64,000 bases of DNA from Prochlorococcus sp. RS04. GTDB lineage: Bacteria > Cyanobacteriota > Cyanobacteriia > PCC-6307 > Cyanobiaceae. The position numbers and the translations under genes were made by a program. Positions 1 to 64,000 of this stretch are shown one piece after another (position 1 is the stretch's first letter; each line of letters opens with the position of its first letter). The notes below the pieces were generated by a model. That model worked only from the letters and a program-made list of their open reading frames with translations, searched no databases and was not told where the DNA came from. The stretch covers positions 1,488,001-1,552,000 of the forward strand of contig NZ_CP018346.1 of NCBI RefSeq assembly GCF_001989455.1. Direction: 5' to 3'.

Positions 1-42
1 AGAATCCACGAAGAAAGTTCTGTTAGTTCTATGTTTAGATAA
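1..42 (+). CDS. possible 3' end of a coding region entering the window
   Basis: Frame 1 is open from the first base to a TAA at 40-42 and would encode the last 13 residues of a protein ending SSVSSMFR. Too little is present to name a family. It could be chance, because 42 bases is a short open stretch. It is listed because the next gene is convergent and no other gene explains these bases. Confidence 0.3.
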   Translation, partial: RIHEESSVSSMFR

Positions 43-56
43 AAGAAATTATTTTT

Positions 57-530
57 TTATAACCCTTGTAATTTCTTGAGTCTTTCAGTTTCAATTTTAA
101 ATTGTTTTTCTATTTTTTCAGGAACATTATCTGGACATACTTGAAGAGCTGATTCAACTAATTGCAGAGATGCAATAAATTGTAATTGTTTCATATCAAC
201 TGTTTGTTCTTTCTTCTTCTCTATTATTTTCCCTCCATGTTTTTGTGATACTACTGATGCGAACGTTGCTGAGGCAACGTTTAATGTTTTTGGGAAATCT
301 AAATCAAATCCTTTTCTTGTCGCATTACATAGAAATGAAACACCCATCCCATGATATAAATCTAAATCATTTTTATTGGCAGGTGAATTTTTAACATTTG
401 CATTTACTTTATTAAATTCATTATTTGCATCAAAGAAAAAATATGAAAAAATTAGAGGGATTGCAAAAATTCTAGAAATTTTAAAACTCATATTTGATTT
501 ATTTTTATTCATATCACTTAAAGATAACAT
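57..530 (-). CDS. secreted or anchored small protein of unknown function
   Basis: A 157-residue protein with a basic N-terminus and a hydrophobic stretch at about residues 18-35, consistent with a signal peptide or anchor. I do not recognise the function. The motif FLCNATRKGFDLDF in the middle closely resembles FCDAKREGLDSDF in the protein at 62557-62949, so the two look like members of one small family. In-frame ATG codons at 512 and 491 are also reasonable starts; the one at 512 would give a more normal signal peptide. No ribosome-binding site decides between them. Confidence 0.75.
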   Translation of the reverse strand: MLSLSDMNKNKSNMSFKISRIFAIPLIFSYFFFDANNEFNKVNANVKNSPANKNDLDLYHGMGVSFLCNATRKGFDLDFPKTLNVASATFASVVSQKHGGKIIEKKKEQTVDMKQLQFIASLQLVESALQVCPDNVPEKIEKQFKIETERLKKLQGL

Positions 531-564
531 TTTTTATTTTTTAAATTAAATCTGCCAACAGAAT

Positions 565-1104
565 TTATTTAATAATTTTAATTTCGTGATGATTTTCTAC
601 TATTTTAAGCATATCTTTGTTCCATGAATATATAACTCTAAATCTATAATTATCAGAATCTACAAGTCTTGTATGTTCAAGAATATACCAATCTTTGTAA
701 GAAGATTCAAAAATCATTTCGTGTTCGTCGACTTGCTTAATATTTGAAATACCTTCATCATTACTTAAATAAAAATTTTCCCTCTTAAGTTGATGGCCTT
801 TTAAAAATGCATGCATTTCTCCTCGTTCTTTATACTGGGGATTTTCGTCAAAGAAATTGTATTTTTTTTCTGGATACCAAGTAAATTTATAATGCGACTC
901 CCATTCTGATTTACTCTCAAGAGCTTGAATATTTATATTCATAATTAAATTATAAGTTTTTTGTGCTTCATCGAGAAAATACGTTCTATTAGATTTCCAT
1001 AATCCAATATTCCTAGAAAACCACCTTTTTAAATTGCTATTTAAATTGATTTCAGGAGGGTTTTCACCAAAATGTGAATTTTTCTTTGGATTAATAGCAA
1101 CCAT
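565..1104 (-). CDS. conserved protein, possibly CpeS/lipocalin-like
   Basis: A 179-residue soluble protein without signal peptide. After a short N-terminal tail come WFSRNIGLWKSNRTYFL and a series of alternating strands ending in YRFRVIYSW. The G-x-W-x-S-x-RT pattern near the N-terminus recalls the CpeS/CpcS bilin lyase family, which folds as a lipocalin. This is only a motif-level resemblance and the bilin-lyase role is not shown. It is divergent from sasA with about 100 bases between the starts, so the two may share a promoter region. Confidence 0.8.
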   Translation of the reverse strand: MVAINPKKNSHFGENPPEINLNSNLKRWFSRNIGLWKSNRTYFLDEAQKTYNLIMNINIQALESKSEWESHYKFTWYPEKKYNFFDENPQYKERGEMHAFLKGHQLKRENFYLSNDEGISNIKQVDEHEMIFESSYKDWYILEHTRLVDSDNYRFRVIYSWNKDMLKIVENHHEIKIIK

Positions 1105-1210
1105 TTATAAAAAAGTCATATTTATTTAATAGCCTATATGTAAAATAAAAAAAAATATCTTAAGGTGTTTATAAGGATTAACAGCTTTTCAACACTTCAG
1201 AGGAATTCAT

Positions 1211-2329
1211 TTGAATGATAAAAAAGAGCTAAAACTAATACTTATAGCAGCTAGAAATCAACTTTCTAGTAGTGATATTAAGTCCCTAATAGCTTACTTA
1301 GAATCAGATGATTGTGAATTTAAGATATCTCTTCAGATCTCTGAACCCACAGAGCAGCCAGAATTACTTGAACTACATAGATTAGTCGCTATTCCTGCTC
1401 TTATAAAGCTTTCCCCAGCTCCAAAGCAAATATTTGCTGGAAGTAATATTTTCTCTCAATTGCAAAAATGGTTACCAAGGTGGTCACAGGAAGGCTTAAC
1501 TAAAAATCTTGGCATTAATTTGCAGCCATCTAAAATTGATTCAATAAGAACTCAAAAAGAATTTCTATTGGAAGACGAACTTCTTGTTTTAAGACAAGAA
1601 AATGAGACATTAACAAAAAGAATAGAATCTCAGGAAAGATTATTAAGAATGGTCGCGCATGAATTAAGAACACCTTTAACTGCTGCTACCTTAGCTGTTC
1701 AAAGTCAAAAACTCGGACAAATAGATATTTCAAAATTACAGGAGGTAATTAAAAGAAGACTTGAAGAGATTGAACTCTTATCTCAAGATCTTTTGGAGGT
1801 TGGAACAACTAAATGGGAAGCATTATTTAATCCTCAGAAAATTGATTTAGGTAATATTAGTGCTGAAGTAATACTCGAATTAGAAAAATTCTGGAGATTA
1901 AGGAATATTGAAATTGATACTGATATTCCATCTGATCTGCCAAGTGTGTTTGCAGATCAAAGAAGAATGAGGCAAGTATTTTTAAATTTAATTGAAAATG
2001 CTATTAAATTTTCTAAAGATTCTGGATCTATAAAAATCACTATGATTCATAAGACAAATCAATGGGTAGAAATAACAATTTGTGACAAAGGTGCAGGTAT
2101 TCCTTTGAGCGAACAAAAAAGAATTTTTCTTGATAGGGTTAGACTTCCCCAGACTTCTGAAGGAACTTCAGGATTTGGTATAGGGTTATCAGTATGTAGG
2201 AGAATAGTACAAGTCCATGGAGGAAGAATATGGGTGGTATCTGAAGTTGGAGAAGGTTCCTGCTTCCATTTCACAGTTCCTGTGTGGCAAGGACAAAACA
2301 AAGAGCAACAATACTTGACGAAAGGCTAG
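1211..2329 (+). CDS. sasA: clock-output sensor histidine kinase SasA
   Basis: Encodes the adaptive-response kinase that reads the KaiC oscillator and phosphorylates RpaA. The first 100 or so residues form the KaiB-like thioredoxin-fold sensor domain. A coiled linker follows, then an H-box with His150 in [10 protein letters not shown], and an HATPase domain with N-box ENAIKF, G1 DKGAGIP and G2 GFGIGLSVC. There is no membrane segment, as expected for this family. Translation starts at TTG; an AGAGG ribosome-binding site about seven bases upstream supports it and no in-frame ATG lies nearby. Length 372 residues is normal. In Prochlorococcus SasA works with KaiB and KaiC alone because kaiA is lost. 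Confidence 0.95.
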
Positions 2330-2370
2330 CCTTACTCTTAGTTTTTAATAAGCTGTTATGCTAATTTCCT

Positions 2371-2443
2371 GGCCCCATCGTCTAGAGGCCTAGGACACCT
2401 CCCTTTCACGGAGGCGACAGGGGTTCGAATCCCCTTGGGGCTA
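2371..2443 (+). tRNA. trnE: tRNA-Glu, anticodon UUC
   Basis: A complete 73-base cloverleaf. The acceptor strands GGCCCCA and TGGGGCT pair with one terminal G-U. The D arm begins TCGTCTAGAGG, the anticodon stem is CCTCC/GGAGG with loop CTTTCAC (anticodon TTC at 2405-2407), and the T arm has GGTTCGAATCC. The discriminator is A2443 and CCA is not encoded. Besides translation, this tRNA supplies glutamyl-tRNA for 5-aminolevulinate and thus chlorophyll and haem synthesis. Confidence 0.97.
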
Positions 2444-2454
2444 TTAATTTAAAT

Positions 2455-2997
2455 TTATAACGATCTTTTTGATGATTTTGCTTGCCTGTCTACGGCAATT
2501 AAATTTTCTGAAAGATCCTTTTTTAGTCTTTTCTCTATCATCCCTATTGGCATCCACTGACAACCTTGAACAGTAAGATCATAAATTAATGAGTTTGTTG
2601 AAGTATTTTTAATATTTTGAATTTTCCAACTACCCTCAAACTTTCTAAAATCTCCTTTTATTAAATTAAATTTTAAGAGGCCAAGCTCCTTATCCTCAAA
2701 TAAATCTATAGTTACTTCAGCTGAAAACTTCATGCCAAGGAAATCCTGAGCTCCAACTTGTTTAAGATGGACATTATTTCCCTTCTGAAATATTTTTTTG
2801 CTCGATAAAAGATTTGGTATGTACAGATTTAGCCGATCATAATCTGTTAAAACACTCCACAAAGAATCAAAACTCGCAGAAGTTGTAAGTTGAGCTGCCA
2901 GTCGTCTTGTCCCGCCGGAAAACTTCTCCATCGTCTGCTCAATTGTCCTGTAATCATTGTTCTTAGAATGATCTTCTGATTCTTGAGGATTATTCAT
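2455..2997 (-). CDS. SRPBCC-fold (polyketide cyclase/COQ10-like) protein
   Basis: A 180-residue protein with a START/SRPBCC pattern: a first strand and helix FDSLWSVLTDYDRLNLYIPNL, several strands including FEGSWKIQ, and a C-terminal amphipathic helix. Such proteins bind hydrophobic ligands such as quinones, lipids or pigments; the ligand here is unknown. The residues before about 28 look disordered. It lies between tRNA-Glu (convergent) and petH (divergent), and its start is 181 bases from petH. Confidence 0.85.
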   Translation of the reverse strand: MNNPQESEDHSKNNDYRTIEQTMEKFSGGTRRLAAQLTTSASFDSLWSVLTDYDRLNLYIPNLLSSKKIFQKGNNVHLKQVGAQDFLGMKFSAEVTIDLFEDKELGLLKFNLIKGDFRKFEGSWKIQNIKNTSTNSLIYDLTVQGCQWMPIGMIEKRLKKDLSENLIAVDRQAKSSKRSL

Positions 2998-3175
2998 AAA
3001 TGAATTTTTTAATTAGATAAAAAATTATTTCTGTGTAACTATACTGATAAAAACAACAAATACTGAAAAATTAAAATAATTTCTTTTATTTATCCCGATC
3101 TCAAAACGTAACCATTTTTGTAAAATCACTACAAATTAAACTACAAATTGATAATCTTTTATAAAAGAAATCTAA

Positions 3176-4291
<1,116 letters not shown>

Positions 4292-4401
4292 ATCTTTGAT
4301 ATTTAGATTTAAGCTTCGCCAATTAAATACTTTTTGGTTTAGACACAATATGTAGCTAATATTTAAAAAAAAGAGGATTTTAAATAAAGAATACTAAAAA
4401 T

Positions 4402-5925
4402 ATGCCTTCAACTTTAAGGAATCCTCTAAGATTAGGTTTGCGGCAGGAAAGAGTTATATCTCCACAATGTTTAGTAATTTTTGGCGCTAGTGGAGACCTT
4501 ACTCATAGAAAATTAATACCAGCCTTATTTGAACTCTATTTGCAAAGAAGAATTCCTAGTGAATTTGGAATAGTTGGTTGTGCGAGAAGACCTTGGACTG
4601 ATAATGATTTTAGAGAAAAGATGAAAGTAAAGTTATCAAATCAAATATATGGTAAAGAAAGGGAGTGGGATCAATTTTCTAATTATCTTTTCTATGAACC
4701 AGTTGACCTACAACAAAGTGATCATGTCGTAAGGCTTTCTAGAAGATTAAATGAAATTGATAAAACACAAGCTACTCATGGGAATAGAACATTTTATTTA
4801 TCAGTATCTCCAAATTTCTATGCAAGTGGATGTAAAGCTCTTAAAGGGGCTGGTCTTTTAGAAGACCCTAAGAAAAGTCGTTTAGTAATTGAAAAACCTT
4901 TTGGAAGAGATTATTCAAGTGCAAAAAAATTGAATAAGATCGTTCAAAGTTGCGCTGAAGAAAGTCAGATTTATAGGATTGATCATTATTTAGGTAAAGA
5001 GACGGTTCAGAATATTCTTGTTTTGAGGTTTGCTAACACTATCTTTGAACCAATCTGGAATAGGAATTATATATCAAGTGTTCAAATTACTTCATCTGAA
5101 ACAGTTGGTGTTGAAGATAGAGCAGGTTATTACGAAAGCTCTGGTGCTTTACGGGATATGCTTCAAAATCATATGACTCAAATGCTTGCAGTTACTGCAA
5201 TGGAACCTCCCGGAAAATTTGAACCAGAAGCAATAAGAAATGAAAAAGCTAAGGTTCTTCAAGCTTCAAAACTTGCTGACGAAAATGAACCGTGGAATTG
5301 TTGTATAAGAGGTCAATATGGAGAGGGAGGGAATATTTCAAATCGACTCAAAGGATATAGGCAGGAAGATGGTGTTAATAGTAATAGCACAACAGAAACT
5401 TATATTGCGACAAAAGTTTTCGTGGATAACTGGCGTTGGCAAGGGGTTCCTTTTTATTTGAGAACAGGTAAAAGACTTCCTAAAAGATTGGGAGAAATAG
5501 TCTTGACTTTTAAAGATGTTCCTGTTCATTTATTTGAATCAACAATAATAAATCCTGCCCCAAATCAACTTATCCTTAGAATTCAGCCAAATGAAGGTGC
5601 TACTTTCAAATTTGAGGTAAAATCTCCTGGTTCTGGAATGAAATCAAGACCTGTTGAGATGGAATTCTCTTATGATGAATCGTTTGGAGAACCCTCTGAT
5701 GAAGGCTATGTAAGATTATTAGCTGATGCGATGCTTTCTGACCCAACCTTATTTACTCGAAGTGATGAAGTTGAGGCAGCCTGGAAACTGTATACGCCAT
5801 TAATTGAATTGATGGATAATTCTCCTTGGAAGTTACCTATTTATAATTATGAATCTATGACGTGGGGTCCTCCAGAATCTGATCAATTAATTTCAAAAGA
5901 TAATATTTTCTGGCGTAGACCTTAA
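4402..5925 (+). CDS. zwf: glucose-6-phosphate 1-dehydrogenase
   Basis: First step of the oxidative pentose phosphate pathway, which supplies NADPH from glucose 6-phosphate in the dark. The 507-residue protein has the nucleotide-binding IFGASGDLTHRKL near residue 28 and the substrate-binding signature RIDHYLGKE. Two bases separate it from opcA, and cobyrinate amidase follows, so all three are probably one transcript. Cyanobacterial Zwf is redox-controlled and depends on OpcA, which fits the pairing. Confidence 0.97.
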   Translation: MPSTLRNPLRLGLRQERVISPQCLVIFGASGDLTHRKLIPALFELYLQRRIPSEFGIVGCARRPWTDNDFREKMKVKLSNQIYGKEREWDQFSNYLFYEPVDLQQSDHVVRLSRRLNEIDKTQATHGNRTFYLSVSPNFYASGCKALKGAGLLEDPKKSRLVIEKPFGRDYSSAKKLNKIVQSCAEESQIYRIDHYLGKETVQNILVLRFANTIFEPIWNRNYISSVQITSSETVGVEDRAGYYESSGALRDMLQNHMTQMLAVTAMEPPGKFEPEAIRNEKAKVLQASKLADENEPWNCCIRGQYGEGGNISNRLKGYRQEDGVNSNSTTETYIATKVFVDNWRWQGVPFYLRTGKRLPKRLGEIVLTFKDVPVHLFESTIINPAPNQLILRIQPNEGATFKFEVKSPGSGMKSRPVEMEFSYDESFGEPSDEGYVRLLADAMLSDPTLFTRSDEVEAAWKLYTPLIELMDNSPWKLPIYNYESMTWGPPESDQLISKDNIFWRRP

Positions 5926-5927
5926 CA

Positions 5928-7229
5928 ATGAAACCTCAACTAACACTCCAAACCCCTTTAGAGCTGCCTTATCAGGAAATTTCTAACTACCTTAATAAAT
6001 TATGGATTTCAGAAGATAAAGATAATAGTGGAGCTAATACTTTTACATTAATGGTCTGGCAGCCTGCTTGGCTAGAACAATGTTTGGTTCAAAAAGGATT
6101 AGTAAATGGACCAATTACTGGAAATTTAAGTCCAGAGATAATTGAAGTTGCTAAAAAATTTATATTAGATCAAGGACTTCCTATCACTACTTCGCTCAAT
6201 AGTGAAGAATTATTGAATTTGTTAAAGGAAAATTTATCTAATAAAGATTTTGAAGATTTAAGAGGACAATTTTTTGAATCATCAATAAGTACATTGAATC
6301 CAAGAAGATTAATAACTCTAGCGCCAACATTAAATAAAAATTCAGATGTCAAAACTTTTGTATCCGCCTACTGTCCTTTAAGTGATATGCCAGCTATGCA
6401 AACTATATGTGGGGATTTAGTTGTTATTAGGGGGGACTCGGCTTCAATATCTAATAAAGGATTAAAAATAATTGATGAATTATCTATTGCTGAATTACCT
6501 TCATGGTTGTGGTGGAATGGAAGCTTGGATGAATCGCCTGAAATCTTCGAGTATTTCACTAATTCTGGCCAAAGGTTAATAATTGATACTGCTCTTGGAT
6601 CGCCTGCAAGATGTTTAAAAGTTTTAGATCAATTAAATAAGTCCAATAAAGCTATTAATGATTTGAATTGGGTTAGATTGAAAAATTGGAGGGAATCATT
6701 GGCAATGATTTTTGATCCGCCTTCGAGGAGACCAATTTTAGATCATATTACTGATATTGACATTGATATTGCAGGAGATCATATGATTCAAGCTTTGTTT
6801 TTGATTTCATGGATTAGCGATAAACTTGGTTGGTCTTTCCTAAGAGTTGAAAGGGATACCGACTCAACAAAAATAGAGTTTGAAAGAATTAATGGCGAAA
6901 AAATTTCTGCAACAATTAATCCCTTATCTTTGGGAAATCCAAGTATTCATTTAGGACAAGTTATTGGATTGAGGCTGATTTCAAAAATTAGTGAGGTTCA
7001 AAAAAATAACACTTGTGTAATACTTGGCTGTGAATCAGTGGAATGCATGAGACTTGAAGCAGGGGGAATGGCAAATATGGAATTAATAGAACAAGTTGTT
7101 CCAAATTCTTTTTCTACATCAGAGTATGATGTTAGTAAATTATTGGGAAGTAGTAGAGGAAATACAAGTCCTCTTTTTGAAAATTCTATTAAAATAGCCC
7201 TTCAAATATTTAATGGTTTTAAAAACTAA
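5928..7229 (+). CDS. opcA: glucose-6-phosphate dehydrogenase assembly protein OpcA
   Basis: A 433-residue protein with the OpcA pattern, including WWNGSLDESPEIFEYF, NDLNWVRLKNWRESLAMIFDPP and a C-terminal RLEAGGMANM. OpcA allosterically activates and helps assemble Zwf and connects it to thioredoxin control in cyanobacteria. It starts two bases after the zwf stop, the classic cyanobacterial order. Confidence 0.95.
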   Translation: MKPQLTLQTPLELPYQEISNYLNKLWISEDKDNSGANTFTLMVWQPAWLEQCLVQKGLVNGPITGNLSPEIIEVAKKFILDQGLPITTSLNSEELLNLLKENLSNKDFEDLRGQFFESSISTLNPRRLITLAPTLNKNSDVKTFVSAYCPLSDMPAMQTICGDLVVIRGDSASISNKGLKIIDELSIAELPSWLWWNGSLDESPEIFEYFTNSGQRLIIDTALGSPARCLKVLDQLNKSNKAINDLNWVRLKNWRESLAMIFDPPSRRPILDHITDIDIDIAGDHMIQALFLISWISDKLGWSFLRVERDTDSTKIEFERINGEKISATINPLSLGNPSIHLGQVIGLRLISKISEVQKNNTCVILGCESVECMRLEAGGMANMELIEQVVPNSFSTSEYDVSKLLGSSRGNTSPLFENSIKIALQIFNGFKN

Positions 7230-7232
7230 TAG

Positions 7233-8624
7233 ATGCCTTGTGTAATATCTTCTCCTTCAACTGATAGTGGAAAAACTACTTTATCTCTTTTGCTATCTTG
7301 TTGGGCGTTCTCAAAAGGTATAAAGATACAAACTTTCAAAGTTGGCCCAGATTATCTTGATCAACAACAACTTAGTTCGATTGGCCAGCCTATTTGTAGA
7401 AATTTAGATATTTTTTTAAGTGGTGAGGAATGGGTTCAAGAAAGTTTTTTTAAACATTCTTTGAAATATGAATTCTCATTAATTGAAGGAGCGATGGGTC
7501 TATTTGATGGATTAGGTCCAACAACTTATTCCAGCACAGCAAATATCTCTAAACTTCTCAATGCTCCAATAATTTTTATTGTTAATGCTAGAGGTCAAGT
7601 AGCTTCTCTTTTAGCGACAATTAGAGGTTTTAGAGATTTCGATAGTGAGTTGTCAATAGTAGGAATTATATTTAACAACGTTAATTCAGATAGACATAAA
7701 AAATTAATAAAAGAAGTTTTTAAAAATGAAGACTTCGAAATTCTTGGTTTTTTACCATCTGATTCAAAAATAACTTTAAACAAAGCTAATTTAGGTTTAA
7801 TATCTCCAATCGATAATGGAAAAGAAATTGATGTTGAATACTTTGCGAATTTTGCCGAAAGAAATCTTGATGTATTTTCCCTTATTAAATTCCTGAAATC
7901 TCCTCAAAAGAAAATATTAAATTCTGTTAATTTTAAAGATTTTAAAATTGATAAAACTAAACCTATCGCAATTGCAGAAGATAAAATCTTTCATTTTCAA
8001 TACCCTGAAACTAAGGAGTTTTTGAGTGAAATAGGCATACCATTGATTTCATGGAGTATTTATGATGATGAAGAAATACCTAATGAGGCTTCTTCTTTAA
8101 TTATTCCTGGGGGGTTTCCTGAAAAATATGCTGATCATATAAGTAACTCTACAAAAAGCTTAAATTCGTTAAGGAAATTCCGCAAAAATGGATTTATATA
8201 TGCAGAGTGCGGAGGGATGATGATTTTAGGAGACTTTATAAAAGATGAAAATGGTAATAATCATAAAATGAGTGGCATACTCCCTTTTAGATCAAAGAAA
8301 AGTAAACTTTCAGTAGGTTATAGATACATTCAGGGTTTAAAAGATACTCCGATGATTAAACGAAATCAATTAATTAGAGGACATGAATTTCATTATTGGG
8401 AAATTGAAAATAATTTATCTGAACCTGATTTTGGAAAAGCTGAGCATCAAAAGAAACTTTCTTCCCCATGGAAAATTAAATCTTGGAAAACCGAATACAA
8501 AAATGAAGGCTTTTTTGATGAAAAATTACATGCAAGTTGGATTCACTTACATTTGCCAAGTTCTCCAGAACTCGCAAAAAACTTTATAGATACCACCCAA
8601 ATTACTTTTTCAAAGCATTCTTAA
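7233..8624 (+). CDS. cbiA: cobyrinic acid a,c-diamide synthase
   Basis: ATP- and glutamine-dependent amidation of the a and c side chains of cobyrinate in B12 synthesis (CobB/CbiA family). The N-terminal half is a dethiobiotin-synthetase-like domain with P-loop STDSGKTTLSLLL and VGPDYLD. The C-terminal half is a class I glutamine amidotransferase with the nucleophile region YAECGGMMIL and a late HASWIHLHL. Length 463 is normal. It starts three bases after opcA, an unexpected partner that probably reflects compact operon packing. It overlaps the convergent next gene by four bases. Confidence 0.94.
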   Translation: MPCVISSPSTDSGKTTLSLLLSCWAFSKGIKIQTFKVGPDYLDQQQLSSIGQPICRNLDIFLSGEEWVQESFFKHSLKYEFSLIEGAMGLFDGLGPTTYSSTANISKLLNAPIIFIVNARGQVASLLATIRGFRDFDSELSIVGIIFNNVNSDRHKKLIKEVFKNEDFEILGFLPSDSKITLNKANLGLISPIDNGKEIDVEYFANFAERNLDVFSLIKFLKSPQKKILNSVNFKDFKIDKTKPIAIAEDKIFHFQYPETKEFLSEIGIPLISWSIYDDEEIPNEASSLIIPGGFPEKYADHISNSTKSLNSLRKFRKNGFIYAECGGMMILGDFIKDENGNNHKMSGILPFRSKKSKLSVGYRYIQGLKDTPMIKRNQLIRGHEFHYWEIENNLSEPDFGKAEHQKKLSSPWKIKSWKTEYKNEGFFDEKLHASWIHLHLPSSPELAKNFIDTTQITFSKHS

Positions 8625-9100
8625 TTTGTTATCAAATCAAATATTTTGAGAGGTGAACCTAAAAAAAACATTCCAGGCAAAGTGATTAATGGTCCTAAAA
8701 AACTCCCCACCAAGACCTCAATTTTTGTATGACCCAGGGTTTCTTTTAACAGTAATTCAGATTGAGGTTCTAATTTTTTTGATAGTTTATTAATTTCTGC
8801 AGCTTGAATTCCAGCTGATTTTCGAACACCACTAGCGTCATACATAATTATAAGTGCTACCGCAACTGATAATGCGAATATTGAGCTATCAAATCCTAAT
8901 TCATAACCTATACCAGATGTAGCACCAGTTATTAAGGCGGAATGACTTGAGGGCATACCACCCGTCTCGAACATAATCCCAAATCTTATCTCTCCAGTTG
9001 AAAGGAAATTGAATACAATTTTAAAAAATTGAGCTAGCAAACAGGATAATAGGCTCCAGAAAAGAACTGAATTATTAAAAAAAGAAAAAAAATCAGACAT
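8621..9100 (-). CDS. divergent PAP2-family (DUF212) membrane protein
   Basis: A 159-residue integral membrane protein with about four hydrophobic segments. It contains the family signature GMPSSHSALITGATSGIGYELG followed by MYDASGVRKSAGIQAAEIN. DUF212 proteins are related to acid phosphatases of the PAP2 type. The substrate is unknown, though an isoprenoid or lipid phosphate would fit the location. It starts 13 bases downstream of crtE on the same strand, so co-transcription with folD-crtE is likely. Confidence 0.88.
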   Translation of the reverse strand: MSDFFSFFNNSVLFWSLLSCLLAQFFKIVFNFLSTGEIRFGIMFETGGMPSSHSALITGATSGIGYELGFDSSIFALSVAVALIIMYDASGVRKSAGIQAAEINKLSKKLEPQSELLLKETLGHTKIEVLVGSFLGPLITLPGMFFLGSPLKIFDLITN

Positions 9101-9113
9101 AAATTAAAAATAA

Positions 9114-10016
9114 TTATCTGTCTCTATTTGTAATAAAGTCGGCTAATGATATTAAATACTTTGCATCTGCACCCCAAGGTTGTATTGCTTTTTTTGCTTT
9201 TTCAACTAAATCAAATGCTCTTTTCTTTGACTCCTCCATTCCAAGTAATTTAGGGTAAGTAGTTTTGTCAGCTAAAAGATCTTTGCCGGCAGTTTTCCCA
9301 AGCTTTTCACTGCTGGAAGTTAAATCAAGAATATCATCTATTATTTGGAAGGCTAAACCAATTCCCTCTGCATATGTAGTCAGAGCTTGTAATAGTTTTT
9401 CGTTAGCTCCTGCGATCATCGCGCCTGTTCTTACGCAGGCCTTTAATAAAGCCCCAGTCTTGTGAAGATGAATATATTCGAGAGTTTCAAGGTCGACTTC
9501 TTTACCTTCGCATTCCAAATCAACAACTTGTCCCCCTACTAGGCCTGGTGCACCAGCAACTAGGGATAATTCTCCAACTACATTTAATAATCTATTTGGA
9601 TCGACTCCAGGGCTTCTTAAAGAGACCATTTCAAAGGCCCTTGTTAATAAAGCGTCGCCTGCAAGAATAGCTATTGCATCTCCGTATACTTTATGATTTG
9701 TCGGCCTACCTCTCCTCAAGTCATCATTATCCATGGCGGGTAGATCATCATGAATCAAGGACATTGTATGGATCATTTCTATTGCTACCGCAGTAGGAAC
9801 TGCAAGAGATGGTTCTCCTCCAGCCAGTGAGCAAGATGCTAAACATAAAATTGGACGTATTCTTTTCCCTCCAGCTAAGAGGGAATATCTCATTGACTCT
9901 CTCAATATTTCTGGATTCTCAGGGCCCAAGGAAAAATCAAGTGCTTCTTCTACAACTTTTTTAGTGTTTTTAAGATATTTTTCAAAATCAGAAATGCTAT
10001 TTATAACTTCAGTCAT
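9114..10016 (-). CDS. crtE: geranylgeranyl diphosphate synthase
   Basis: Condenses isoprenyl diphosphates to GGPP, the precursor of carotenoids and of the phytyl chain of chlorophyll and phylloquinone. Both aspartate-rich motifs are present: [17 protein letters not shown] around residue 90, and DDILD near residue 220. Length 300 is typical. It lies 36 bases downstream of folD and 13 upstream of the PAP2-like gene, forming an apparent three-gene operon. Confidence 0.96.
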
Positions 10017-10052
10017 TTTATACCTTCAGTAAAAAAAAAATCATCTTGGAGT

Positions 10053-10949
10053 TTATGGCAAAAGGTCATTAAGTGTTGATGATAAACCAAATTGTTTTTG
10101 CCAGCTAAAAATAGTATTTACAAGTAACATTGTTACTGTCATTGGTCCAACTCCTCCTGGTACAGGTGTGTAAGCAAAAACTTTAGAAATTACATCTTCT
10201 AATAATACATCGCCGCATAATCTAGTTTTATTTTTATCTAAACTTTTTAATCTATGTATCCCAACATCAATAATTATTGCTCCTTCTTTCACAAAACTGG
10301 AATCTACAAGATTGGGTTTTCCTGCAGCCGCAATTAGAATGTCGGCTTCTTTACAAACTTTATTCAAATTTAATGTTTTAGAGTGAGTAATTGTTACCGT
10401 GCTATTTAGATTCAATAACATAAGTGATAGGGGTTTCCCAACAAGCAAACTTCTTCCTATGACAACAATTTTCTTCCCTTCAATTGCAATATTTTGGGAT
10501 CTCAATAAATTAATAATTCCTGCTGGCGTGCATGATCTCATCGCAGGCTCATTTTTCACTAGTTTGCCGATGTTTACCTCATTTAGTCCATCTACATCTT
10601 TGCTTGGATTAATATGGCTGATCAGTTTTTGCTCGTCAAACTTCTTTGGGATGGGAAGTTGTAGTAACATGCCATCAATATCCTTATCAGAATTAAGTTT
10701 GATTATTAATTGTTCAACTTCTTTTTGCTCTACATTATCTTTTAGATGAAAGATAAAGCTCTTTATTCCAATCCTTGAACATGCTTTTTCCTTATTATTA
10801 ACGTAAACACCACTTGCAGGGTCTTCACCTATCCTTATTACAGCTAAACCGGGAGCTCTTTTTGCAATTTTTTTATTACTGGAGATATAATCAGTTAATC
10901 TTTCTTCGATTTCAAGAGATAATTTTTTACCGTCTAATTTTAATGACAT
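10053..10949 (-). CDS. folD: methylenetetrahydrofolate dehydrogenase/cyclohydrolase
   Basis: Bifunctional enzyme interconverting 5,10-methylene-THF and 10-formyl-THF in one-carbon metabolism. Recognisable blocks are [15 protein letters not shown] with the catalytic Lys, [21 protein letters not shown], the cofactor-binding [13 protein letters not shown] and C-terminal [16 protein letters not shown]. Length 298 is typical. It is the probable first gene of a folD-crtE-PAP2 operon. Confidence 0.97.
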
Positions 10950-11023
10950 TTAGAAAAACATCTCCTTTTTACCCCTAGCATGCCTATAATTTTAAATTAT
11001 TCAAATAGATTTATCTATATTCT

Positions 11024-12496
11024 GTGCAAAACATCACAACTATCTTAAAGAAATTGCTTTATCTGTGGAGGCGAAGTCAAGTTCCAGTAAAACAACCAAT
11101 TAAAATTTCAAGGATAGATAATCTCATAATTTTTTTAGTATGCATTTTAATTTCAGTAATTTCTTCTTATAAATTACTTCTTATCTCGCCTTTAAATTCT
11201 GCAGATATTTTTTCTTGGTTTTGGACCTTTACTGAAATACTTATTAGTTGCGAAGTTTTGATATTAGTTTCAAAAAAAGAAAATCCTACAATTTCTTCAA
11301 GACAGATCTTCTTGATCATTAACCTTCTTTTAGCAGTACAAGTTACGAAATTAGCCTTAGCTTCAACCATAAGTCCATTATCTATGATAATTCCACCGGC
11401 ATTAATAATATCTCAAGGAATGGGAAGCATAACATCTTTAGCTTGGGTATCAATAGCGAGTCTTATTTGGCCTGAACCAGAAATTATTATCAATAACAAT
11501 TTATTTTTTATTTTATTAGTTTGTGCTTCAATAGTATCTCTTCTTGGAGGAAGAATAAGAAGTAGAGCTCAGTTACTTCAACTATCCATTTTTGTTCCCA
11601 TTGGATCGTTATTGAGTCAATGGATATTTATAGGTAAAGATAAAATATCTTTTTTTAATAAGCAAGATTTTGTTTTAGCAAATGGGGATATATTTTCTGA
11701 TTCCTTGCTATTGGCAATAGCTATGCTTTTTACAATCTTATTTATGCCCATTTTTGAATCGATATTCGGATTATTAACCAAAGCAAGATTACTCGAATTG
11801 GCTGATAAGGAGAAACCTCTAATTAGAAGATTGTCTCTAGAAGCTCCTGGCACTTTTGAACATACCTTACTTATATGTGGTTTAGCGGAGGAAGCAACAA
11901 GAATGATTGGTGGAGATATTGATCTAATTAAAACTGGAGCTTTATATCATGATGTTGGCAAATTACATGCACCTAATTGGTTTATTGAAAATCAGGATGG
12001 TTCAAAAAATCCTCATGACGAATTAGATGATCCGATTAAAAGTGCAGAAGTATTACAAGCTCACGTTGATGAAGGATTGAAATTTGCAAGAAAAAATAGA
12101 CTACCTAAATTGATAGCTAATTTTATTCCTGAACATCAAGGTACCCTTAAAATGGGATATTTTTTTCAAAAAGCTAAAGAAAAAAATCTAAACATTAATG
12201 AATATTATTTTAGATACAAAGGTCCTATTCCTCAGTCTAAAGAAACAGCTATTTTAATGCTTGCCGATGGATGTGAAGCAGCACTAAGAGCTATGAATAT
12301 TAATGCATCTGATAAAGAAGCTTTGAAAACAATTTCTAATATTATCTACTCACGTAAAAAAGATGGGCAATTAGATGATAGTAATTTATCGAAAGGTGAA
12401 ATTTTTCTAATAAAAAGGTCATTCTTGAATGTGTGGAAAAGAATTAGACACAGAAGAATTCAGTATCCAACTAACAAGAATAATACTTTTTCTTAA
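11024..12496 (+). CDS. membrane HDIG-domain phosphodiesterase, PgpH-like
   Basis: A 490-residue protein with about six hydrophobic segments over residues 28-250 and a cytoplasmic HD domain carrying APGTFEHTLL, ALYHDVGKLHAPNWF and PEHQGT. This arrangement matches the 7TM-HD family, whose studied member PgpH hydrolyses cyclic di-AMP. The large extracellular domain that normally precedes the membrane part is absent. Translation appears to start at GTG. Activity on c-di-AMP is inferred from the family, not shown. It is divergent from folD. Confidence 0.9.
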   Translation: MQNITTILKKLLYLWRRSQVPVKQPIKISRIDNLIIFLVCILISVISSYKLLLISPLNSADIFSWFWTFTEILISCEVLILVSKKENPTISSRQIFLIINLLLAVQVTKLALASTISPLSMIIPPALIISQGMGSITSLAWVSIASLIWPEPEIIINNNLFFILLVCASIVSLLGGRIRSRAQLLQLSIFVPIGSLLSQWIFIGKDKISFFNKQDFVLANGDIFSDSLLLAIAMLFTILFMPIFESIFGLLTKARLLELADKEKPLIRRLSLEAPGTFEHTLLICGLAEEATRMIGGDIDLIKTGALYHDVGKLHAPNWFIENQDGSKNPHDELDDPIKSAEVLQAHVDEGLKFARKNRLPKLIANFIPEHQGTLKMGYFFQKAKEKNLNINEYYFRYKGPIPQSKETAILMLADGCEAALRAMNINASDKEALKTISNIIYSRKKDGQLDDSNLSKGEIFLIKRSFLNVWKRIRHRRIQYPTNKNNTFS

Positions 12497-12504
12497 TTTT
12501 CAAT

Positions 12505-12897
12505 TTATAACCTAATACTTCTTCGATGTTTTGGATTACACCAATAAAGAAGAGCTAACGTACTTAATAATGTTGTTATCAGAGTAAACCCACCAACTCC
12601 ATAAATGTCTTTAAGAGTTATGAGCCTTACAACTGAATAAGGACCCATACCAGAAATTACCATTGATAAAGATACCAAAGTTAAAGTTACTCCCCATTTT
12701 CTCTCTGCTAAAAGAGCTGCTGAAGAAACTATTCCAACAATTGCAGCAGGCCATCCAAGACTTATGGCGAGAGTTATATTCGCAACTTTTAGTGGAGGCC
12801 CATAACTTATTATTAACGCGATTATTGGAAGTGCAATTATGTTGCCGATTAAGCCAACCCACGAAAGTGCCCAATATCCAAATACCCTTTCTCTCAT
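12505..12897 (-). CDS. small integral membrane protein, unknown
   Basis: A 130-residue protein with four likely membrane helices (about residues 8-30, 43-65, 69-85 and 98-116) and a basic C-terminal tail. I do not recognise a functional family. The only charged loops are short. It converges on the HDIG gene (8 bases apart) and lies 82 bases downstream of leuA. Confidence 0.8.
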   Translation of the reverse strand: MRERVFGYWALSWVGLIGNIIALPIIALIISYGPPLKVANITLAISLGWPAAIVGIVSSAALLAERKWGVTLTLVSLSMVISGMGPYSVVRLITLKDIYGVGGFTLITTLLSTLALLYWCNPKHRRSIRL

Positions 12898-12979
12898 TAT
12901 TTACTGCTTTAACTATTAATTTAATCTACATTATTAAGAGACTATTTTTAATGCTACTTAATAATGCTAAGAAAATTAT

Positions 12980-14620
12980 TTAATTTGCAGGATTAGATAG
13001 AAATTTATTATCAGAATTCTCTAAATTATCAAATTGTGGATGAATTGAATTTTTTTTCTCAGAAAATACAAGTCTATTTAAAGCATTTACGTAAGCATTC
13101 GCTGCAGCAACTACAACATCTGTATCAGCAGAATGACCAGAATATATTTTATTATCTCTTCTTATTCTTATTGTTACTTCGCCCAAAGCATCAATTCCTT
13201 CTGTTACCGACTTAACAGAAAATTCAATTAATTCATTAGGAACTTTAGCTAATTTATTTAAAGCCTCGCATACAGCATCTACGGGTCCAGTGCCTATTGA
13301 TACAGCAGTATCCTCACTATTATCTTCTGTGTTTAGAAGCGAAATGGTGGCAGTAGGTTTTGAGGCGTTACCACAACTTACTTGTACAAGACTTAATTGA
13401 AATTTAGCTTCTGGGAGCTGTACTTGTTCACTAACAATTGCTTCTAAGTCTCTATCAGTAATTTCTCTTTTCCTGTCAGCTAAATCCTTAAAACGTGCAA
13501 AAGCATCATTTAAATCTTCTCGGCTTAAGTCATAGCCCATTTCTTCTAGTCTTGCTCTTACTGCACTTCTTCCACTTAGTTTCCCTAAGGATATTTTGTT
13601 GTCACTCAAACCAACAGTTTTTGCATCGATAATTTCGTAAGTTAGTCTATTTTTTAAAACCCCATCCTGATGAATTCCTGATTCATGTGCGAAAGCGTTA
13701 GCTCCCACAATTGCTTTATTAGGTTGTACAGTCATTCCAGTTAGGTTAGAAACAAGTCTAGAGGTTTTTGTTATTTCTTCTGTTCTTATAGCCGTAAGAG
13801 GAGTTGGGGAATCTGGATTTCTTTTGAAAAAACTATTAAAAAAACTTTTCCTAACATGAAGTGCCATTACTAATTCTTCTAGAGAGGCATTTCCGGCTCT
13901 TTCACCAATTCCATTGATCGTACATTCAAGTTGTCTTGCGCCATTTTTTACTGCCTCAAGAAAATTGGCTACTGCTAAACCTAAATCATTATGACCATGA
14001 ACCGAGATTACTGCATCATCAATATTTGGAACATTTTTATTTATATCGGCAATTAGTTTGCCAAATTCACTAGGAGTAGTAAATCCAACAGTATCAGGGA
14101 TATTTATTGTTGTCGCTCCTGCAGAAATTGCCAGTTGAATCACTTCGTATAAAAAATCAGGATCACTCCTTGAGGCATCTTCACAAGAAAACTCAATATC
14201 ATCTACTAATGATTTTGCATAATTAACCATTTCTGGAACTATTTGAAGAACATCTTTTCTGGATTTTTTAAGTTTATGTTTAAGATGAATATCACTTGTT
14301 GCAATAAAAGTATGTATTCTTTTCTTGGGAGCTGGACTTACTGCTTCGAAACATGCTTTTATATCTCCTTTAGACGCTCTAGCTAAACCGCATATTATAG
14401 GACCATTTTCTTTCCCTACAGCATTAGCAATTTTATTAACAGCTTTAAAATCTCCTGAACTTGCGAAAGGGAATCCAGCTTCAATAACATCTACTCCTAA
14501 TCTTGCTAATTGATGGGCGATAGCAAGTTTTTCTTCGAGATTTAAACTTGCACCAGGAGATTGCTCTCCATCTCGAAGAGTTGTATCAAATATTAAAATT
14601 CTTCCAGTATCTTTTGACAT
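12980..14620 (-). CDS. leuA: 2-isopropylmalate synthase
   Basis: First committed step of leucine synthesis, joining acetyl-CoA and 2-oxoisovalerate. The catalytic TIM barrel begins with [16 protein letters not shown] and holds the metal-binding [12 protein letters not shown] and the [13 protein letters not shown] segment. The C-terminal 120 residues form the LeuA allosteric domain that gives leucine feedback. I place the start at the ATG at 14620; a TTG codon directly before it is also in frame. A short hydrophilic tail follows the regulatory domain. It is divergent from the GH57 gene. Confidence 0.97.
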
Positions 14621-14844
14621 CAAAGGGAATATACTAAGCTTATATTAAGCTAATTAAAAAAATTTGACTAGATTTAGATCAATAAAAATTTGCTGAAAGT
14701 TTAAAACTTAAACAATATTGGTTAAAATTCTGAAAAAAAAATCAAATACTTAAATTTTTAAAGTATTCTTTTAAGATTAAAGCCTTCTTTTTGTAGAAAA
14801 TAATTTCGATTTTTTATAGAACTTTAGGCATAAATTTAAAAAGT

Positions 14845-16428
14845 ATGAATGGGCAATACTCTAAAAATAATCTTTTAGGCCAGCTAGCGATAGTTTTACA
14901 TGCTCATCTTCCTTATGTCAGAAAAAATGAAAAAAACTCCTTAGAAGAGGATTGGTTATTTCAGGCGATTTTGGAATGTTATATACCACTACTTCAATCA
15001 ATAGAATCTTCCAAAAATGAAAATCCTTTAAATACCAAACTTACTATTAGTTTGTCTCCAACATTATTATCACTTCTAAATAATAAAAAAATTCAAGAAA
15101 CATTCCCAGGCTGGATTGAAACAAGAAAAGATTTCTTAAACGAACTGCCAAAAGAAGAAAAAAATGCCTCTAGATTTTTAATGAATAACCTTAATGACAA
15201 ATACTTGTATTGGCAAAAATGTTCTGGAAATTTAATTGAGAAGTTTAGAGTTTTAAAAAACTCTGGAAATTTGGATATTCTTACTTGTGCTGCTACACAC
15301 GGATATTTGCCCATTTTAAGGGAGAATCCAGAAACTGTTAAAGGACAAATCAATACAGCCATTAGGAACCATGAAAATATTTTTGGAACTAAGCCTTTTG
15401 GTATATGGTTACCTGAATGTGCATATTATGAGAATTTAGATGAAATACTATCTAATTCCGGAATTAGATACGCTATTTTAGATGGCCACGGTATTCTAAA
15501 CGCTACACCAAGGCCTAGGTATGGTGTTTACGCTCCAATATGCTCGAAAAAAGGAGTGGCCTTCTTTGGAAGAGATAGTGAGTCAACATTGCCCGTTTGG
15601 TCTGCAAAAGATGGGTTCCCGGGAGACAAAGTTTATAGGGAATTTCATAAAGATTTGGGATGGGAATTACCTATCTCCAAACTCCAAAAGAAAGGTATCT
15701 CAACTAAAAGACCTTTGGGTTTGAAGTTTCATAAGATTACAGATGATAAGGCTCCATTAGGGGAAAAGGCGTTTTACTTAGATAAAGAAGCCAAAAAGAA
15801 AGTTGCAGAACATGCTGATTCTTATCTTCTCGCGAGATCCAAACAATTAGAAAAATTAACATTATCCTCTTCCTTTAAGCCCTTATTGGTAGCTCCATTT
15901 GATGCAGAGTTATTTGGTCATTGGTGGTATGAGGGACCTTTTTTTATTGAAAATATTTTAAAGAACTCTACTAAATATTCAATAAAGCTTACAAATTTAA
16001 AAGAATTCTTACTTCAAAAGCCAAATCTTCAGATTTGCGATCCATCACCATCAAGCTGGGGACAAGGAGGTTACCATAATTACTGGATTAATGATGCAAA
16101 TGCATGGATTGTTCCAGAGATCACAAAAGCAGGCTCAACTTTCGTAGATTTATGCTCGAAAAATTTTAAAAATGAATTATCTCAAAGACTTTTTAAGCAA
16201 GCAGCTAGAGAATTACTTCTCTCTGAGTCATCTGATTGGAGTTTTATCCTAAGAGCCGGAACTACAACTGAGCTTGCAAAAGAAAGGATAGAAAGACATT
16301 TGTTCAGGTTCTGGAAAATAGTTGAAATGATTAAAAATCATTCCAATATTAATTTAAAATTTCTTGAAGATATTGAGGAAGAAGATAAAGTTTTCCCAGA
16401 TATTAATATTGATGATTGGCGAAAATAA
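14845..16428 (+). CDS. GH57 1,4-alpha-glucan branching enzyme
   Basis: A 527-residue glycoside hydrolase family 57 protein. It starts with the conserved LAIVLHAHLPYVR, carries the nucleophile Glu191 in WLPECAY and the acid/base Asp353 in PFDAELFGHWW, and ends with the DUF1957-type C-terminal helical part (SSWGQGGYHNYW). Family members introduce alpha-1,6 branches into glycogen. It would supplement or refine a GlgB-type enzyme elsewhere. It lies convergent with crtL, six bases apart. Confidence 0.9.
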   Translation: MNGQYSKNNLLGQLAIVLHAHLPYVRKNEKNSLEEDWLFQAILECYIPLLQSIESSKNENPLNTKLTISLSPTLLSLLNNKKIQETFPGWIETRKDFLNELPKEEKNASRFLMNNLNDKYLYWQKCSGNLIEKFRVLKNSGNLDILTCAATHGYLPILRENPETVKGQINTAIRNHENIFGTKPFGIWLPECAYYENLDEILSNSGIRYAILDGHGILNATPRPRYGVYAPICSKKGVAFFGRDSESTLPVWSAKDGFPGDKVYREFHKDLGWELPISKLQKKGISTKRPLGLKFHKITDDKAPLGEKAFYLDKEAKKKVAEHADSYLLARSKQLEKLTLSSSFKPLLVAPFDAELFGHWWYEGPFFIENILKNSTKYSIKLTNLKEFLLQKPNLQICDPSPSSWGQGGYHNYWINDANAWIVPEITKAGSTFVDLCSKNFKNELSQRLFKQAARELLLSESSDWSFILRAGTTTELAKERIERHLFRFWKIVEMIKNHSNINLKFLEDIEEEDKVFPDINIDDWRK

Positions 16429-16434
16429 AAATTA

Positions 16435-17646
16435 CTAATTTAACTTAAGCATTCCTAGTTTTACTTTTAGAGGTGAATTTATAAACATCTTAGTCATAAC
16501 GTAAATTAGTTTTGGAAGTGGAAGTGTATTAGTAAGAAAACCTACCCATTCATTGGTCGATAATCTAAAGAAATTTGAGAAAAAGCTTCTTAATCTACTT
16601 TCGTCAAAACTCATCAGTCTTCTTAAACCATATTGGTAAAGTTTATGCCTTTGTATTAACTCGTAAGGCCATAGGATCTCCCAACCTTTTGTTGCCAGTT
16701 CAAGAGAACTGAGATTAGGTTCTTTTAAAAAGATCGCTAATTTTTTTGCAAGGAGCGGAGCTCTTCTTAATAAAGATCCGATCATGTATCCTGATGCAGG
16801 ATGCACCATGCTTGCAGACCCTCCAAAACCAAGTACAAACTGTTTTTTAAATGGGAGGGGTAAATTCATTGGGAAAAGGCAATTCTCTTCATGAAAAATT
16901 TCACTTACCTGAATACCCTTATTATTTAATCTTTTAAAAAGTCTTTTTTTTAGATTTTCTTGGGATAAGGCAGGATAACTAGCTAATGATGTTTCTTCAA
17001 CAAAAAAAGTTTCATTTCCAAGATCCATTGCATAAAGAAAGGAAGGAGATGATAACTTTTCTTCATTGTTTAAATGATTTGGACGAAAATCCATTAAAAC
17101 AAACTGATCCTTATTAACTGGTGGCGATGAAAATTTACCGACAATCCCATACGCAGCTTGTTGAGCGACTTCATTTTGGAATGGTCTTTTTATGAAATTA
17201 CTTTTATGACCACTTGCATCAATGACTAACCTCGCTTTTATTCTTCTACCTGAAAAACAAATCACCTCAGATAGTTTATTTTTCTCTTTAATATCTTTTG
17301 CTGTTTCATTGAACCATTCAATTCCGTTACACTTTTTTAAAAGTTCATTTTGAAAAGCTTCTTGATTTATCAAACCATAATCGTAATTATGTTTTGTAGG
17401 ATTATCTCCTTTTATATTTTCGCCATTCCCAAAAAAACTAACTGTTTTGCACCACCGATGAGATAACAAAGACTCTAATCCTAATTCCTCTAATTCAGAA
17501 GCCCAAATACCATATGTATTCTCCCATCTTTCATTTGGAGATTTGGTTGATATACCCTTAATATTTAGATCTTGCTTTGCTAACTCTGAAGCCAAGCATA
17601 GTGCTGCAGGCCCAGAACCTAAAATTAGAATATCAAGTATTTCCAT
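16435..17646 (-). CDS. crtL: lycopene cyclase, probably beta type
   Basis: FAD-dependent cyclisation of lycopene toward carotenes; Prochlorococcus makes both alpha- and beta-carotene and has two CrtL-type enzymes. The 403-residue protein has the dinucleotide fold ILILGSGPAALCLASEL at its start, VIDASGHKS, and the family segment FGGSASMVHPASGYMIGS. Beta versus epsilon specificity cannot be read with certainty. I favour beta from my recollection that the copy next to gyrA is crtL-b. It lies 23 bases downstream of gyrA, so probably shares its transcript. Confidence 0.9.
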   Translation of the reverse strand: MEILDILILGSGPAALCLASELAKQDLNIKGISTKSPNERWENTYGIWASELEELGLESLLSHRWCKTVSFFGNGENIKGDNPTKHNYDYGLINQEAFQNELLKKCNGIEWFNETAKDIKEKNKLSEVICFSGRRIKARLVIDASGHKSNFIKRPFQNEVAQQAAYGIVGKFSSPPVNKDQFVLMDFRPNHLNNEEKLSSPSFLYAMDLGNETFFVEETSLASYPALSQENLKKRLFKRLNNKGIQVSEIFHEENCLFPMNLPLPFKKQFVLGFGGSASMVHPASGYMIGSLLRRAPLLAKKLAIFLKEPNLSSLELATKGWEILWPYELIQRHKLYQYGLRRLMSFDESRLRSFFSNFFRLSTNEWVGFLTNTLPLPKLIYVMTKMFINSPLKVKLGMLKLN

Positions 17647-17669
17647 ATTAACTAATAAATCATTGTCTT

Positions 17670-20267
17670 TTAATTTTCTACACCTTGGTTGAATTGGTCT
17701 GTTTCTTCTGTCTGTTCATGAGGAACTAATACAACTTCTGATAAATGATCACCCTCATCTAATCTTTGTAATTTTACTCCAGTAGCGGCTCTAGATTGCT
17801 GGGATATTTTATCTGCTTTTGTTCTAACTATCACGCCTTTTTCGGTCACAAAAAGTAATTCTTCTCCTTCTCCAAGGACCTTCAAACAAACTAATGCATC
17901 ATCTTTAATCCTGAATTTTATCGCTCTCAAACCCATGCCTGCTCTTTTTTGTAATCTAAACTGAGTTACAGGTACTCTTTTGCCCAGTCCAAATGCACTG
18001 GCTATTAGTACCCAAGGACCCTCTGAAGAGTTAACTTCAAGATTTTCATCAGACTCTTTCGTGAGATCTTCACTTTTAGCTAATTGATCAACTAAATCAG
18101 ATGTTAAAACATCCATAGATACAAGATTGTCTCCTTTCCTAAGGTTCATAGATTTAACCCCCCTTGCGGTCCTGCCTAGAGGCCTTAATTCGTTAATATC
18201 TAGTCTGAAATGAATCGCCATTCCCGTTCTTGATCCAATCAAAACACTGTCACCTTCTTTTGATAATCTAACCCAAGTTAAAGCATCTCCATCTTCAAGA
18301 TTTATTCCTATTAATCCATTAGATCGGATTTTTGAGAAAGCAGAAAGTGAAGTTCTTTTTATAAATCCAGCCTTTGTAAGCATTAATAGATAACAATCGT
18401 TATTAAAAGAATCTACTGCAACTAACGAGGTTATCTTTTCTTCTCTTGGTATTGGGAGAAGTTGAACGGAAGGAGTACCTTTAGCTGTTCTGCTACTCAT
18501 GGGAACTCTATATGCTGGCAAAGCATAAGATATCCCTCTATCACTAAAAAGCAAAAGAGTATCATGATCATTGCAGCTTATAAATAGTTTTACTTCATCA
18601 TCTTCTTGCGTTTTTGTTCCCGCTTTACCTCTAGACCCACGACTTGTAGATTCGAATTCATTAACAGGCATTCTTTTTAAATAACCTGCTTCAGTCAATA
18701 AAACTACAGATCTGTCATTAGCTATAAGATCAATATCATCTAGACCACCGCCTAAATCAAGTATTTCTGTTTTTCTTGGAGAGGAAAATCTTTCATCGAT
18801 TTTATTAAGTTCTTCAAGAATAATTTCAAAAATTCTTTCTTTACTATTTAATATTTGCTGATACAAGTTGATTTTTTTGGTTAACTCATCATGTTCCCCT
18901 TTAATTTTATCTGCTTCTAATGCTGTTAATCTTCTTAATTGCATTTGTAAAATGGCTTCTGCCTGTGTGGCAGATAACTCATGATCAGTTTGTAATTTTT
19001 CTCTGGCTGAAACTGTATCTTTTGCGGATCTAATTAGATTAATAATCTCATCCATAGAACCCAATGCTAATAAAAGACCTTTTATAATGTGATCCCTCTC
19101 TTCAGCCTTTTTTAATAAAAATCCTGTTCTTCGTCTAATTGTCTCCACTCTGAAGTCTAGAAAAACATCTAACATTTTTCTAAGTGAAAGTGTTGTGGGT
19201 TCTCCTTTTACTAAAGCAAGGATATTTGCACTAAAGTTATTTTGTAGAGGTGTTAACTTAAATAAATTATTTAAAACTACTTGTGGGTAGGCATCCCTTT
19301 TTAATTCAATAACAATCCTCATTCCGTCTCTATCACTTTCATCTCTAATATCAGAAATACCTTCCAATTTTTTTTCATTAACCAGATCAGCAATTCTTTC
19401 TATCAATGCCGCTTTATTAGTTTGAAATGGGAGCTCTGTAATTATTACTGCATCTTTTTCTGCTCTACCACTTGATTTAATTTGCTCAATATTTGCTACA
19501 CCTCTCATAGTTATTGAACCCCTTCCTGTCTTGAAAGTTTCTCTGATACCATCTCTGCCTAAGATTTGACCACCTGTGGGGAAGTCAGGGCCCTTAATTA
19601 TTTCAAAAAGTTCTCTATCTTCAATCGAAGGGTTATTAATGATTGATTTAAGGCCATTAATTAATTCCCCTAGGTTATGAGGTGGAATATTAGTTGCCAT
19701 TCCTACTGCTATTCCAGATGATCCATTTAAAAGTAGTTGAGGAATCCTAGCAGGTAAAACTGTTGGTTCTTGCTGAGAACCGTCAAAATTATCGGCGAAA
19801 TCTACAGTTTCAGATTCAATATCCTCTAATAAACTTTCATCTGTAAGAGACTGTAAACGAGATTCTGTATATCTCATCGCTGCTGGAGGGTCGTTATCAA
19901 CAGAACCAAAGTTTCCATGGCCATCTATGAGTGGCATCCTCATAGAGAAGTCCTGAGCCATCCTAACCAAAGCATCATAAACAGCAGTATCGCCATGAGG
20001 GTGGTATTTACCTAGTACTTCTCCAACAACTCTTGCACATTTTCTGTATGGTCTACCGCTAGTTAAACCAAGTTCATACATTGCATAAAGAATTCTTCTA
20101 TGAACAGGTTTTAATCCATCTCTTGCATCTGGAAGAGCACGACCAACTATAACGCTCATTGCATACTCAAGGTATGAGCGAGACATCTCATTTCTTAGGT
20201 CAGTTTGAATAATTCGGTCGTTATCTTCGCTTAATCCTGAGTTATCAGAATCTAAAATATCAGACAT
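17670..20267 (-). CDS. gyrA: DNA gyrase subunit A
   Basis: Breakage-reunion subunit of gyrase, introducing negative supercoils. The 865-residue protein has the helix-turn region [21 protein letters not shown] (quinolone-binding zone, Thr94 at the usual Ser83 position), catalytic Tyr133 in MRYTESRL, and six-bladed C-terminal repeats. The GyrA-box-like [10 protein letters not shown] lies at about residue 543. The tail is acidic. It is the upstream gene of a gyrA-crtL pair. Confidence 0.97.
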
Positions 20268-20447
20268 ATTAAAATCCTTTCTTTAATAATAATCCCTGAA
20301 TGTCATAATGAATAAAAAAAAATATTTATTTAATTCCCAAATACTTACATTTACACACAAATCAAAATAAAACCTGTTGTTTTTGAATAAACCTTGGCTT
20401 ATTACCCCTTTAGTTGTTAATTTAATCAAAATAAAGAGAAAAATTCC

Positions 20448-21611
20448 GTGAATATTGAACTTGGTTTAAATAAAAAAGTCAGAAGGGCTTATGGCATTGA
20501 TGAAATTGCTTTAGTCCCTGGAAATAGAACACTTGATTACGATTTGACTAATCCTTCTTGGTCAATAGGTGATATCAAAAGAGAAGTACCGATCATAGCT
20601 AGTGCCATGGACAGTGTTGTAGATGTCAATACGGCTGTAGAACTCACAAAATTAGGTTGCCTAGGGGTTATTAATATGGAAGGCATACAAACAAGATATG
20701 AAAATCCTGATGAAATATTGAACCAAATAGCATCAGTTGGGAAAAATGATTTTGTTCCGTTAATGCAGAAAATATACAGTGAACCCGTCAAAGAGGGATT
20801 GATTTTACATAGAATAAATGAGGTCAAAGAAAGAGGAGGTATTGCTGCTCTTAGTGGTACTCCTCAAGCTGCTATTAAGTTTAAAGAAACACTTAATAAT
20901 TCCAAAATAGATTTATTTTTTCTTCAAGGAACAGTTGTTTCAACTGAACATCTCGGTAAGGAAGGTAAGGAAACCTTAAATATTAAAGATCTTTGCCAAT
21001 CTATGAATATCCCAGTTGTAGCGGGAAATTGTGTTACTTACGAAGTTGCAAAACTTCTCATGGAAGCTGGAGTTGCAGGATTAATGGTTGGGATAGGGCC
21101 TGGAGCAGCATGTACATCAAGAGGCGTATTGGGAATTGGAATCCCTCAAGCAACTGCAATAGCTGATTGTAGTGCGGCAAGAAATGATTACTTTAAAGAA
21201 AGCGGTCGTTATATTCCTATTATTGGTGATGGAGGAATTGTAACGGGCGGAGATATCTGTAAATGTTTAGCATGTGGAGCAGATGCTGTAATGATTGGAT
21301 CCCCAATAGCTAAATCCTCAAACGCTCCAGGTAAAGGATTTCACTGGGGTATGGCTACCCCAAGTCCAATATTGCCAAGGGGCACAAGAATTGAAGTTGG
21401 TTCCACAGGATCCTTAGAAAGAATAATTAAAGGCCCTGCTTTACTTGATGATGGGACGCACAACTTATTAGGGGCTATTAGAACCTCAATGAGTACTCTT
21501 GGGGCAAAAAATATTAAAGAAATGCAAGAAGTTGAAATAGTTATCGCACCATCGCTTCTTACAGAGGGTAAGGTTTATCAAAAAGCTCAGCAGCTTGGGA
21601 TGGGTAAGTAG
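20448..21611 (+). CDS. guaB: GuaB3-family IMP dehydrogenase-related protein
   Basis: A 387-residue (beta/alpha)8 barrel of the IMP dehydrogenase/GMP reductase superfamily, with the loop GPGAACTSRGVLG (Cys222) and GDGGIVTGGDICKCLACGAD. There is no CBS-domain insertion, as in the GuaB3 group found in cyanobacteria and actinobacteria. These are often annotated as IMP dehydrogenase; the precise reaction in Prochlorococcus is not established by sequence. Start is GTG. It lies upstream of the Yfr1 gene, a known neighbour relation in marine cyanobacteria. Confidence 0.9.
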   Translation: MNIELGLNKKVRRAYGIDEIALVPGNRTLDYDLTNPSWSIGDIKREVPIIASAMDSVVDVNTAVELTKLGCLGVINMEGIQTRYENPDEILNQIASVGKNDFVPLMQKIYSEPVKEGLILHRINEVKERGGIAALSGTPQAAIKFKETLNNSKIDLFFLQGTVVSTEHLGKEGKETLNIKDLCQSMNIPVVAGNCVTYEVAKLLMEAGVAGLMVGIGPGAACTSRGVLGIGIPQATAIADCSAARNDYFKESGRYIPIIGDGGIVTGGDICKCLACGADAVMIGSPIAKSSNAPGKGFHWGMATPSPILPRGTRIEVGSTGSLERIIKGPALLDDGTHNLLGAIRTSMSTLGAKNIKEMQEVEIVIAPSLLTEGKVYQKAQQLGMGK

Positions 21612-21695
21612 TTCATCTAGAGCAAAATCATAAAACCTTAGTTAATTAAGTATTAAATTGAAAAAATTTCTAATTAAGAGTTATTATGAAATGAT

Positions 21696-21752
21696 GGGGG
21701 AAACCCCATACTCCTCACACACTAAATCGCCCGATTAATCGGGCTTTTTTTT
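21696..21752 (+). ncRNA. yfr1: Yfr1 small RNA
   Basis: A compact RNA with three parts: a 5' hairpin GGGG-AAA-CCCC (21697-21707), an unpaired stretch holding the ultra-conserved motif ACTCCTCACAC (21710-21720), and a terminator hairpin GCCCGATTAATCGGGC (21729-21744) followed by eight T. This matches Yfr1, an abundant cyanobacterial antisense regulator that represses outer-membrane porin mRNAs through the motif. Position just before trxA is also the known one. The exact 5' end may differ by a base or two. Confidence 0.96.
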
Positions 21753-21843
21753 AGATATTTTGTTACTTATATTATTTTATCTGTAATGAAATCATCACTT
21801 AAAAGAATTGCCTGCTAAATTTTCAAAAAGGAATACTTAAATT

Positions 21844-22167
21844 ATGTCATCAGCTCCAGCCGTAACTGATTCTTCATTTGACAAAGATGTACTGCAAAGT
21901 GATCTACCAGTATTGGTTGATTTTTGGGCACCATGGTGCGGTCCATGTAGGATGGTCGCTCCAGTTGTAGAAGAAATCTCAAAAGACTTTGAAGGAAAAA
22001 TTAAAGTTTTTAAATTAAATACAGATGAGAATCCAAATGTAGCCAGTCAATATGGAATTAGAAGTATTCCTACATTAATGATCTTTAAAGGAGGTCAAAA
22101 GGTTGATACAGTTGTTGGTGCAGTGCCAAAAGCAACTCTTTCGAGCACTTTAACTAAGCATTTATAA
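21844..22167 (+). CDS. trxA: thioredoxin (m-type)
   Basis: A 107-residue thioredoxin with the active site WCGPC (Cys32, Cys35) and the cis-Pro segment [14 protein letters not shown]. It reduces disulfides in redox-controlled enzymes, probably including OpcA-dependent Zwf encoded earlier in this window. It directly follows Yfr1 and precedes hisH by 11 bases, so trxA-hisH-rsmD may be co-transcribed. The Yfr1 terminator separates it from guaB. Confidence 0.97.
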
Positions 22168-22178
22168 ATCCTAAAGCT

Positions 22179-22796
22179 TTGCATAAAATTGGACTAATAG
22201 ACTATGGAATGGGTAATATTCATTCTGTGACAAAATCTCTAGAAAGTCTTGGAGAAGAAATTATATTAATTAAAAACTTTAATGATTCCAATCTTTGTAA
22301 GGCGATAATACTTCCTGGAGTTGGAGCATTTGATCCAGCGATGAATAATCTCATAAATACTGATTTGATAAATGATTTGAAAAATTGGATTAAAAGTGGG
22401 AAGTCCTTTTTTGGTATATGCTTAGGTCTCCAACTCCTTTTTGAATCTAGTGATGAAGGAAAAGTTCAAGGGCTGGGAATTTTAAAAGGAAAAATACAAA
22501 AAATACCCAATATTGTTAACCAAAGAATCCCACACATGGGTTGGTGCCAACTTTTACCTACAAAAAAAAATACTTTATTTGGGACTGAAGAGTTCAATAA
22601 TTGGGTCTATTTTGTACATTCCTATCATGCAATCCCAGATGATTTAAATATTATTGCAGCTCAGGTTAATTATGGATCTGAAAAATTAACTGCAATGATT
22701 GAGAATGATAATTTATTGGCCTGTCAATTTCATCCGGAAAAATCTGGAAAAACCGGTGAAAAACTTTTGAGAAGATGGCTGAGTAATATTCAATAA
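22179..22796 (+). CDS. hisH: imidazole glycerol phosphate synthase, glutaminase subunit
   Basis: Supplies ammonia to HisF in histidine synthesis. The 205-residue protein is a class I glutamine amidotransferase with GVGAF, the nucleophile Cys81 in GICLGLQLLF, and the His185-Glu187 pair in CQFHPEKSG. The start is TTG, since no ATG or GTG lies upstream in frame close to IGLIDYGMGN. It is 11 bases after trxA and 13 before rsmD. Confidence 0.95.
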   Translation: MHKIGLIDYGMGNIHSVTKSLESLGEEIILIKNFNDSNLCKAIILPGVGAFDPAMNNLINTDLINDLKNWIKSGKSFFGICLGLQLLFESSDEGKVQGLGILKGKIQKIPNIVNQRIPHMGWCQLLPTKKNTLFGTEEFNNWVYFVHSYHAIPDDLNIIAAQVNYGSEKLTAMIENDNLLACQFHPEKSGKTGEKLLRRWLSNIQ

Positions 22797-22809
22797 AAGA
22801 TGTTTAGGG

Positions 22810-23409
22810 ATGAAAACTAACTTAAGGTTAATAGGTGGTAAAAAACTCCAAAGTCCAAATAATTCTTATACCAGACCTACAACTTTGAGAGTGAGAGAGG
22901 CCATATTTAATATATTGAATAATAGAGTTGAAAATAGTAACTGGTTAGATTTATTTAGTGGAACAGGGTCCATATCTTGCGAAGCCTATAATCATGGGGC
23001 AAGCAAAATACTTGCAATTGAAAAAAACAAAATCAACTCAAAAATTTGCTTAGAAAATTTACTCTCGTTGGAGAATATAGAGAATAGGAAAAAAGATATC
23101 GAAGTTATTTGTAAAGACGTTTTGAAATGGACAAAACCAAATTATGAAAGAAACTTATCATCTAGAAATATGGATTTAAACAAATTAAAATTTGATTTTG
23201 TTTATCTAGATCCTCCCTACGATGTTGATTTCCATGAATTAGTCTTAAATCAATTATTCAATTGTAATTTTTTAAAAAAAGATTCAACAGTTATTTGTGA
23301 ACATTCTCCAAAACTATTTATTAAAAAAAGTACTTTGTGGGAAACTATAGATATAAGAAATTATGGGCAATCCAAATTAACATTTTTAATCAATGTCCAG
23401 CATCCCTGA
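22810..23409 (+). CDS. rsmD: 16S rRNA (guanine-966-N2) methyltransferase
   Basis: A 199-residue class I methyltransferase. It opens with [12 protein letters not shown] and [15 protein letters not shown], has the SAM-binding [15 protein letters not shown], and the amino-methylase catalytic motif DPPY near residue 138. This is the RsmD pattern. Its last 24 bases overlap the 3' end of petG on the other strand. Confidence 0.93.
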
Positions 23410-23505
23410 ACCTCTTCTGTATTGATTCCATGCACTTACGAATAATCCAAGAAGAGTTATTGGAACTAAACCTAAAACAATTCCACATAGAAGAGGCTCG
23501 ATCAT
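23386..23505 (-). CDS. petG: cytochrome b6-f complex subunit PetG
   Basis: A 39-residue single-span membrane protein beginning [17 protein letters not shown] and ending RGSGMLDID, an unmistakable PetG. It is required for assembly and stability of the cytochrome b6-f complex in thylakoids. The 3' end overlaps rsmD by 24 bases in convergent orientation. Its start is 54 bases from that of cytM, which is divergent, so two electron-transport genes share one short promoter region. Confidence 0.96.
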
Positions 23506-23559
23506 TTTTTGCTTTTTTTGAATTTCTTAACCACAATTGTTACATAGAGACTATTTTTT

Positions 23560-23946
23560 GTGTCAACATCTTCATCAACTGCAGCAGAAAGAGACTTTAA
23601 AAAAGAATTCTTAAAAATTGTTTTTATTGTATTTGGATTTTTATTGATTTGTTTTTCAATATATTTCCTGAATCATCATGAAAATAACAAATATATTATT
23701 AAAACTCTCAAACTTAATGGCTCTGCTGAGGAAGGAGATGCTCTTTTTAAGATAAATTGTGTTGGATGTCATGGCATTACAGCAAGAGGATTAGTGGGCC
23801 CAGACCTTCACTCAATAACTAAACGTTTGAATGATAAAGAGATAATAAAACAAGTTACTGGAGGCCTAACTCCCCCTATGCCTAGTTTTGAAATTGATCC
23901 TGTAAATATGTCCAACTTATTGAAATATCTTCATAGCCTTGAATAA
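23560..23946 (+). CDS. cytM: cytochrome cM
   Basis: A 128-residue membrane-anchored class I cytochrome c. A hydrophobic segment at about residues 17-36 anchors it. The haem site is CVGCH (residues 67-71) and the probable Met ligand is Met107 in TPPMPSF. The segment GDALFKINCVGCHG and the short C-terminal domain are characteristic of CytM, which modulates photosynthesis and respiration under stress or dark conditions. Start is GTG. A SpoU-type methylase gene begins two bases after its stop. Confidence 0.9.
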   Translation: MSTSSSTAAERDFKKEFLKIVFIVFGFLLICFSIYFLNHHENNKYIIKTLKLNGSAEEGDALFKINCVGCHGITARGLVGPDLHSITKRLNDKEIIKQVTGGLTPPMPSFEIDPVNMSNLLKYLHSLE

Positions 23947-23948
23947 TT

Positions 23949-24695
23949 TTGGGAAAAAATTTTTCTAATTTAAAGGTAATATTAGTTGAACCAAATGGCC
24001 CTTTAAATGTAGGGAGCGTTGCAAGATTATGCAGTAATTTTGAAGTTGATGAATTAAGAATTGTTTCTCCTAAATGCGACATATTTTCTTTAGAAGCAAA
24101 AAAAATGGCTCTTAAAGGTCAAAAATTTCTTAAACATTGTAAGGTTTTTGATAATATTCAAAATGCAATTTTTGATTGTGATTTGGTTCTAGCATCTTGT
24201 GGAAGGATTGATGTAAATAAAGATTCATTTTTTGTATCTTCTGAAGATATATTTGATTGGACTTTATCCTTTAAGAAGATTAATAATTTAGCAATTATAT
24301 TTGGAAGAGAAGATAGAGGTTTAACTAACAGTGAATTGCTTTTGGCAAATAAAACTTTTAATATTCCAACTTCCCAGAATAATCCTTCATTAAATCTTTC
24401 TCACGCTGTTTCAATAGTTTTGTATGAATTAAATAAGTCTTCTAAAAAGAATTTAAATAATGAATTAAAAGTTTTTAACTTAGCATCATCGAAAGAAGTA
24501 CATGATACATTTGTTGAGATAGAGGAAATGCTTTTGGGAGTTGGATATCTCTTAAAACATACCTCCAAGGCAAAAATCAGTAAATTTAAGAATTTTATTT
24601 TGAGAGCAAATACATCAATGCATGAAATAAATGTTTTAAGAGGTATTGTCCATCAAATAAACTGGTTTTTGAATAATTCAAAACAAAATAAGTAA
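23949..24695 (+). CDS. SpoU/TrmJ-like RNA 2'-O-methyltransferase
   Basis: A 248-residue SPOUT-superfamily methylase with the three SpoU motifs: VEPNGPLNVGSVARLCSNF at the start, IIFGREDRGLTNSEL, and NPSLNLSHAVSIVLYEL. The C-terminal helical extension resembles TrmJ, which methylates tRNA position 32. A specific target is inferred only. Start is TTG, two bases after cytM, so expression is probably coupled. Confidence 0.9.
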   Translation: MGKNFSNLKVILVEPNGPLNVGSVARLCSNFEVDELRIVSPKCDIFSLEAKKMALKGQKFLKHCKVFDNIQNAIFDCDLVLASCGRIDVNKDSFFVSSEDIFDWTLSFKKINNLAIIFGREDRGLTNSELLLANKTFNIPTSQNNPSLNLSHAVSIVLYELNKSSKKNLNNELKVFNLASSKEVHDTFVEIEEMLLGVGYLLKHTSKAKISKFKNFILRANTSMHEINVLRGIVHQINWFLNNSKQNK

Positions 24696-24812
24696 TTATA
24701 AATTTGATTAGTTATAACTCACTACTTGTTTTAATTTGAAAGGAATATTTACTAAAAACAATTTCTGAAGTAGCATCTATGGATTATTTGAATATTTAAG
24801 AAAACTAAAACT

Positions 24813-25901
24813 GTGCCTACAACAAAGAAAAGAAGAGTTTTTCCTTTTACAGCAGTAATAGGTCAAGAAGAAATGAAATTAGCTCTCTTGTTAAATGTTA
24901 TTGATCCAAGAATTGGAGGAGTGATGATAATGGGTGATAGAGGGACTGGAAAGTCTACTACAATAAGAGCCTTAGCTGATTTGTTGCCTGCAATCGATGT
25001 TGTTAAAGACGATCCATATAATAGTTCACTAGTCGATCCTGATTTACAAAGTAAAGAGGTTTTGGAAAAAATTACTCAAGGAGAAAATCTAGAAAGTATT
25101 CAAAAACAAGTGCCTATGGTTGACTTGCCTTTAGGAGCTACTGAAGACAGGCTTTGTGGAACTATAGATATAGAGAAAGCTTTGAGCGAAGGTGTTAAGG
25201 CATTCGAACCAGGTCTATTAGCAAAAGCTAATAGGGGTTTACTATACGTTGATGAAGTGAATTTACTTGATGATCATTTAGTTGATGTACTTTTAGATTC
25301 GGCCGCTTCCGGATGGAATACAGTTGAAAGGGAGGGGGTCTCAGTTCGACATCCTGCGAGGTTTGTTCTTATTGGTTCAGGAAATCCAGAAGAAGGTGAA
25401 TTAAGGCCTCAACTATTGGACAGGTTTGGAATGAGTGTTGAAGTTAAGACAGTTAGAGATGCTGAATTAAGAGTTCAAGTAGTAGATCAAAGGACTTCGT
25501 TTGACGATAATCCTGATGAGTTTTCATTAAGTGTTGAGAAGCAACAGGATGAACTTCAACAAAAGGTTATTAAAGCACAAGAAATATTAAATTCTGTACA
25601 GATGGACGATGACCTAAGGTTGAATATTTCTGCAATCTGCGGGGAACTAGATGTTGATGGTTTACGTGGAGATATTGTTACGAATAGGTCTGCAAGGGCA
25701 ATTGCAGCTTTTGAGGGTAGAACTGAAGTTCAAGAAGATGACATAGCAAGGGTTATTTCTTGTTCATTAAGACATAGACTAAGAAAAGATCCTCTAGAAC
25801 AAGTTGATTCAGGTGAAAGAGTCATTCAAGCTTTTTGTAAAGTATTCGATTTAGATGAAAAAGAGAATCTTTCAAAATTTCAATTATCTGCTGAAGCTTA
25901 A
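24813..25901 (+). CDS. chlI: magnesium chelatase subunit I
   Basis: AAA+ motor subunit that inserts Mg2+ into protoporphyrin IX, the committed step to chlorophyll. The 362-residue protein has [18 protein letters not shown], Walker [10 protein letters not shown], Walker [18 protein letters not shown] and the sensor [20 protein letters not shown]. Start is GTG. It appears to be the first gene of a tightly spaced run with ruvC and the folate ligase, though this may only be genome compaction. Confidence 0.97.
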
Positions 25902-25906
25902 TAACA

Positions 25907-26380
25907 GTGAGAATAATTGGGATTGACCCTGGATTGGCTCGAGTTGGTTATGGAATAATTGAAGTAAAAAATGAAAGCAAGATATTATTAGATTGCGGCG
26001 TTATTGAAACAGGTAAAGATAAAAAAGAAGAAGATAGACTTTATGAGATATTCCAAGATCTTAATGAATTAATAAATCATTGGAACCCAACTGCAGCAGC
26101 TGTAGAAAAATTTTTCTTTTACAGGTCAAGCACTACCATTAGTGTGGTTCAGGCTAGAGGCGTGATTATGATGGTATTGGCATCCAAAAAAATTCAAGTT
26201 AGTGAATATGCACCTGCTCAGATAAAATTAACAATTGCTGGTTCTGGAAAGGCATCGAAGAAAGATATTCTTGATGCTGTTATGAATAACTTAGATCTTA
26301 ATAAACCTCCAAAACCTGATGATTCGGCAGATGCATTGGCGATAGCACTCACAAAACTAAATGAAGATGGCTTTAACTGA
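25907..26380 (+). CDS. ruvC: Holliday junction resolvase RuvC
   Basis: A 157-residue RNase H-fold nuclease. It starts [14 protein letters not shown] with the first catalytic Asp, has [12 protein letters not shown] with the Glu, and a C-terminal [13 protein letters not shown] with the acidic pair. It resolves recombination junctions together with RuvAB. Start is GTG, five bases after chlI. Confidence 0.96.
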
Positions 26381-26389
26381 AAATTTGAT

Positions 26390-26947
26390 ATGAAGATCTT
26401 CGAAAATAAGAAATTGGAGAGGGATACATTTAGAAAACTAAGAGATGGGATTTCTCTTAATCAAAGAGAAAATGTAGAAAAAAATGTAAGATTGTATATT
26501 GATTCATTTGTAAAAGAACATAAAAATATTGGTTATATAGCAATATATTGGCCTCTTAAAAATGAAGTAGATATAAGAAGTCTTAAGGAAAAATTTACTT
26601 TAGCTTTGCCTAGATGTAAAGAAAAAAAAGAGTTGTTATTTTATCCATGGGATAGAAAACCTCTTACCAAGGATTTTGAGGGGATACTAAGTCCAAATAA
26701 CTCTTGCCCATTAAGTCATTTGCAGATAAGCATGATACTTGTTCCATGTCTTTCCGTTGATAAAAATTTAACAAGATTAGGTTATGGAGGAGGTTATTTT
26801 GATAAATTAAGGAGAGATAATGATTGGAGAAATGTCCCATGCATTGGAGTATTAACTTCTAATTGTGTAAGTACGATTCCATTAACAAGAGCTGAGTGGG
26901 ATATTCCTTTATCTGGCTTTATCACAGAAAAAGAAATATTTGTATAA
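26390..26947 (+). CDS. 5-formyltetrahydrofolate cyclo-ligase
   Basis: A 185-residue enzyme recycling 5-formyl-THF to methenyl-THF with ATP. The C-terminal RLGYGGGYFDKL is the family signature, and the basic N-terminal helix RDTFRKLRDGISL is typical. It lies nine bases after ruvC. It complements folD in this window as a second one-carbon folate gene. Confidence 0.92.
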   Translation: MKIFENKKLERDTFRKLRDGISLNQRENVEKNVRLYIDSFVKEHKNIGYIAIYWPLKNEVDIRSLKEKFTLALPRCKEKKELLFYPWDRKPLTKDFEGILSPNNSCPLSHLQISMILVPCLSVDKNLTRLGYGGGYFDKLRRDNDWRNVPCIGVLTSNCVSTIPLTRAEWDIPLSGFITEKEIFV

Positions 26948-26986
26948 TAGAAGACTAATAAAGTGTTTAATTTATATTTTTAAAAA

Positions 26987-27406
26987 ATGGAAAATCAAGA
27001 AAAATTCGATAATTTATCCAAATTAATAGATAAGTTAAAGAAGTCAGAAGATCCAAAAAGAAAATATGAATACATTTTGTGGTTAGGCAAAAAACTGAAA
27101 GAACCAGATAGTGAAATCCTTGTTGAAGAGAATAAAGTTAAGGGATGCGTTTCAGAAGTTTTTGTTAAGGCAAATATTAAAGGAGGTAAATTATTTTGGG
27201 AAGGATATTCTGATGCTCTAATAACCAGGGGTTTATTAGCATTTTTAATTACTGGGTTAAATGAATTAACACCAAATGAAGTTGTTGAAATAGATAAGAA
27301 ATTTATTGAAGATACTGGTTTGAAAGCAAGTTTAACACCTTCACGATCAAATGGTTTTTTAAATATATTATTGAAAATGCAGTCTCAAGCAAATGAATTT
27401 TTGTAG
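26987..27406 (+). CDS. sufE: SufE-like cysteine desulfuration protein
   Basis: A 139-residue SufE fold with the sulfur-accepting Cys54 in KVKGCVSEVFV and FWEGYSDALITRGLLAFL. It accepts sulfane sulfur from the SufS desulfurase for iron-sulfur cluster assembly. No other suf gene is adjacent. It sits 39 bases after the folate ligase and 44 before hom. Confidence 0.94.
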   Translation: MENQEKFDNLSKLIDKLKKSEDPKRKYEYILWLGKKLKEPDSEILVEENKVKGCVSEVFVKANIKGGKLFWEGYSDALITRGLLAFLITGLNELTPNEVVEIDKKFIEDTGLKASLTPSRSNGFLNILLKMQSQANEFL

Positions 27407-27450
27407 GTCTAATAATATAAAATTAAATTCAAAGTAAAAAGAAATAAACA

Positions 27451-28752
27451 ATGAGAAAATGCAAAATTGGTATTGTAGGTTTTGGAACTGTAGGTTCAGG
27501 GATTTATAAAATATTAACTTCTGAACTTGATTCACATCCAATTCTAAAAGAAATAGAAATTTCAAAAATAGCAGTTAAAGATCTAAATAAAAAAAGAGAT
27601 ATTGAGCTAGATAAAAATTTATTAACTGATGATCCATTTAAATTAATTAATGACCCATCCATAGATGTAATTGTTGAAGTAATGGGTGGGGTTGATTTAG
27701 CGAAAGAAATTATTCTGCAATCATTAAAATTAGGTAAATCTGTTGTTACCGCAAACAAAGCAGTTATTGCGAGATATGGAGAAGAAATATATAAAACTGC
27801 ATCTAAGGAAGGAGTGTATATATTGTCAGAAGCCGCTGTTTGCGGGGGGATTCCAATAATTGAACCCTTAAAAAGATCATTAAAAAGTAACAGTATAAAA
27901 AAAATGGTTGGGATAATAAATGGCACAACAAATTTTATTCTTTCAAAGATGGCAAATGAAAAAGCTGATTATAAGGAGACTTTAAAATTGGCCCAAAGCC
28001 TTGGTTACGCAGAATTTGATCCAACTGCAGATGTTGAGGGCCATGATGCTGCTGATAAGATTTCAATCCTTAGTGAACTCGCATTTGGAGGAAAAATCAA
28101 AAGAGAGGAGATACATTGTGAGGGTATTAGTAAAATTAATCTCAAGGATATCGAATATGCCAATAAATTAGGATTTGAAATAAAACTTTTAGCGCTCTCA
28201 GATAGGGGACAAACAAATAGTAATGATTCACTTGCTTTGAATATTTGGGTAGGACCTTCTTTAATTCCAAAATCTCATCCATTGGCAACAGTTAAGGGAG
28301 TTAACAATGCCTTATTGATAGAGGCTGATCCTCTTGGAGAGATAATGTTGTATGGTCCAGGTGCAGGGAGTGGCCCCACTGCTGCATCTGTAGTATCAGA
28401 TATATTAAATCTGCATGCTGCCTCAGTAAAAAATAATAATTCAGTCGACCCATTGTTATCTTTTGATTTCTGGAGAACCTGTCATATCATAGAATCTTCA
28501 CAAATAAACAAAAAAAATTACCTTAGAATTATTTGTCTTGATAGTCCAGGCGTCATAGGAAAGATTGGAGATATTTTTGGAAAGAATAATGTATCAATCG
28601 AATCAATTGTTCAACTTGATGCAAGTGAGGACAAAGCAGAAATTGTCGTTATTACTCATGAGGTGAATAATGGAGATTTTGAGAAATCGAAAGATGAAAT
28701 AAATTCGCTAAATGAAGTCAAAATTATTGCAAGTCAATTAAGTTGTATTTAA
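27451..28752 (+). CDS. hom: homoserine dehydrogenase
   Basis: Reduces aspartate semialdehyde to homoserine for threonine, methionine and isoleucine. The 433-residue protein begins with the Rossmann motif GIVGFGTVGSGIYKIL, contains NGTTNFILSKM and the catalytic region EFDPTADVEGHDAADK, and ends with an ACT regulatory domain from about residue 350 (LDSPGVIGKIGDIF). Feedback control by threonine is expected for this architecture. Confidence 0.97.
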   Translation: MRKCKIGIVGFGTVGSGIYKILTSELDSHPILKEIEISKIAVKDLNKKRDIELDKNLLTDDPFKLINDPSIDVIVEVMGGVDLAKEIILQSLKLGKSVVTANKAVIARYGEEIYKTASKEGVYILSEAAVCGGIPIIEPLKRSLKSNSIKKMVGIINGTTNFILSKMANEKADYKETLKLAQSLGYAEFDPTADVEGHDAADKISILSELAFGGKIKREEIHCEGISKINLKDIEYANKLGFEIKLLALSDRGQTNSNDSLALNIWVGPSLIPKSHPLATVKGVNNALLIEADPLGEIMLYGPGAGSGPTAASVVSDILNLHAASVKNNNSVDPLLSFDFWRTCHIIESSQINKKNYLRIICLDSPGVIGKIGDIFGKNNVSIESIVQLDASEDKAEIVVITHEVNNGDFEKSKDEINSLNEVKIIASQLSCI

Positions 28753-28801
28753 AAAAATAGTTTGCAAATTTCTTTATAGCTTGGTAAACCGAAGAAAGTA
28801 A

Positions 28802-29092
28802 GTGTTTGGCTTTAACAACTTAATGATTCATTCAAAACTATTAGACAGTGAAAATAATAATAATTTAATTTCTTCTGAAAACCTTTATAAAGGTGCTTGT
28901 GTAAAAATTAAAAATAGCAATAAGACTTTTCAAGTAATTGGTTTAAATATAAGTAAAGAAATTTGTTGGGTGAGAGAGTGGCCTTTTGCCTGTAATTCTA
29001 AAAAAACATTTGCTTTAGAAATAAATCAAATAACCTTACAAATTTTCTGCTCAAATAATTCTTCAGAAAAACTAAGTAATTATGAAATATGA
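28802..29092 (+). CDS. small conserved protein, unknown
   Basis: A 96-residue soluble protein of unknown function. Its core LYKGACVKIKNSNKTFQVIGLNISKE..CWVREWP looks like a small beta-barrel (SH3-like) domain, an inference from strand pattern only. The GTG at 28802 is the longest start; an ATG at 28823 is an alternative. Its stop overlaps the start of the peptide-binding protein gene by four bases, so translation is probably coupled. Confidence 0.8.
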   Translation: MFGFNNLMIHSKLLDSENNNNLISSENLYKGACVKIKNSNKTFQVIGLNISKEICWVREWPFACNSKKTFALEINQITLQIFCSNNSSEKLSNYEI

Positions 29093-30660
29093 AAAAAAAA
29101 GTTGTTTTATCAATATTTATTATTTTAGTTTCTTTTTTACAGAATTCTTGCGGCTCAAAAAGAATATCTAAAAAAATCATAGTAGCAAGTTCTGGAAAAA
29201 TTGAATCTTTAGATCCAGCTAGAGCAAATACTCTTAAAGCAATTCAATTAATCAGTTCTCTTGGAGATACATTATATGAATTAAATACTGATGGAGAATT
29301 AATCCCTCAATTAGCCTCGGGGATGCCAGTTATTTCAAAGGATAGACTTCAAATAACTATCAATTTAAGAAAGGATGTTTTTTTTCATGATGGAACTGCA
29401 TTTAACTCAAATGCTATGAAGTTTACCTTTGATAGATTCAAAAGAATTGGAACGATGAACTATATTTTAGGAAATAAGATTAAATCAATAGAAACGCCAA
29501 GTGAATATTCAGTCAAAATAAATTTGAATAAACCATCAAGTTCTTTAAATGGTTTACTAACATCAGTAAATTTAACTCCAATATCACCTACATTTTACAA
29601 ACAATATTCTGATAAGTTTCTTAATAAAAAATTTGTTGGTACTGGCAAGTATGTGCTGACTAGTTTTTCTAATGAAGTTCAATCAATTGATCCATATTTG
29701 AATTATTGGGGTGAAAAGCCCTTGAATTACGGCGTTAATTTTGTGGGATATTCAAATTCATCATCTCTTTTTGGGGCTTTAAAAAGTAAACAAATTGACG
29801 TGCTTTTATCAAATTCAATTGATGATAGTCAGAGAAAAAGTTTAAATAATTTAAGCAAAAATAAACAGTTTAATGAAGGTAATAGCCCTTTCACTGAATT
29901 AAGTTTTATAAGCCTTAAAACTAGTTCTTATCCCCTAAATAATCTTAATTTAAGACTTGCTTTGGCAAAAAGTCTTAATAGAAAATTGATTAGTGAGAAA
30001 GTAAGTTATGGATTAAGAAAGCCCTCTAGATCAATTATTCCACCAATATTAAAAAAAGATAATCAAGAACTGTGGCCTAAATACGATTATTTAGAAGCAA
30101 GAAGGTTATTGCAAAAAGAAAATTATTGCAATGGAAATATTCTAAAAATACCCCTTACTTATAGATCGAATGTACCAGCTGACAAGCTTATTGCTCTGAC
30201 ATGGCAAGAAGAAATTAATAGTTCTTTGAAAGATTGTATTGATATTGAACTCAATGGGGTTGAATCTACAACAGTTTATAAGAATTTAAGTTTAGGAATT
30301 TATACGGCAGTTCTTCTCGATTGGACTGGAGCTTATTCAGATCCAGAAGCCTATCTCACCCCTCTTTTAAGTTGTAATGAAATAGTTGATGGCATATGTA
30401 AAAAAGGAGAATCAGTTTACAGCGGTAGTTTTTGGGGATCTAATAAAGTGGAAAGTTTATTTCTTGAGAGTGAAAAAATAGGTGGAATTAAAAGATTAGA
30501 AAAACTTGTTGAAATTGAAAAAATAGCAGCACGTTCAATACCTTATATTCCTATTTGGATATCCTCTCAAAAAGCATGGTCACAAAATAAAATATCAAAG
30601 CCTATTTTTAATGGTGCAGGAATAATTTCATTGAGTGACCTTGAGTTAATTAATGAGTAG
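29089..30660 (+). CDS. peptide/nickel-type ABC transporter binding lipoprotein
   Basis: A 523-residue family 5 solute-binding protein. The N-terminus has a signal with lipobox LQNSC, then the family opening IIVASSGKIESLDPARAN and FHDGTAFNSNAMKFTFDRF. Substrate may be oligopeptides or another solute bound by this family. It overlaps its permease gene by eight bases. No ATPase or second permease gene is adjacent, so other subunits must be encoded elsewhere or the system is unusual. Confidence 0.92.
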   Translation: MKKKVVLSIFIILVSFLQNSCGSKRISKKIIVASSGKIESLDPARANTLKAIQLISSLGDTLYELNTDGELIPQLASGMPVISKDRLQITINLRKDVFFHDGTAFNSNAMKFTFDRFKRIGTMNYILGNKIKSIETPSEYSVKINLNKPSSSLNGLLTSVNLTPISPTFYKQYSDKFLNKKFVGTGKYVLTSFSNEVQSIDPYLNYWGEKPLNYGVNFVGYSNSSSLFGALKSKQIDVLLSNSIDDSQRKSLNNLSKNKQFNEGNSPFTELSFISLKTSSYPLNNLNLRLALAKSLNRKLISEKVSYGLRKPSRSIIPPILKKDNQELWPKYDYLEARRLLQKENYCNGNILKIPLTYRSNVPADKLIALTWQEEINSSLKDCIDIELNGVESTTVYKNLSLGIYTAVLLDWTGAYSDPEAYLTPLLSCNEIVDGICKKGESVYSGSFWGSNKVESLFLESEKIGGIKRLEKLVEIEKIAARSIPYIPIWISSQKAWSQNKISKPIFNGAGIISLSDLELINE

Positions 30661-31675
30661 AAATTTAAATAAACTACTAAATTATTCCCTATTAAAAATT
30701 TCATTAATACCCTTAATGTTATGGATAATTTCTTCATTAGTTTTTATTTTATTAAGAGTTGCTCCCGGCGATCCTGTCGATGCAATACTTGGGACTGGTG
30801 CAGATGAGGTTTCTAGGGAACTTCTAAGAAATAAATTGGGACTAAATGAACCTTTAATAAATCAATATTTTTCATATATTAAAAATATATTGCACTTAGA
30901 TTTTGGTCAATCTCTTAGTACCCAAGAGCCTGTCCTTAATATTATTATTAAGTCATTGCCTGCAAGTCTTGAGCTTGGATTCTTTTCAATATTAAGTGCC
31001 ACACTAATAGGATTCCCATTGGGATTACTTGGCTTAAGAAATAGAGGGAAAAAGACTGATTATTTTACGAGAATATTAGGAATTGCCACATATGCGATCC
31101 CTCCTTTTTGGGGTGCAATGTTAGCGCAATTATTATTTTCTGTATTTTTTAATATTTCCCCAATTGGAGGTAGATTTCCAATATTTCAACAACAACCTCA
31201 AATTACAGGTTTTCTAGTTTTAGATAGTATTCTTTCAAAAAATATTATTGCCTTGAAAGATAGTCTTTATCATCTCGCCCTTCCTTCGATTACCCTTGGC
31301 TTTTTATTAAGTGGTATATTCAGCCGCTCATTAAGAGTAAATTTGGATAAGACATTAAAAAGTGATTATGTAAATGCTGCTATATGTAGAGGAATATCAA
31401 GGAAAAAAATATTTTTAAACCATGCATTGCCTAATGCTCTATTGCCAATTGTCACTATTTCTGGCTTGACTATGGCCTCATTAGCAGGAGGTGCTCTATT
31501 GTTCGAGGTAACTTTTTCATGGCCAGGTATTGCTTTAAGATTGCATGAAGCTATTTCTCAAAGAGACTATACCTTGGTTCAAGGAATTGTAATTTTTACC
31601 TCTATGCTCATAGTTTCTTTAAATCTCTTCGTAGATATTTTAATCGCATATTTAGATCCACGAATAGAGTACTAA
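30653..31675 (+). CDS. DppB-type ABC transporter permease
   Basis: A 340-residue inner-membrane permease with about six helices. It has the DppB opening segment LRVAPGDPVDAILG and the EAA loop with CRGISRKKIFLNHALPNALLPIV. It pairs with the binding lipoprotein by an eight-base overlap. The usual DppC, DppD and DppF genes do not follow; the next gene is convergent and overlaps by four bases. Confidence 0.93.
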   Translation: MSRNLNKLLNYSLLKISLIPLMLWIISSLVFILLRVAPGDPVDAILGTGADEVSRELLRNKLGLNEPLINQYFSYIKNILHLDFGQSLSTQEPVLNIIIKSLPASLELGFFSILSATLIGFPLGLLGLRNRGKKTDYFTRILGIATYAIPPFWGAMLAQLLFSVFFNISPIGGRFPIFQQQPQITGFLVLDSILSKNIIALKDSLYHLALPSITLGFLLSGIFSRSLRVNLDKTLKSDYVNAAICRGISRKKIFLNHALPNALLPIVTISGLTMASLAGGALLFEVTFSWPGIALRLHEAISQRDYTLVQGIVIFTSMLIVSLNLFVDILIAYLDPRIEY

Positions 31676-33222
31676 TTTTTGGAAATTTCTTTTATTGTTT
31701 CAAGATCTAAAAGATGGAAATCAAGTCCTAAATCTCTTTGGTTTTTAACTACTGTAGGGATCTTTTGGTCTTTAATATTTTTTAAAAATTCAACTATAAA
31801 TTTCTTAGATAAATCTTGAACTAATATTGGTTCTGAACCAATAAAAGATTCACTTATTTTGAAAACATCATTATTTTCTTCATGGCTTTTATTAATTCTT
31901 ATGGGAGAAAAATGACTTGCCCCTTCAATAATTAAAAATCTATTTGATGGATTATTTAAAGCAGAAAAGACTCTAAATTGTTCATTCATCAATGGTGTTA
32001 TAAGGTCAAACGTACCACCTATTAGAAGAGTTGGTATTTTAATGCCTGTACTATTTTCTTTTGGCCATAATAAACTGCCAAATGAATTAAAACCTATAAT
32101 CGCACTGGCCTTACTAGTGTTATTTTTCTTAGGGAATGGTATTTCGCTCAACTGACATTGAAGTAATTTAGATAAATTTGTTACTGCAAAGTCTTTTAAT
32201 GCCGAATCGCAATTTTCTTCTAGTTGATCAGTAGGTTTATTGCCTTCATATAAAAGTGCAATTAAGGCACCAAGTGAATGCCCCATTAAAATATAAGAAT
32301 CATTAGGTAAATCAAATTCTCCATTTTGATGAGCTTTTAATACAGCATCTAAATCTTTAATTCTATATAAGAAAAAGTCTGCACTTCCTGGAATTGTTCC
32401 CTTACCTTCAAGAACTTCTAAGAATGAATCTAAATTACTCCCTCTATGATCTATGAATAATATTGGCCAACCTCTTTTAGCCAATTCGTTGCCTATCCAT
32501 TTGAAATTATTAATTTCGCCTCCAAGTCCTGGCATAAAAATTACCAGTTCTTTATCATCATTTGTTTTACTGTTTTTCCATATTTCAATTTCAAAAGGTT
32601 TTGCTCGGTGTGAGGCATTAATTTTTTTATCAATTTTTATTAGATCTTGAGTTGATTCTTTTTCGGTTTTTTTAAAGGAATTATGGGTCGTTTTTTCAAG
32701 TTTATTTAATTTGGATAAAAGTTCTTGTTGCATTGATAATTCATTTTTCCAAGATGAAATTATCAAAATTAAATTATCAATATCTAGTGAAATTTCTTCT
32801 GATGGTAATGCCTTTATGATTTCTAGAGTTGAAACTTCTTTTTTTTGATCTAATAAATTTTCAATAGTATTATATATTTCTGTTCCATTATTGTCATTTG
32901 GAACTTTAATGCTTTTGCTTAATTCTGTAAGAATTTTGCGCCCTATCCAACTTCTTAATATTTCTCTATTTAATCCCTCTTCTTTGAAAACTGGAAATTC
33001 TAAAAATTTTGATAATTCAAAAACCCTCATAAATCCATTTTTTTTTAACCAAATTAATAATTCTGTTGAATCATCTTTGTATTTTTCTAATTTTGATAAT
33101 TGTTCTATAGTAAGAGGGATTTCCATCTCTTCAAACTTAATATTTATCTTTTCAGCAGCTTTTAAACCATTATTAAAAAATAAACCACAAAAACTAAAAA
33201 AAATTATAAAAATGTATTTCAC
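31672..33222 (-). CDS. secreted alpha/beta hydrolase with DUF1400-like N-terminus
   Basis: A 516-residue protein with a signal peptide (about residues 1-22). A DUF1400-like domain follows (INIKFEEMEIPLTIEQL), then a coiled stretch, and an alpha/beta hydrolase domain from about residue 215. That domain contains VIFMPGLGGEINNF, the nucleophile elbow MGHSLGALIAL and late ASHFSP with the catalytic His. Dienelactone-hydrolase-like enzymes share this plan; the substrate is unknown. The start is GTG, only two bases from the divergent GTG start of the MFS gene. Confidence 0.88.
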   Translation of the reverse strand: MKYIFIIFFSFCGLFFNNGLKAAEKINIKFEEMEIPLTIEQLSKLEKYKDDSTELLIWLKKNGFMRVFELSKFLEFPVFKEEGLNREILRSWIGRKILTELSKSIKVPNDNNGTEIYNTIENLLDQKKEVSTLEIIKALPSEEISLDIDNLILIISSWKNELSMQQELLSKLNKLEKTTHNSFKKTEKESTQDLIKIDKKINASHRAKPFEIEIWKNSKTNDDKELVIFMPGLGGEINNFKWIGNELAKRGWPILFIDHRGSNLDSFLEVLEGKGTIPGSADFFLYRIKDLDAVLKAHQNGEFDLPNDSYILMGHSLGALIALLYEGNKPTDQLEENCDSALKDFAVTNLSKLLQCQLSEIPFPKKNNTSKASAIIGFNSFGSLLWPKENSTGIKIPTLLIGGTFDLITPLMNEQFRVFSALNNPSNRFLIIEGASHFSPIRINKSHEENNDVFKISESFIGSEPILVQDLSKKFIVEFLKNIKDQKIPTVVKNQRDLGLDFHLLDLETIKEISKN

Positions 33223-33224
33223 TA

Positions 33225-34457
33225 GTGATTAGTCCAAATAGTTTACAAATTAGCAAAAATTGGTGGATTCAATTTCCATATCATTTGAGGTTAATAACCA
33301 AGATAAGATTTTTCGCTGCATTTGGAGCAGGAGGTGTTATTTATTTAACATCACTTATTTTTAATAACCTAGGATTATCGGCAACAGATATTGGCTTGGG
33401 GTTTACCATTTCAGCAATAATTGGAACTCTAACAAGACTCTTTACAGGTAATTATCTTAATAAAACAGGGAAAATACAATTTCCAATAATTTCTTCTTCA
33501 ATACTAAGTATTGTCTCTAGCTTATGCCTCATTTTTTCTAGAGATACTTTTTTGTACATAATTGGACAATCACTTGTTGGGGCTGCTGCAGGCATATATT
33601 GGCCTGCTGCCGAGTTTGGGGTACCCTATTTTTGTCATCCTATCGAAACACGCAAAGCGTATGCACTTGTTAGAAGTTCGGAGGCTTTAGGAATATTTCT
33701 AGGGGTATTCTTAGGGGGGTATATGACGAATTTTTTGTATTCTAAATCAATTTTTATTAATGATATATTTTGTATGATAGCAATCATATATTTAATATCT
33801 AGAAATAGTTCTTCTATTAAAAGTAACTTAGAAAATTTCCAAAAAAAATTAGTAGATCCAATTAATCAGGGACAATTGAAATGGAATAAAAATTCAACAA
33901 TAATAATTTTATCTATTTTATTGATAACTACCTCCTTAGCTCTGATTCAAGTAACTTTGCCTCTGGATCTTGTTAAAGGTGGAGTATATCGCAATGCATT
34001 GAGCAAAGAAATTATTAGTCTTATAATTTCTATTCAGTTAATTTTATTGTTGTTTTTACAATGGCCTGTCGGTTCTTGGATATCTAAGAAAGGAAGATTA
34101 TATGGCTTGAAATTTAGTTTAATAAATTTCTCTTTCGCTTCATTTTTATTATTTATTTCTAGTTATCTAAATATTCCAGCATTTTATTTAATTTCTTTTT
34201 CATTGATATTAGTAAGCTTAGGGACTGCTTCATTTCTTCCAACTTCAACAGATGTCGTTTTCAGAATAGCTCCTTCAAACAAAAAAGGTTTTGCACTTGC
34301 TCTACTATCACAATGTTTCGCTATGGGTTATTTTTTTGGACCATATATTTCGGGACGAATATTAGATATATTTGGTTATGCATCAATAATCTGGCTTTCC
34401 ATTTCATGTTGTTGCTTTATTGCATTTGCAATTCTATTTAAAAGATTATTTAATTAA
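33225..34457 (+). CDS. major facilitator superfamily transporter
   Basis: A 410-residue membrane protein with about twelve helices and the MFS inter-helix pattern (LTRLFTGNYLNKTGK between helices 2 and 3). Its substrate cannot be told. The start is a GTG set two bases from the divergent hydrolase start, so its promoter must lie inside that gene. No later in-frame start precedes the first helix. It overlaps the convergent DUF2834 gene by eight bases. Confidence 0.9.
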   Translation: MISPNSLQISKNWWIQFPYHLRLITKIRFFAAFGAGGVIYLTSLIFNNLGLSATDIGLGFTISAIIGTLTRLFTGNYLNKTGKIQFPIISSSILSIVSSLCLIFSRDTFLYIIGQSLVGAAAGIYWPAAEFGVPYFCHPIETRKAYALVRSSEALGIFLGVFLGGYMTNFLYSKSIFINDIFCMIAIIYLISRNSSSIKSNLENFQKKLVDPINQGQLKWNKNSTIIILSILLITTSLALIQVTLPLDLVKGGVYRNALSKEIISLIISIQLILLLFLQWPVGSWISKKGRLYGLKFSLINFSFASFLLFISSYLNIPAFYLISFSLILVSLGTASFLPTSTDVVFRIAPSNKKGFALALLSQCFAMGYFFGPYISGRILDIFGYASIIWLSISCCCFIAFAILFKRLFN

Positions 34458-34821
34458 TCCTTTCTAATTCAATAATTCTTCTCTCTCTTAGAAATAAGAA
34501 AAAAGGTGCAGAGAATGCGAAGGCTATAAAAAAAGTTCCAATATATACAACCCACATATTCTTCATGTTTAGTTTTTTTGATTCATTTAATATCCATATA
34601 AAAATAGCGCTTGCACCTACTAATAAGTCTCTAGAAATTGACTGTGCTGCAGGGTTTGCATTCGCTAAAGAAATGAAGTTATTTATATCAAAGCTGTTTC
34701 CATATTCCCTAGCAAATTCTAAATTTGCCATCATTGGCAGTACAGCACCCAAAATTGATAGAAAAAGGTAAAGATAAGATAGTATCTGTTTATTATCTTT
34801 TAAAATGTTAAATGAATTCAC
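34450..34821 (-). CDS. DUF2834 membrane protein
   Basis: A 123-residue protein with three hydrophobic segments and a LYLFLSILGAVLPM opening, the DUF2834 pattern common in cyanobacteria. Function is unknown. The C-terminus is charged (FLRERRIIELERIN). It overlaps the MFS gene tail to tail by eight bases. Confidence 0.85.
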   Translation of the reverse strand: MNSFNILKDNKQILSYLYLFLSILGAVLPMMANLEFAREYGNSFDINNFISLANANPAAQSISRDLLVGASAIFIWILNESKKLNMKNMWVVYIGTFFIAFAFSAPFFLFLRERRIIELERIN

Positions 34822-34862
34822 TTGTCAAAAATATTTCTTTTAATAATAGTATTTAAAAGCTT

Positions 34863-35726
34863 ATGGTTGTTGAAAAGAATAATAATATTGAAGACTATAA
34901 ATTAAAAAAAGGAAATTTAAATCTTGCTGTGGTTGGTCATATTGAGTGGATAAATTTCTTAAAGGTTGATCAATTACCAAAACCCGGAGTCATTTCTCAT
35001 TCTGAAAAGTCCCTTGAGTATCCAGCTGGTGGTGGCTCCATTATCGCAAAAATACTTTCTGATTTAACTTCAAACCAAATTCATTTTTTTACGTCATTAG
35101 GTAATGATGAATATGGAGATAAGTGTTTCAAGATTCTCTCAAATATGGGAATTAAGATGCATGTAGCTTGCCGTGACAAACCAACTAGAAGAGGATTTAG
35201 TTTAATTGACTCTAAGGGTGAAAGAGCAATAACAGTTATTGGTGAAAGGTTGGCTCCAACTCATAAAGACAAGTTGGAATGGAATATTTTAAAAAAAATG
35301 GACGGAATTTTTATTACGGCATCTGATTCAGAGATTTTTAAAATGGCTAGATCAGCTTCAATACTTTGTACGACACCAAGGGTAGGATTAAACACAATTA
35401 ATAAATCAAATGTTCTTTTAGATGGATTGATAGGCAGTAATCTTGATCCCGGAGAAGTTTTTTCTTTTTCTGATTTATCTTTAAAACCCAAATATACTAT
35501 TAAAACCGAGGGAGAGAAGGGAGGTATTCTATTTCCAGGAGGAAGATATAAAGCTCTTAAAAACAAAAAATTAAAGGTTGATTCTTATGGATGTGGTGAT
35601 TCTTTTGCTGCGGGTATTCTTTATGGAATGGCATCAAAATGGGATATAGATAAAAGTTTAAATCTTGCTAAAGTAATGGGAAGAGACGCTAGTGAATTTT
35701 TCGGTCCATATGCAAATAGTTACTAA
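34863..35726 (+). CDS. PfkB-family sugar kinase
   Basis: A 287-residue ribokinase-like kinase. The N-terminal part has the PAGGGSIIAKILSDL substrate loop, and the C-terminal part the PfkB signature DSYGCGDSFAAGILYGMA with the catalytic Asp. The sugar or nucleoside substrate is not identifiable. Two small genes follow closely (22 bases, then a one-base overlap) and may be co-transcribed. Confidence 0.92.
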   Translation: MVVEKNNNIEDYKLKKGNLNLAVVGHIEWINFLKVDQLPKPGVISHSEKSLEYPAGGGSIIAKILSDLTSNQIHFFTSLGNDEYGDKCFKILSNMGIKMHVACRDKPTRRGFSLIDSKGERAITVIGERLAPTHKDKLEWNILKKMDGIFITASDSEIFKMARSASILCTTPRVGLNTINKSNVLLDGLIGSNLDPGEVFSFSDLSLKPKYTIKTEGEKGGILFPGGRYKALKNKKLKVDSYGCGDSFAAGILYGMASKWDIDKSLNLAKVMGRDASEFFGPYANSY

Positions 35727-35748
35727 AAATAATTGATTTCAGACTTAT

Positions 35749-35940
35749 ATGAGTAATTTAGTTAGCAAAAATAAAAATCTACTTGTAGAAAACATTATTC
35801 TTTTCTTTTTATTTACTGTTTTTATAGTTTTTAAATCTTTAAAAACTTTATCAAAAATTTTTACCTACGGAATCATAAAAAAAGAGATATTAACTAATAA
35901 AAGTGACTTAGGAGTAGATATTAAAATAAAAATTAAGTAA
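35749..35940 (+). CDS. small single-span membrane protein
   Basis: A 63-residue protein with one strongly hydrophobic segment at about residues 16-31 and a basic tail. I do not recognise it. Its stop TAA overlaps the ATG of the next gene by one base, a sign of coupled translation. It follows the PfkB gene by 22 bases. Confidence 0.7.
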   Translation: MSNLVSKNKNLLVENIILFFLFTVFIVFKSLKTLSKIFTYGIIKKEILTNKSDLGVDIKIKIK

Positions 35941-36293
35941 TGAAAATATTTTTAGTTTTTCTAATTTTAGGAGTTATTTTTTTTGGCTTCAAAAAAATTA
36001 ATTCTAAAAAACCAAAGAATCTAAAATTAGATAAATTTAAAAATAAACTGCAGAGCACGCAAACAAATATTGATAGAATTTTTTTAAGAGAGGAAGAAAA
36101 AACCTTTTCAAATCCTAATATAAATATTTATATTGGAGTTTATGATAACGAAGAAAATATCAATAGAAAATCCAATATACACAGAGCAAGGCTTTCAAAA
36201 TTTAAGAAATCAAAATTAAATGGTGAGATGTTATTTCAAGACGAAGAACAAAGGATTTATAAATTTAATAATGGTAAGAAAGTTTACTTATAA
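35940..36293 (+). CDS. small anchored protein, unknown
   Basis: A 117-residue protein with an N-terminal hydrophobic anchor (about residues 2-17) followed by a lysine-rich region and a C-terminal domain with NIYIGVYDNEENINRKSNIHRARL. Function is unknown. It is coupled to the preceding small membrane protein through an ATGA-type junction. Its stop lies eight bases from the convergent pentapeptide gene. Confidence 0.72.
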   Translation: MKIFLVFLILGVIFFGFKKINSKKPKNLKLDKFKNKLQSTQTNIDRIFLREEEKTFSNPNINIYIGVYDNEENINRKSNIHRARLSKFKKSKLNGEMLFQDEEQRIYKFNNGKKVYL

Positions 36294-36301
36294 TTTTAAT
36301 G

Positions 36302-36820
36302 CTAACTACACTCAAGACTTTCTCTAGTTGAAACGCCTGTTGTTGGATTTATTCCATCCGCAATTTCACAAAGATTTCTTTGGTCTTCGCTGTCAAGAAT
36401 AGCGTAAGAAAAATCTGCTCCTTCTATTTGAGCTCCTGCAAAACTGCTGCCTGATGCGATCATATTTATTAAAACGGCATTTCTAAGATCTGTTTTTTGG
36501 AAATTAACTCGATCAGAAAGAGTATCGGTTAGGTCAATTCCATTTAAATTAGAACCTTTTAAATCAGATAGAGTTAAGGTTGTCCCATGTAAATCGACGT
36601 CACTGAAATCTGCATCTCTTGCCACTGCTCCAGCTATAGATGACAAATGAAGATCCTCTCCATGGAAATCAAATCCTGTAATATTAGATCTTACATAACT
36701 TGGAACTTCATCACCTTCTCCCTTAACAGCAACATTCGCTCCAGCAAGAACTGGAGAGGATAAAACTAAAAAAGAAAAAGTTATGCATAAAAAATATTTT
36801 AAAAAACTTAAAAATTTCAT
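36302..36820 (-). CDS. secreted pentapeptide-repeat protein
   Basis: A 172-residue protein with a clear signal peptide (residues 1-26, cleaved near VLAGA). It then has pentapeptide repeats such as [25 protein letters not shown] and [11 protein letters not shown]. The C-terminus contains two Cys residues (NLCEIADG and LECS at the end). This resembles thylakoid-lumen pentapeptide proteins of cyanobacteria and chloroplasts; the role is unknown. Confidence 0.9.
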
Positions 36821-36903
36821 ATTAAAAAATCGGAATAAATTTATTTTATAACAATTAGATAATTTTTTAAATTGATGTATAAATTTGGAACTCGTTTTTA
36901 AGA

Positions 36904-37425
36904 TTATTTAACACTGTAAATTTTAAATCTAGGCTCTAGATTGGTTATACAATCTAAAAGTTTTTTGTTGTCTTTGCTATTCGTAACCTTAAATTCAGAT
37001 TCAACTGTACCTTCTTTATCTCTAATGGCTTGATTTAAAACTATGGAACCGTTTTCATCAGATACTGATCTATGAAAAGTTCCTCTAGGTATTCTTAGAA
37101 TATATCCGCAAGATTCTAATCTAACTTTATAAAAAGGATAATCCCAGCCAAAATTCACAAGAAAAAATGTTCTTCCTCCAGAGATAGCCAGTAGATTATC
37201 TTCTTGATTGTGATGTATGTAAAATTGCCAATTATTAAATTTTTCATCATTTGGCGGACTAACTGCAGGACCACTGTGAATAACTAAATCTCTATAGTTT
37301 GATTCATTAACACTAATATCAAAAAATCTTACATCTTTTGTATCGCGAAATTTTTCATAGCTTATCAATTCAAACATTTTTGATTTGTTTGATTTGATAA
37401 CTGGAATTTCTAAGCTTGAGTTCAA
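36904..37425 (-). CDS. cupin-like conserved protein
   Basis: A 173-residue soluble protein. A central segment [24 protein letters not shown] plus [18 protein letters not shown] suggests a cupin beta-barrel with His residues that could bind a metal. The sequence suggests this fold but does not prove it. A 125-base gap separates it from the transglutaminase gene on the same strand. Confidence 0.8.
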
Positions 37426-37550
37426 TTTTCTTTAAAGGTTAAACAAATGAAAACAGATATATATATCCAAGAACGTATCAATTAACACTAAAAAAGAAAC
37501 ATATTATTATTTATGTTTTTTGTTATTTTAAGAAATTAAATATTTAGTGT

Positions 37551-38408
37551 TTATTTAATTTCAAGAGGTTTGATTTCCCAGGATAAAGTATTTTCTAAAT
37601 TATTTTTTCCTATAAAGTTTCCTGTAATTACAGAGGTTAAATTAGATTTTGAAGATGATACCAATGTTAAATATCTATCATCTATTAATCCTTTCCCGCT
37701 TGGATCAAAACCTCTCCAACCAGCACCAGGAATATATAATTCAGCCCAAGCGTGTAAATCCAACTCAGAGGGTAACGGATCTTCAAAATGATAACCACTT
37801 ACAAACCTACTTGGGATACCTATAGACCTGCAAGCTTCAACCATCAGCATTGCTAAATCTCTGCATGAACCTATACGTTCCCTAAGTGTTCTGCTAGCCG
37901 GCCATGCTGGACCTGTATGTCTTTTGGTATATTTAACCCGATCCTGAATAATCTCTATTAACTGGTAAGTAAATGATAATGCGTTATTAATGCTTCCTGC
38001 TAAGGCTTCTTGGGCAAGTTCTACAGCAGAGGGGTCGTGTTGCCCATTAGGCATCCATCCCTCTAATGCTCCCTGCAAATCTCTGTTAATAATACTTCTA
38101 CAAAAAGGTAATGTTAAATCTCTATTTTTAACTCCATCAATAATGTTTGGATGTTTAATAGTTTCAACTTCACTGATTGATTCAATAATTAAATTTTCTG
38201 TTAATCCATTGAATCTAATTCTATTAATCTCTTCTCCGCTGGCAGCAAGTAATGGATAAATAATTTCTGGTTCTGGGGTTATTTTTAATTCAAAATTCTT
38301 TAGCTTTTGGAATCCATTTGACCTTGGCTTTATACATAATCTATGCTCGCCTAATTGAACAGGGTCTTCGTATTTATATTCAAGTTTGTGAATGTATTTA
38401 ATTCTCAT
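37551..38408 (-). CDS. transglutaminase-like cysteine peptidase
   Basis: A 285-residue protein with a bacterial transglutaminase N-terminal domain (about 1-130) and a catalytic domain. The triad is Cys182 in GSCRDLAMLMVEA, His219 in LHAWAEL and Asp235 in GFDPSGKG. It is the third gene of an operon with the alpha-E and ATP-grasp genes (11-base and 1-base gaps). This trio is widespread and predicted to make or break peptide linkages; the substrate is unknown. Confidence 0.93.
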   Translation of the reverse strand: MRIKYIHKLEYKYEDPVQLGEHRLCIKPRSNGFQKLKNFELKITPEPEIIYPLLAASGEEINRIRFNGLTENLIIESISEVETIKHPNIIDGVKNRDLTLPFCRSIINRDLQGALEGWMPNGQHDPSAVELAQEALAGSINNALSFTYQLIEIIQDRVKYTKRHTGPAWPASRTLRERIGSCRDLAMLMVEACRSIGIPSRFVSGYHFEDPLPSELDLHAWAELYIPGAGWRGFDPSGKGLIDDRYLTLVSSSKSNLTSVITGNFIGKNNLENTLSWEIKPLEIK

Positions 38409-38419
38409 TAATAAACTTA

Positions 38420-39361
38420 TTAATTAATAAAATATTTTTCTTGAATGAGATCATTTAATTTATTTAAATCTATTTGCAATGAATCGATTGCCTCATGCAA
38501 ACCATCATTAATTATATCTTCAATTCTGATATAACTCCACTTTGCTTTAAGCAAACCTCTCATGCATTCTAATTCTGATGGATTTTCAATACTTGGAGAT
38601 GTATCTATTGTTTTAAGAGTATTGCTTATCCCATCAAGACAGTATCTTACTGATCTAGGGAAAATTGGATCAAGTAAAAGAAATCTCGCAACTGAATTAG
38701 GCTTTATAGAATTTTGCACTGCTTTCCTAAACATTTGATAAGCTCCAGCTGAACGTAAAAGAGCAATCCATTGCAGCTCATCAAGAACTCCTCCAAGTTC
38801 ATCTAAGCTGGGTAGGAGTAAATAATATTTAACATCTAAAATTCTTGATGTTTTGTCAGCTCTTTCGATTAATCTACCAAGTATGCTGAATCTCCAGGCA
38901 AGATCTTTGCTTAAAGTCGCATCTGTAATTCCATAAAAAAGCTGACATTCCCTCCTTATTTCACTTAATTGTTCTTGTCTTGGTTTATTCCATATGGCTT
39001 CTCCTTCTTGCATATTCCAATATAAAATATTAATTTGTTCCCACATTTCGGTGGTCATGACATCTCTGATTTGTCTTGCATTTTCTCTTGCCATTTGAAT
39101 GCAAGAAATTATGCTATTTGGATTTAAACGATCTCTTATTAAAAAATTAATAACGTCATCAGGTTTTTTCTCTGGGAATCTTTTATCAAAAGATTCTCTG
39201 TCACTAGAAGCGTCAATTAACGGTAGCCAGGGTTCTGCACTTCCTGGCGGACAATCTAATGACATTGCTTCGCTTACTTCAACGAAACGAGATATGTTTT
39301 CAGCGCGTTCTAAATAACGATTGATCCAATAAAGAGATTCTGCTACACGACTTAAAAGCAT
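38420..39361 (-). CDS. alpha-E domain protein (DUF403)
   Basis: A 313-residue, nearly all-helical protein beginning LLSRVAESLYWINRYLERAENISRF, the signature of the alpha-E family. It is always found beside circularly permuted ATP-grasp and transglutaminase genes, and here sits exactly between them with a one-base gap upstream. Its biochemical role is not known; a scaffold or co-factor role in peptide ligation has been proposed for the family. Confidence 0.93.
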   Translation of the reverse strand: MLLSRVAESLYWINRYLERAENISRFVEVSEAMSLDCPPGSAEPWLPLIDASSDRESFDKRFPEKKPDDVINFLIRDRLNPNSIISCIQMARENARQIRDVMTTEMWEQINILYWNMQEGEAIWNKPRQEQLSEIRRECQLFYGITDATLSKDLAWRFSILGRLIERADKTSRILDVKYYLLLPSLDELGGVLDELQWIALLRSAGAYQMFRKAVQNSIKPNSVARFLLLDPIFPRSVRYCLDGISNTLKTIDTSPSIENPSELECMRGLLKAKWSYIRIEDIINDGLHEAIDSLQIDLNKLNDLIQEKYFIN

Positions 39362-39362
39362 A

Positions 39363-40805
39363 TTATTTACCTACAACCCATGTATCTTTGCATCCTCCAC
39401 CTTGAGAAGAATTAACGACTAATGATCCTTTTTTTAATGCTACTCTCGTTAGCCCGCCTGGGCTAACCCATGAATCTTTTCCTCTTAAGATATATGGTCT
39501 TAAATCAACATGACATGGATATAGTTCTCCATCACATAACGATGGCACAGTAGATAATTCTAATGTTGGTTGTGCTATGAAATTTCTAGGATTATTTTTA
39601 ATTTTATTAGAGAATTCTTCTATCTCACTCGTTGTTGAGTGAGGGCCAATTAACATTCCATAACCCCCAGCTTCTGCGACAGACTTAACAACAAGTTTTG
39701 ATAAATTTTCTAGAACATATTCACGATCCTTTTGATAATGACAAATATACGTTTCTACATTCTTAATAATAATATCTTCATCAAGATAATATTTAATCAT
39801 TTTGGGAACAAAAGAATAAATCATTTTGTCATCTGCTATTCCAGTACCAGGTGCATTTGCTAAAGCAACATGACCTGCCTTAAAAACATCAAGTAATCCG
39901 CTAACACCAAGGCAGGAATCTTTTCTGAAATTAAGAGGATCTAAGAAATCATCATCAATTCGCCTATAAATGACATCTACTCTTTTTAATCCAGAGGTAG
40001 TTTTTAAATATACATAATCATCATTACAAACTAAGTCATGACCTTGAACTAGTTGGATGCCCATTTCTTGAGCTAGATAACTATGTTCAAAATAAGCACT
40101 ATTAAAAATTCCTGGAGTTAGTAAAACTATCTTGGGAGTATCTGTCCAAACTGCAAGTTCTTGAAGAGTTTTTAAAAGATATGATGGATATTCATCAATT
40201 GGTTTTACTATTCTTCCAGAGAAAAGATTAGGAAAAATATTCTTCATAACTAATCTATTTTCTAAAAAATAAGCAACTCCAGAAGGGCATCTTAAATTAT
40301 CTTCTAAAACATGCCAATCTCCTTTTCTATCCCTTATTAAATCAAGTCCTGAAATTTGACACCATTTATTTAGTGGAGGTTTGAAACCTATCATCTGAGG
40401 TCTCCAACCTTCTGAACTCTCTATTAATTCTCTTGGAATTATTCCATCATTTATTATTTTTTGAGAATTATAAATATCATCTAGGAATAAATCTATTGCC
40501 TCAAGCCTTTGTTTTAGGCCTTTTTCTAACGTTACCCAATCATCTTTACTAATTATTCTGGGAAGTGGATCAAAAGGTAATATTCTCTCAGTACCTTTTA
40601 AACCAGTATCGTTTAATCTAAAAGTTGCACCATGTCTTAGTAATAATTTTTTTGCGGCAGAGTGATTCCTGTTTAATTCTTCAAGTCCCATATTATCTAA
40701 AGATGAAAGAAGTGGAATCAATATTTCTCTAGCAGAGTTAACATTATCCTTAAAGTATTCATCAAAACTATTTTTAGGCTGATAACTTGAAAACATATAT
40801 TTCAT
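39363..40805 (-). CDS. circularly permuted ATP-grasp type 2 protein
   Basis: A 480-residue protein of the DUF404/DUF407 (CP_ATPgrasp_2) type, with FDPLPRIISKDDW, the RDRKGDWHVLEDNLRCPSG block, YRRIDDDFLDPL and late VKSVAEAGGYGMLIGP. ATP-grasp folds join an acid to an amine through an acyl-phosphate. It is the first gene of the three-gene cluster, and a 128-base gap separates it from the divergent small gene upstream. Confidence 0.93.
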   Translation of the reverse strand: MKYMFSSYQPKNSFDEYFKDNVNSAREILIPLLSSLDNMGLEELNRNHSAAKKLLLRHGATFRLNDTGLKGTERILPFDPLPRIISKDDWVTLEKGLKQRLEAIDLFLDDIYNSQKIINDGIIPRELIESSEGWRPQMIGFKPPLNKWCQISGLDLIRDRKGDWHVLEDNLRCPSGVAYFLENRLVMKNIFPNLFSGRIVKPIDEYPSYLLKTLQELAVWTDTPKIVLLTPGIFNSAYFEHSYLAQEMGIQLVQGHDLVCNDDYVYLKTTSGLKRVDVIYRRIDDDFLDPLNFRKDSCLGVSGLLDVFKAGHVALANAPGTGIADDKMIYSFVPKMIKYYLDEDIIIKNVETYICHYQKDREYVLENLSKLVVKSVAEAGGYGMLIGPHSTTSEIEEFSNKIKNNPRNFIAQPTLELSTVPSLCDGELYPCHVDLRPYILRGKDSWVSPGGLTRVALKKGSLVVNSSQGGGCKDTWVVGK

Positions 40806-40933
40806 CGTTTAGTAACTTTTACTTTAGCTTTATATCTTTATTCGTATTTATGGCTACCAAAAATAATATCTCTTGACTAGATCTATATCATTATTTTGAT
40901 CATTGCAGTATATTTCTTAAAAATCTAAAAAGC

Positions 40934-41170
40934 ATGGGTTCTAGTAATTGGCAATTTGTTTTTTTTAGATATTTCGCAAGCTTTCTTTTTATCCTCTCTC
41001 ATAGTTTGCTGGTTCTTGATCATCTGCCAGTAGGGGCGGCACTTCACGGACTTGGGGAAGTTTTTATTGCACCTTGGGCTTTTAGGGAAAGAGCATGGGA
41101 TCTTGTTGTTATTGCAGTTTTATTTTTCTTCTTCGATATCTGGGGACTTATAAACACTCCTTGGAATTAA
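40934..41170 (+). CDS. small conserved membrane protein
   Basis: A 78-residue protein with hydrophobic segments at about residues 9-30 and 57-70 and the linking LHGLGEVFIAPWAFRERAWDLV. The sequence looks conserved-type rather than random, but I do not recognise the family. It is divergent from the ATP-grasp gene and 44 bases upstream of another small gene. Confidence 0.75.
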   Translation: MGSSNWQFVFFRYFASFLFILSHSLLVLDHLPVGAALHGLGEVFIAPWAFRERAWDLVVIAVLFFFFDIWGLINTPWN

Positions 41171-41214
41171 CTGATATTATTTATTTACTAAATCTGGGAA
41201 AATCATAATAAAAA

Positions 41215-41436
41215 ATGAATTCTTATTTTAATCAAATTTATAAAATAATTTTTCTTTTATTATTTATTAATAGTTCCAATTTACATGCACATAATTTATT
41301 TAATGGTGGTTGCAAAGAACATTGTGGGCATAAAGTTAAAGTAATAAGTAATAAAAACAAATTAAAAAATATTGATGATCAAATAAATATTGAAAGTAAA
41401 AATTCTTGTTTAAATAAATCACTTTGTAGAGGTTGA
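41215..41436 (+). CDS. secreted small cysteine-rich protein
   Basis: A 73-residue protein with a signal peptide (about residues 1-26, ending LHAHN) and a mature part with FNGGCKEHCGHK and two further Cys near the C-terminus. The plan (signal, then GGC-x2-H or Cys, then spaced Cys) is shared with the protein at 55065-55247. Metal or disulfide chemistry is possible but not shown. Confidence 0.7.
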   Translation: MNSYFNQIYKIIFLLLFINSSNLHAHNLFNGGCKEHCGHKVKVISNKNKLKNIDDQINIESKNSCLNKSLCRG

Positions 41437-41460
41437 CCTCTTGAGATTTTTTTAATTGTT

Positions 41461-41736
41461 TTAAGCAGTTTGATCTTTGATAATTATCATTAAATTACCA
41501 TTTGCTTGATAATTTTTATTAGGAGGATTTATTTGATTTTTAATTAAAAAAATAAAAGTATAAATCAACGGTAGAAGTAATGATGAAGCAGCAACTAAAG
41601 CGATTATTTGGTTTAACTTAATATATGGTTTTTTTACGAGATCCTCTCCGCATAATCCACAAATCAAATTTCCTTTTAAGGATTGTTTTTGAAATTGATA
41701 TTTAGGATTGCAATATGGGCAATAATATCGAACCAT
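41461..41736 (-). CDS. zinc-ribbon plus membrane-span protein
   Basis: A 91-residue protein. The N-terminal half has paired CxxC motifs (CPYC and CGLC), consistent with a small zinc ribbon. It is followed by a hydrophobic span at about residues 45-68 and a polar tail. Function is unknown; the combination suggests a membrane-bound metal- or nucleic-acid-binding adaptor. Convergent with the preceding small gene. Confidence 0.75.
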   Translation of the reverse strand: MVRYYCPYCNPKYQFQKQSLKGNLICGLCGEDLVKKPYIKLNQIIALVAASSLLLPLIYTFIFLIKNQINPPNKNYQANGNLMIIIKDQTA

Positions 41737-41793
41737 TTTTAAATTTTATTGTTTTAATCATTATCTATAAAACTGGAAGAAAGTCATCTTAAT

Positions 41794-41822
41794 AAAAAAA
41801 AGAGGGCTTATTAAAGCCCTCT
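41794..41822 (-). terminator. Rho-independent terminator
   Basis: A nine-base-pair hairpin AGAGGGCTT / AAGCCCTCT with a four-base loop (41801-41822). On the minus strand it is followed by seven T, on the plus strand by four. It is therefore best read as ending a minus-strand transcript. No protein gene on that strand lies just upstream, which points to the structured RNA described next. Confidence 0.85.
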
Positions 41823-42008
41823 TTTATCTCTTACTTATATTTTTTACTGAAGTTAATAACGCACCTAAATCATGGATCCTTGTTGCTAACTTCTATTAAG
41901 CTAATGCTCACCAAAATTAACTAATTGTCTTTAACTGGGGCAAAAACTCTAGAATTAAGCTTGTTTCTTAAAGGGCACCTAAACGATGCAGAAGAAGGAA
42001 GCTTAGAC
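41794..42008 (-). ncRNA. candidate structured RNA with two homologous hairpins
   Basis: Two long hairpins, 41849-41893 and 41956-42005, have the same plan: seven base pairs, one mismatch, one weak pair and then three to five more pairs. Stem sequences differ between them, yet the loops share GCACCTAAAnnATG (41861-41874 and 41975-41988, plus-strand sense). Transcription on the minus strand would end at the adjacent terminator, with a TATTAA box just before the first hairpin. A plus-strand reading is also possible, with a TATATT at 41836-41841 placed seven bases before the first stem. No open reading frame fits. It does not resemble tmRNA, RNase P RNA or 6S RNA as I know them. Confidence 0.5.
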
Positions 42009-42296
42009 ATTAATAAAAAATAATTGGAGCAGTTAATTAAATTAGTTCGGTTTATTCCGAAATTTCAGGCAGGCTATCGATCATTTTGAAAGACCTCCTA
42101 GAACTCAACAATATAAAATTAGGAAAATATCTCACTAAAGACAATCCGTTTTTATACGCATTGCTTTTTAATTAAAAATGTCCGAGAGTAGTAATCAATC
42201 GTACTAATTTTTTTGAGGTATTTTTAGTAAGTTTTGCTTATTTCTTTTGATATTTAATTCGACTATCTTAATTTTAAATAATTGAGGTTATCTTTT

Positions 42297-42452
42297 ATGA
42301 AGCAGTCGAAAGAAGTTAGTAAAACTGATGAATCTAATCCTGTAGATGAATATTTTCAATGTCTCTCATATTGCGATATTCACCCAAAAGGAATAGATAA
42401 TGACTGTGAGGTCATTTGTATGGAAAGACATTTAAAAGCCAACTATTGGTAA
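42297..42452 (+). CDS. small four-cysteine protein
   Basis: A 51-residue protein with a TTGAGG ribosome-binding site nine bases before its ATG. The C-terminal part has two Cys pairs, FQCLSYC and DCEVIC, spaced like a helical-hairpin of the C-x3-C type. I recall similar short cyanobacterial proteins but cannot name a function. Convergent with the WD40 gene, 17 bases away. The preceding 42009-42296 interval holds a short hairpin (42046-42061) and a weak hairpin with T-run at 42188-42213; I see no other gene in it. Confidence 0.75.
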   Translation: MKQSKEVSKTDESNPVDEYFQCLSYCDIHPKGIDNDCEVICMERHLKANYW

Positions 42453-42469
42453 TTATAAATTTCTACTTT

Positions 42470-43543
42470 TTACTTAAATCCCTTTGAAAAAAGGTTAGTA
42501 CGAACTTTAAATTTCCATACATTTACAACACCTTTTGCATTAACTGCTGCAAGTGCACAATCATCAGGTCTCCAAGATATTGCCCCTACTAAATCTCCAG
42601 CGAATGCCGCCCCAACGGGATCACCATTGCCGTCATTCTTTAGGAAACTTGCGACAACAGAACCATCCCTAGATCCTGAGGCTACGAGCATACCTTTATT
42701 TGAAAAGGCTAGGCTCGAAATGGGTTCTGTATGGTGACATAGCTCTCCTGGCATAGTCCCTTCTGGACCATTTCCTATAAAGCTCCAAACTGTAATTCTT
42801 TCACTGCCACTAGTTGCTAATAATTTTCCGCTGTCATCAAAAGAAAGATGACTTGGTTTACCAGGGTATCCAGTCATTTCGGCATCCATTCCTGTTGATC
42901 TTCTCCAAAAATGAACAGAATTGTCTTGACTCCCACAGGCGACTATATCTCCATCGGGGCTTAATTCCATAGATACCAATGATCCTTGCCATTCGAGTTT
43001 TTGATTCGTTTTATTATTAACTATGTCAAAGAATGTCACTCTTCCATAGCAAGCAGTTGCTAGCTCATTTTTATTTGACCACGTTATTGCACTTACTGTG
43101 CTCGGATGGTCTTCCGAGATCCATTTCTCTTCACCAATTTCATTAAAAACATATACTTTTTTTGAGGAAGCTATGGCAAGAAATAAACCGTCATTAGACC
43201 ACTTGAGGTGTTCTACCCAACCTTTGCCAAGATCAAGTGTTTTAATAACTTTACCTTCATGGCAATTACAAATTTGAACATTTCCATCCTGACCTGATGA
43301 TGCAAAAATTTCACCCTCTGGATGAATTGCCATTGCTAGTAGACCACCAGAGTGAGTATTTTCTTTTTTCCAAATAATTTTTCCAGTATCTCCTTCGAAT
43401 GCAAAAATACCACCTGCTACGTCACCAACAATAAATTGTTTTCCTTTAAGAGCCCAACCACATGCTATGGCGTAATCGTTAACTTCAGCAGTCCATCCTT
43501 CATGGAACATGCCTCTTGGGCTAAATGGTTCTATATCAGGCAT
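42470..43543 (-). CDS. WD40-repeat beta-propeller protein
   Basis: A 357-residue protein made almost entirely of WD40 repeats, recognisable by ASSGQDGNVQIC, ACGSQDNSVHFW, ATSGSERITVW and ASGSRDGSVV at about 40-residue intervals. It probably forms one seven-bladed propeller used as a docking platform. Its start overlaps the end of the CobW gene by 13 bases, so the two are translated together. The partner is unknown, but the operon suggests a zinc-delivery role. Confidence 0.93.
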   Translation of the reverse strand: MPDIEPFSPRGMFHEGWTAEVNDYAIACGWALKGKQFIVGDVAGGIFAFEGDTGKIIWKKENTHSGGLLAMAIHPEGEIFASSGQDGNVQICNCHEGKVIKTLDLGKGWVEHLKWSNDGLFLAIASSKKVYVFNEIGEEKWISEDHPSTVSAITWSNKNELATACYGRVTFFDIVNNKTNQKLEWQGSLVSMELSPDGDIVACGSQDNSVHFWRRSTGMDAEMTGYPGKPSHLSFDDSGKLLATSGSERITVWSFIGNGPEGTMPGELCHHTEPISSLAFSNKGMLVASGSRDGSVVASFLKNDGNGDPVGAAFAGDLVGAISWRPDDCALAAVNAKGVVNVWKFKVRTNLFSKGFK

Positions 43544-44880
43544 TTATCAAAGCCTTCTTGCATCTCTTTCTCATTTAAATTTCTACCGATAAAAACAAGT
43601 TGATTTCTACGAGGTTCGTTACCCCATTCTTTATCAGGTTGTGCAGTAAATAACATGTGAACTCCCTGGAAAACTATTCTCCTTGGGTTACCTGAGTAAC
43701 TTATGAAACCTTTAGTTCTGAATATATCCACTCCTTTTTCTGATAGAAGTCTTCCCATCCAAGTATTTAGTTTTTCTGGGTCAACATCTCCAAAACGCTC
43801 TATAGCAATTGAGCCTACTTCATCATCATGTTCGTGCTCTGCTTGCCAGAATCTTTCAGTATTAAATGGAATCTCTTTATTTTCGCCACTTTTAATGACT
43901 TTCATATTGAATTCTTCAGCAGTATGCTGTGTAAACAAACCTATTTTTGTTGGTTTTTCTATGTTCAGGATGAAGGATTTATTTCCTTTATCCTCCAATT
44001 TGAGATTTATATGTTCTCCATATGGGATAGTATTTCCAGGATCTAAACTATTAGCTTTTTCTGCATAAAGTCTCACAGAGGATTCAGCACCATCTTTAAG
44101 TTCCTCTTCACTCTCTCCTTGGTTAGCGAGGGCTACTAAGGACATTTCTGGATCGGGTCCTTCTTCTAGCATTAATTCATATTTACCTGCATCAAGATCG
44201 TAAACACCTGTCCATTCAAAAGGATATTCTGGTTCAAGGAATGTTGGCCTGCGTTTAAGGATCTGATCAAGATCAAATGCACTTAGATTTAAGACTGTTT
44301 CAATTGGTACTTTGGCATTCTCGGCTCTAATAATGCGAGTCATTCGATTCATATCTCTCAATCTTGATTCAAGGGTATCTAATGCATCATCAGAGACTAA
44401 ATCAGTTTTATTAAGGACAAGAACATCTGCAAATGCCACTTGTTCTGAACTTTCTTCACTCCTGCCTAGCTGTTGATCAATATGTGCAGCATCAACTAAA
44501 GTCACAATTCCATCAAGAGTAAATTCAGAACTAATCTCTTCATCCATGAAAAAAGTCTGAGCAACTGGGCCTGGATCTGCTAATCCTGTAGTTTCCACTA
44601 AAACATAGTCAAACTTATCTCTTCTTTTCATAAGGTTGCCAAGGACTCTTATTAAATCACCGCGAACAGTACAACAAATGCACCCGTTTGACATCTCAAA
44701 TACTTCTTCATCGGCATTAATTACGAGACCTTGATCTATACCTACTTCACCGTATTCATTCTCTATTACGGCTATTCTTTTCCCGTGCTCTTCACTTAAA
44801 ATTCTATTAAGCAAAGTAGTCTTCCCTGAACCTAAGAAGCCAGTGAGGATGGTTACGGGAACTTTATCTTTGATGCTCAT
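43531..44880 (-). CDS. CobW/COG0523 metal-chaperone GTPase
   Basis: A 449-residue P-loop GTPase with Walker A GFLGSGKTTLLNRIL, ENEYGEVGID, the metal-binding CICC in GCICCTVRGDL, VETTGLADPGP and NKTD. A long middle insertion (about 215-300) and the C-terminal CobW domain follow. Family members load zinc or other metals into client enzymes. The location next to znu genes favours zinc over cobalt. A 77-base gap follows znuA on the same strand. Confidence 0.93.
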   Translation of the reverse strand: MSIKDKVPVTILTGFLGSGKTTLLNRILSEEHGKRIAVIENEYGEVGIDQGLVINADEEVFEMSNGCICCTVRGDLIRVLGNLMKRRDKFDYVLVETTGLADPGPVAQTFFMDEEISSEFTLDGIVTLVDAAHIDQQLGRSEESSEQVAFADVLVLNKTDLVSDDALDTLESRLRDMNRMTRIIRAENAKVPIETVLNLSAFDLDQILKRRPTFLEPEYPFEWTGVYDLDAGKYELMLEEGPDPEMSLVALANQGESEEELKDGAESSVRLYAEKANSLDPGNTIPYGEHINLKLEDKGNKSFILNIEKPTKIGLFTQHTAEEFNMKVIKSGENKEIPFNTERFWQAEHEHDDEVGSIAIERFGDVDPEKLNTWMGRLLSEKGVDIFRTKGFISYSGNPRRIVFQGVHMLFTAQPDKEWGNEPRRNQLVFIGRNLNEKEMQEGFDKCLI

Positions 44881-44932
44881 TTACTGATTTTTACTATATA
44901 AACAATAGTTTAATAATAGTAATAATAAAAAA

Positions 44933-44947
44933 TGAAAACCGTTTTTA
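44933..44947 (-). promoter_or_regulatory. possible degenerate Zur-type palindrome upstream of cobW
   Basis: TGAAAAC-C-GTTTTTA is an imperfect 7-1-7 inverted repeat, the spacing used by cyanobacterial Zur, located 53-67 bases upstream of the CobW start. Its half-site departs from the TGATAAT type seen at 46491. It may therefore be chance or part of a weak terminator after znuA. Confidence 0.3.
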
Positions 44948-44957
44948 TTAGAAAAAT

Positions 44958-46466
44958 TTAATCTGAAAGTTTGTACCATTCAGACTCAAGATTGGAGCCA
45001 GATTCTTTATCACAACTTCCACCTAATGAATCAACAATTGTACAAGTATTGTGAACAGCTACTGAAACAGTATTACCATCCATCATCAATCCATCAACAA
45101 ATATTTGATCAGGAGAAATAGGAATAGAACTTTGTCTGCTTAGATTTCTTAACAGTTTGGAAGCAGGTTTTTGCTCTGGGAAAAGAGCCAAAACATTATC
45201 TTCTTTAAGTTCTTTAAGTACAGACTTTATATTTTCCGGTCTTAAGCTTGAGGAGTCTCCAAGAAAGTCAAGTAAACTAATGGTTTCAAAACCAAAAGCA
45301 TCACCGTAGTATTCCATCGCCTTGTGTTTAGACACAATTACTCTGTTCTCCTCAGGAATGGAGCCTACTTGTTCGACGATCCAACTATCCAAGTCTTCCA
45401 AGATAGAATCAGCCTTTTCAAATCTTTCATTAATTTGCTTTCTTATGCTTCTCTTAGAAGCATCCTTCTTTAAACTTTCGTTTATAATGTTTCCCATTTT
45501 TATAATGTTATGAGGATCATGCCAGACATGAGGATCTAGTCCTCCATGATCATGATGATGATGCCCCTCTCCTTCATCTGGTACTTGTGCTATCGGCTCT
45601 ACATCACTATTCAATGCGTCTTTAAAAAAGTGCTCATTTGCCTCAAACTCAAAAGGCATGTGTTCAGTAAAGAATGTATATTGACCATCTTCTTTAATTT
45701 CCACGTTGAAAACTGTGCTTTCTTTTCGTTGATCAAAGTTAAGCACAAAAGCTTTATTACTTGCTGTAAGAGTCCCATTATTATTTCTCTTTGTTGAGAA
45801 TCTAGATCCTAATAGTTCTTTAGCTAAATCTTCCGATCCCTCTATGTCATTAGATTTTAGAATTACCATTTTCATTGCAGGATCTGCATATTCGCCATCA
45901 ACTTTTGCGAATGACCATTTGTAGGATCCTTTAGATAACTGGAATTTACCTGCCCATTCAAAAGCTCCTTCAGCGTGGTCATCATGTCCACCATGATCTG
46001 AGTGATCGTCATGACCTCCATGATCAGAGTGGTTATCTACCTTAGCTGAATGTTCAGCGTGATCATCATGTCCCGAATGATCAGAGTGGTCATCTACTTC
46101 TATTGCGCTAACACCTATAACAACTGTTTGCTTTTTGCTTTCCCAATTTCTCATACTTGGAGTCATTTCTTTACCAAGAGTGAATACTTTATCGGCGTTA
46201 TTAAGTAATTGAGCTTGTCTTGGATTGATCTTAAAGTCATGAACATCCTGCTTTCTATCTACTAAGCATGTAACCTCGTCTGAAGGTAATGCAATTGATT
46301 TAACTAAATCACAAACTAGTGGTTCTACTGCTACGTAAGACTTTTCCTTAGCCAAAACATCCTGCCCAAAACCAGAAAATATTATTGTTCCTGCTATCAC
46401 GGAATTTTTGATTATTGAATTACTTGAATTTTTTTTATTTGTTAAAAGTCTTTTCAAAATTGACAT
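44958..46466 (-). CDS. znuA: zinc ABC transporter binding protein with inserted domain
   Basis: A 502-residue ZnuA-like protein with a signal region (to about residue 40). Its metal ligands lie in QDVHDFKINP and DPHVWHDPHNI. Between the two lobes is a large insertion: a His/Asp-rich loop (about 126-164), a roughly 120-residue domain starting FEWAGKFQLSKGSYKW, and a second loop GHHHHDHGG (301-309). Usual ZnuA proteins are near 300 residues with only a His loop. The domain is probably a separate periplasmic metal-handling module. Confidence 0.92.
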   Translation of the reverse strand: MSILKRLLTNKKNSSNSIIKNSVIAGTIIFSGFGQDVLAKEKSYVAVEPLVCDLVKSIALPSDEVTCLVDRKQDVHDFKINPRQAQLLNNADKVFTLGKEMTPSMRNWESKKQTVVIGVSAIEVDDHSDHSGHDDHAEHSAKVDNHSDHGGHDDHSDHGGHDDHAEGAFEWAGKFQLSKGSYKWSFAKVDGEYADPAMKMVILKSNDIEGSEDLAKELLGSRFSTKRNNNGTLTASNKAFVLNFDQRKESTVFNVEIKEDGQYTFFTEHMPFEFEANEHFFKDALNSDVEPIAQVPDEGEGHHHHDHGGLDPHVWHDPHNIIKMGNIINESLKKDASKRSIRKQINERFEKADSILEDLDSWIVEQVGSIPEENRVIVSKHKAMEYYGDAFGFETISLLDFLGDSSSLRPENIKSVLKELKEDNVLALFPEQKPASKLLRNLSRQSSIPISPDQIFVDGLMMDGNTVSVAVHNTCTIVDSLGGSCDKESGSNLESEWYKLSD

Positions 46467-46490
46467 AAAAAATTATTAAATACTTAAAAA

Positions 46491-46505
46491 TGATAATCAT
46501 TTTCA
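46491..46505. promoter_or_regulatory. Zur box between znuA and znuC
   Basis: TGATAAT-C-ATTTTCA is a 7-1-7 inverted repeat differing at one base from the cyanobacterial Zur consensus TGATAATnATTATCA. It lies 25 bases from the znuA start and 98 bases from the znuC start, inside their shared divergent promoter. A Fur site has a related sequence, but the neighbouring genes point to zinc. Confidence 0.8.
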
Positions 46506-46602
46506 TTATACATAGCAAGTAAAAGTATCAAATGTTATGAAAATAATACGCAACTTGTATTATTGGTAAGCTTGTAAAGTGACTTTTTTAAAAGATTAAT
46601 TA

Positions 46603-47373
46603 ATGGCTACTTTAGTCGCTGAAAATTTAACCTTTGCATACTCAAAAAAAAGTAAGCCAGTTTTGAATAAGGTATCGGTTGAGATTAAACCTGGAACTCT
46701 AACAGCGTTAGTTGGCCCAAATGGCGCAGGTAAATCAACTCTTTTGAGAATTTTGCAAGGACAAAATACTCCAGATAAAGGCGAAATAAAAATTGATGGT
46801 GAAAATTTATATAGATCTAGAGCTCTTGTGGCACTTATGCCTCAAAGAAGTTCTATGAATTGGAAGTTCCCCATCACAGTTGAAAAATTGATATCTCTTG
46901 GTCAAATAAAGTATTCAAAATCAAGAAGTAATAACCCATTTCAAATTAAGACTCTTCTAGCATATCCTAATTCATGGATTAATAAATGTTGTGAATTAGA
47001 GGCGACAATGCAGAGAGTAGGCATTGCAAGTTTGGCGAATAGAAGACTCGATTCTCTTTCAGGAGGACAGCAGCAAAGAGCTCTATTAGCAAAAACTCTT
47101 ATGTCCCCGGCAAAAATATTTCTTTTAGATGAACCTTGTGCAGCTTTGGACCCACCTGCGAAGGAGGATTTTCTTAAAATTGTTCGTCAACTTGCCGATG
47201 CCGGACTTTCTTTGCTCGTAAGTAGCCATGATTGGGGCGATTCTTTAAATAACTATGATCAAGTAATCGTTCTTGATAAAAGTGTTTTGGCAGTTGGTAG
47301 TCCTGACCAAATACAAGATAAATTAGAAGCAATAAACATTAGCTCTATAAACGAAAATAATTTCTGTGATTAG
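46603..47373 (+). CDS. znuC: zinc ABC transporter ATPase
   Basis: A 256-residue ABC ATPase with Walker A VGPNGAGKST, signature LSGGQQQRALLAK, Walker B KIFLLDEPCAALDP and switch His in SSHDWGD. It resembles the metal-importer ATPase class (MntB/ZnuC). Between Walker A and the signature is a slightly extended loop (about 105-130). It is divergent from znuA and followed by the convergent regulator gene. Confidence 0.93.
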   Translation: MATLVAENLTFAYSKKSKPVLNKVSVEIKPGTLTALVGPNGAGKSTLLRILQGQNTPDKGEIKIDGENLYRSRALVALMPQRSSMNWKFPITVEKLISLGQIKYSKSRSNNPFQIKTLLAYPNSWINKCCELEATMQRVGIASLANRRLDSLSGGQQQRALLAKTLMSPAKIFLLDEPCAALDPPAKEDFLKIVRQLADAGLSLLVSSHDWGDSLNNYDQVIVLDKSVLAVGSPDQIQDKLEAINISSINENNFCD

Positions 47374-47386
47374 AGAATGTTACTTT

Positions 47387-47821
47387 TTAATTCTGAGCTT
47401 GATAACAGTTTTGGCAAAGCCCGAAATACTCCAGGGTATGAAACAACAATTGGAATTTCTTTGGATTTGTTTTGGGTGTATGAATATCTTTTACCGGGCA
47501 TCCTTCCATTTTTGATGTCTCACCACATTGAACACAGGTCAAATGATGAATATCTCTATCTACGGGAGTGTAAAGAACCTCTCCAGTTGGGAGATGTCTA
47601 GAACGTATTAAGCCATGCTTTATCAGAACTTGAAGATTCCTGTAAACAGTCGTCAGTCCCATAGCCTTTCCGCTTTCTATCAATTGTCTATGCAACTCTT
47701 GACCAGTCAATTCATCCTCGCATTTATTAAGTTCTTCAAGAAGTTGTTCTTGTCTTTTGGTAATGTCAGACTTAGTTACCATTGTTTCCGAAATCTTTTT
47801 TTGTCCCGTATTTTTGATCAT
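47387..47821 (-). CDS. zur: Fur-family regulator, probably Zur
   Basis: A 144-residue Fur-family repressor. It has the winged helix GLTTVYRNLQVLIKHGLI, the metal-binding HHLTCVQCGETSKME and a C-terminal CQNC; the two CxxC pairs form the structural zinc site. Context (znuABC and a Zur box) indicates zinc-responsive control. It occupies the gap between znuC and znuB on the opposite strand. An ATG at 47782 is an alternative start that would leave more room for its promoter before znuB. Confidence 0.9.
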   Translation of the reverse strand: MIKNTGQKKISETMVTKSDITKRQEQLLEELNKCEDELTGQELHRQLIESGKAMGLTTVYRNLQVLIKHGLIRSRHLPTGEVLYTPVDRDIHHLTCVQCGETSKMEGCPVKDIHTPKTNPKKFQLLFHTLEYFGLCQNCYQAQN

Positions 47822-47838
47822 ACCGAATCATTCGAATA

Positions 47839-48624
47839 ATGTCTTTTATTAATAACAACTGGTGGCTGGTTCCATTAATAATAACTATATTCTCTGGGAT
47901 TTTATGCCCAGCTATGGGAACTGTATTAATCACGCATAAGAGATTATTACAAGTTAATTTAATCTCTCATTGTGTGTTGCCTGGACTTGCTCTCGCATTA
48001 GCGCTTGGAATTCACCCCTCAATTGGTGGTGTTATAAGTGGTCTTCTGGGCTCAGTAATTGCGGAAAGTTTAACTAATAGAAAAAGTGAAAATTATGAAG
48101 CAGTTATGAATACTATTCTCGCTGGAATGCTTGGATTTGGGGTCCTTATAATCCCTTTACTCGGAATAAGGATTGATTTGGAGGCAGTATTATTTGGCGA
48201 TTTATTGACAGCAAATTTTGGAGATTTACTGAGAACAATTATTGCTTTTTTAGTATTTATACTTTTAATGACTTTTGGATATGAAAAAGTTGTTTATGTG
48301 GGATTGGATCCAGAAGGTGCATCCGCGAGCGGTATAAACGTTTCTTTATTGAATCTTGCTTTGAGTTTAACAACGGCATTAGTAATTGTAAGTTCAATGT
48401 CAGCAGTGGGAGTAATTCTCGTTATTGCTCTTCTTTCTACCCCAACACTGTTAGGGCTTAATAAGGCTCATAGTTTAAGAATTGCAATGATGAGGTCTTC
48501 ATTTTTTGGATTATGTATCTCACTTTTGGGCTTTATTCTCTCTATAGTCTTTAATTTGTCGCCTGGACCTGCAATTAGTGTTATTTGTGTCGCATCTCTT
48601 TTGATTCCTAAACTTCGTAAATAA
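47839..48624 (+). CDS. znuB: zinc ABC transporter permease
   Basis: A 261-residue membrane permease of the ABC-3 (metal) family with about eight helices. It contains GTVLITHKRLLQVNLISHCVLPGLALALALG and LGSVIAE, typical of this class. A short palindrome CGAATCATTCG (47824-47834) stands just before its ATG; its role is unclear. znuC is separated from it by zur on the other strand, and an independent promoter is probable. Confidence 0.93.
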   Translation: MSFINNNWWLVPLIITIFSGILCPAMGTVLITHKRLLQVNLISHCVLPGLALALALGIHPSIGGVISGLLGSVIAESLTNRKSENYEAVMNTILAGMLGFGVLIIPLLGIRIDLEAVLFGDLLTANFGDLLRTIIAFLVFILLMTFGYEKVVYVGLDPEGASASGINVSLLNLALSLTTALVIVSSMSAVGVILVIALLSTPTLLGLNKAHSLRIAMMRSSFFGLCISLLGFILSIVFNLSPGPAISVICVASLLIPKLRK

Positions 48625-48771
48625 TTAAATCTTAAATGTCCAATCAGAGTTCAATGCTTGAGCTTCTGGATTGTTTTTTAAAGCTAATTCCATAGCCTCT
48701 TTTTTATTATTAGCTATAACAACTTCATCAAATTCCTTTCCATTTTTTTTGAGACTTACTTTGAAACGCAT
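48625..48771 (-). CDS. 48-residue conserved small protein
   Basis: Encodes a 48-residue protein beginning MRFKVSLKKNGKEFDEVVIA and containing NNKKEAMELALKNNPEA. The alternating strand then amphipathic helix suggests a compact beta-alpha fold. Coding is supported by clean composition and by its stop abutting the znuB stop tail to tail. Function is unknown. Confidence 0.7.
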   Translation of the reverse strand: MRFKVSLKKNGKEFDEVVIANNKKEAMELALKNNPEAQALNSDWTFKI

Positions 48772-48854
48772 AAAAATTTTTTAATTAATCAAAAGTTAAC
48801 CACTAAGCAAATAGATTTAAATACTTTTAAAAGTTAATTGATGAAATAGAAACT

Positions 48855-49103
48855 TTAGTTATTTTGAAGTTTTTCTACTACAGATTCTTTCTCAATTTTA
48901 GCTACATCTTGTAATCCATTAGCATCAAACCAAGGAGCGTTTTCCCAATTAAATCCTTCACCAAACGTATTATCGGGAGCAGCTACGTACCAGTGACATG
49001 AAGAATCGGGAACATCTACAGCACATTTTGACCAGTCAGCTTCCCACTGTGGAACTTGTACCCACATCACAGATGCTAATAAAAAAGAAAAAATAAAATT
49101 CAT
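48855..49103 (-). CDS. secreted Trp-rich small protein
   Basis: An 82-residue protein with a short signal-like N-terminus (residues 1-14) and a mature part rich in Trp (WEADWSKCAV, CHWYVAAPDN, NWENAPWFDANG). Two Cys could form a disulfide in an exported compartment. Function is unknown. Confidence 0.72.
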   Translation of the reverse strand: MNFIFSFLLASVMWVQVPQWEADWSKCAVDVPDSSCHWYVAAPDNTFGEGFNWENAPWFDANGLQDVAKIEKESVVEKLQNN

Positions 49104-49112
49104 AATTATCGG

Positions 49113-49256
49113 TTAGCAAAATTTTGAAAGATTTTTTTCACATTCTTTCTTTCTTTTCTTCCAGTAATTCTCAAGTATTTGATATTTATGCTTATTTTTG
49201 AATTGACTTAAATGAATATTATTCTGATTAAGAACTGAAGTATTTTTGATTTTCAT
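49113..49256 (-). CDS. possible 47-residue basic protein
   Basis: An open frame from ATG with a highly basic C-terminal half (YWKKRKKECEKNLSKFC). It ends nine bases before the start of the secreted Trp-rich gene, so the two could be one transcript. No family is recognised; its small size makes it uncertain. Confidence 0.4.
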   Translation of the reverse strand: MKIKNTSVLNQNNIHLSQFKNKHKYQILENYWKKRKKECEKNLSKFC

Positions 49257-49332
49257 GACTCAAGCTGTCTACGTAGAACATATTTAAGACACTTTATAGA
49301 TTTTTTGAAGTGAATTTATACTTAATTTTGTC

Positions 49333-49467
49333 TTACTTTTGTGTAGGTAAGTATTTTTCGGGATTATTTTCAATATAAGTAAGCGAATATTTGACAATAC
49401 CTACTATTACTGAAAAAAGAGCAATTGCCGAAATAAGAAAAATGATTTTTTTGTAAATGCTTTTCAT
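49333..49467 (-). CDS. possible 44-residue single-span protein
   Basis: Encodes KSIYKKIIFLISAIALF then a short polar tail, i.e. one transmembrane helix with a basic N-terminal side. The frame stays open upstream to a TTG at 49509 that would add 14 residues. Single-span proteins of this size are abundant in this region; function unknown. Confidence 0.5.
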   Translation of the reverse strand: MKSIYKKIIFLISAIALFSVIVGIVKYSLTYIENNPEKYLPTQK

Positions 49468-49551
49468 TAATTTTTTATGTTTTTGATTATTTTTTTCATC
49501 AACGCCCAATTTTTCTGAAAGATTTAAATAATTAGTAATTTATACTGTAGC

Positions 49552-49662
49552 CTTTTAAATTACCTACGGAGTAAATTAAATACATCAGAAACTCCTCACA
49601 CACTTTTTTCTGATAACTTTAAAAGTACTCAACTGCAATGTTTGAGTACTTTTTGTATTTTT
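49552..49662 (+). ncRNA. candidate small RNA carrying the Yfr1 core motif
   Basis: A TATACT -10 box at 49541-49546 is followed by about 110 bases without a credible reading frame. A hairpin (stem ATCAGAA 49584-49590 with TTCTGAT 49608-49614) shows ACTCCTCACAC in its 17-base loop (49591-49601), identical to the Yfr1 motif. A 12-pair terminator hairpin (49621-49653) then runs into a T-rich tract. A GGAGT at 49568-49572 could instead pair with ACTCC of the motif, giving an alternative fold. Confidence 0.6.
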
Positions 49663-49736
49663 TTGCGATGTGACAGTTAAGATAGAGGTCTATTAGGCAT
49701 TACATATTTTGAAATTAAGTGTGATATTAAGTTTGT

Positions 49737-49830
49737 GTGTAGGAGGAATTGATTCATTTCAGTGGAAACAAGGAAACACTTGATTTAAATCAATTTTAAA
49801 AAGATCTCTCTCTGAGGGGTCTTTTTTTTT
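49737..49830 (+). ncRNA. candidate Yfr2-family small RNA
   Basis: A TATTAA box at 49725-49730 precedes a stem AATTGATT/AATCAATT (49747-49754 with 49788-49795). An inner stem AGTG/CACT encloses the loop GAAACAAGGAAA (49765-49776), and a terminator hairpin with T-run follows (49798-49830). The length of about 94 bases and the repeated GGAAAC in the loop match my recollection of the Yfr2-Yfr5 family of Prochlorococcus. No reading frame is apparent. The 129 bases between this RNA and the DUF1499 gene contain nothing else I can identify. Confidence 0.65.
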
Positions 49831-49959
49831 GGGTTATTAGAAATAAATATTAAATTCTGAATATAAAAACATATATGCTTTCTTCCAAAATAATTAGATA
49901 CGTCATTACAAATTAGTAATTTAATTCGTTAGATTATGCTTCGTTAAATATTTCTGTTA

Positions 49960-50343
49960 ATGAAAATACTTTTTTTAGCAATTTTAATTTGTTCAAGCTT
50001 TTTATTCCCTTCTTCATCATTTGCCTCACATGTAGAACTAAAACCTTGTGTAGAGATCGCTCATTGTGTACGCGAAGAATGGGAGGTTAACAATATTGAG
50101 AAACCTTTTGAAGAGATTAAAACATTTATCGAAAACACTCCAAGAACTGAGATTGTAGAAATAGATGGCGATTATCTTCATGCTGAGGCAACCAGTAAAT
50201 GGATGAAGTATGTAGACGACTTAGAAGTATCCTTTCTACCTGAATCAAACATCTTATCAATAAGATCAGAATCAAGAGTTGGAGAAAGTGATTTGGGAGT
50301 GAATCAAAAAAGAGTTGATTTACTAAAATCAAAAATGTTTTAA
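49960..50343 (+). CDS. DUF1499 family secreted protein
   Basis: A 127-residue protein with a signal peptide (about residues 1-22) and the DUF1499 core, IVEIDGDYLHAEATSKWMKYVDDLEVSFLPE and a C-terminal SRVGESDLGVNQKRVD. The function of this common photosynthetic-organism family is not known; no catalytic motif is apparent. Confidence 0.9.
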   Translation: MKILFLAILICSSFLFPSSSFASHVELKPCVEIAHCVREEWEVNNIEKPFEEIKTFIENTPRTEIVEIDGDYLHAEATSKWMKYVDDLEVSFLPESNILSIRSESRVGESDLGVNQKRVDLLKSKMF

Positions 50344-50483
50344 GATAAAAAAGTTAAAAAAAATTTTATTTTTATTGTTTTTTGTATAACTTTTCCATTT
50401 TTAAAAAAAATTAGCAGATAAAAAAGTGATAATTGTCATCATGCCTTGAATAATGGCAAATTTATTAGATTTTCTCTGAAAAG

Positions 50484-50768
50484 ATGATCATAAATTTTAT
50501 ATATTTATTGTTATCTAGTTTTGTTTTTTTCTGGTTTTATATAAATATTAAAAAAACTGGAGTTAAATGGATAATCAAAGGTCTTTTGCAAATTGGAATA
50601 TTGGTATTATTCATTGGAGGGTTTTTCAAAATATTTTTCACCTTACCCCCTAATTTATTTATAAAAATATTTTTTTTTATTATTTATACATGGTGCACTG
50701 TTGGAATAAATGTAAATTTCATGATCCCTTTGATTAGTTTGATTGACCAAAAAATAGTAAAAAAATAA
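50484..50768 (+). CDS. small membrane protein, three spans
   Basis: A 94-residue, extremely hydrophobic protein with helices at about residues 2-20, 32-52 and 60-85. No family recognised. The 140-base gap before it is AT-rich with no other feature I can support. Confidence 0.6.
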   Translation: MIINFIYLLLSSFVFFWFYINIKKTGVKWIIKGLLQIGILVLFIGGFFKIFFTLPPNLFIKIFFFIIYTWCTVGINVNFMIPLISLIDQKIVKK

Positions 50769-50827
50769 AACTAAAATATGCCTTAATTCTCAGTACAAAA
50801 ATAAATCTATTTCTTTAATCTGCAATA

Positions 50828-50953
50828 TTAAAATTTATAGGATTTATTTTTTCCTTTTGAAAGTCTTTTTCTTGTATACCTAGTCTTTAATGCCAAGTCT
50901 GTCATTATATATATTCCAAATAAAAGAAGGATTATTCCAATAAAGTATTTCAT
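50828..50953 (-). CDS. 41-residue single-span membrane protein
   Basis: Encodes a 41-residue protein with one helix (FIGIILLLFGIYIMTDLAL) and a strongly basic C-terminal tail rich in Lys and Arg. Positioned 17 bases downstream of the OsmC gene on the same strand, so probably on its transcript. Function unknown. Confidence 0.6.
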   Translation of the reverse strand: MKYFIGIILLLFGIYIMTDLALKTRYTRKRLSKGKNKSYKF

Positions 50954-50970
50954 TATTTTTTATGTAATTA

Positions 50971-51390
50971 CTATGTTTGAGATTTATAATTATGCCAACT
51001 AATTTTAATATCTATTTCTTGAGATAAATTTCTTGTGACTGGACATTCTTTGGAAGCTTTTTTCAAAAAATCAATAGTTTCATTAGAAGTGTTCTTTGGT
51101 ATAAAAATATCTATTATTAGTTCTTTTATCTTCCTCTCGCTATTTTGTGTCATTACTTTTTCAATATTTAAATATATACCTTTCAAATCAAATCCTTTCA
51201 ATTTAGCTTTGATGGCCATAATGGTTAGCAGGCAAGTACCTAGAGATGTTGCTAATAAATCAGTTGGAGAAAAACTTTCACCTTTACCGCAGTGATCTAA
51301 AGGTGCATCAGTTCTAATAAGACTTCCAGATTGTAGATGAATAGCCTCACAGTTTAAATTTCCTAAATAAGAACATTTAACTTTAGTCAT
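50971..51390 (-). CDS. OsmC/Ohr-family peroxidase-like protein
   Basis: A 139-residue OsmC-fold protein with two conserved redox cysteines, one in LGTCLLTIMAIKAK and the other in KECPVTRNL, plus the preceding FSPTDLLATS. Family members reduce organic or inorganic peroxides. It may protect against photo-oxidative stress. A small membrane protein gene follows closely on the same strand. Confidence 0.92.
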   Translation of the reverse strand: MTKVKCSYLGNLNCEAIHLQSGSLIRTDAPLDHCGKGESFSPTDLLATSLGTCLLTIMAIKAKLKGFDLKGIYLNIEKVMTQNSERKIKELIIDIFIPKNTSNETIDFLKKASKECPVTRNLSQEIDIKISWHNYKSQT

Positions 51391-51517
51391 TTTAAAAAAT
51401 TAAATTAGGAAAATATTATTAGTAAAAAATTATGGAACATAACAAGATTATTGATGAGAAATTTTTTATTTGCATATTAGTGGAGTATTAAGGAAATTCA
51501 TCATTCAAGTTTTGAAA

Positions 51518-51760
51518 TCAGTTTTTATATCCATATTCCTCTAAGCAATACTCAATTAATTCAATTGATTTATTAAGAGTTCTTTTATTTTTATTTTCTA
51601 GATCGAAACATTCATTTAAAACACGTATAGATTCATTTAAGAATGATTCTTCTTTATTTTTTATATCTTTAACTTGATTTATATAAATTAATTTTTTAAT
51701 CCCAATTAGGGAAAATATGATTATTGATATTGTAAAAATTGCTATTTTGAATTTATTCAT
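51518..51760 (-). CDS. small anchored protein with Cys
   Basis: An 80-residue protein from the ATG at 51760 (a TTG at 51778 is possible but less likely). It has an N-terminal hydrophobic helix (about residues 3-22) and a charged coiled-coil-like remainder with ECFDLENKN and a C-terminal ECLEEYGYKN-type ending with Cys. Function unknown. Confidence 0.65.
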   Translation of the reverse strand: MNKFKIAIFTISIIIFSLIGIKKLIYINQVKDIKNKEESFLNESIRVLNECFDLENKNKRTLNKSIELIEYCLEEYGYKN

Positions 51761-51824
51761 ACAATTAGTTATTACCAATATTTTAATTTACTTAATATCT
51801 GAAAACTTTACATAGCTTATAGAA

Positions 51825-51926
51825 CTAAGTAATTACATACGTAGCTGCTGTTATTGCTATGGCAGTAATTGAAATGAAGATGTATGGAACAACCTTTAAA
51901 GGTATATATAGATTATTTTTAGACAT
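51825..51926 (-). CDS. 33-residue single-span membrane protein
   Basis: Encodes MSKNNLYIPLKVVPYIFISI followed by a hydrophobic stretch to the C-terminus. Its size and shape resemble small photosynthetic-complex subunits, but I cannot match it to a known Psa, Psb, Pet or Ndh protein. Coding potential rests on length and composition only. Confidence 0.45.
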   Translation of the reverse strand: MSKNNLYIPLKVVPYIFISITAIAITAATYVIT

Positions 51927-52041
51927 AACTAGAACCTTTATACAAATAATTACATTCCCTTTAAACTTTATAAGTCTTCAAATATACAAATTAATTTTCT
52001 TTGTATAAATTCAATCCTTTTAAAGATTAACAAATTTATAT

Positions 52042-52248
52042 TCATTGAATTTTCATTAAATAAAGTATCTCTAAATCTTGTCTTGAGTCCGATATTTTTC
52101 TTTTTAAAAAGATTAATTCTTCTTGGCTCATTTTTGATTCTTTTATAATCAATTCTGCTTGTTCAATAGCATGTTCTATATTTCTAATTTTAATATCTCT
52201 TATTGAGGGATCATCTTTACATGCTTTTTTAGTATTTGCATCTAACAT
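52042..52248 (-). CDS. small helical protein, unknown
   Basis: A 68-residue soluble protein that is mainly amphipathic helix (IRNIEHAIEQAELIIKESKM and ISDSRQDLEILYLMKIQ), suggesting a helical hairpin or coiled coil. No signal peptide. Function unknown. Confidence 0.65.
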   Translation of the reverse strand: MLDANTKKACKDDPSIRDIKIRNIEHAIEQAELIIKESKMSQEELIFLKRKISDSRQDLEILYLMKIQ

Positions 52249-52283
52249 ATGTACGAAAATATTACCTTGAATATAATCTAATT

Positions 52284-52393
52284 TAAAACTTCATTATGCT
52301 ACAACCGCAAATTTAATTAAAATAAATTATTATTAAATTAAGAACTTTAACCTTAGCTAACCCTCTCTTCAATTGATCGAGTGGGTTTTTTTT
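52284..52393 (+). ncRNA. candidate small transcript ending in a strong terminator
   Basis: A perfect TATAAT at 52272-52277 is followed 82 bases later by a terminator hairpin, AACCCTCTC / GAGTGGGTT (52359-52387, one mismatch), and eight T. No reading frame occupies the interval, and the upstream gene is on the other strand. The box and terminator therefore define a possible RNA of about 110 bases. Confidence 0.45.
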
Positions 52394-52427
52394 ATGGTGT
52401 AATATACTCCTAGCATTTACTATTAAT

Positions 52428-52802
52428 TTGGAAGATTCAAAACTTAATCCTGAGGAAAATAATTCAATCGAATCGTTCCCCAATTTGAATGAAGACAATA
52501 AAGATCTTAATGAGGGGAATAAAAAAGAAGAAAATGTTAAGGCATTTACAGAATTTCTAGAGAAAGCAAGTAATCAAGATTCTTCAGAAGAAAAAGTAAA
52601 ACTTGATTCTGAACAACAAAAACTAAAAATTGACAAATCACTTTTTAAAAGATTTCTTAATAATGGATTTGATGGCATTTCAACTAATCCAAACTATAAA
52701 ATGTTGGCATTATTAATAGTCCTTTTAATTAATCTGTCTCTATTTTTTGTAATTGGCAATATGGGTAAAGCGTTTTTAAGAAGTGCAGGAATTATGGGTT
52801 AA
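52428..52802 (+). CDS. tail-anchored acidic protein, unknown
   Basis: A 124-residue protein from a TTG start. The first 75 residues are acidic, Asn/Glu/Lys-rich and probably disordered. A single hydrophobic helix lies at about residues 93-110, giving a tail-anchored layout. A TATACT box lies about 25 bases upstream. Function unknown. Confidence 0.7.
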   Translation: MEDSKLNPEENNSIESFPNLNEDNKDLNEGNKKEENVKAFTEFLEKASNQDSSEEKVKLDSEQQKLKIDKSLFKRFLNNGFDGISTNPNYKMLALLIVLLINLSLFFVIGNMGKAFLRSAGIMG

Positions 52803-52898
52803 AAATTATTTATTTCTTTTTGGATATTCATCTTTACAATTTTGATTCTTCAAATGAAACTGTGATATTTTCTTGTCAAATTAATATTTAAAAAAAAT

Positions 52899-53060
52899 TT
52901 GGATAATAAAGAGCCAGAAAATCCAGTAGTTTATCTTTCTAATTTAGTCAAAAAATTAGATGTAAAAAACAGAAATGGTTTAGTAGCCTTAGCAATAGTA
53001 AACCTTTTAGTGATTCTTTTATTTAAATTTTATTTAAAAGGATCAGGATTATTATCTTGA
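52899..53060 (+). CDS. 53-residue tail-anchored protein
   Basis: Encodes a 53-residue protein from a TTG start, with a short acidic N-terminus, a basic stretch and a C-terminal helix (LVALAIVNLLVILLFKFYL). Its layout parallels the preceding tail-anchored protein. Function unknown. Confidence 0.55.
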   Translation: MDNKEPENPVVYLSNLVKKLDVKNRNGLVALAIVNLLVILLFKFYLKGSGLLS

Positions 53061-53078
53061 ATTTAACTGCTGGTAGTA

Positions 53079-53393
53079 TTATTCAGCATTCTCAAATTGT
53101 TTTGCTAATCTAAATGCCTTCTTAATTATTAGAAAGCCACCATATGCTCCTGCCAGTAAAGGTAATACTATTAAAGGGTTAGGGGAATAATTTGAATAAT
53201 TTTTCACACCCTCAACATATTCATAACCTGAGCATTTAAGAAATATAAAGCTAAAAAATGTGATACTCCAACCAATGATTGATAAAAAGCCACCTTTTTT
53301 ATCTCCTTCGTAGAATCTGTCTAGACCTAAGCCCCAACCTCCTATTAGGAATATTCCTCTAACAACTGAATTTTTTTCTTGATTTCTAAGCAT
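53079..53393 (-). CDS. TM2-domain membrane protein
   Basis: A 104-residue protein with the TM2 pattern: a first helix FLIGGWGLGLDRFYEGDKKGG, then a second helix SIIGWSITFFSFIFL and a third near the C-terminus. The domain is widespread without a settled function. Convergent with the small tail-anchored gene, 18 bases apart. Confidence 0.82.
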   Translation of the reverse strand: MLRNQEKNSVVRGIFLIGGWGLGLDRFYEGDKKGGFLSIIGWSITFFSFIFLKCSGYEYVEGVKNYSNYSPNPLIVLPLLAGAYGGFLIIKKAFRLAKQFENAE

Positions 53394-53522
53394 AATAAAA
53401 AAATGTTCATAATGAACATAACCTATTTGTATTTAAGATGTGAGATGTTTTTATTAATTAATCTTTAAAATAAATTTTTGATGGTTTTTTTTTAATTACA
53501 AAATTATTATTCAGTGTTTTAG

Positions 53523-54293
53523 TTAACCATTAGAGATTGTATTTGAATTCAACATGGAAATTGAAGGCCTTATATAAATAAAAATAGACCCATACATATC
53601 CTGCATTATTCTCATTTCATCGTCTAAATATACAATTGAAACCTGGCAATTTGGCGATTCTTTATTCCAAGGTAACTTATTCCATACCTCTTTAACTGGA
53701 TACCATCTATCCATAAGTAATTCACTAAATAATGGAATCTTATTAAGTCCATCAACTTTGGAAACTTTTGTCTTTTGTAAGTTCATATCAAGTAAATTAT
53801 TTCTTAAAACTAAATCACTTGCTACGGTTATTACTCTTCCACCAAAAGTAGGCAATAGTTTGAACCAACCCAAGATAGGAATTGTTGTGAGCCCAAATAT
53901 TGTAGTGTCAAAAGTAGATATAAATTCTTTTTTTTCAAAATCAATCTTTTGAGCAATTCTCCCAATAGTTGATATGCCAAAGGATCCTACTTGCAATTGA
54001 TGTAATTTAAAAAAAAGATTACTTTTAAATTCATCATTTAATGCCTTTTCAATAGCAAGGAAGAAAGGAGAACTTCGAAATAATTCAACATTAGAAAAAA
54101 TCAATTCCCACTCTCCAGACAATAATTCTTCTGACATTTCAAAACTAAAATCCTTAAGAGCATCAATCAATTTATCCATTTCATTAGCTTTTTCCTCATA
54201 CATAGGAGAAATTAATTTATTTAATCTTTGCCCTCTATCTGTAACAGCAGCTATTTTATATATATTTGACTTTATCTCTCCAATTTCTTTCAT
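53523..54293 (-). CDS. PAP/fibrillin-family protein
   Basis: A 256-residue plastid-lipid-associated (fibrillin) protein. The N-terminal helix IYKIAAVTDRGQRL and the strand LSGEWELIFSNVELFRSSPFFLAIEKAL are typical. Members are thought to bind lipids or quinones around thylakoids and to act under light stress. A second fibrillin occurs at 56722-57264. Confidence 0.9.
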   Translation of the reverse strand: MKEIGEIKSNIYKIAAVTDRGQRLNKLISPMYEEKANEMDKLIDALKDFSFEMSEELLSGEWELIFSNVELFRSSPFFLAIEKALNDEFKSNLFFKLHQLQVGSFGISTIGRIAQKIDFEKKEFISTFDTTIFGLTTIPILGWFKLLPTFGGRVITVASDLVLRNNLLDMNLQKTKVSKVDGLNKIPLFSELLMDRWYPVKEVWNKLPWNKESPNCQVSIVYLDDEMRIMQDMYGSIFIYIRPSISMLNSNTISNG

Positions 54294-54378
54294 AATTACA
54301 ATACAAGAAATACTGATTAATCTTAGGAATTTAATTTGAAGTTGATGGCAATTTTAATAATGCTGGTAATAAAATCAA

Positions 54379-54561
54379 TTAATATTCTCCCCACCTTTTA
54401 CCAATATCAAAACCCCATTCAGTGGTTAATCTAATTACTTCATCATGATTCTTGCATTTTGAAAGGGATAACTTTTTACTAGGATTATTTTTTATTAGCT
54501 CAGCAATTTGATTAAGTTGCTCTATTTTTTTTAGAAAATTACTTAGATCTTTATCTGACAT
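54379..54561 (-). CDS. Nif11-like small protein
   Basis: A 60-residue protein whose pattern (SDKDLSNFLKKIEQL, then HDEVIRLTTEWGFDI near the end) resembles the Nif11 domain. In other cyanobacteria that domain forms leader peptides for modified peptides. Here no double-glycine cleavage site or core follows, so it is probably a free-standing Nif11-type protein. A 35-residue membrane protein gene lies four bases upstream. Confidence 0.75.
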   Translation of the reverse strand: MSDKDLSNFLKKIEQLNQIAELIKNNPSKKLSLSKCKNHDEVIRLTTEWGFDIGKRWGEY

Positions 54562-54565
54562 TTAT

Positions 54566-54673
54566 CTAGGAAGTAAATTTTTGATCATAAGTAAATATGT
54601 AATAAAGAACCCAGGCAACACCAATAATAAGAATTGCAATCATTATATTTACTGACCAAACCACTTCTATCAT
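54566..54673 (-). CDS. 35-residue single-span membrane protein
   Basis: Encodes MIEVVWSVNIMIAILIIGVA and a short tail, one transmembrane helix. Its stop is four bases before the start of the Nif11-like gene, indicating a two-gene transcript. Function unknown. Confidence 0.55.
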   Translation of the reverse strand: MIEVVWSVNIMIAILIIGVAWVLYYIFTYDQKFTS

Positions 54674-54799
54674 GAAATTTTTCTTATATATTTTTAATAT
54701 ATCCAAAATTTAAATTAAATTAACCGTTAATAATTTAAAACAAGAACAATACACTACTTTTGCTAAGTGTATAAAATAGTCTTAAATAGTTTAAAAATT

Positions 54800-54979
54800 A
54801 TGGGAGAAGCTAAGAGAAGGGAAGAGTTAGGCTTACCACCTAGAGAAAAGAAAAAGGAAAAACAAATATCGAAAAATCAACTAAACAAAATTTTAAATAA
54901 ATATCCTTATTTACCTTTCATTTTAGGTTTTTCATTACTAGCAATATTAATTATCGATTTAGTTAATTACTACAAATAG
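54800..54979 (+). CDS. DUF2839-like small protein
   Basis: A 59-residue protein starting MGEAKRREELGLPPREK, the characteristic N-terminus of the cyanobacterial DUF2839 family, followed by a C-terminal hydrophobic helix. I place the start at this ATG rather than at an upstream GTG at 54767, because the family begins here. Function unknown. Confidence 0.8.
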   Translation: MGEAKRREELGLPPREKKKEKQISKNQLNKILNKYPYLPFILGFSLLAILIIDLVNYYK

Positions 54980-55021
54980 ATATATAAAAAGGGGATACTT
55001 TTAGCAGAAGAGAAGATTATC

Positions 55022-55035
55022 TTCGCAATTGCGAA
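55022..55035 (+). terminator. short palindromic hairpin, possible terminator
   Basis: TTCGCAATTGCGAA forms a five-pair hairpin followed within four bases by a T-run, between the DUF2839-like gene and a secreted protein gene. It is short, so an operator-like role cannot be excluded. Confidence 0.45.
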
Positions 55036-55064
55036 ATTATTTTTCCATAATAAAAATAAAACTC

Positions 55065-55247
55065 ATGAAACCGATTAACACCTCATGCGCCTTAATTTTA
55101 GGGGTACTAACTTTGTTTTCAACATCTAATGCAAATGCAGGTGGCTGCAGTTCTCACACTGAGAAGAAGGCAGAAATTGAATGCTTGTCTGATGATAAAA
55201 AATGTATAGAAGCGAAAAAAGAATCACTATACAAAGTTGAGGCCTAA
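55065..55247 (+). CDS. secreted small Cys protein
   Basis: A 60-residue protein with a signal peptide ending SNANAGG and a mature part with GGCSSH, ECLSDD and KCIEAKK, i.e. three spaced Cys. It resembles in layout the secreted protein at 41215-41436. Start taken at the ATG; a TTG at 55029 is in frame. Its stop is directly followed by the ATG of the next gene, so the two are coupled. Confidence 0.72.
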   Translation: MKPINTSCALILGVLTLFSTSNANAGGCSSHTEKKAEIECLSDDKKCIEAKKESLYKVEA

Positions 55248-55550
55248 ATGTTTGATAATATTGGAACTGCTCTAGTACAGGCATTAGGCTTCTTTGCTGT
55301 TTTTGGTTTTTTTGTATATCAAACTTTATTTGCAGATAGCAAACCCAAAAATTCAAAATCAAATCCTAAAAAAACAAAGATTTCCGACAAAAAAGAATCA
55401 ATTAAAAAAGAACCTAAAAAAGGCTTATTTAACAGAAAATCTAAACCTGTTGAAGAGAATTTAACAGTCCAAAAAAAGGGATTATTTGGGAGAAAAAAAG
55501 AAGTTATTAAAGAAGAGATTAAACCAAAGAAAAAAGGTTGGTTTAAATAG
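55248..55550 (+). CDS. membrane protein with basic KKGLF repeats
   Basis: A 100-residue protein with one transmembrane helix (about residues 6-29) and a very basic tail. The tail carries the repeated element KKGLFNRK, KKGLFGRK and KKKGWFK, spaced roughly 20 residues apart. The repeat may bind nucleic acid or acidic lipids. No known family. It begins at the base after the stop of the secreted Cys protein. Confidence 0.72.
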   Translation: MFDNIGTALVQALGFFAVFGFFVYQTLFADSKPKNSKSNPKKTKISDKKESIKKEPKKGLFNRKSKPVEENLTVQKKGLFGRKKEVIKEEIKPKKKGWFK

Positions 55551-55636
55551 GTAAAGGTACTTAAACTCTTTTTTGATATCTTTTATACAAAAACTTTTTT
55601 TAGTAACTTTATAATTTATATAAGATAATAACCAAA

Positions 55637-55771
55637 ATGAACCATAGAGAAATCACAAAAAAATATAGCGAATTACTTAACAGGGCTGAGTTTGCTACTG
55701 GCCGTAAGGAAGTTGTAGGTCTTTTAAAAAAAGCTGCCAAATTGAAATCTCAGATTGAAATCAATTATTAG
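55637..55771 (+). CDS. 44-residue helical protein
   Basis: Encodes MNHREITKKYSELLNRAEFA and VVGLLKKAAKLKSQIEINY, two amphipathic helices. It looks like a conserved small soluble cyanobacterial protein but I cannot assign a function. Confidence 0.6.
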   Translation: MNHREITKKYSELLNRAEFATGRKEVVGLLKKAAKLKSQIEINY

Positions 55772-55856
55772 ATTTTAAAATTAGTTTAATTCTAAATGTA
55801 AAAAATTTTTTTAAATAAGTTTTTACATGAGATAATCTGCTTAGATTATTTTTCTT

Positions 55857-56039
55857 ATGAATAAAAAAGGTTATACAACCGAAAGCGGTGGTAGACAAAA
55901 TGGTTTTGCAATTGAACCAGAAATTAATCCCATATCAGAAGGCGAATCAAAGAAATCCATATTTTTGTTTATTGGAATATTATTACCTTTTCTAATAGGC
56001 GGTTTTTATTATTTAAGGACTCTGAATATATTCAGATAA
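55857..56039 (+). CDS. Ssl1498-type small thylakoid protein
   Basis: A 60-residue protein beginning KKGYTTESGGRQNGFAIEPE, which matches the N-terminus of the Ssl1498 light-harvesting-like family. One hydrophobic helix (about residues 34-53) follows. The Hli-type chlorophyll-binding motif is not present. Photosystem association is inferred from the family only. Convergent with the next small gene, one base apart. Confidence 0.75.
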   Translation: MNKKGYTTESGGRQNGFAIEPEINPISEGESKKSIFLFIGILLPFLIGGFYYLRTLNIFR

Positions 56040-56040
56040 T

Positions 56041-56220
56041 TTATAAGCCATTTTTAGTAATATAATCTTCTGAGCTAACAATATCTTGCATTAAGCTCTC
56101 TGATGAAGGATTAAATCCATTTTGCTCTAAAAAAGATTTAACCTTTTCAAATTTTTGCTGAATTTTTTTTGTATATGGAGTTGTCATCAAATAATCGTCC
56201 TTTTCTGTTGAATAGTTCAT
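56041..56220 (-). CDS. 59-residue soluble protein, unknown
   Basis: Encodes a charged 59-residue protein with a helix TKKIQQKFEKVKSFLEQNGF and no signal or membrane segment. It ends one base after the convergent Ssl1498-like gene. Function unknown. Confidence 0.6.
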   Translation of the reverse strand: MNYSTEKDDYLMTTPYTKKIQQKFEKVKSFLEQNGFNPSSESLMQDIVSSEDYITKNGL

Positions 56221-56357
56221 TTGATTAACGAATTACTTTTACAATTAAATTTTGCAAAATATGCTATTGCTGGTGAAGTTATAAATATTACATAAATAAT
56301 TTAATAGTAATAAATACTTATAAGTTGATTGTGTGAGGTTGATATGGGTTGATTTTT

Positions 56358-56642
56358 TTAAAAAGTACTTATAGTAACTAGTTCCATTAAATCTCTAGAC
56401 TGCAGATATTTTTGAAATACTTCAGAATAAAATGCTTTTTTAGCAGCAAATTTTGATTCGAATTCAATTACTAATCCAAGCTGCCCTCCATCCCATTCAT
56501 TTGAGGTTGATTCTTGTATTAAATCTCTTTTTACTATTACTCCTCCCACAGATTTAATCCAAGGCAATACTGTCCTTATATATTCCAGAAATAAATCAGC
56601 ATTTGGAATTGAAATTTTCTTAAGCCAATAGCTCTTTGTCAT
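56358..56642 (-). CDS. DUF1330-like protein
   Basis: A 94-residue ferredoxin-like-fold protein resembling DUF1330: FLEYIRTVLPWIKSVGGVIVKRD, then GQLGLVIEFESKFAAKKAFYSEVF. Start at the ATG at 56642; the TTG before it is unlikely. Function unknown. Confidence 0.8.
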   Translation of the reverse strand: MTKSYWLKKISIPNADLFLEYIRTVLPWIKSVGGVIVKRDLIQESTSNEWDGGQLGLVIEFESKFAAKKAFYSEVFQKYLQSRDLMELVTISTF

Positions 56643-56721
56643 CAAATCAACATATTCTGGGTAGAATATAGCACATGGAGGTAAGTATTTATCCTTAGCT
56701 ATATACTCCAGCTTTTATTAA

Positions 56722-57264
56722 ATGGAAACCGAAAGTGATTTATTAAATTTACTTCTTAAATCTCCAAATTCAGAGGGTATACGTAATATTGCCGAACAAC
56801 TTGAAATTGATCATAATTTTTCCTTTAGCAAAGATAGAAATGATTTGCAGGGTGTTTGGGAGCTCAGGTGGAGTAGTTCTAATAGTCCTTTTTTAAAATA
56901 TTCTCCTCTCATTGATAACCTTCAAATTCTTGATCCCTTTAATTTAAATGGTCTTAATTTACTTAAACCTAGAGGAATAAGATCAATTATTGGTACTGGT
57001 ATTTTAATAAGACTTAATTACATTAATGAAAAAAAAATTGGGGTCAAATTTACACATGCTGGTGTTATAGGTCCTAAATTTGGAAGAAAAAATATAAAGG
57101 TTATGAAAGAAATTAATAATGAACAATTAGGGTGGTTAGAGATAACTTATTTAAGTAATAATCTTAGAATTTGCAGAGGTGATAAAGGAACTTTATTTGT
57201 TTTAAGAAAAATAAATTCTCCGACTTTATTCAATAATTTTAAAGAATTTATTAAAATCTATTAG
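56722..57264 (+). CDS. PAP/fibrillin-family protein, second copy
   Basis: A 180-residue fibrillin-type protein with LLLKSPNSEGIRNIAEQL and the characteristic strand LQGVWELRWSSSNSPFLKYSP. It is shorter than the copy at 53523-54293 and lacks that protein's C-terminal extension. Lipid or pigment binding at thylakoids is the family expectation. Confidence 0.88.
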   Translation: METESDLLNLLLKSPNSEGIRNIAEQLEIDHNFSFSKDRNDLQGVWELRWSSSNSPFLKYSPLIDNLQILDPFNLNGLNLLKPRGIRSIIGTGILIRLNYINEKKIGVKFTHAGVIGPKFGRKNIKVMKEINNEQLGWLEITYLSNNLRICRGDKGTLFVLRKINSPTLFNNFKEFIKIY

Positions 57265-57273
57265 AAATATAAA

Positions 57274-57567
57274 TTAATTCTTTATCCAAATAGACTTTAA
57301 TACGAAATAAATTGGTAAATATTTAAATGATTCTTTAGGTATTTCATAACTTAAGAATTTTAATGCTTCTTCTAACCAGTAACCAATATCAAATCCTAAA
57401 AGAATTTTTTCTACAACAAACCAAAATTCTTTATCAAATATAATTCTGAAATTTAAGTAAATATATTCCCAATGAAAGGTATTCCAATATTGGGTTAAAA
57501 ATGAGGATAAAATAAGCCAAAGTGATATAAATATAAAACTTTTAAGAAATTTATAAAATTTTTTCAT
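57274..57567 (-). CDS. small membrane-associated protein
   Basis: A 97-residue protein rich in aromatic residues (FHWEYIYLNFRIIFDKEFWFV) with a hydrophobic N-terminal helix at about residues 10-25 and another hydrophobic stretch near the end. No family recognised. Convergent with the fibrillin gene, nine bases apart. Confidence 0.62.
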   Translation of the reverse strand: MKKFYKFLKSFIFISLWLILSSFLTQYWNTFHWEYIYLNFRIIFDKEFWFVVEKILLGFDIGYWLEEALKFLSYEIPKESFKYLPIYFVLKSIWIKN

Positions 57568-57698
57568 ATAACAGCAACTGTCTTATTGAATTTCAAATAT
57601 CCCTTATTATTATTATGATCAAATTTTATTTCCATGAAATATATCCAAAAAGATATAAAAATATTGCAAAAATAGTAAATTTTTGTGGAATTAATAAT

Positions 57699-57824
57699 CT
57701 ATTCTTCTTTTTTTAGATTCTGGGCCTTTATATTTTTATTCTTAAGAAAAAATCCTAAAAACAGAAAAGCAAAATATATTAGTAAACTAATGGCAAAAAT
57801 TAAAACTATCTTTGAAATATCCAT
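57699..57824 (-). CDS. 41-residue single-span membrane protein
   Basis: Encodes MDISKIVLIFAISLLIYFAF and a short basic tail KNKNIKAQNLKKEE. One transmembrane helix. Function unknown; listed because frame, start and composition look coding-like. Confidence 0.5.
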   Translation of the reverse strand: MDISKIVLIFAISLLIYFAFLFLGFFLKNKNIKAQNLKKEE

Positions 57825-57941
57825 AAAAGATTTTTAACATAAATTACAGCATTTTTTGCAAAGTTTTATCTATGGTTATGATTTTTCATTTATCACGATA
57901 ACGAACTTCAATTATTAAGCTAATAATAATATTTAAATCAT

Positions 57942-58346
57942 ATGCAAGTAGCTTTTGCCTGGAGCCTTTGTCTATCAGTTGGTGTTGTTTTATTATCAAT
58001 TATTCCATTAACTATAGGGAGAGTTAAAGCGGGATATTCTGTTGAAAATATGTCTGCTCCAAGGGCTTTATTCGATGAATTACCTTCTTTTGGAAAAAGA
58101 GCAGTTTGGTGTCATCAGAATTGTTGGGAAAGTATTTCACTACATGCACCCGCATGTCTTCTTTGTTTGATGACTTTAACTGACTCTAATATTGCAATAA
58201 TTGCAGCATTGATTCATCCTATTTTTCGTTTTTTATATATTGGTGCATATGTATTTAATATCCCCACAGCTAGAGGTTTAATGTGGGCCTCAGGTATTTT
58301 TACAACACTTTTGCTTTACAAAGAGGGCTTAAATCAATTGATATAA
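57942..58346 (+). CDS. MAPEG-family membrane protein
   Basis: A 134-residue, four-helix membrane protein of the MAPEG (eicosanoid/glutathione) family, with GKRAVWCHQNCWESISLHAPA and HPIFRFLYIGAYVFNIPTARGLMW. Cyanobacterial members are poorly characterised; glutathione transferase or peroxidase activity is possible. Convergent with the Mrr-like gene. Confidence 0.88.
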   Translation: MQVAFAWSLCLSVGVVLLSIIPLTIGRVKAGYSVENMSAPRALFDELPSFGKRAVWCHQNCWESISLHAPACLLCLMTLTDSNIAIIAALIHPIFRFLYIGAYVFNIPTARGLMWASGIFTTLLLYKEGLNQLI

Positions 58347-58351
58347 ATTAT

Positions 58352-59221
58352 TTAAACAATAAATTTTTCTAAATCTTTTAATTGATATTCATTGATTAGT
58401 TCTACTTTATTTGATTTTGCTAGTTGATGAGCAGACTTTGTAAAGCCAGATTTTGAGACTATTATTGCATGTGTACCTTTCCAAAATAATTTACCAGCTG
58501 AAATTTCCTGAACTGCTTTATTTCCAATGGCTTTTTCATGATCTTTGCATTGTATACATATTCTCAAATCATTTATTGACGCAATTAAGTCAACCCCTTG
58601 ATCTCCTGTATTAGGGGTTTCTTTTACTTCCCAGCCATTTTGTTTGAGAATTTCCATACAATGATTTTCAAATCTAATACCTTTTTTGTAGTTTCCCTTG
58701 TTTTTACTTGAGTAGTTTTTTTCTATTAGGTTTAAGCATGATTTCTCTATTTGACTTGCTATGAAGACAAACCAATCTTCAGTCTCGAGTTTTCTAATAG
58801 ATCCAACTATCTCATCATCAATAGTGGGATTTTCATTACAATATGATCTCCACTTTTTGAAAAATAATTCCACATTGCCAAATTTTTTTAAGATTACTTT
58901 TTCCCAGAAGTATGGTATACCCTCTTTAAATCGTTTAGATCCATTAAATATATTTTTCTCAATGGCTTTTTCATCAAGAGGTGGATTGCCAATCCATTTT
59001 TTATAATCCTCGTTACCGTAAGCATCTATTTCCCTTAATCTGATCCTCTCCTCTAACAAATTGTATTTGTTCTCGTCTATTAAATTATTAATTGTTTGAA
59101 TAAAGAAATTGGAATTTAAGGCATTATTTATTTTTAACTTTTTCTTTTTAATTTGATAATCTCTCACAATTATAAAAATTAAAAAAATGATAAAAATAAT
59201 TAAAATAAAAAAAAATTTCAT
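58352..59221 (-). CDS. membrane-anchored Mrr-type nuclease
   Basis: A 289-residue protein with an N-terminal anchor (residues 2-19), a helical middle and a C-terminal PD-(D/E)xK domain of the Mrr type (about 175-289). Conserved residues are Glu185 in GIRFENHCMEIL, Asp211 in GDQGVDLIA and Gln224-Lys226 in ICIQCK. The QxK variant is typical of Mrr-like enzymes, which cut modified DNA. The anchor is unusual for a restriction enzyme. No methylase gene is adjacent. Confidence 0.85.
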   Translation of the reverse strand: MKFFFILIIFIIFLIFIIVRDYQIKKKKLKINNALNSNFFIQTINNLIDENKYNLLEERIRLREIDAYGNEDYKKWIGNPPLDEKAIEKNIFNGSKRFKEGIPYFWEKVILKKFGNVELFFKKWRSYCNENPTIDDEIVGSIRKLETEDWFVFIASQIEKSCLNLIEKNYSSKNKGNYKKGIRFENHCMEILKQNGWEVKETPNTGDQGVDLIASINDLRICIQCKDHEKAIGNKAVQEISAGKLFWKGTHAIIVSKSGFTKSAHQLAKSNKVELINEYQLKDLEKFIV

Positions 59222-59241
59222 TAAAGATTTTTATTTTCTAT

Positions 59242-59493
59242 CTAAAAAGTTTTTGTTTTTCTAATAACAAAATTATTTTTTGTTATTACTGAAGATTCAT
59301 TTACTTCAAACCCATTAATTGCTGATATTTCTCCTTTTATGCCTTCTAATGTTAATTGCTCGATAATCCCTTTTATTACTTCATCCTCGACCAATTTTCT
59401 ATCAATTCTTTCAGGTGTAATATCTGTAAGCCATTTTGAGGTCTTTTTTTTTACTACCTCTGTAGGGTTAGTTATTTTTAAGTAGATAGCCAT
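59242..59493 (-). CDS. small soluble protein, unknown
   Basis: An 83-residue protein, MAIYLKITNPTEVVKKKTSK then a helix and a beta-rich C-terminal half. No membrane segment or signal peptide. It lies 20 bases upstream of the Mrr-like gene on the same strand and may be co-transcribed. Function unknown. Confidence 0.65.
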   Translation of the reverse strand: MAIYLKITNPTEVVKKKTSKWLTDITPERIDRKLVEDEVIKGIIEQLTLEGIKGEISAINGFEVNESSVITKNNFVIRKTKTF

Positions 59494-59533
59494 TTTTTAA
59501 GTCATTCAGTTGAATTATAAGCATTAAATCTTC

Positions 59534-59731
59534 TTAACTTTTATTATTGTCATTACTTTCCCACTCAAGAAATTGAAAAACAAAAATTGCAAAGATAGAG
59601 AAAAATACTATAAATAACCCTAACCATCCTATAAATTTGTGCTCTGTAAAAAGATTTGTGAGCATTGATTTTTCTTGATATCTTGATTCCATTTCATATT
59701 GATAAGAATCAATAACTTGAAATATATTCAT
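59534..59731 (-). CDS. small single-span protein
   Basis: A 65-residue protein with a polar N-terminus (MNIFQVIDSYQYEMESRYQE), a hydrophobic helix at about residues 34-55 and an acidic tail. Function unknown; part of the same-strand run with neighbours on both sides. Confidence 0.62.
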   Translation of the reverse strand: MNIFQVIDSYQYEMESRYQEKSMLTNLFTEHKFIGWLGLFIVFFSIFAIFVFQFLEWESNDNNKS

Positions 59732-59773
59732 AATTAATAAATTAATAAATCGTTTAATTAGTGGATAATAATT

Positions 59774-60193
59774 TCAACCGTTTAATTTACTAAAAGCTTC
59801 CGATAAGAAATCTGGCCTTTTTCTTATTATAGAAAAATTCAGTTTATTTATTAAGACTAAATTGACTTCGGCAATCGTTAAGATTTCATTTTTCTTGTTA
59901 AGAAATTCTGAAATTACATTAATCCTAGGACTTTTATTAATATTGAATTCGCTCTCGATTATTATTTTTTCACCAAGAAATAAAGGAGATTTATATTTTA
60001 TTGAAGTATTGATTAAAGGTAAATCAAAGCCATTTTTAGTTAGTTCGAAATAGCTTATACCTACTTCCGAAAGTGCATTTATTCGGCTTTCTTCAAGCCA
60101 ATTAAAATATTTACCGTGCCACATCACGCCTGCATGATCTACATCTTGAGGTAAAACAATTTTTTCTATTTTCCAAACTGGTTTCGAGTTCAT
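59774..60193 (-). CDS. YbgC-type hotdog thioesterase
   Basis: A 139-residue acyl-CoA thioesterase of the 4-hydroxybenzoyl-CoA family, with PQDVDHAGVMWHGKYFNWLEESRINAL (the catalytic Asp and His/Gly pattern). In cyanobacteria the homologue hydrolyses DHNA-CoA in phylloquinone synthesis, a good candidate role here. Confidence 0.9.
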   Translation of the reverse strand: MNSKPVWKIEKIVLPQDVDHAGVMWHGKYFNWLEESRINALSEVGISYFELTKNGFDLPLINTSIKYKSPLFLGEKIIIESEFNINKSPRINVISEFLNKKNEILTIAEVNLVLINKLNFSIIRKRPDFLSEAFSKLNG

Positions 60194-60299
60194 CTTTTAT
60201 TTAAAAAATATTTTTATTCAATGAAATAAAATTATTTTGATATTGTAGATTAATTTTGTTTATTAACATAAGAATCATCAAGACTATATTTATAAAGTT

Positions 60300-60536
60300 A
60301 TGTTTAATCGTAAAAATAGAAGTAGAAAAATGAAGAAGATTTTTCAATGGGAAGAATATTTAAATTGGAAAAATATGTCAAAGGAACAGAAATTAAATTT
60401 TAAGAGGGCGTGCTTGTTCCCATTTCTCGTATATATAGTTTATGTTTTTCTTAATCATTACTCCTTGGCAATTCTTTTGTTACTAGGTCTTTATTTTTTA
60501 ATTAGATTTAAAAATAGAAATAAATTGGGAAGATGA
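60300..60536 (+). CDS. small membrane protein, unknown
   Basis: A 78-residue protein with a basic N-terminal part (NRKNRSRKMKKIFQWEEYL), two hydrophobic segments (about residues 40-52 and 57-68) and a basic tail. Function unknown. An ATG at codon 11 is an alternative start. Confidence 0.62.
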   Translation: MFNRKNRSRKMKKIFQWEEYLNWKNMSKEQKLNFKRACLFPFLVYIVYVFLNHYSLAILLLLGLYFLIRFKNRNKLGR

Positions 60537-60637
60537 ATATTTTTTTATTTTGATTTATTTAGATTTGTTTTAAAATTATATAGATTTTCTAAATAACTTT
60601 ATTGGCGTATGACAATAGTATTAGATAAATTTTTTTT

Positions 60638-60874
60638 ATGAAAAGAATTATTTTGTTTTTATGTGTATTAGTTTTTTCAATATTTTCTAATACGAATAAT
60701 TTATTAGCAAAAGAAATTGAAAATAACATTAAAGATAATATTTCTAATGAAATTGAAGAAATTAAGCCTGATAATAAAAAAAATAATATTTCTAATTCTT
60801 CAGCAGAAGATATTTTTGGTGATGAACAAACTTTTCCATTCGTTGCAGGTTTGGGAAAAAATGCAGCCCATTGA
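60638..60874 (+). CDS. secreted protein with conserved C-terminal tail
   Basis: A 78-residue protein with a signal peptide (about residues 1-24), a low-complexity Asn/Glu/Lys middle and a distinctive C-terminus EDIFGDEQTFPFVAGLGKNA. The tail looks like a functional motif rather than random sequence. I recall similar tails in cyanobacterial small proteins but no function. Confidence 0.68.
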   Translation: MKRIILFLCVLVFSIFSNTNNLLAKEIENNIKDNISNEIEEIKPDNKKNNISNSSAEDIFGDEQTFPFVAGLGKNAAH

Positions 60875-60918
60875 TTTCAATGTTCTTGATAATTTTGAAA
60901 AAGATTTTTTAAATACAA

Positions 60919-61083
60919 ATGAAAGGTCTTAGGGTTCTAGAGCTTTCTGAAGCACTTAATGTTGATAGCGCTGATTTATTGGCTGTTTGTGCAATTTTAA
61001 AAATAAAAGCCACATCTAGATTAAGCATGCTTTCATTTGAAGAATGTAAAAAGATAACTGATTACTATGAAAATAAAAATTAG
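60919..61083 (+). CDS. stand-alone IF2-N-like small protein
   Basis: A 54-residue protein, LRVLELSEALNVDSADLLAV then ILKIKATSRLSMLSFEECKKI. This pattern resembles the N-terminal IF2_N module of translation initiation factor IF-2. Here it is free-standing. A nucleic-acid or ribosome role is inferred from the resemblance only. Confidence 0.6.
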   Translation: MKGLRVLELSEALNVDSADLLAVCAILKIKATSRLSMLSFEECKKITDYYENKN

Positions 61084-61102
61084 AATTTTTTTATAAATTA
61101 TT

Positions 61103-61360
61103 TTATTTTTTAATGTCTTTAATCATTGATACTAAAGTTGAATGAATTTCTTCTTCAGATATTTCATTTTTAAAATTGATAATTGCTGATTGACCATCGT
61201 AATTGATTTTTATATAACTATTATTAATTTCTTCCATATAAGCATTCTCAAATCTTGATATCTTTCCATAATGAATAAGATATTTGTGCACTGAATCTAT
61301 GTGATCATTGTTCATGTGATCACAAACTCTTTTACTTGTTTCTTTACTAATAATTTTCAT
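61103..61360 (-). CDS. DUF2470 protein
   Basis: An 85-residue protein with the DUF2470 signature KRVCDHMNNDHIDSVHKYL near its start. The domain is often fused to haem-degrading or FMN-binding enzymes; here it is alone. Function unknown. It starts 27 bases before the stop of the dihydrouridine synthase gene on the same strand. Confidence 0.85.
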   Translation of the reverse strand: MKIISKETSKRVCDHMNNDHIDSVHKYLIHYGKISRFENAYMEEINNSYIKINYDGQSAIINFKNEISEEEIHSTLVSMIKDIKK

Positions 61361-61387
61361 TTAAAAAATAAATTTGTTTTAAGCTAA

Positions 61388-62386
61388 TCAATTTTTTTCA
61401 TTATTCAAAGTTTTAATCATTTTAATTATTAAATTTTTAACTTCATTTTTATCAACAGCTCTAACCAAGTTATTTCTCAAATTTGATGCTCCTTTAAAGT
61501 CTTTGCATGTCCATGAGATATGTTTCCTTGCAATTAGCAATCCGTGATCTCCTTTTTCTTTGATTAATTCATCAAGATGCTCAATAATTAAATATAGTTT
61601 TTCTTCTGTGTTTGGTTCTTTAAAATTTTTATTTTCTCTAAGGGCATAATCTATTTCTCCTATTTTCCAAGGGGATCCTAAAATTCCTCGTCCAATCATT
61701 ACACCATCAGCATTTGTTTTTTTTAAACAATTAAGAGCGTCATCTGGATTTTTGATATCTCCATTAGCAATTACTGGAATTTCCAACAACTTTTTAAGTC
61801 TCCCGATCATTTCCCAATCTGACTTGCCTGAAAAACCCTGTTTTCTTGTTCTTCCATGAAGTGTGATCATCGTTGCTCCCGCATCTTGAAGTTTAAATAA
61901 GAAATCCTCTATATTTTCTTCTTTGCTATCCCATCCGAGTCGTGTTTTTACTGTTACTGGAACCCTAACAGCTTTAACAACATTTTTGACTAACTCTATA
62001 GCAAGTTTTCGATCTTTAATTAAAGCACTGCCTCCACCTTTTTTTGCAATTTTTTTTACTGGACATCCCATATTTATATCAATTAAGAAAGCTCCAGAGT
62101 CCTCAGCTTGTTTCGCAGCTTCAGAAACTGCATATGGCCTATTATCAAATATTTGTACTCCAATTGGACCTTCTTCTAAATCTATTTGATTGATTTTTTG
62201 TGTGCCATATCCTTTTTTAAGACTTGTGGCATTTATCATTTCTGTAAAAAGTAAAGAGTTTGGAGCCCATTTACGTACAAGTCGTCTAAAAATGTTATCT
62301 GTAACTCCTGCTAATGGCGATAGCATTACCTTACTCGTAATTATCCTGTTAATTCCCCTTCCTTTTAGTCTTATATTTGAAGACAT
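61388..62386 (-). CDS. tRNA-dihydrouridine synthase
   Basis: A 332-residue FMN-dependent enzyme with MLSPLAGVTDNIFRRLVRK, the catalytic Cys in INMGCPVKKIAKKGGGSAL, VTVKTRLGWDS and the FMN-binding VIANGDIKNPDDAL. It reduces uridines in the tRNA D loop. Resembles the DusB/NifR3 group. Confidence 0.93.
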   Translation of the reverse strand: MSSNIRLKGRGINRIITSKVMLSPLAGVTDNIFRRLVRKWAPNSLLFTEMINATSLKKGYGTQKINQIDLEEGPIGVQIFDNRPYAVSEAAKQAEDSGAFLIDINMGCPVKKIAKKGGGSALIKDRKLAIELVKNVVKAVRVPVTVKTRLGWDSKEENIEDFLFKLQDAGATMITLHGRTRKQGFSGKSDWEMIGRLKKLLEIPVIANGDIKNPDDALNCLKKTNADGVMIGRGILGSPWKIGEIDYALRENKNFKEPNTEEKLYLIIEHLDELIKEKGDHGLLIARKHISWTCKDFKGASNLRNNLVRAVDKNEVKNLIIKMIKTLNNEKN

Positions 62387-62556
62387 ATAATTTAAATTTA
62401 TTTAATCTTTGTTTATTATAAATTCAGATATAGAGCTGATTTTATGTTTTCTATTTATTTCTTAATTTATAATAAGTGCTTTTACTTAAAAAGGCCTAAT
62501 TGATTTTTTTTTTTGCTAGTTTATGTTGAGTTGAAATTTAAAAAGGAAATTTTTTC

Positions 62557-62949
62557 TTGTTTATATTAGTATCTATTTTTCTTCCAATAATTATTTTTAT
62601 TGCACCTATAAATGTAAATGCTATACAAGGTAATTTAGATTTATCAAGTGCTCAAACTTCAGTAGGCAAAAGATTTGCTAAAGTTTTTTGTGATGCTAAG
62701 AGGGAAGGTTTAGATTCTGATTTTGCTAGTGAATATGCTTTGAATAATACATATTTGAAATTTGTAGCATTTCCAGATGATGACGAATATTTGGCTGATT
62801 TATGGCACTTCACTCATAATAATATATTAGATAATTGTGGTGAATTTGTAGATATAAATGATCTAAAAGACCTAGAGATTTTTTTTAAAGAAGAAGGTTT
62901 AATTGCATCAAATAGGGAACTATATTTACCAACTTTTGAGAATAATTAG
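62557..62949 (+). CDS. secreted protein related to the first gene in the window
   Basis: A 130-residue protein from a TTG start preceded by AAGGAAA. It has a signal peptide (about residues 1-21) and the motif KVFCDAKREGLDSDFASEYA, shared in pattern with the protein at 57-530. Function unknown; it lies just upstream of a TatA-like gene (47 bases). Confidence 0.7.
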   Translation: MFILVSIFLPIIIFIAPINVNAIQGNLDLSSAQTSVGKRFAKVFCDAKREGLDSDFASEYALNNTYLKFVAFPDDDEYLADLWHFTHNNILDNCGEFVDINDLKDLEIFFKEEGLIASNRELYLPTFENN

Positions 62950-62996
62950 ATTAAATTTTTAGCATGTACTAAAATATAAATAGAATATGAAATTTT

Positions 62997-63635
62997 ATGA
63001 AACTATTAGGTTTAAATTCACCTGAAATATTCATAATATTAGTAATTTTGCTTTCAATTTTAGGTCCAAAAAGAGTTGAAAAAGGTTTCTTATTATTCAA
63101 AAAACTATTAAAGTTCCTCTTAAGTAAAGATGAAGATCAAAGCTCAGCAAATTCACAAGTAAAATCAGAGGAACCAGAAGAAAGTGAGGTTAAAGAAGAA
63201 ACAATAGAGTCAGAGGTAAAATCAGAGGAACCAGAAGAAAGAGAAGTTAAAGAAGAAACAATAGAGTCAGAAGTAAAATCAGAGGAACCAGAAGAAAGTG
63301 AGGTTAAAGAAGAAACAATAGAGTCAGAGGTAAAATCAGAGGAACCAGAAGAAAGAGAAGTTAAAGAAGAAACAATAGAGTCAGAAGTAAAATCAGAGGA
63401 ACCAGAAGAAAGAGAAGTTAAAGATGAAATAATAGAGCCAGAAGTAAAATCAGAGGAACCAGAAGAAAGAGAAGTTAAAGATGAAATAATAGAGCCAGAA
63501 GTAAAATCAGAGGAACCAGAAGAAAGAGAAGTTAAAGATGAAATAATAGAGCCAGAGGTAAAATCAATTAAACCTAAAAAAAGAACTGTTAAAGATGAAA
63601 TAATAGACGTAGAAGTTGATTCTGATAATAAATAA
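62997..63635 (+). CDS. TatA/B-like protein with acidic tandem repeats
   Basis: A 212-residue protein. Residues 1-40 resemble the TatA/MttA module (SPEIFIILVILLSILGPKRV, the membrane helix plus glycine hinge), followed by a basic amphipathic helix (FKKLLKFLL). From residue 55 to 206 there are eight copies of a 19-residue Glu/Lys-rich unit. Normal TatA has a short tail of about 50 residues. Whether it serves in twin-arginine transport is unproven. Copies near the end change from SEVKEETIES to REVKDEIIEP. Confidence 0.82.
   Translation: MKLLGLNSPEIFIILVILLSILGPKRVEKGFLLFKKLLKFLLSKDEDQSSANSQVKSEEPEESEVKEETIESEVKSEEPEEREVKEETIESEVKSEEPEESEVKEETIESEVKSEEPEEREVKEETIESEVKSEEPEEREVKDEIIEPEVKSEEPEEREVKDEIIEPEVKSEEPEEREVKDEIIEPEVKSIKPKKRTVKDEIIDVEVDSDNK
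63159..63614 (+). repeat. 57-bp tandem repeat, eight copies
   Basis: Eight in-frame 57-base units, each encoding a variant of VKSEEPEEREVKEETIESE. Copies 1-4 alternate Ser/Arg at position 9, suggesting a 114-base higher-order duplication. Copies 5-7 share the DEIIEP variant and copy 8 is degenerate. The nucleotide identity between adjacent copies is very high, so copy number is likely to vary between strains. Confidence 0.92.
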
Positions 63636-63677
63636 GATTTAAAGTAAATAAAAGGATACAGGCCAAGCTTGAATCTT

Positions 63678-63713
63678 AAAAAAAGGAAATTTTAGGATAA
63701 TTTCCTTTTTTTT
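63678..63713. terminator. bidirectional terminator
   Basis: A long hairpin with A-rich left arm (AAAAAAAGGAAATT) and T-rich right arm (AATTTCCTTTTTTT) with a seven-base loop. It stands between the convergent TatA-like and glutathione peroxidase genes and can stop transcripts from both sides. Confidence 0.88.
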
Positions 63714-63769
63714 GAATTAAGTATAAAAGTCTTATTTTTAATATTTTAATTTGAATTATAAGAAGGTTT

Positions 63770-64000
63770 TTATGAATCTAAAGCTACTTCTATGGCTGCG
63801 ATTAAGTTTTCGTCAAATGGTTTAACACCTGGCTTGAATCTTGCAATTACTTTACTATCTTTCCCTATCAGAAACTTCTCGAAGTTCCATTCAACATCTC
63901 CTACAGGTTCAGTTTTGTTAAGGGTTGTGTATGGTTCTGTGGTGCTGCCTTTGGCATGAACTTTTTCATAGATTTCAAACTTAACTCCATATTTTGTTGT
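63770..64000 (-). CDS. glutathione peroxidase, 3' part
   Basis: The last 76 codons of a glutathione peroxidase, cut by the window edge. It shows the family segment YGVKFEIYEKVHAKG, then the signature VEWNFEKFLIGKDSKVIARF and the ending GVKPFDENLIAAIE. The conserved Trp of the catalytic centre lies in VEWNFEKF. The catalytic Cys lies outside the window. Reduces peroxides with thioredoxin or glutathione. Confidence 0.92.
   Translation of the reverse strand, partial: TTKYGVKFEIYEKVHAKGSTTEPYTTLNKTEPVGDVEWNFEKFLIGKDSKVIARFKPGVKPFDENLIAAIEVALDS

Follow-up and report, generated by a model that had tools for sequence, protein, structure and literature searches.

The 11-base motif ACTCCTCACAC of the small RNA Yfr1 occurs exactly twice in the window (the whole 64-kb stretch of DNA analyzed in the present study), at 21710-21720 and 49591-49601, both on the forward strand, and no further exact match exists elsewhere in the 1.66 Mb genome. 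The question raised by the second copy is whether a further RNA carries the Yfr1 seed, as a first-pass annotation of this DNA had claimed, and which RNA this might be. The recurrence of the motif, on which that claim was built, was confirmed: none of 100 dinucleotide-preserving shuffles of the window contained it, and the zero-order expectation in 64 kb is 0.009. The remainder of the second RNA had been described as unrelated to Yfr1, in agreement with an Rfam search of the window, in which RF01116 exceeded its cut-off at 21694-21747 only and not at 49591. The 11-nt seed is identical in the two RNAs, whereas the loci are different and the seed of Yfr1 is located between two hairpins rather than in a hairpin loop. 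The features concerned are the following.

21694-21747, forward strand: Yfr1, the other carrier of ACTCCTCACAC, from Rfam RF01116
49584-49659, forward strand: Yfr18 small RNA (Rfam Yfr10, RF02362), about 76 nt, from Rfam, the Northern length in MED4 and equivalence with the Yfr10 5' end
49591-49601, forward strand: seed ACUCCUCACAC in a 17-nt loop (49591-49607) closed by the stem 49584-49590/49608-49614, from sequence and fold
49621-49653, forward strand: terminator hairpin with arms 49621-49632 and 49642-49653, from sequence and fold

In the cmscan search with Rfam thresholds, positions 49584-49665 were matched over the full length (1-78) of Yfr10 (RF02362) with 60.6 bits against a cut-off of 43, and positions 49733-49800 were matched above the cut-off by Cyano-1/Yfr2 (RF01701) with 75.5 bits. 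The latter match starts 68 nt past the end of the former, which is the layout published for the Yfr10 family in high-light strains. Using genome G033 as the reference for synteny and sequence comparison, which is taken as MED4 because it has Yfr10 and Yfr1 at the coordinates published for that strain, all 11 of the window ORFs tested (47387-51778) were found in the same order and on the same strand at approximately 972 kb in MED4, and the distance from Yfr1 to the Yfr18 locus is 27.9 kb here and 28.5 kb in MED4. Because the window from 46 to 53 kb is collinear with the yfr18-yfr5 region of MED4, the feature at 49584 is, by synteny, the Yfr10-family member orthologous to MED4 Yfr18, and the RNA beside it is Yfr5. 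Two short reverse-strand ORFs upstream of Yfr18, 49113-49256 (47 aa) and 49333-49509 (58 aa), have matches in MED4 with 64% and 55% identity, respectively, and are therefore probably genuine small genes.

The element is consequently real, as claimed, and is an RNA already described in 2008. Steglich et al. (PMC2518516) reported the motif three times in MED4, in Yfr1, Yfr10 and Yfr18, and Yfr18 was found to be expressed, with bands of 29 and 76 nt on Northern blots and 5'RACE. In the same report, Yfr10, Yfr12 and Yfr18 directly adjoin Yfr2, Yfr4 and Yfr5, the motif was proposed to pair with GUGUGUAGGAG of Yfr2-5, and five further strains with Yfr18 and two with Yfr10 are given in Table 1. The RNA at 49584 resembles MED4 Yfr18 (PMC2518516) in its seed, hairpin, terminator, Yfr5 neighbor, gene order and distance to Yfr1, and the 76-nt length fits; it differs in the terminator loop, in the upstream block and in an upstream GGAGT that MED4 Yfr18 does not carry. 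The likeness to Yfr10 (RF02362; PMC2518516, PMC6778093) extends to the Rfam family, the seed in a hairpin loop, the position 5' of a Yfr2-family gene and similar upstream elements, but Yfr10 has another locus, another terminator and a spacing to the Yfr2-family gene of 81-91 nt instead of 62-70 nt.

The structure of the RNA was accurately described in the first-pass annotation. The motif lies in a 17-base hairpin loop on a 7-bp stem, AUCAGAA/UUCUGAU, as read from the sequence, and the 12-pair terminator is present in both sequence and fold. The two hairpins were recovered by RNAfold for 49584-49659 (-18.5 kcal/mol) and in a consensus fold of 23 hand-picked orthologs. In the RNAfold prediction, the first A of the motif is drawn into an eighth stem pair (unpaired probability 0.25), and motif positions 2-11 are unpaired with a probability of at least 0.99. 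The order of the Yfr10 family, a 5' hairpin that has ACUCCUCACAC in its loop and then a terminator, is thus observed, with the first A partly paired. A terminator scan allowing loops of at most 8 returned the terminator of the next gene only and not 49621-49653, and covariation in the seed stem was weak, amounting to 3 cells with both sides changed, a level reached by 88 of 500 shuffles. By eye, an upstream CUUUUAAA could pair with UUUAAAAG beside the terminator; this pairing is unused in the minimum-energy fold of 49552-49662 and, by eye, absent from MED4.

Directly downstream lies an RNA of complementary sequence, Yfr5, which the first-pass annotation had missed, as it had the identity of the known small RNA itself. 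The features of this part of the locus are given below.

49670-49686, forward strand: TGTGACAGTTAAGATAG upstream of Yfr5, perhaps a GntR (CGRE1) site in the yfr5 promoter, from conservation
49735-49826, forward strand: Yfr5 (Yfr2 family, Cyano-1), from Rfam, fold and terminator scan
49735-49745, forward strand: 5' end of Yfr5, GUGUGUAGGAG, complementary to the seed, from sequence
49798-49826, forward strand: terminator of Yfr5, from terminator scan

The conserved TGTGACAGTTAAGATAG, which we presume may be a GntR (CGRE1) site, shows a mean pairwise difference of 0.065, compared with 0.260-0.317 in the flanking spacers. At the other Yfr2-family copies L358 and L360-L362, TGTGACAGTTAAGATAG lies within a longer dyad, TGTCACATGTGACA. 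The promoters of Yfr2-family genes can carry CGRE1 (PMC6778093). The relation of Yfr18 to Yfr2-5 (Cyano-1, RF01701) is that of an adjoining gene to an antagonist with a complementary motif, but the Yfr2-family RNA is an RNA in its own right, with a terminator of its own and, from published work (PMC1242208), its own 5' end. The Yfr18 loop is predicted to pair with the 5' end of Yfr5 over 11 bp, interrupted by one bulge (-16.9 kcal/mol), and the gain from cofolding with this 5' end was 10.7 kcal/mol for Yfr18 and 16.1 kcal/mol for Yfr1, values reached by 3 of 300 shuffles of the Yfr5 5' end in each case. The duplex of the Yfr18 loop with the other Yfr2-family copy has the same predicted energy (-16.9 kcal/mol), and the changed loop at the Yfr10 locus of this genome gives -14.3 and -14.5 kcal/mol with the two copies. 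These nearly equal energies led us to reject cis-specific pairing, in which each RNA would prefer its own neighbor; thus, nothing in the seed favors the cis partner.

The start of the Yfr18 transcript bears on several of the readings discussed below, and three elements upstream of the hairpin are relevant.

49532-49550, forward strand: distal conserved block TTAGTAATTTATACTGTAG with TATACT (49541-49546), a second promoter or a regulator site, from conservation
49568-49572, forward strand: GGAGT, proposed earlier as an anti-motif and here read as promoter DNA outside the 76-nt RNA, from conservation and fold
49572-49577, forward strand: proximal -10-like hexamer TAAATT (TARATT), at -12 to -7 from A49584, from conservation

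At -12 to -7, TAGATT or TAAATT was present in 105 of 114 Yfr18-class sequences (T-12 0.98, A-11 0.99, T-7 0.99), a set restricted to exact seeds that includes loci fetched with a seed-containing pattern, among the matches listed, and one mis-sorted Yfr10-locus copy (L010); of the 57 other family members, 23 had one of the two hexamers (T-12 0.88, A-11 0.88, T-7 0.86). The published 5' end of MED4 Yfr10 (346661) falls on the first hairpin base, equivalent to A49584 here, and a 76-nt RNA starting from this position would end at 49659, in the T-rich stretch past the terminator stem. The likely main 5' end is therefore A49584, presumably served by the TARATT element. The -10 box indicated by the first-pass annotation, TATACT, does exist within the distal block, but TAAATT has the more favorable position for the main RNA, and neither hexamer was backed by a sigma-70 consensus scan of 49400-49900, in which the sole site was on the other strand (49888-49860). 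The distal block (measured over 49532-49551) showed a mean pairwise difference of 0.059 per column, compared with 0.235 in the upstream DNA, among 36 orthologs with exact seeds, and it may be a second promoter. A degenerate pattern of the block was matched upstream of MED4 Yfr10, and MED4 Yfr18 was not matched within 2 mismatches. The block was observed at a nearly fixed distance 5' of the Yfr18 and Yfr10 hairpins and, by eye, is missing at the Yfr12-like loci L042 and L059-L062. With 2 mismatches allowed, the block pattern had 4 matches in the genome and the reversed control also 4, so that no wider regulon of the distal block is claimed.

The published coordinates of these RNAs in MED4 deserve comment. 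Yfr18 is printed as complement 972284..972388 with a length of 105 (PMC2518516), a span that begins 67 nt 5' of the hairpin and ends at the terminator foot, fitting neither proposed transcript. The hairpin-terminator unit in MED4 was observed at 972321-972246 (in L039, 3247-3389 corresponds to MED4 972246-972388), unlike the printed span. The published annotation may need correcting, or it may describe another transcript. For MED4, 346661..346738 is given for Yfr10 and 1000744..1000797 for Yfr1, with PMC1242208 as the source of the coordinates for Yfr1-5, including the Yfr2 end at 346921. In MED4, Yfr10 and Yfr2 are listed with a common precursor of 270 nt, and the 5' end of Yfr12 is called processed (PMC2518516); the distance from 346661 to 346921 is 261 nt, near the size of this precursor. 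Because such a precursor is listed, the published 5' end of MED4 Yfr10 could be a processed end.

The first-pass annotation had suggested searching for the motif in a hairpin loop elsewhere in Prochlorococcus, and such a search was made here with RF02362. Of 266 Prochlorococcus genomes, 219 had an RF02362 match, compared with 0 of 14 genomes from outside the genus; Yfr10-like RNAs are also reported in other cyanobacteria (PMC6778093). For counting, 40 genomes were used, a non-random pick out of the 266, each at least 90% complete, among which 39 have an RF02362 match and all 40 have Yfr1. In these genomes, 55 of 58 RF02362 matches are followed by a Cyano-1 match on the same strand, at a spacing of 62-70 nt (35 matches, Yfr18 type) or 81-91 nt (20 matches, Yfr10 type, a class set by spacing only and taking in MED4 Yfr12, for which a changed seed is already on record in PMC2518516), and 11 of 66 Cyano-1 matches have no Yfr10-family partner. 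The tandem layout with Yfr2-family genes is already published, including the position of Yfr10 homologs upstream of Yfr2 homologs in high-light strains (PMC6778093); the count of 55 of 58 is added here. The seed was exact in all 35 Yfr18-type matches (35 genomes), in 10 of 20 Yfr10-type matches (exact in 8 genomes) and in all 3 family matches without a Yfr2 neighbor; in G060 and G112, two genomes of the 40, no Yfr10-family match with an exact seed was seen. This 40-genome count was taken as the measure of seed conservation, since the sets of 114 and 36 sequences admit exact seeds only. Fisher's test of 35/0 versus 10/10 gave p = 6e-6 with the genomes treated as unrelated, a value that is only suggestive because the genomes are related and the RF02362 model favors intact motifs; as this model rewards an intact seed, lost copies are under-counted. 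Judged from the contrast between 35 of 35 and 10 of 20, Yfr18 looks like the maintained hairpin copy of the seed.

In this genome, the Yfr10-type copy (genome 1345300-1345377; L007 1801-1878) has its seed changed to ACTCTTCACAC and retains a Yfr2-family partner downstream. The ACTCTTCACAC change recurs in L046, L064, L069, L229 and L356, and in L001 and L046 a stem pair is changed from C-G to U-A. Among the 9 of 11 partnerless Cyano-1 regions that were displayed, a remnant with ACTCTTCACAC persists in L356, and the best match in each of the other eight has 3 to 6 mismatches; the two regions outside this comparison, L363 and L364, escaped the core pattern. G024 (L073, L233-L236) has five Yfr10-family and five Cyano-1 matches, four of each in tandem, and the partial genomes G051 and G065 have six Yfr10 matches each. 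In viral sequences, a 14-base pattern was found in at least 120 stretches, and 4 of the 120 listed passed a crude stem test, representing one common sequence without any family feature by eye; the 17-base pattern TCAGAAACTCCTCACAC had 0 matches, and two viral stretches with the Yfr2 core pattern gave no Rfam match over the cut-off.

Thus, the RNA is very probably the Yfr18 ortholog, a small RNA that carries the Yfr1 seed and is encoded beside its antagonist Yfr5. The competing idea of a chance 11-mer within non-functional intergenic DNA has the shortness of the motif and nothing else in its favor, and it is reduced to a negligible probability by the absence of the motif from all 100 shuffles, the Rfam family match at the locus, the published transcript of the MED4 ortholog (PMC2518516) and the conservation of both seed and locus among relatives. 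A second alternative, the switch claimed by the first-pass annotation, supposes a longer transcript from TATACT, starting at about 49553, in which GGAGU (49568-49572) would pair with ACUCC and hide the seed. TATACT does sit within the strongly conserved block, GGAGT occurs in 86 of the 114 Yfr18-class sequences within the 28 nt that precede the hairpin, and the sum of 29 and 76 is 105, the printed length of MED4 Yfr18, as a cut-off leader would give. However, even in the longer transcript, the pair probability of GGAGU:ACUCC is 0.0007, and the forced fold lies 4.2 kcal/mol above the minimum (-17.9 versus -22.1). Moreover, GGAGT is absent from MED4 Yfr18, occurs in 1 of the 57 other family members, varies to GAAGT, AGAGT, GTAGT and GGGGT, and overlaps the TARATT element, and the published MED4 Yfr10 RNA starts at the hairpin (PMC2518516). 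Since 49568-49572 is located upstream of the likely 5' end, GGAGT is read as promoter DNA; neither the fold nor the 114 and 57 family sequences revealed any conserved alternative fold of the transcript in which the seed would be hidden. The switch is therefore highly unlikely, and it is to be dropped unless long transcripts are found.

The alternative that deserves more weight is that Yfr18 is mainly a partner or sponge of Yfr5 and the other Yfr2 copies and has little direct effect on mRNAs. The tandem layout of 55 of 58 matches would suit this role, as would the findings that Yfr2 binds Yfr1 and Yfr10 more tightly than ppa mRNA does and that Yfr10 protects Yfr2 from RNase E cleavage in vitro (PMC6778093). 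Against it, Yfr10 has mRNA targets of its own in pull-down experiments and binds ppa in footprinting (PMC6778093), and the three family members with an exact seed but no adjoining Yfr2-family match (in G024, G026 and G104) have no such partner beside them. We consider this reading possible, with perhaps a minor share of the probability.

Herein, we favor Yfr18 as one half of a seed and anti-seed pair. An RNA of about 76 nt, from 49584 to about 49659, would present ACUCCUCACAC in a hairpin loop, and this loop might pair with mRNAs in the manner of Yfr1 and Yfr10. The same loop could also pair with the GUGUGUAGGAG 5' end of Yfr5 and of other Yfr2 copies, which would outcompete the mRNAs, so that the ratio of Yfr18 to Yfr5 might set the amount of free Yfr1-type seed. 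For Yfr18, the evidence obtained here consists of sequence, family, synteny, conservation, predicted structure and predicted pairing; from MED4, it is joined by the Yfr18 transcript (PMC2518516) and by the seed-dependent mRNA binding of Yfr10 and the Yfr2 sequestration (PMC6778093). The functional work reported in PMC6778093 concerns Yfr10 rather than Yfr18, and nothing on Yfr18 was found in passages of PMC7368042. In PMC6778093, Lambrecht et al. (2019) found that Yfr10 targets are partly common with Yfr1 and partly private, that Yfr10 binding of ppa mRNA is seed-dependent, that Yfr2 inhibits Yfr10 and that Yfr10 levels are higher in the dark; the porin mRNAs PMM1119 and PMM1121 are shown targets of Yfr1 (PMC6778093). 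By analogy with Yfr10, we infer a similar mode of action for Yfr18, including in the present strain. The suggestion of the first-pass annotation that the RNA could act on the porin mRNAs of Yfr1 at other times is probably right as regards overlapping mRNAs and different timing, both of which are shown for the paralog Yfr10 in MED4. Taken as a whole, that annotation held in its description of a real element, and its switch is not supported.

The published network is one in which a single seed is carried by several RNAs and opposed by RNAs of complementary sequence. The present study adds Yfr18 as the seed-keeping paralog, the tandem layout counted in 40 genomes and the advice against the switch. 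With about even chances of being correct, we propose that, in the strains around this genome, Yfr18 rather than Yfr10 is the maintained seed hairpin, while the Yfr10 locus is losing its seed or drifting to the recurrent ACUCUUCACAC with its Yfr2-family neighbor kept; this seed loss at the Yfr10 locus against retention in Yfr18 was not found in the literature searched on Yfr10 and Yfr18. If this is true, studies of MED4 Yfr10 would deal with a gene that has not been retained by many relatives, and it is the Yfr18-Yfr5 pair that would act as the functional unit in the ocean.
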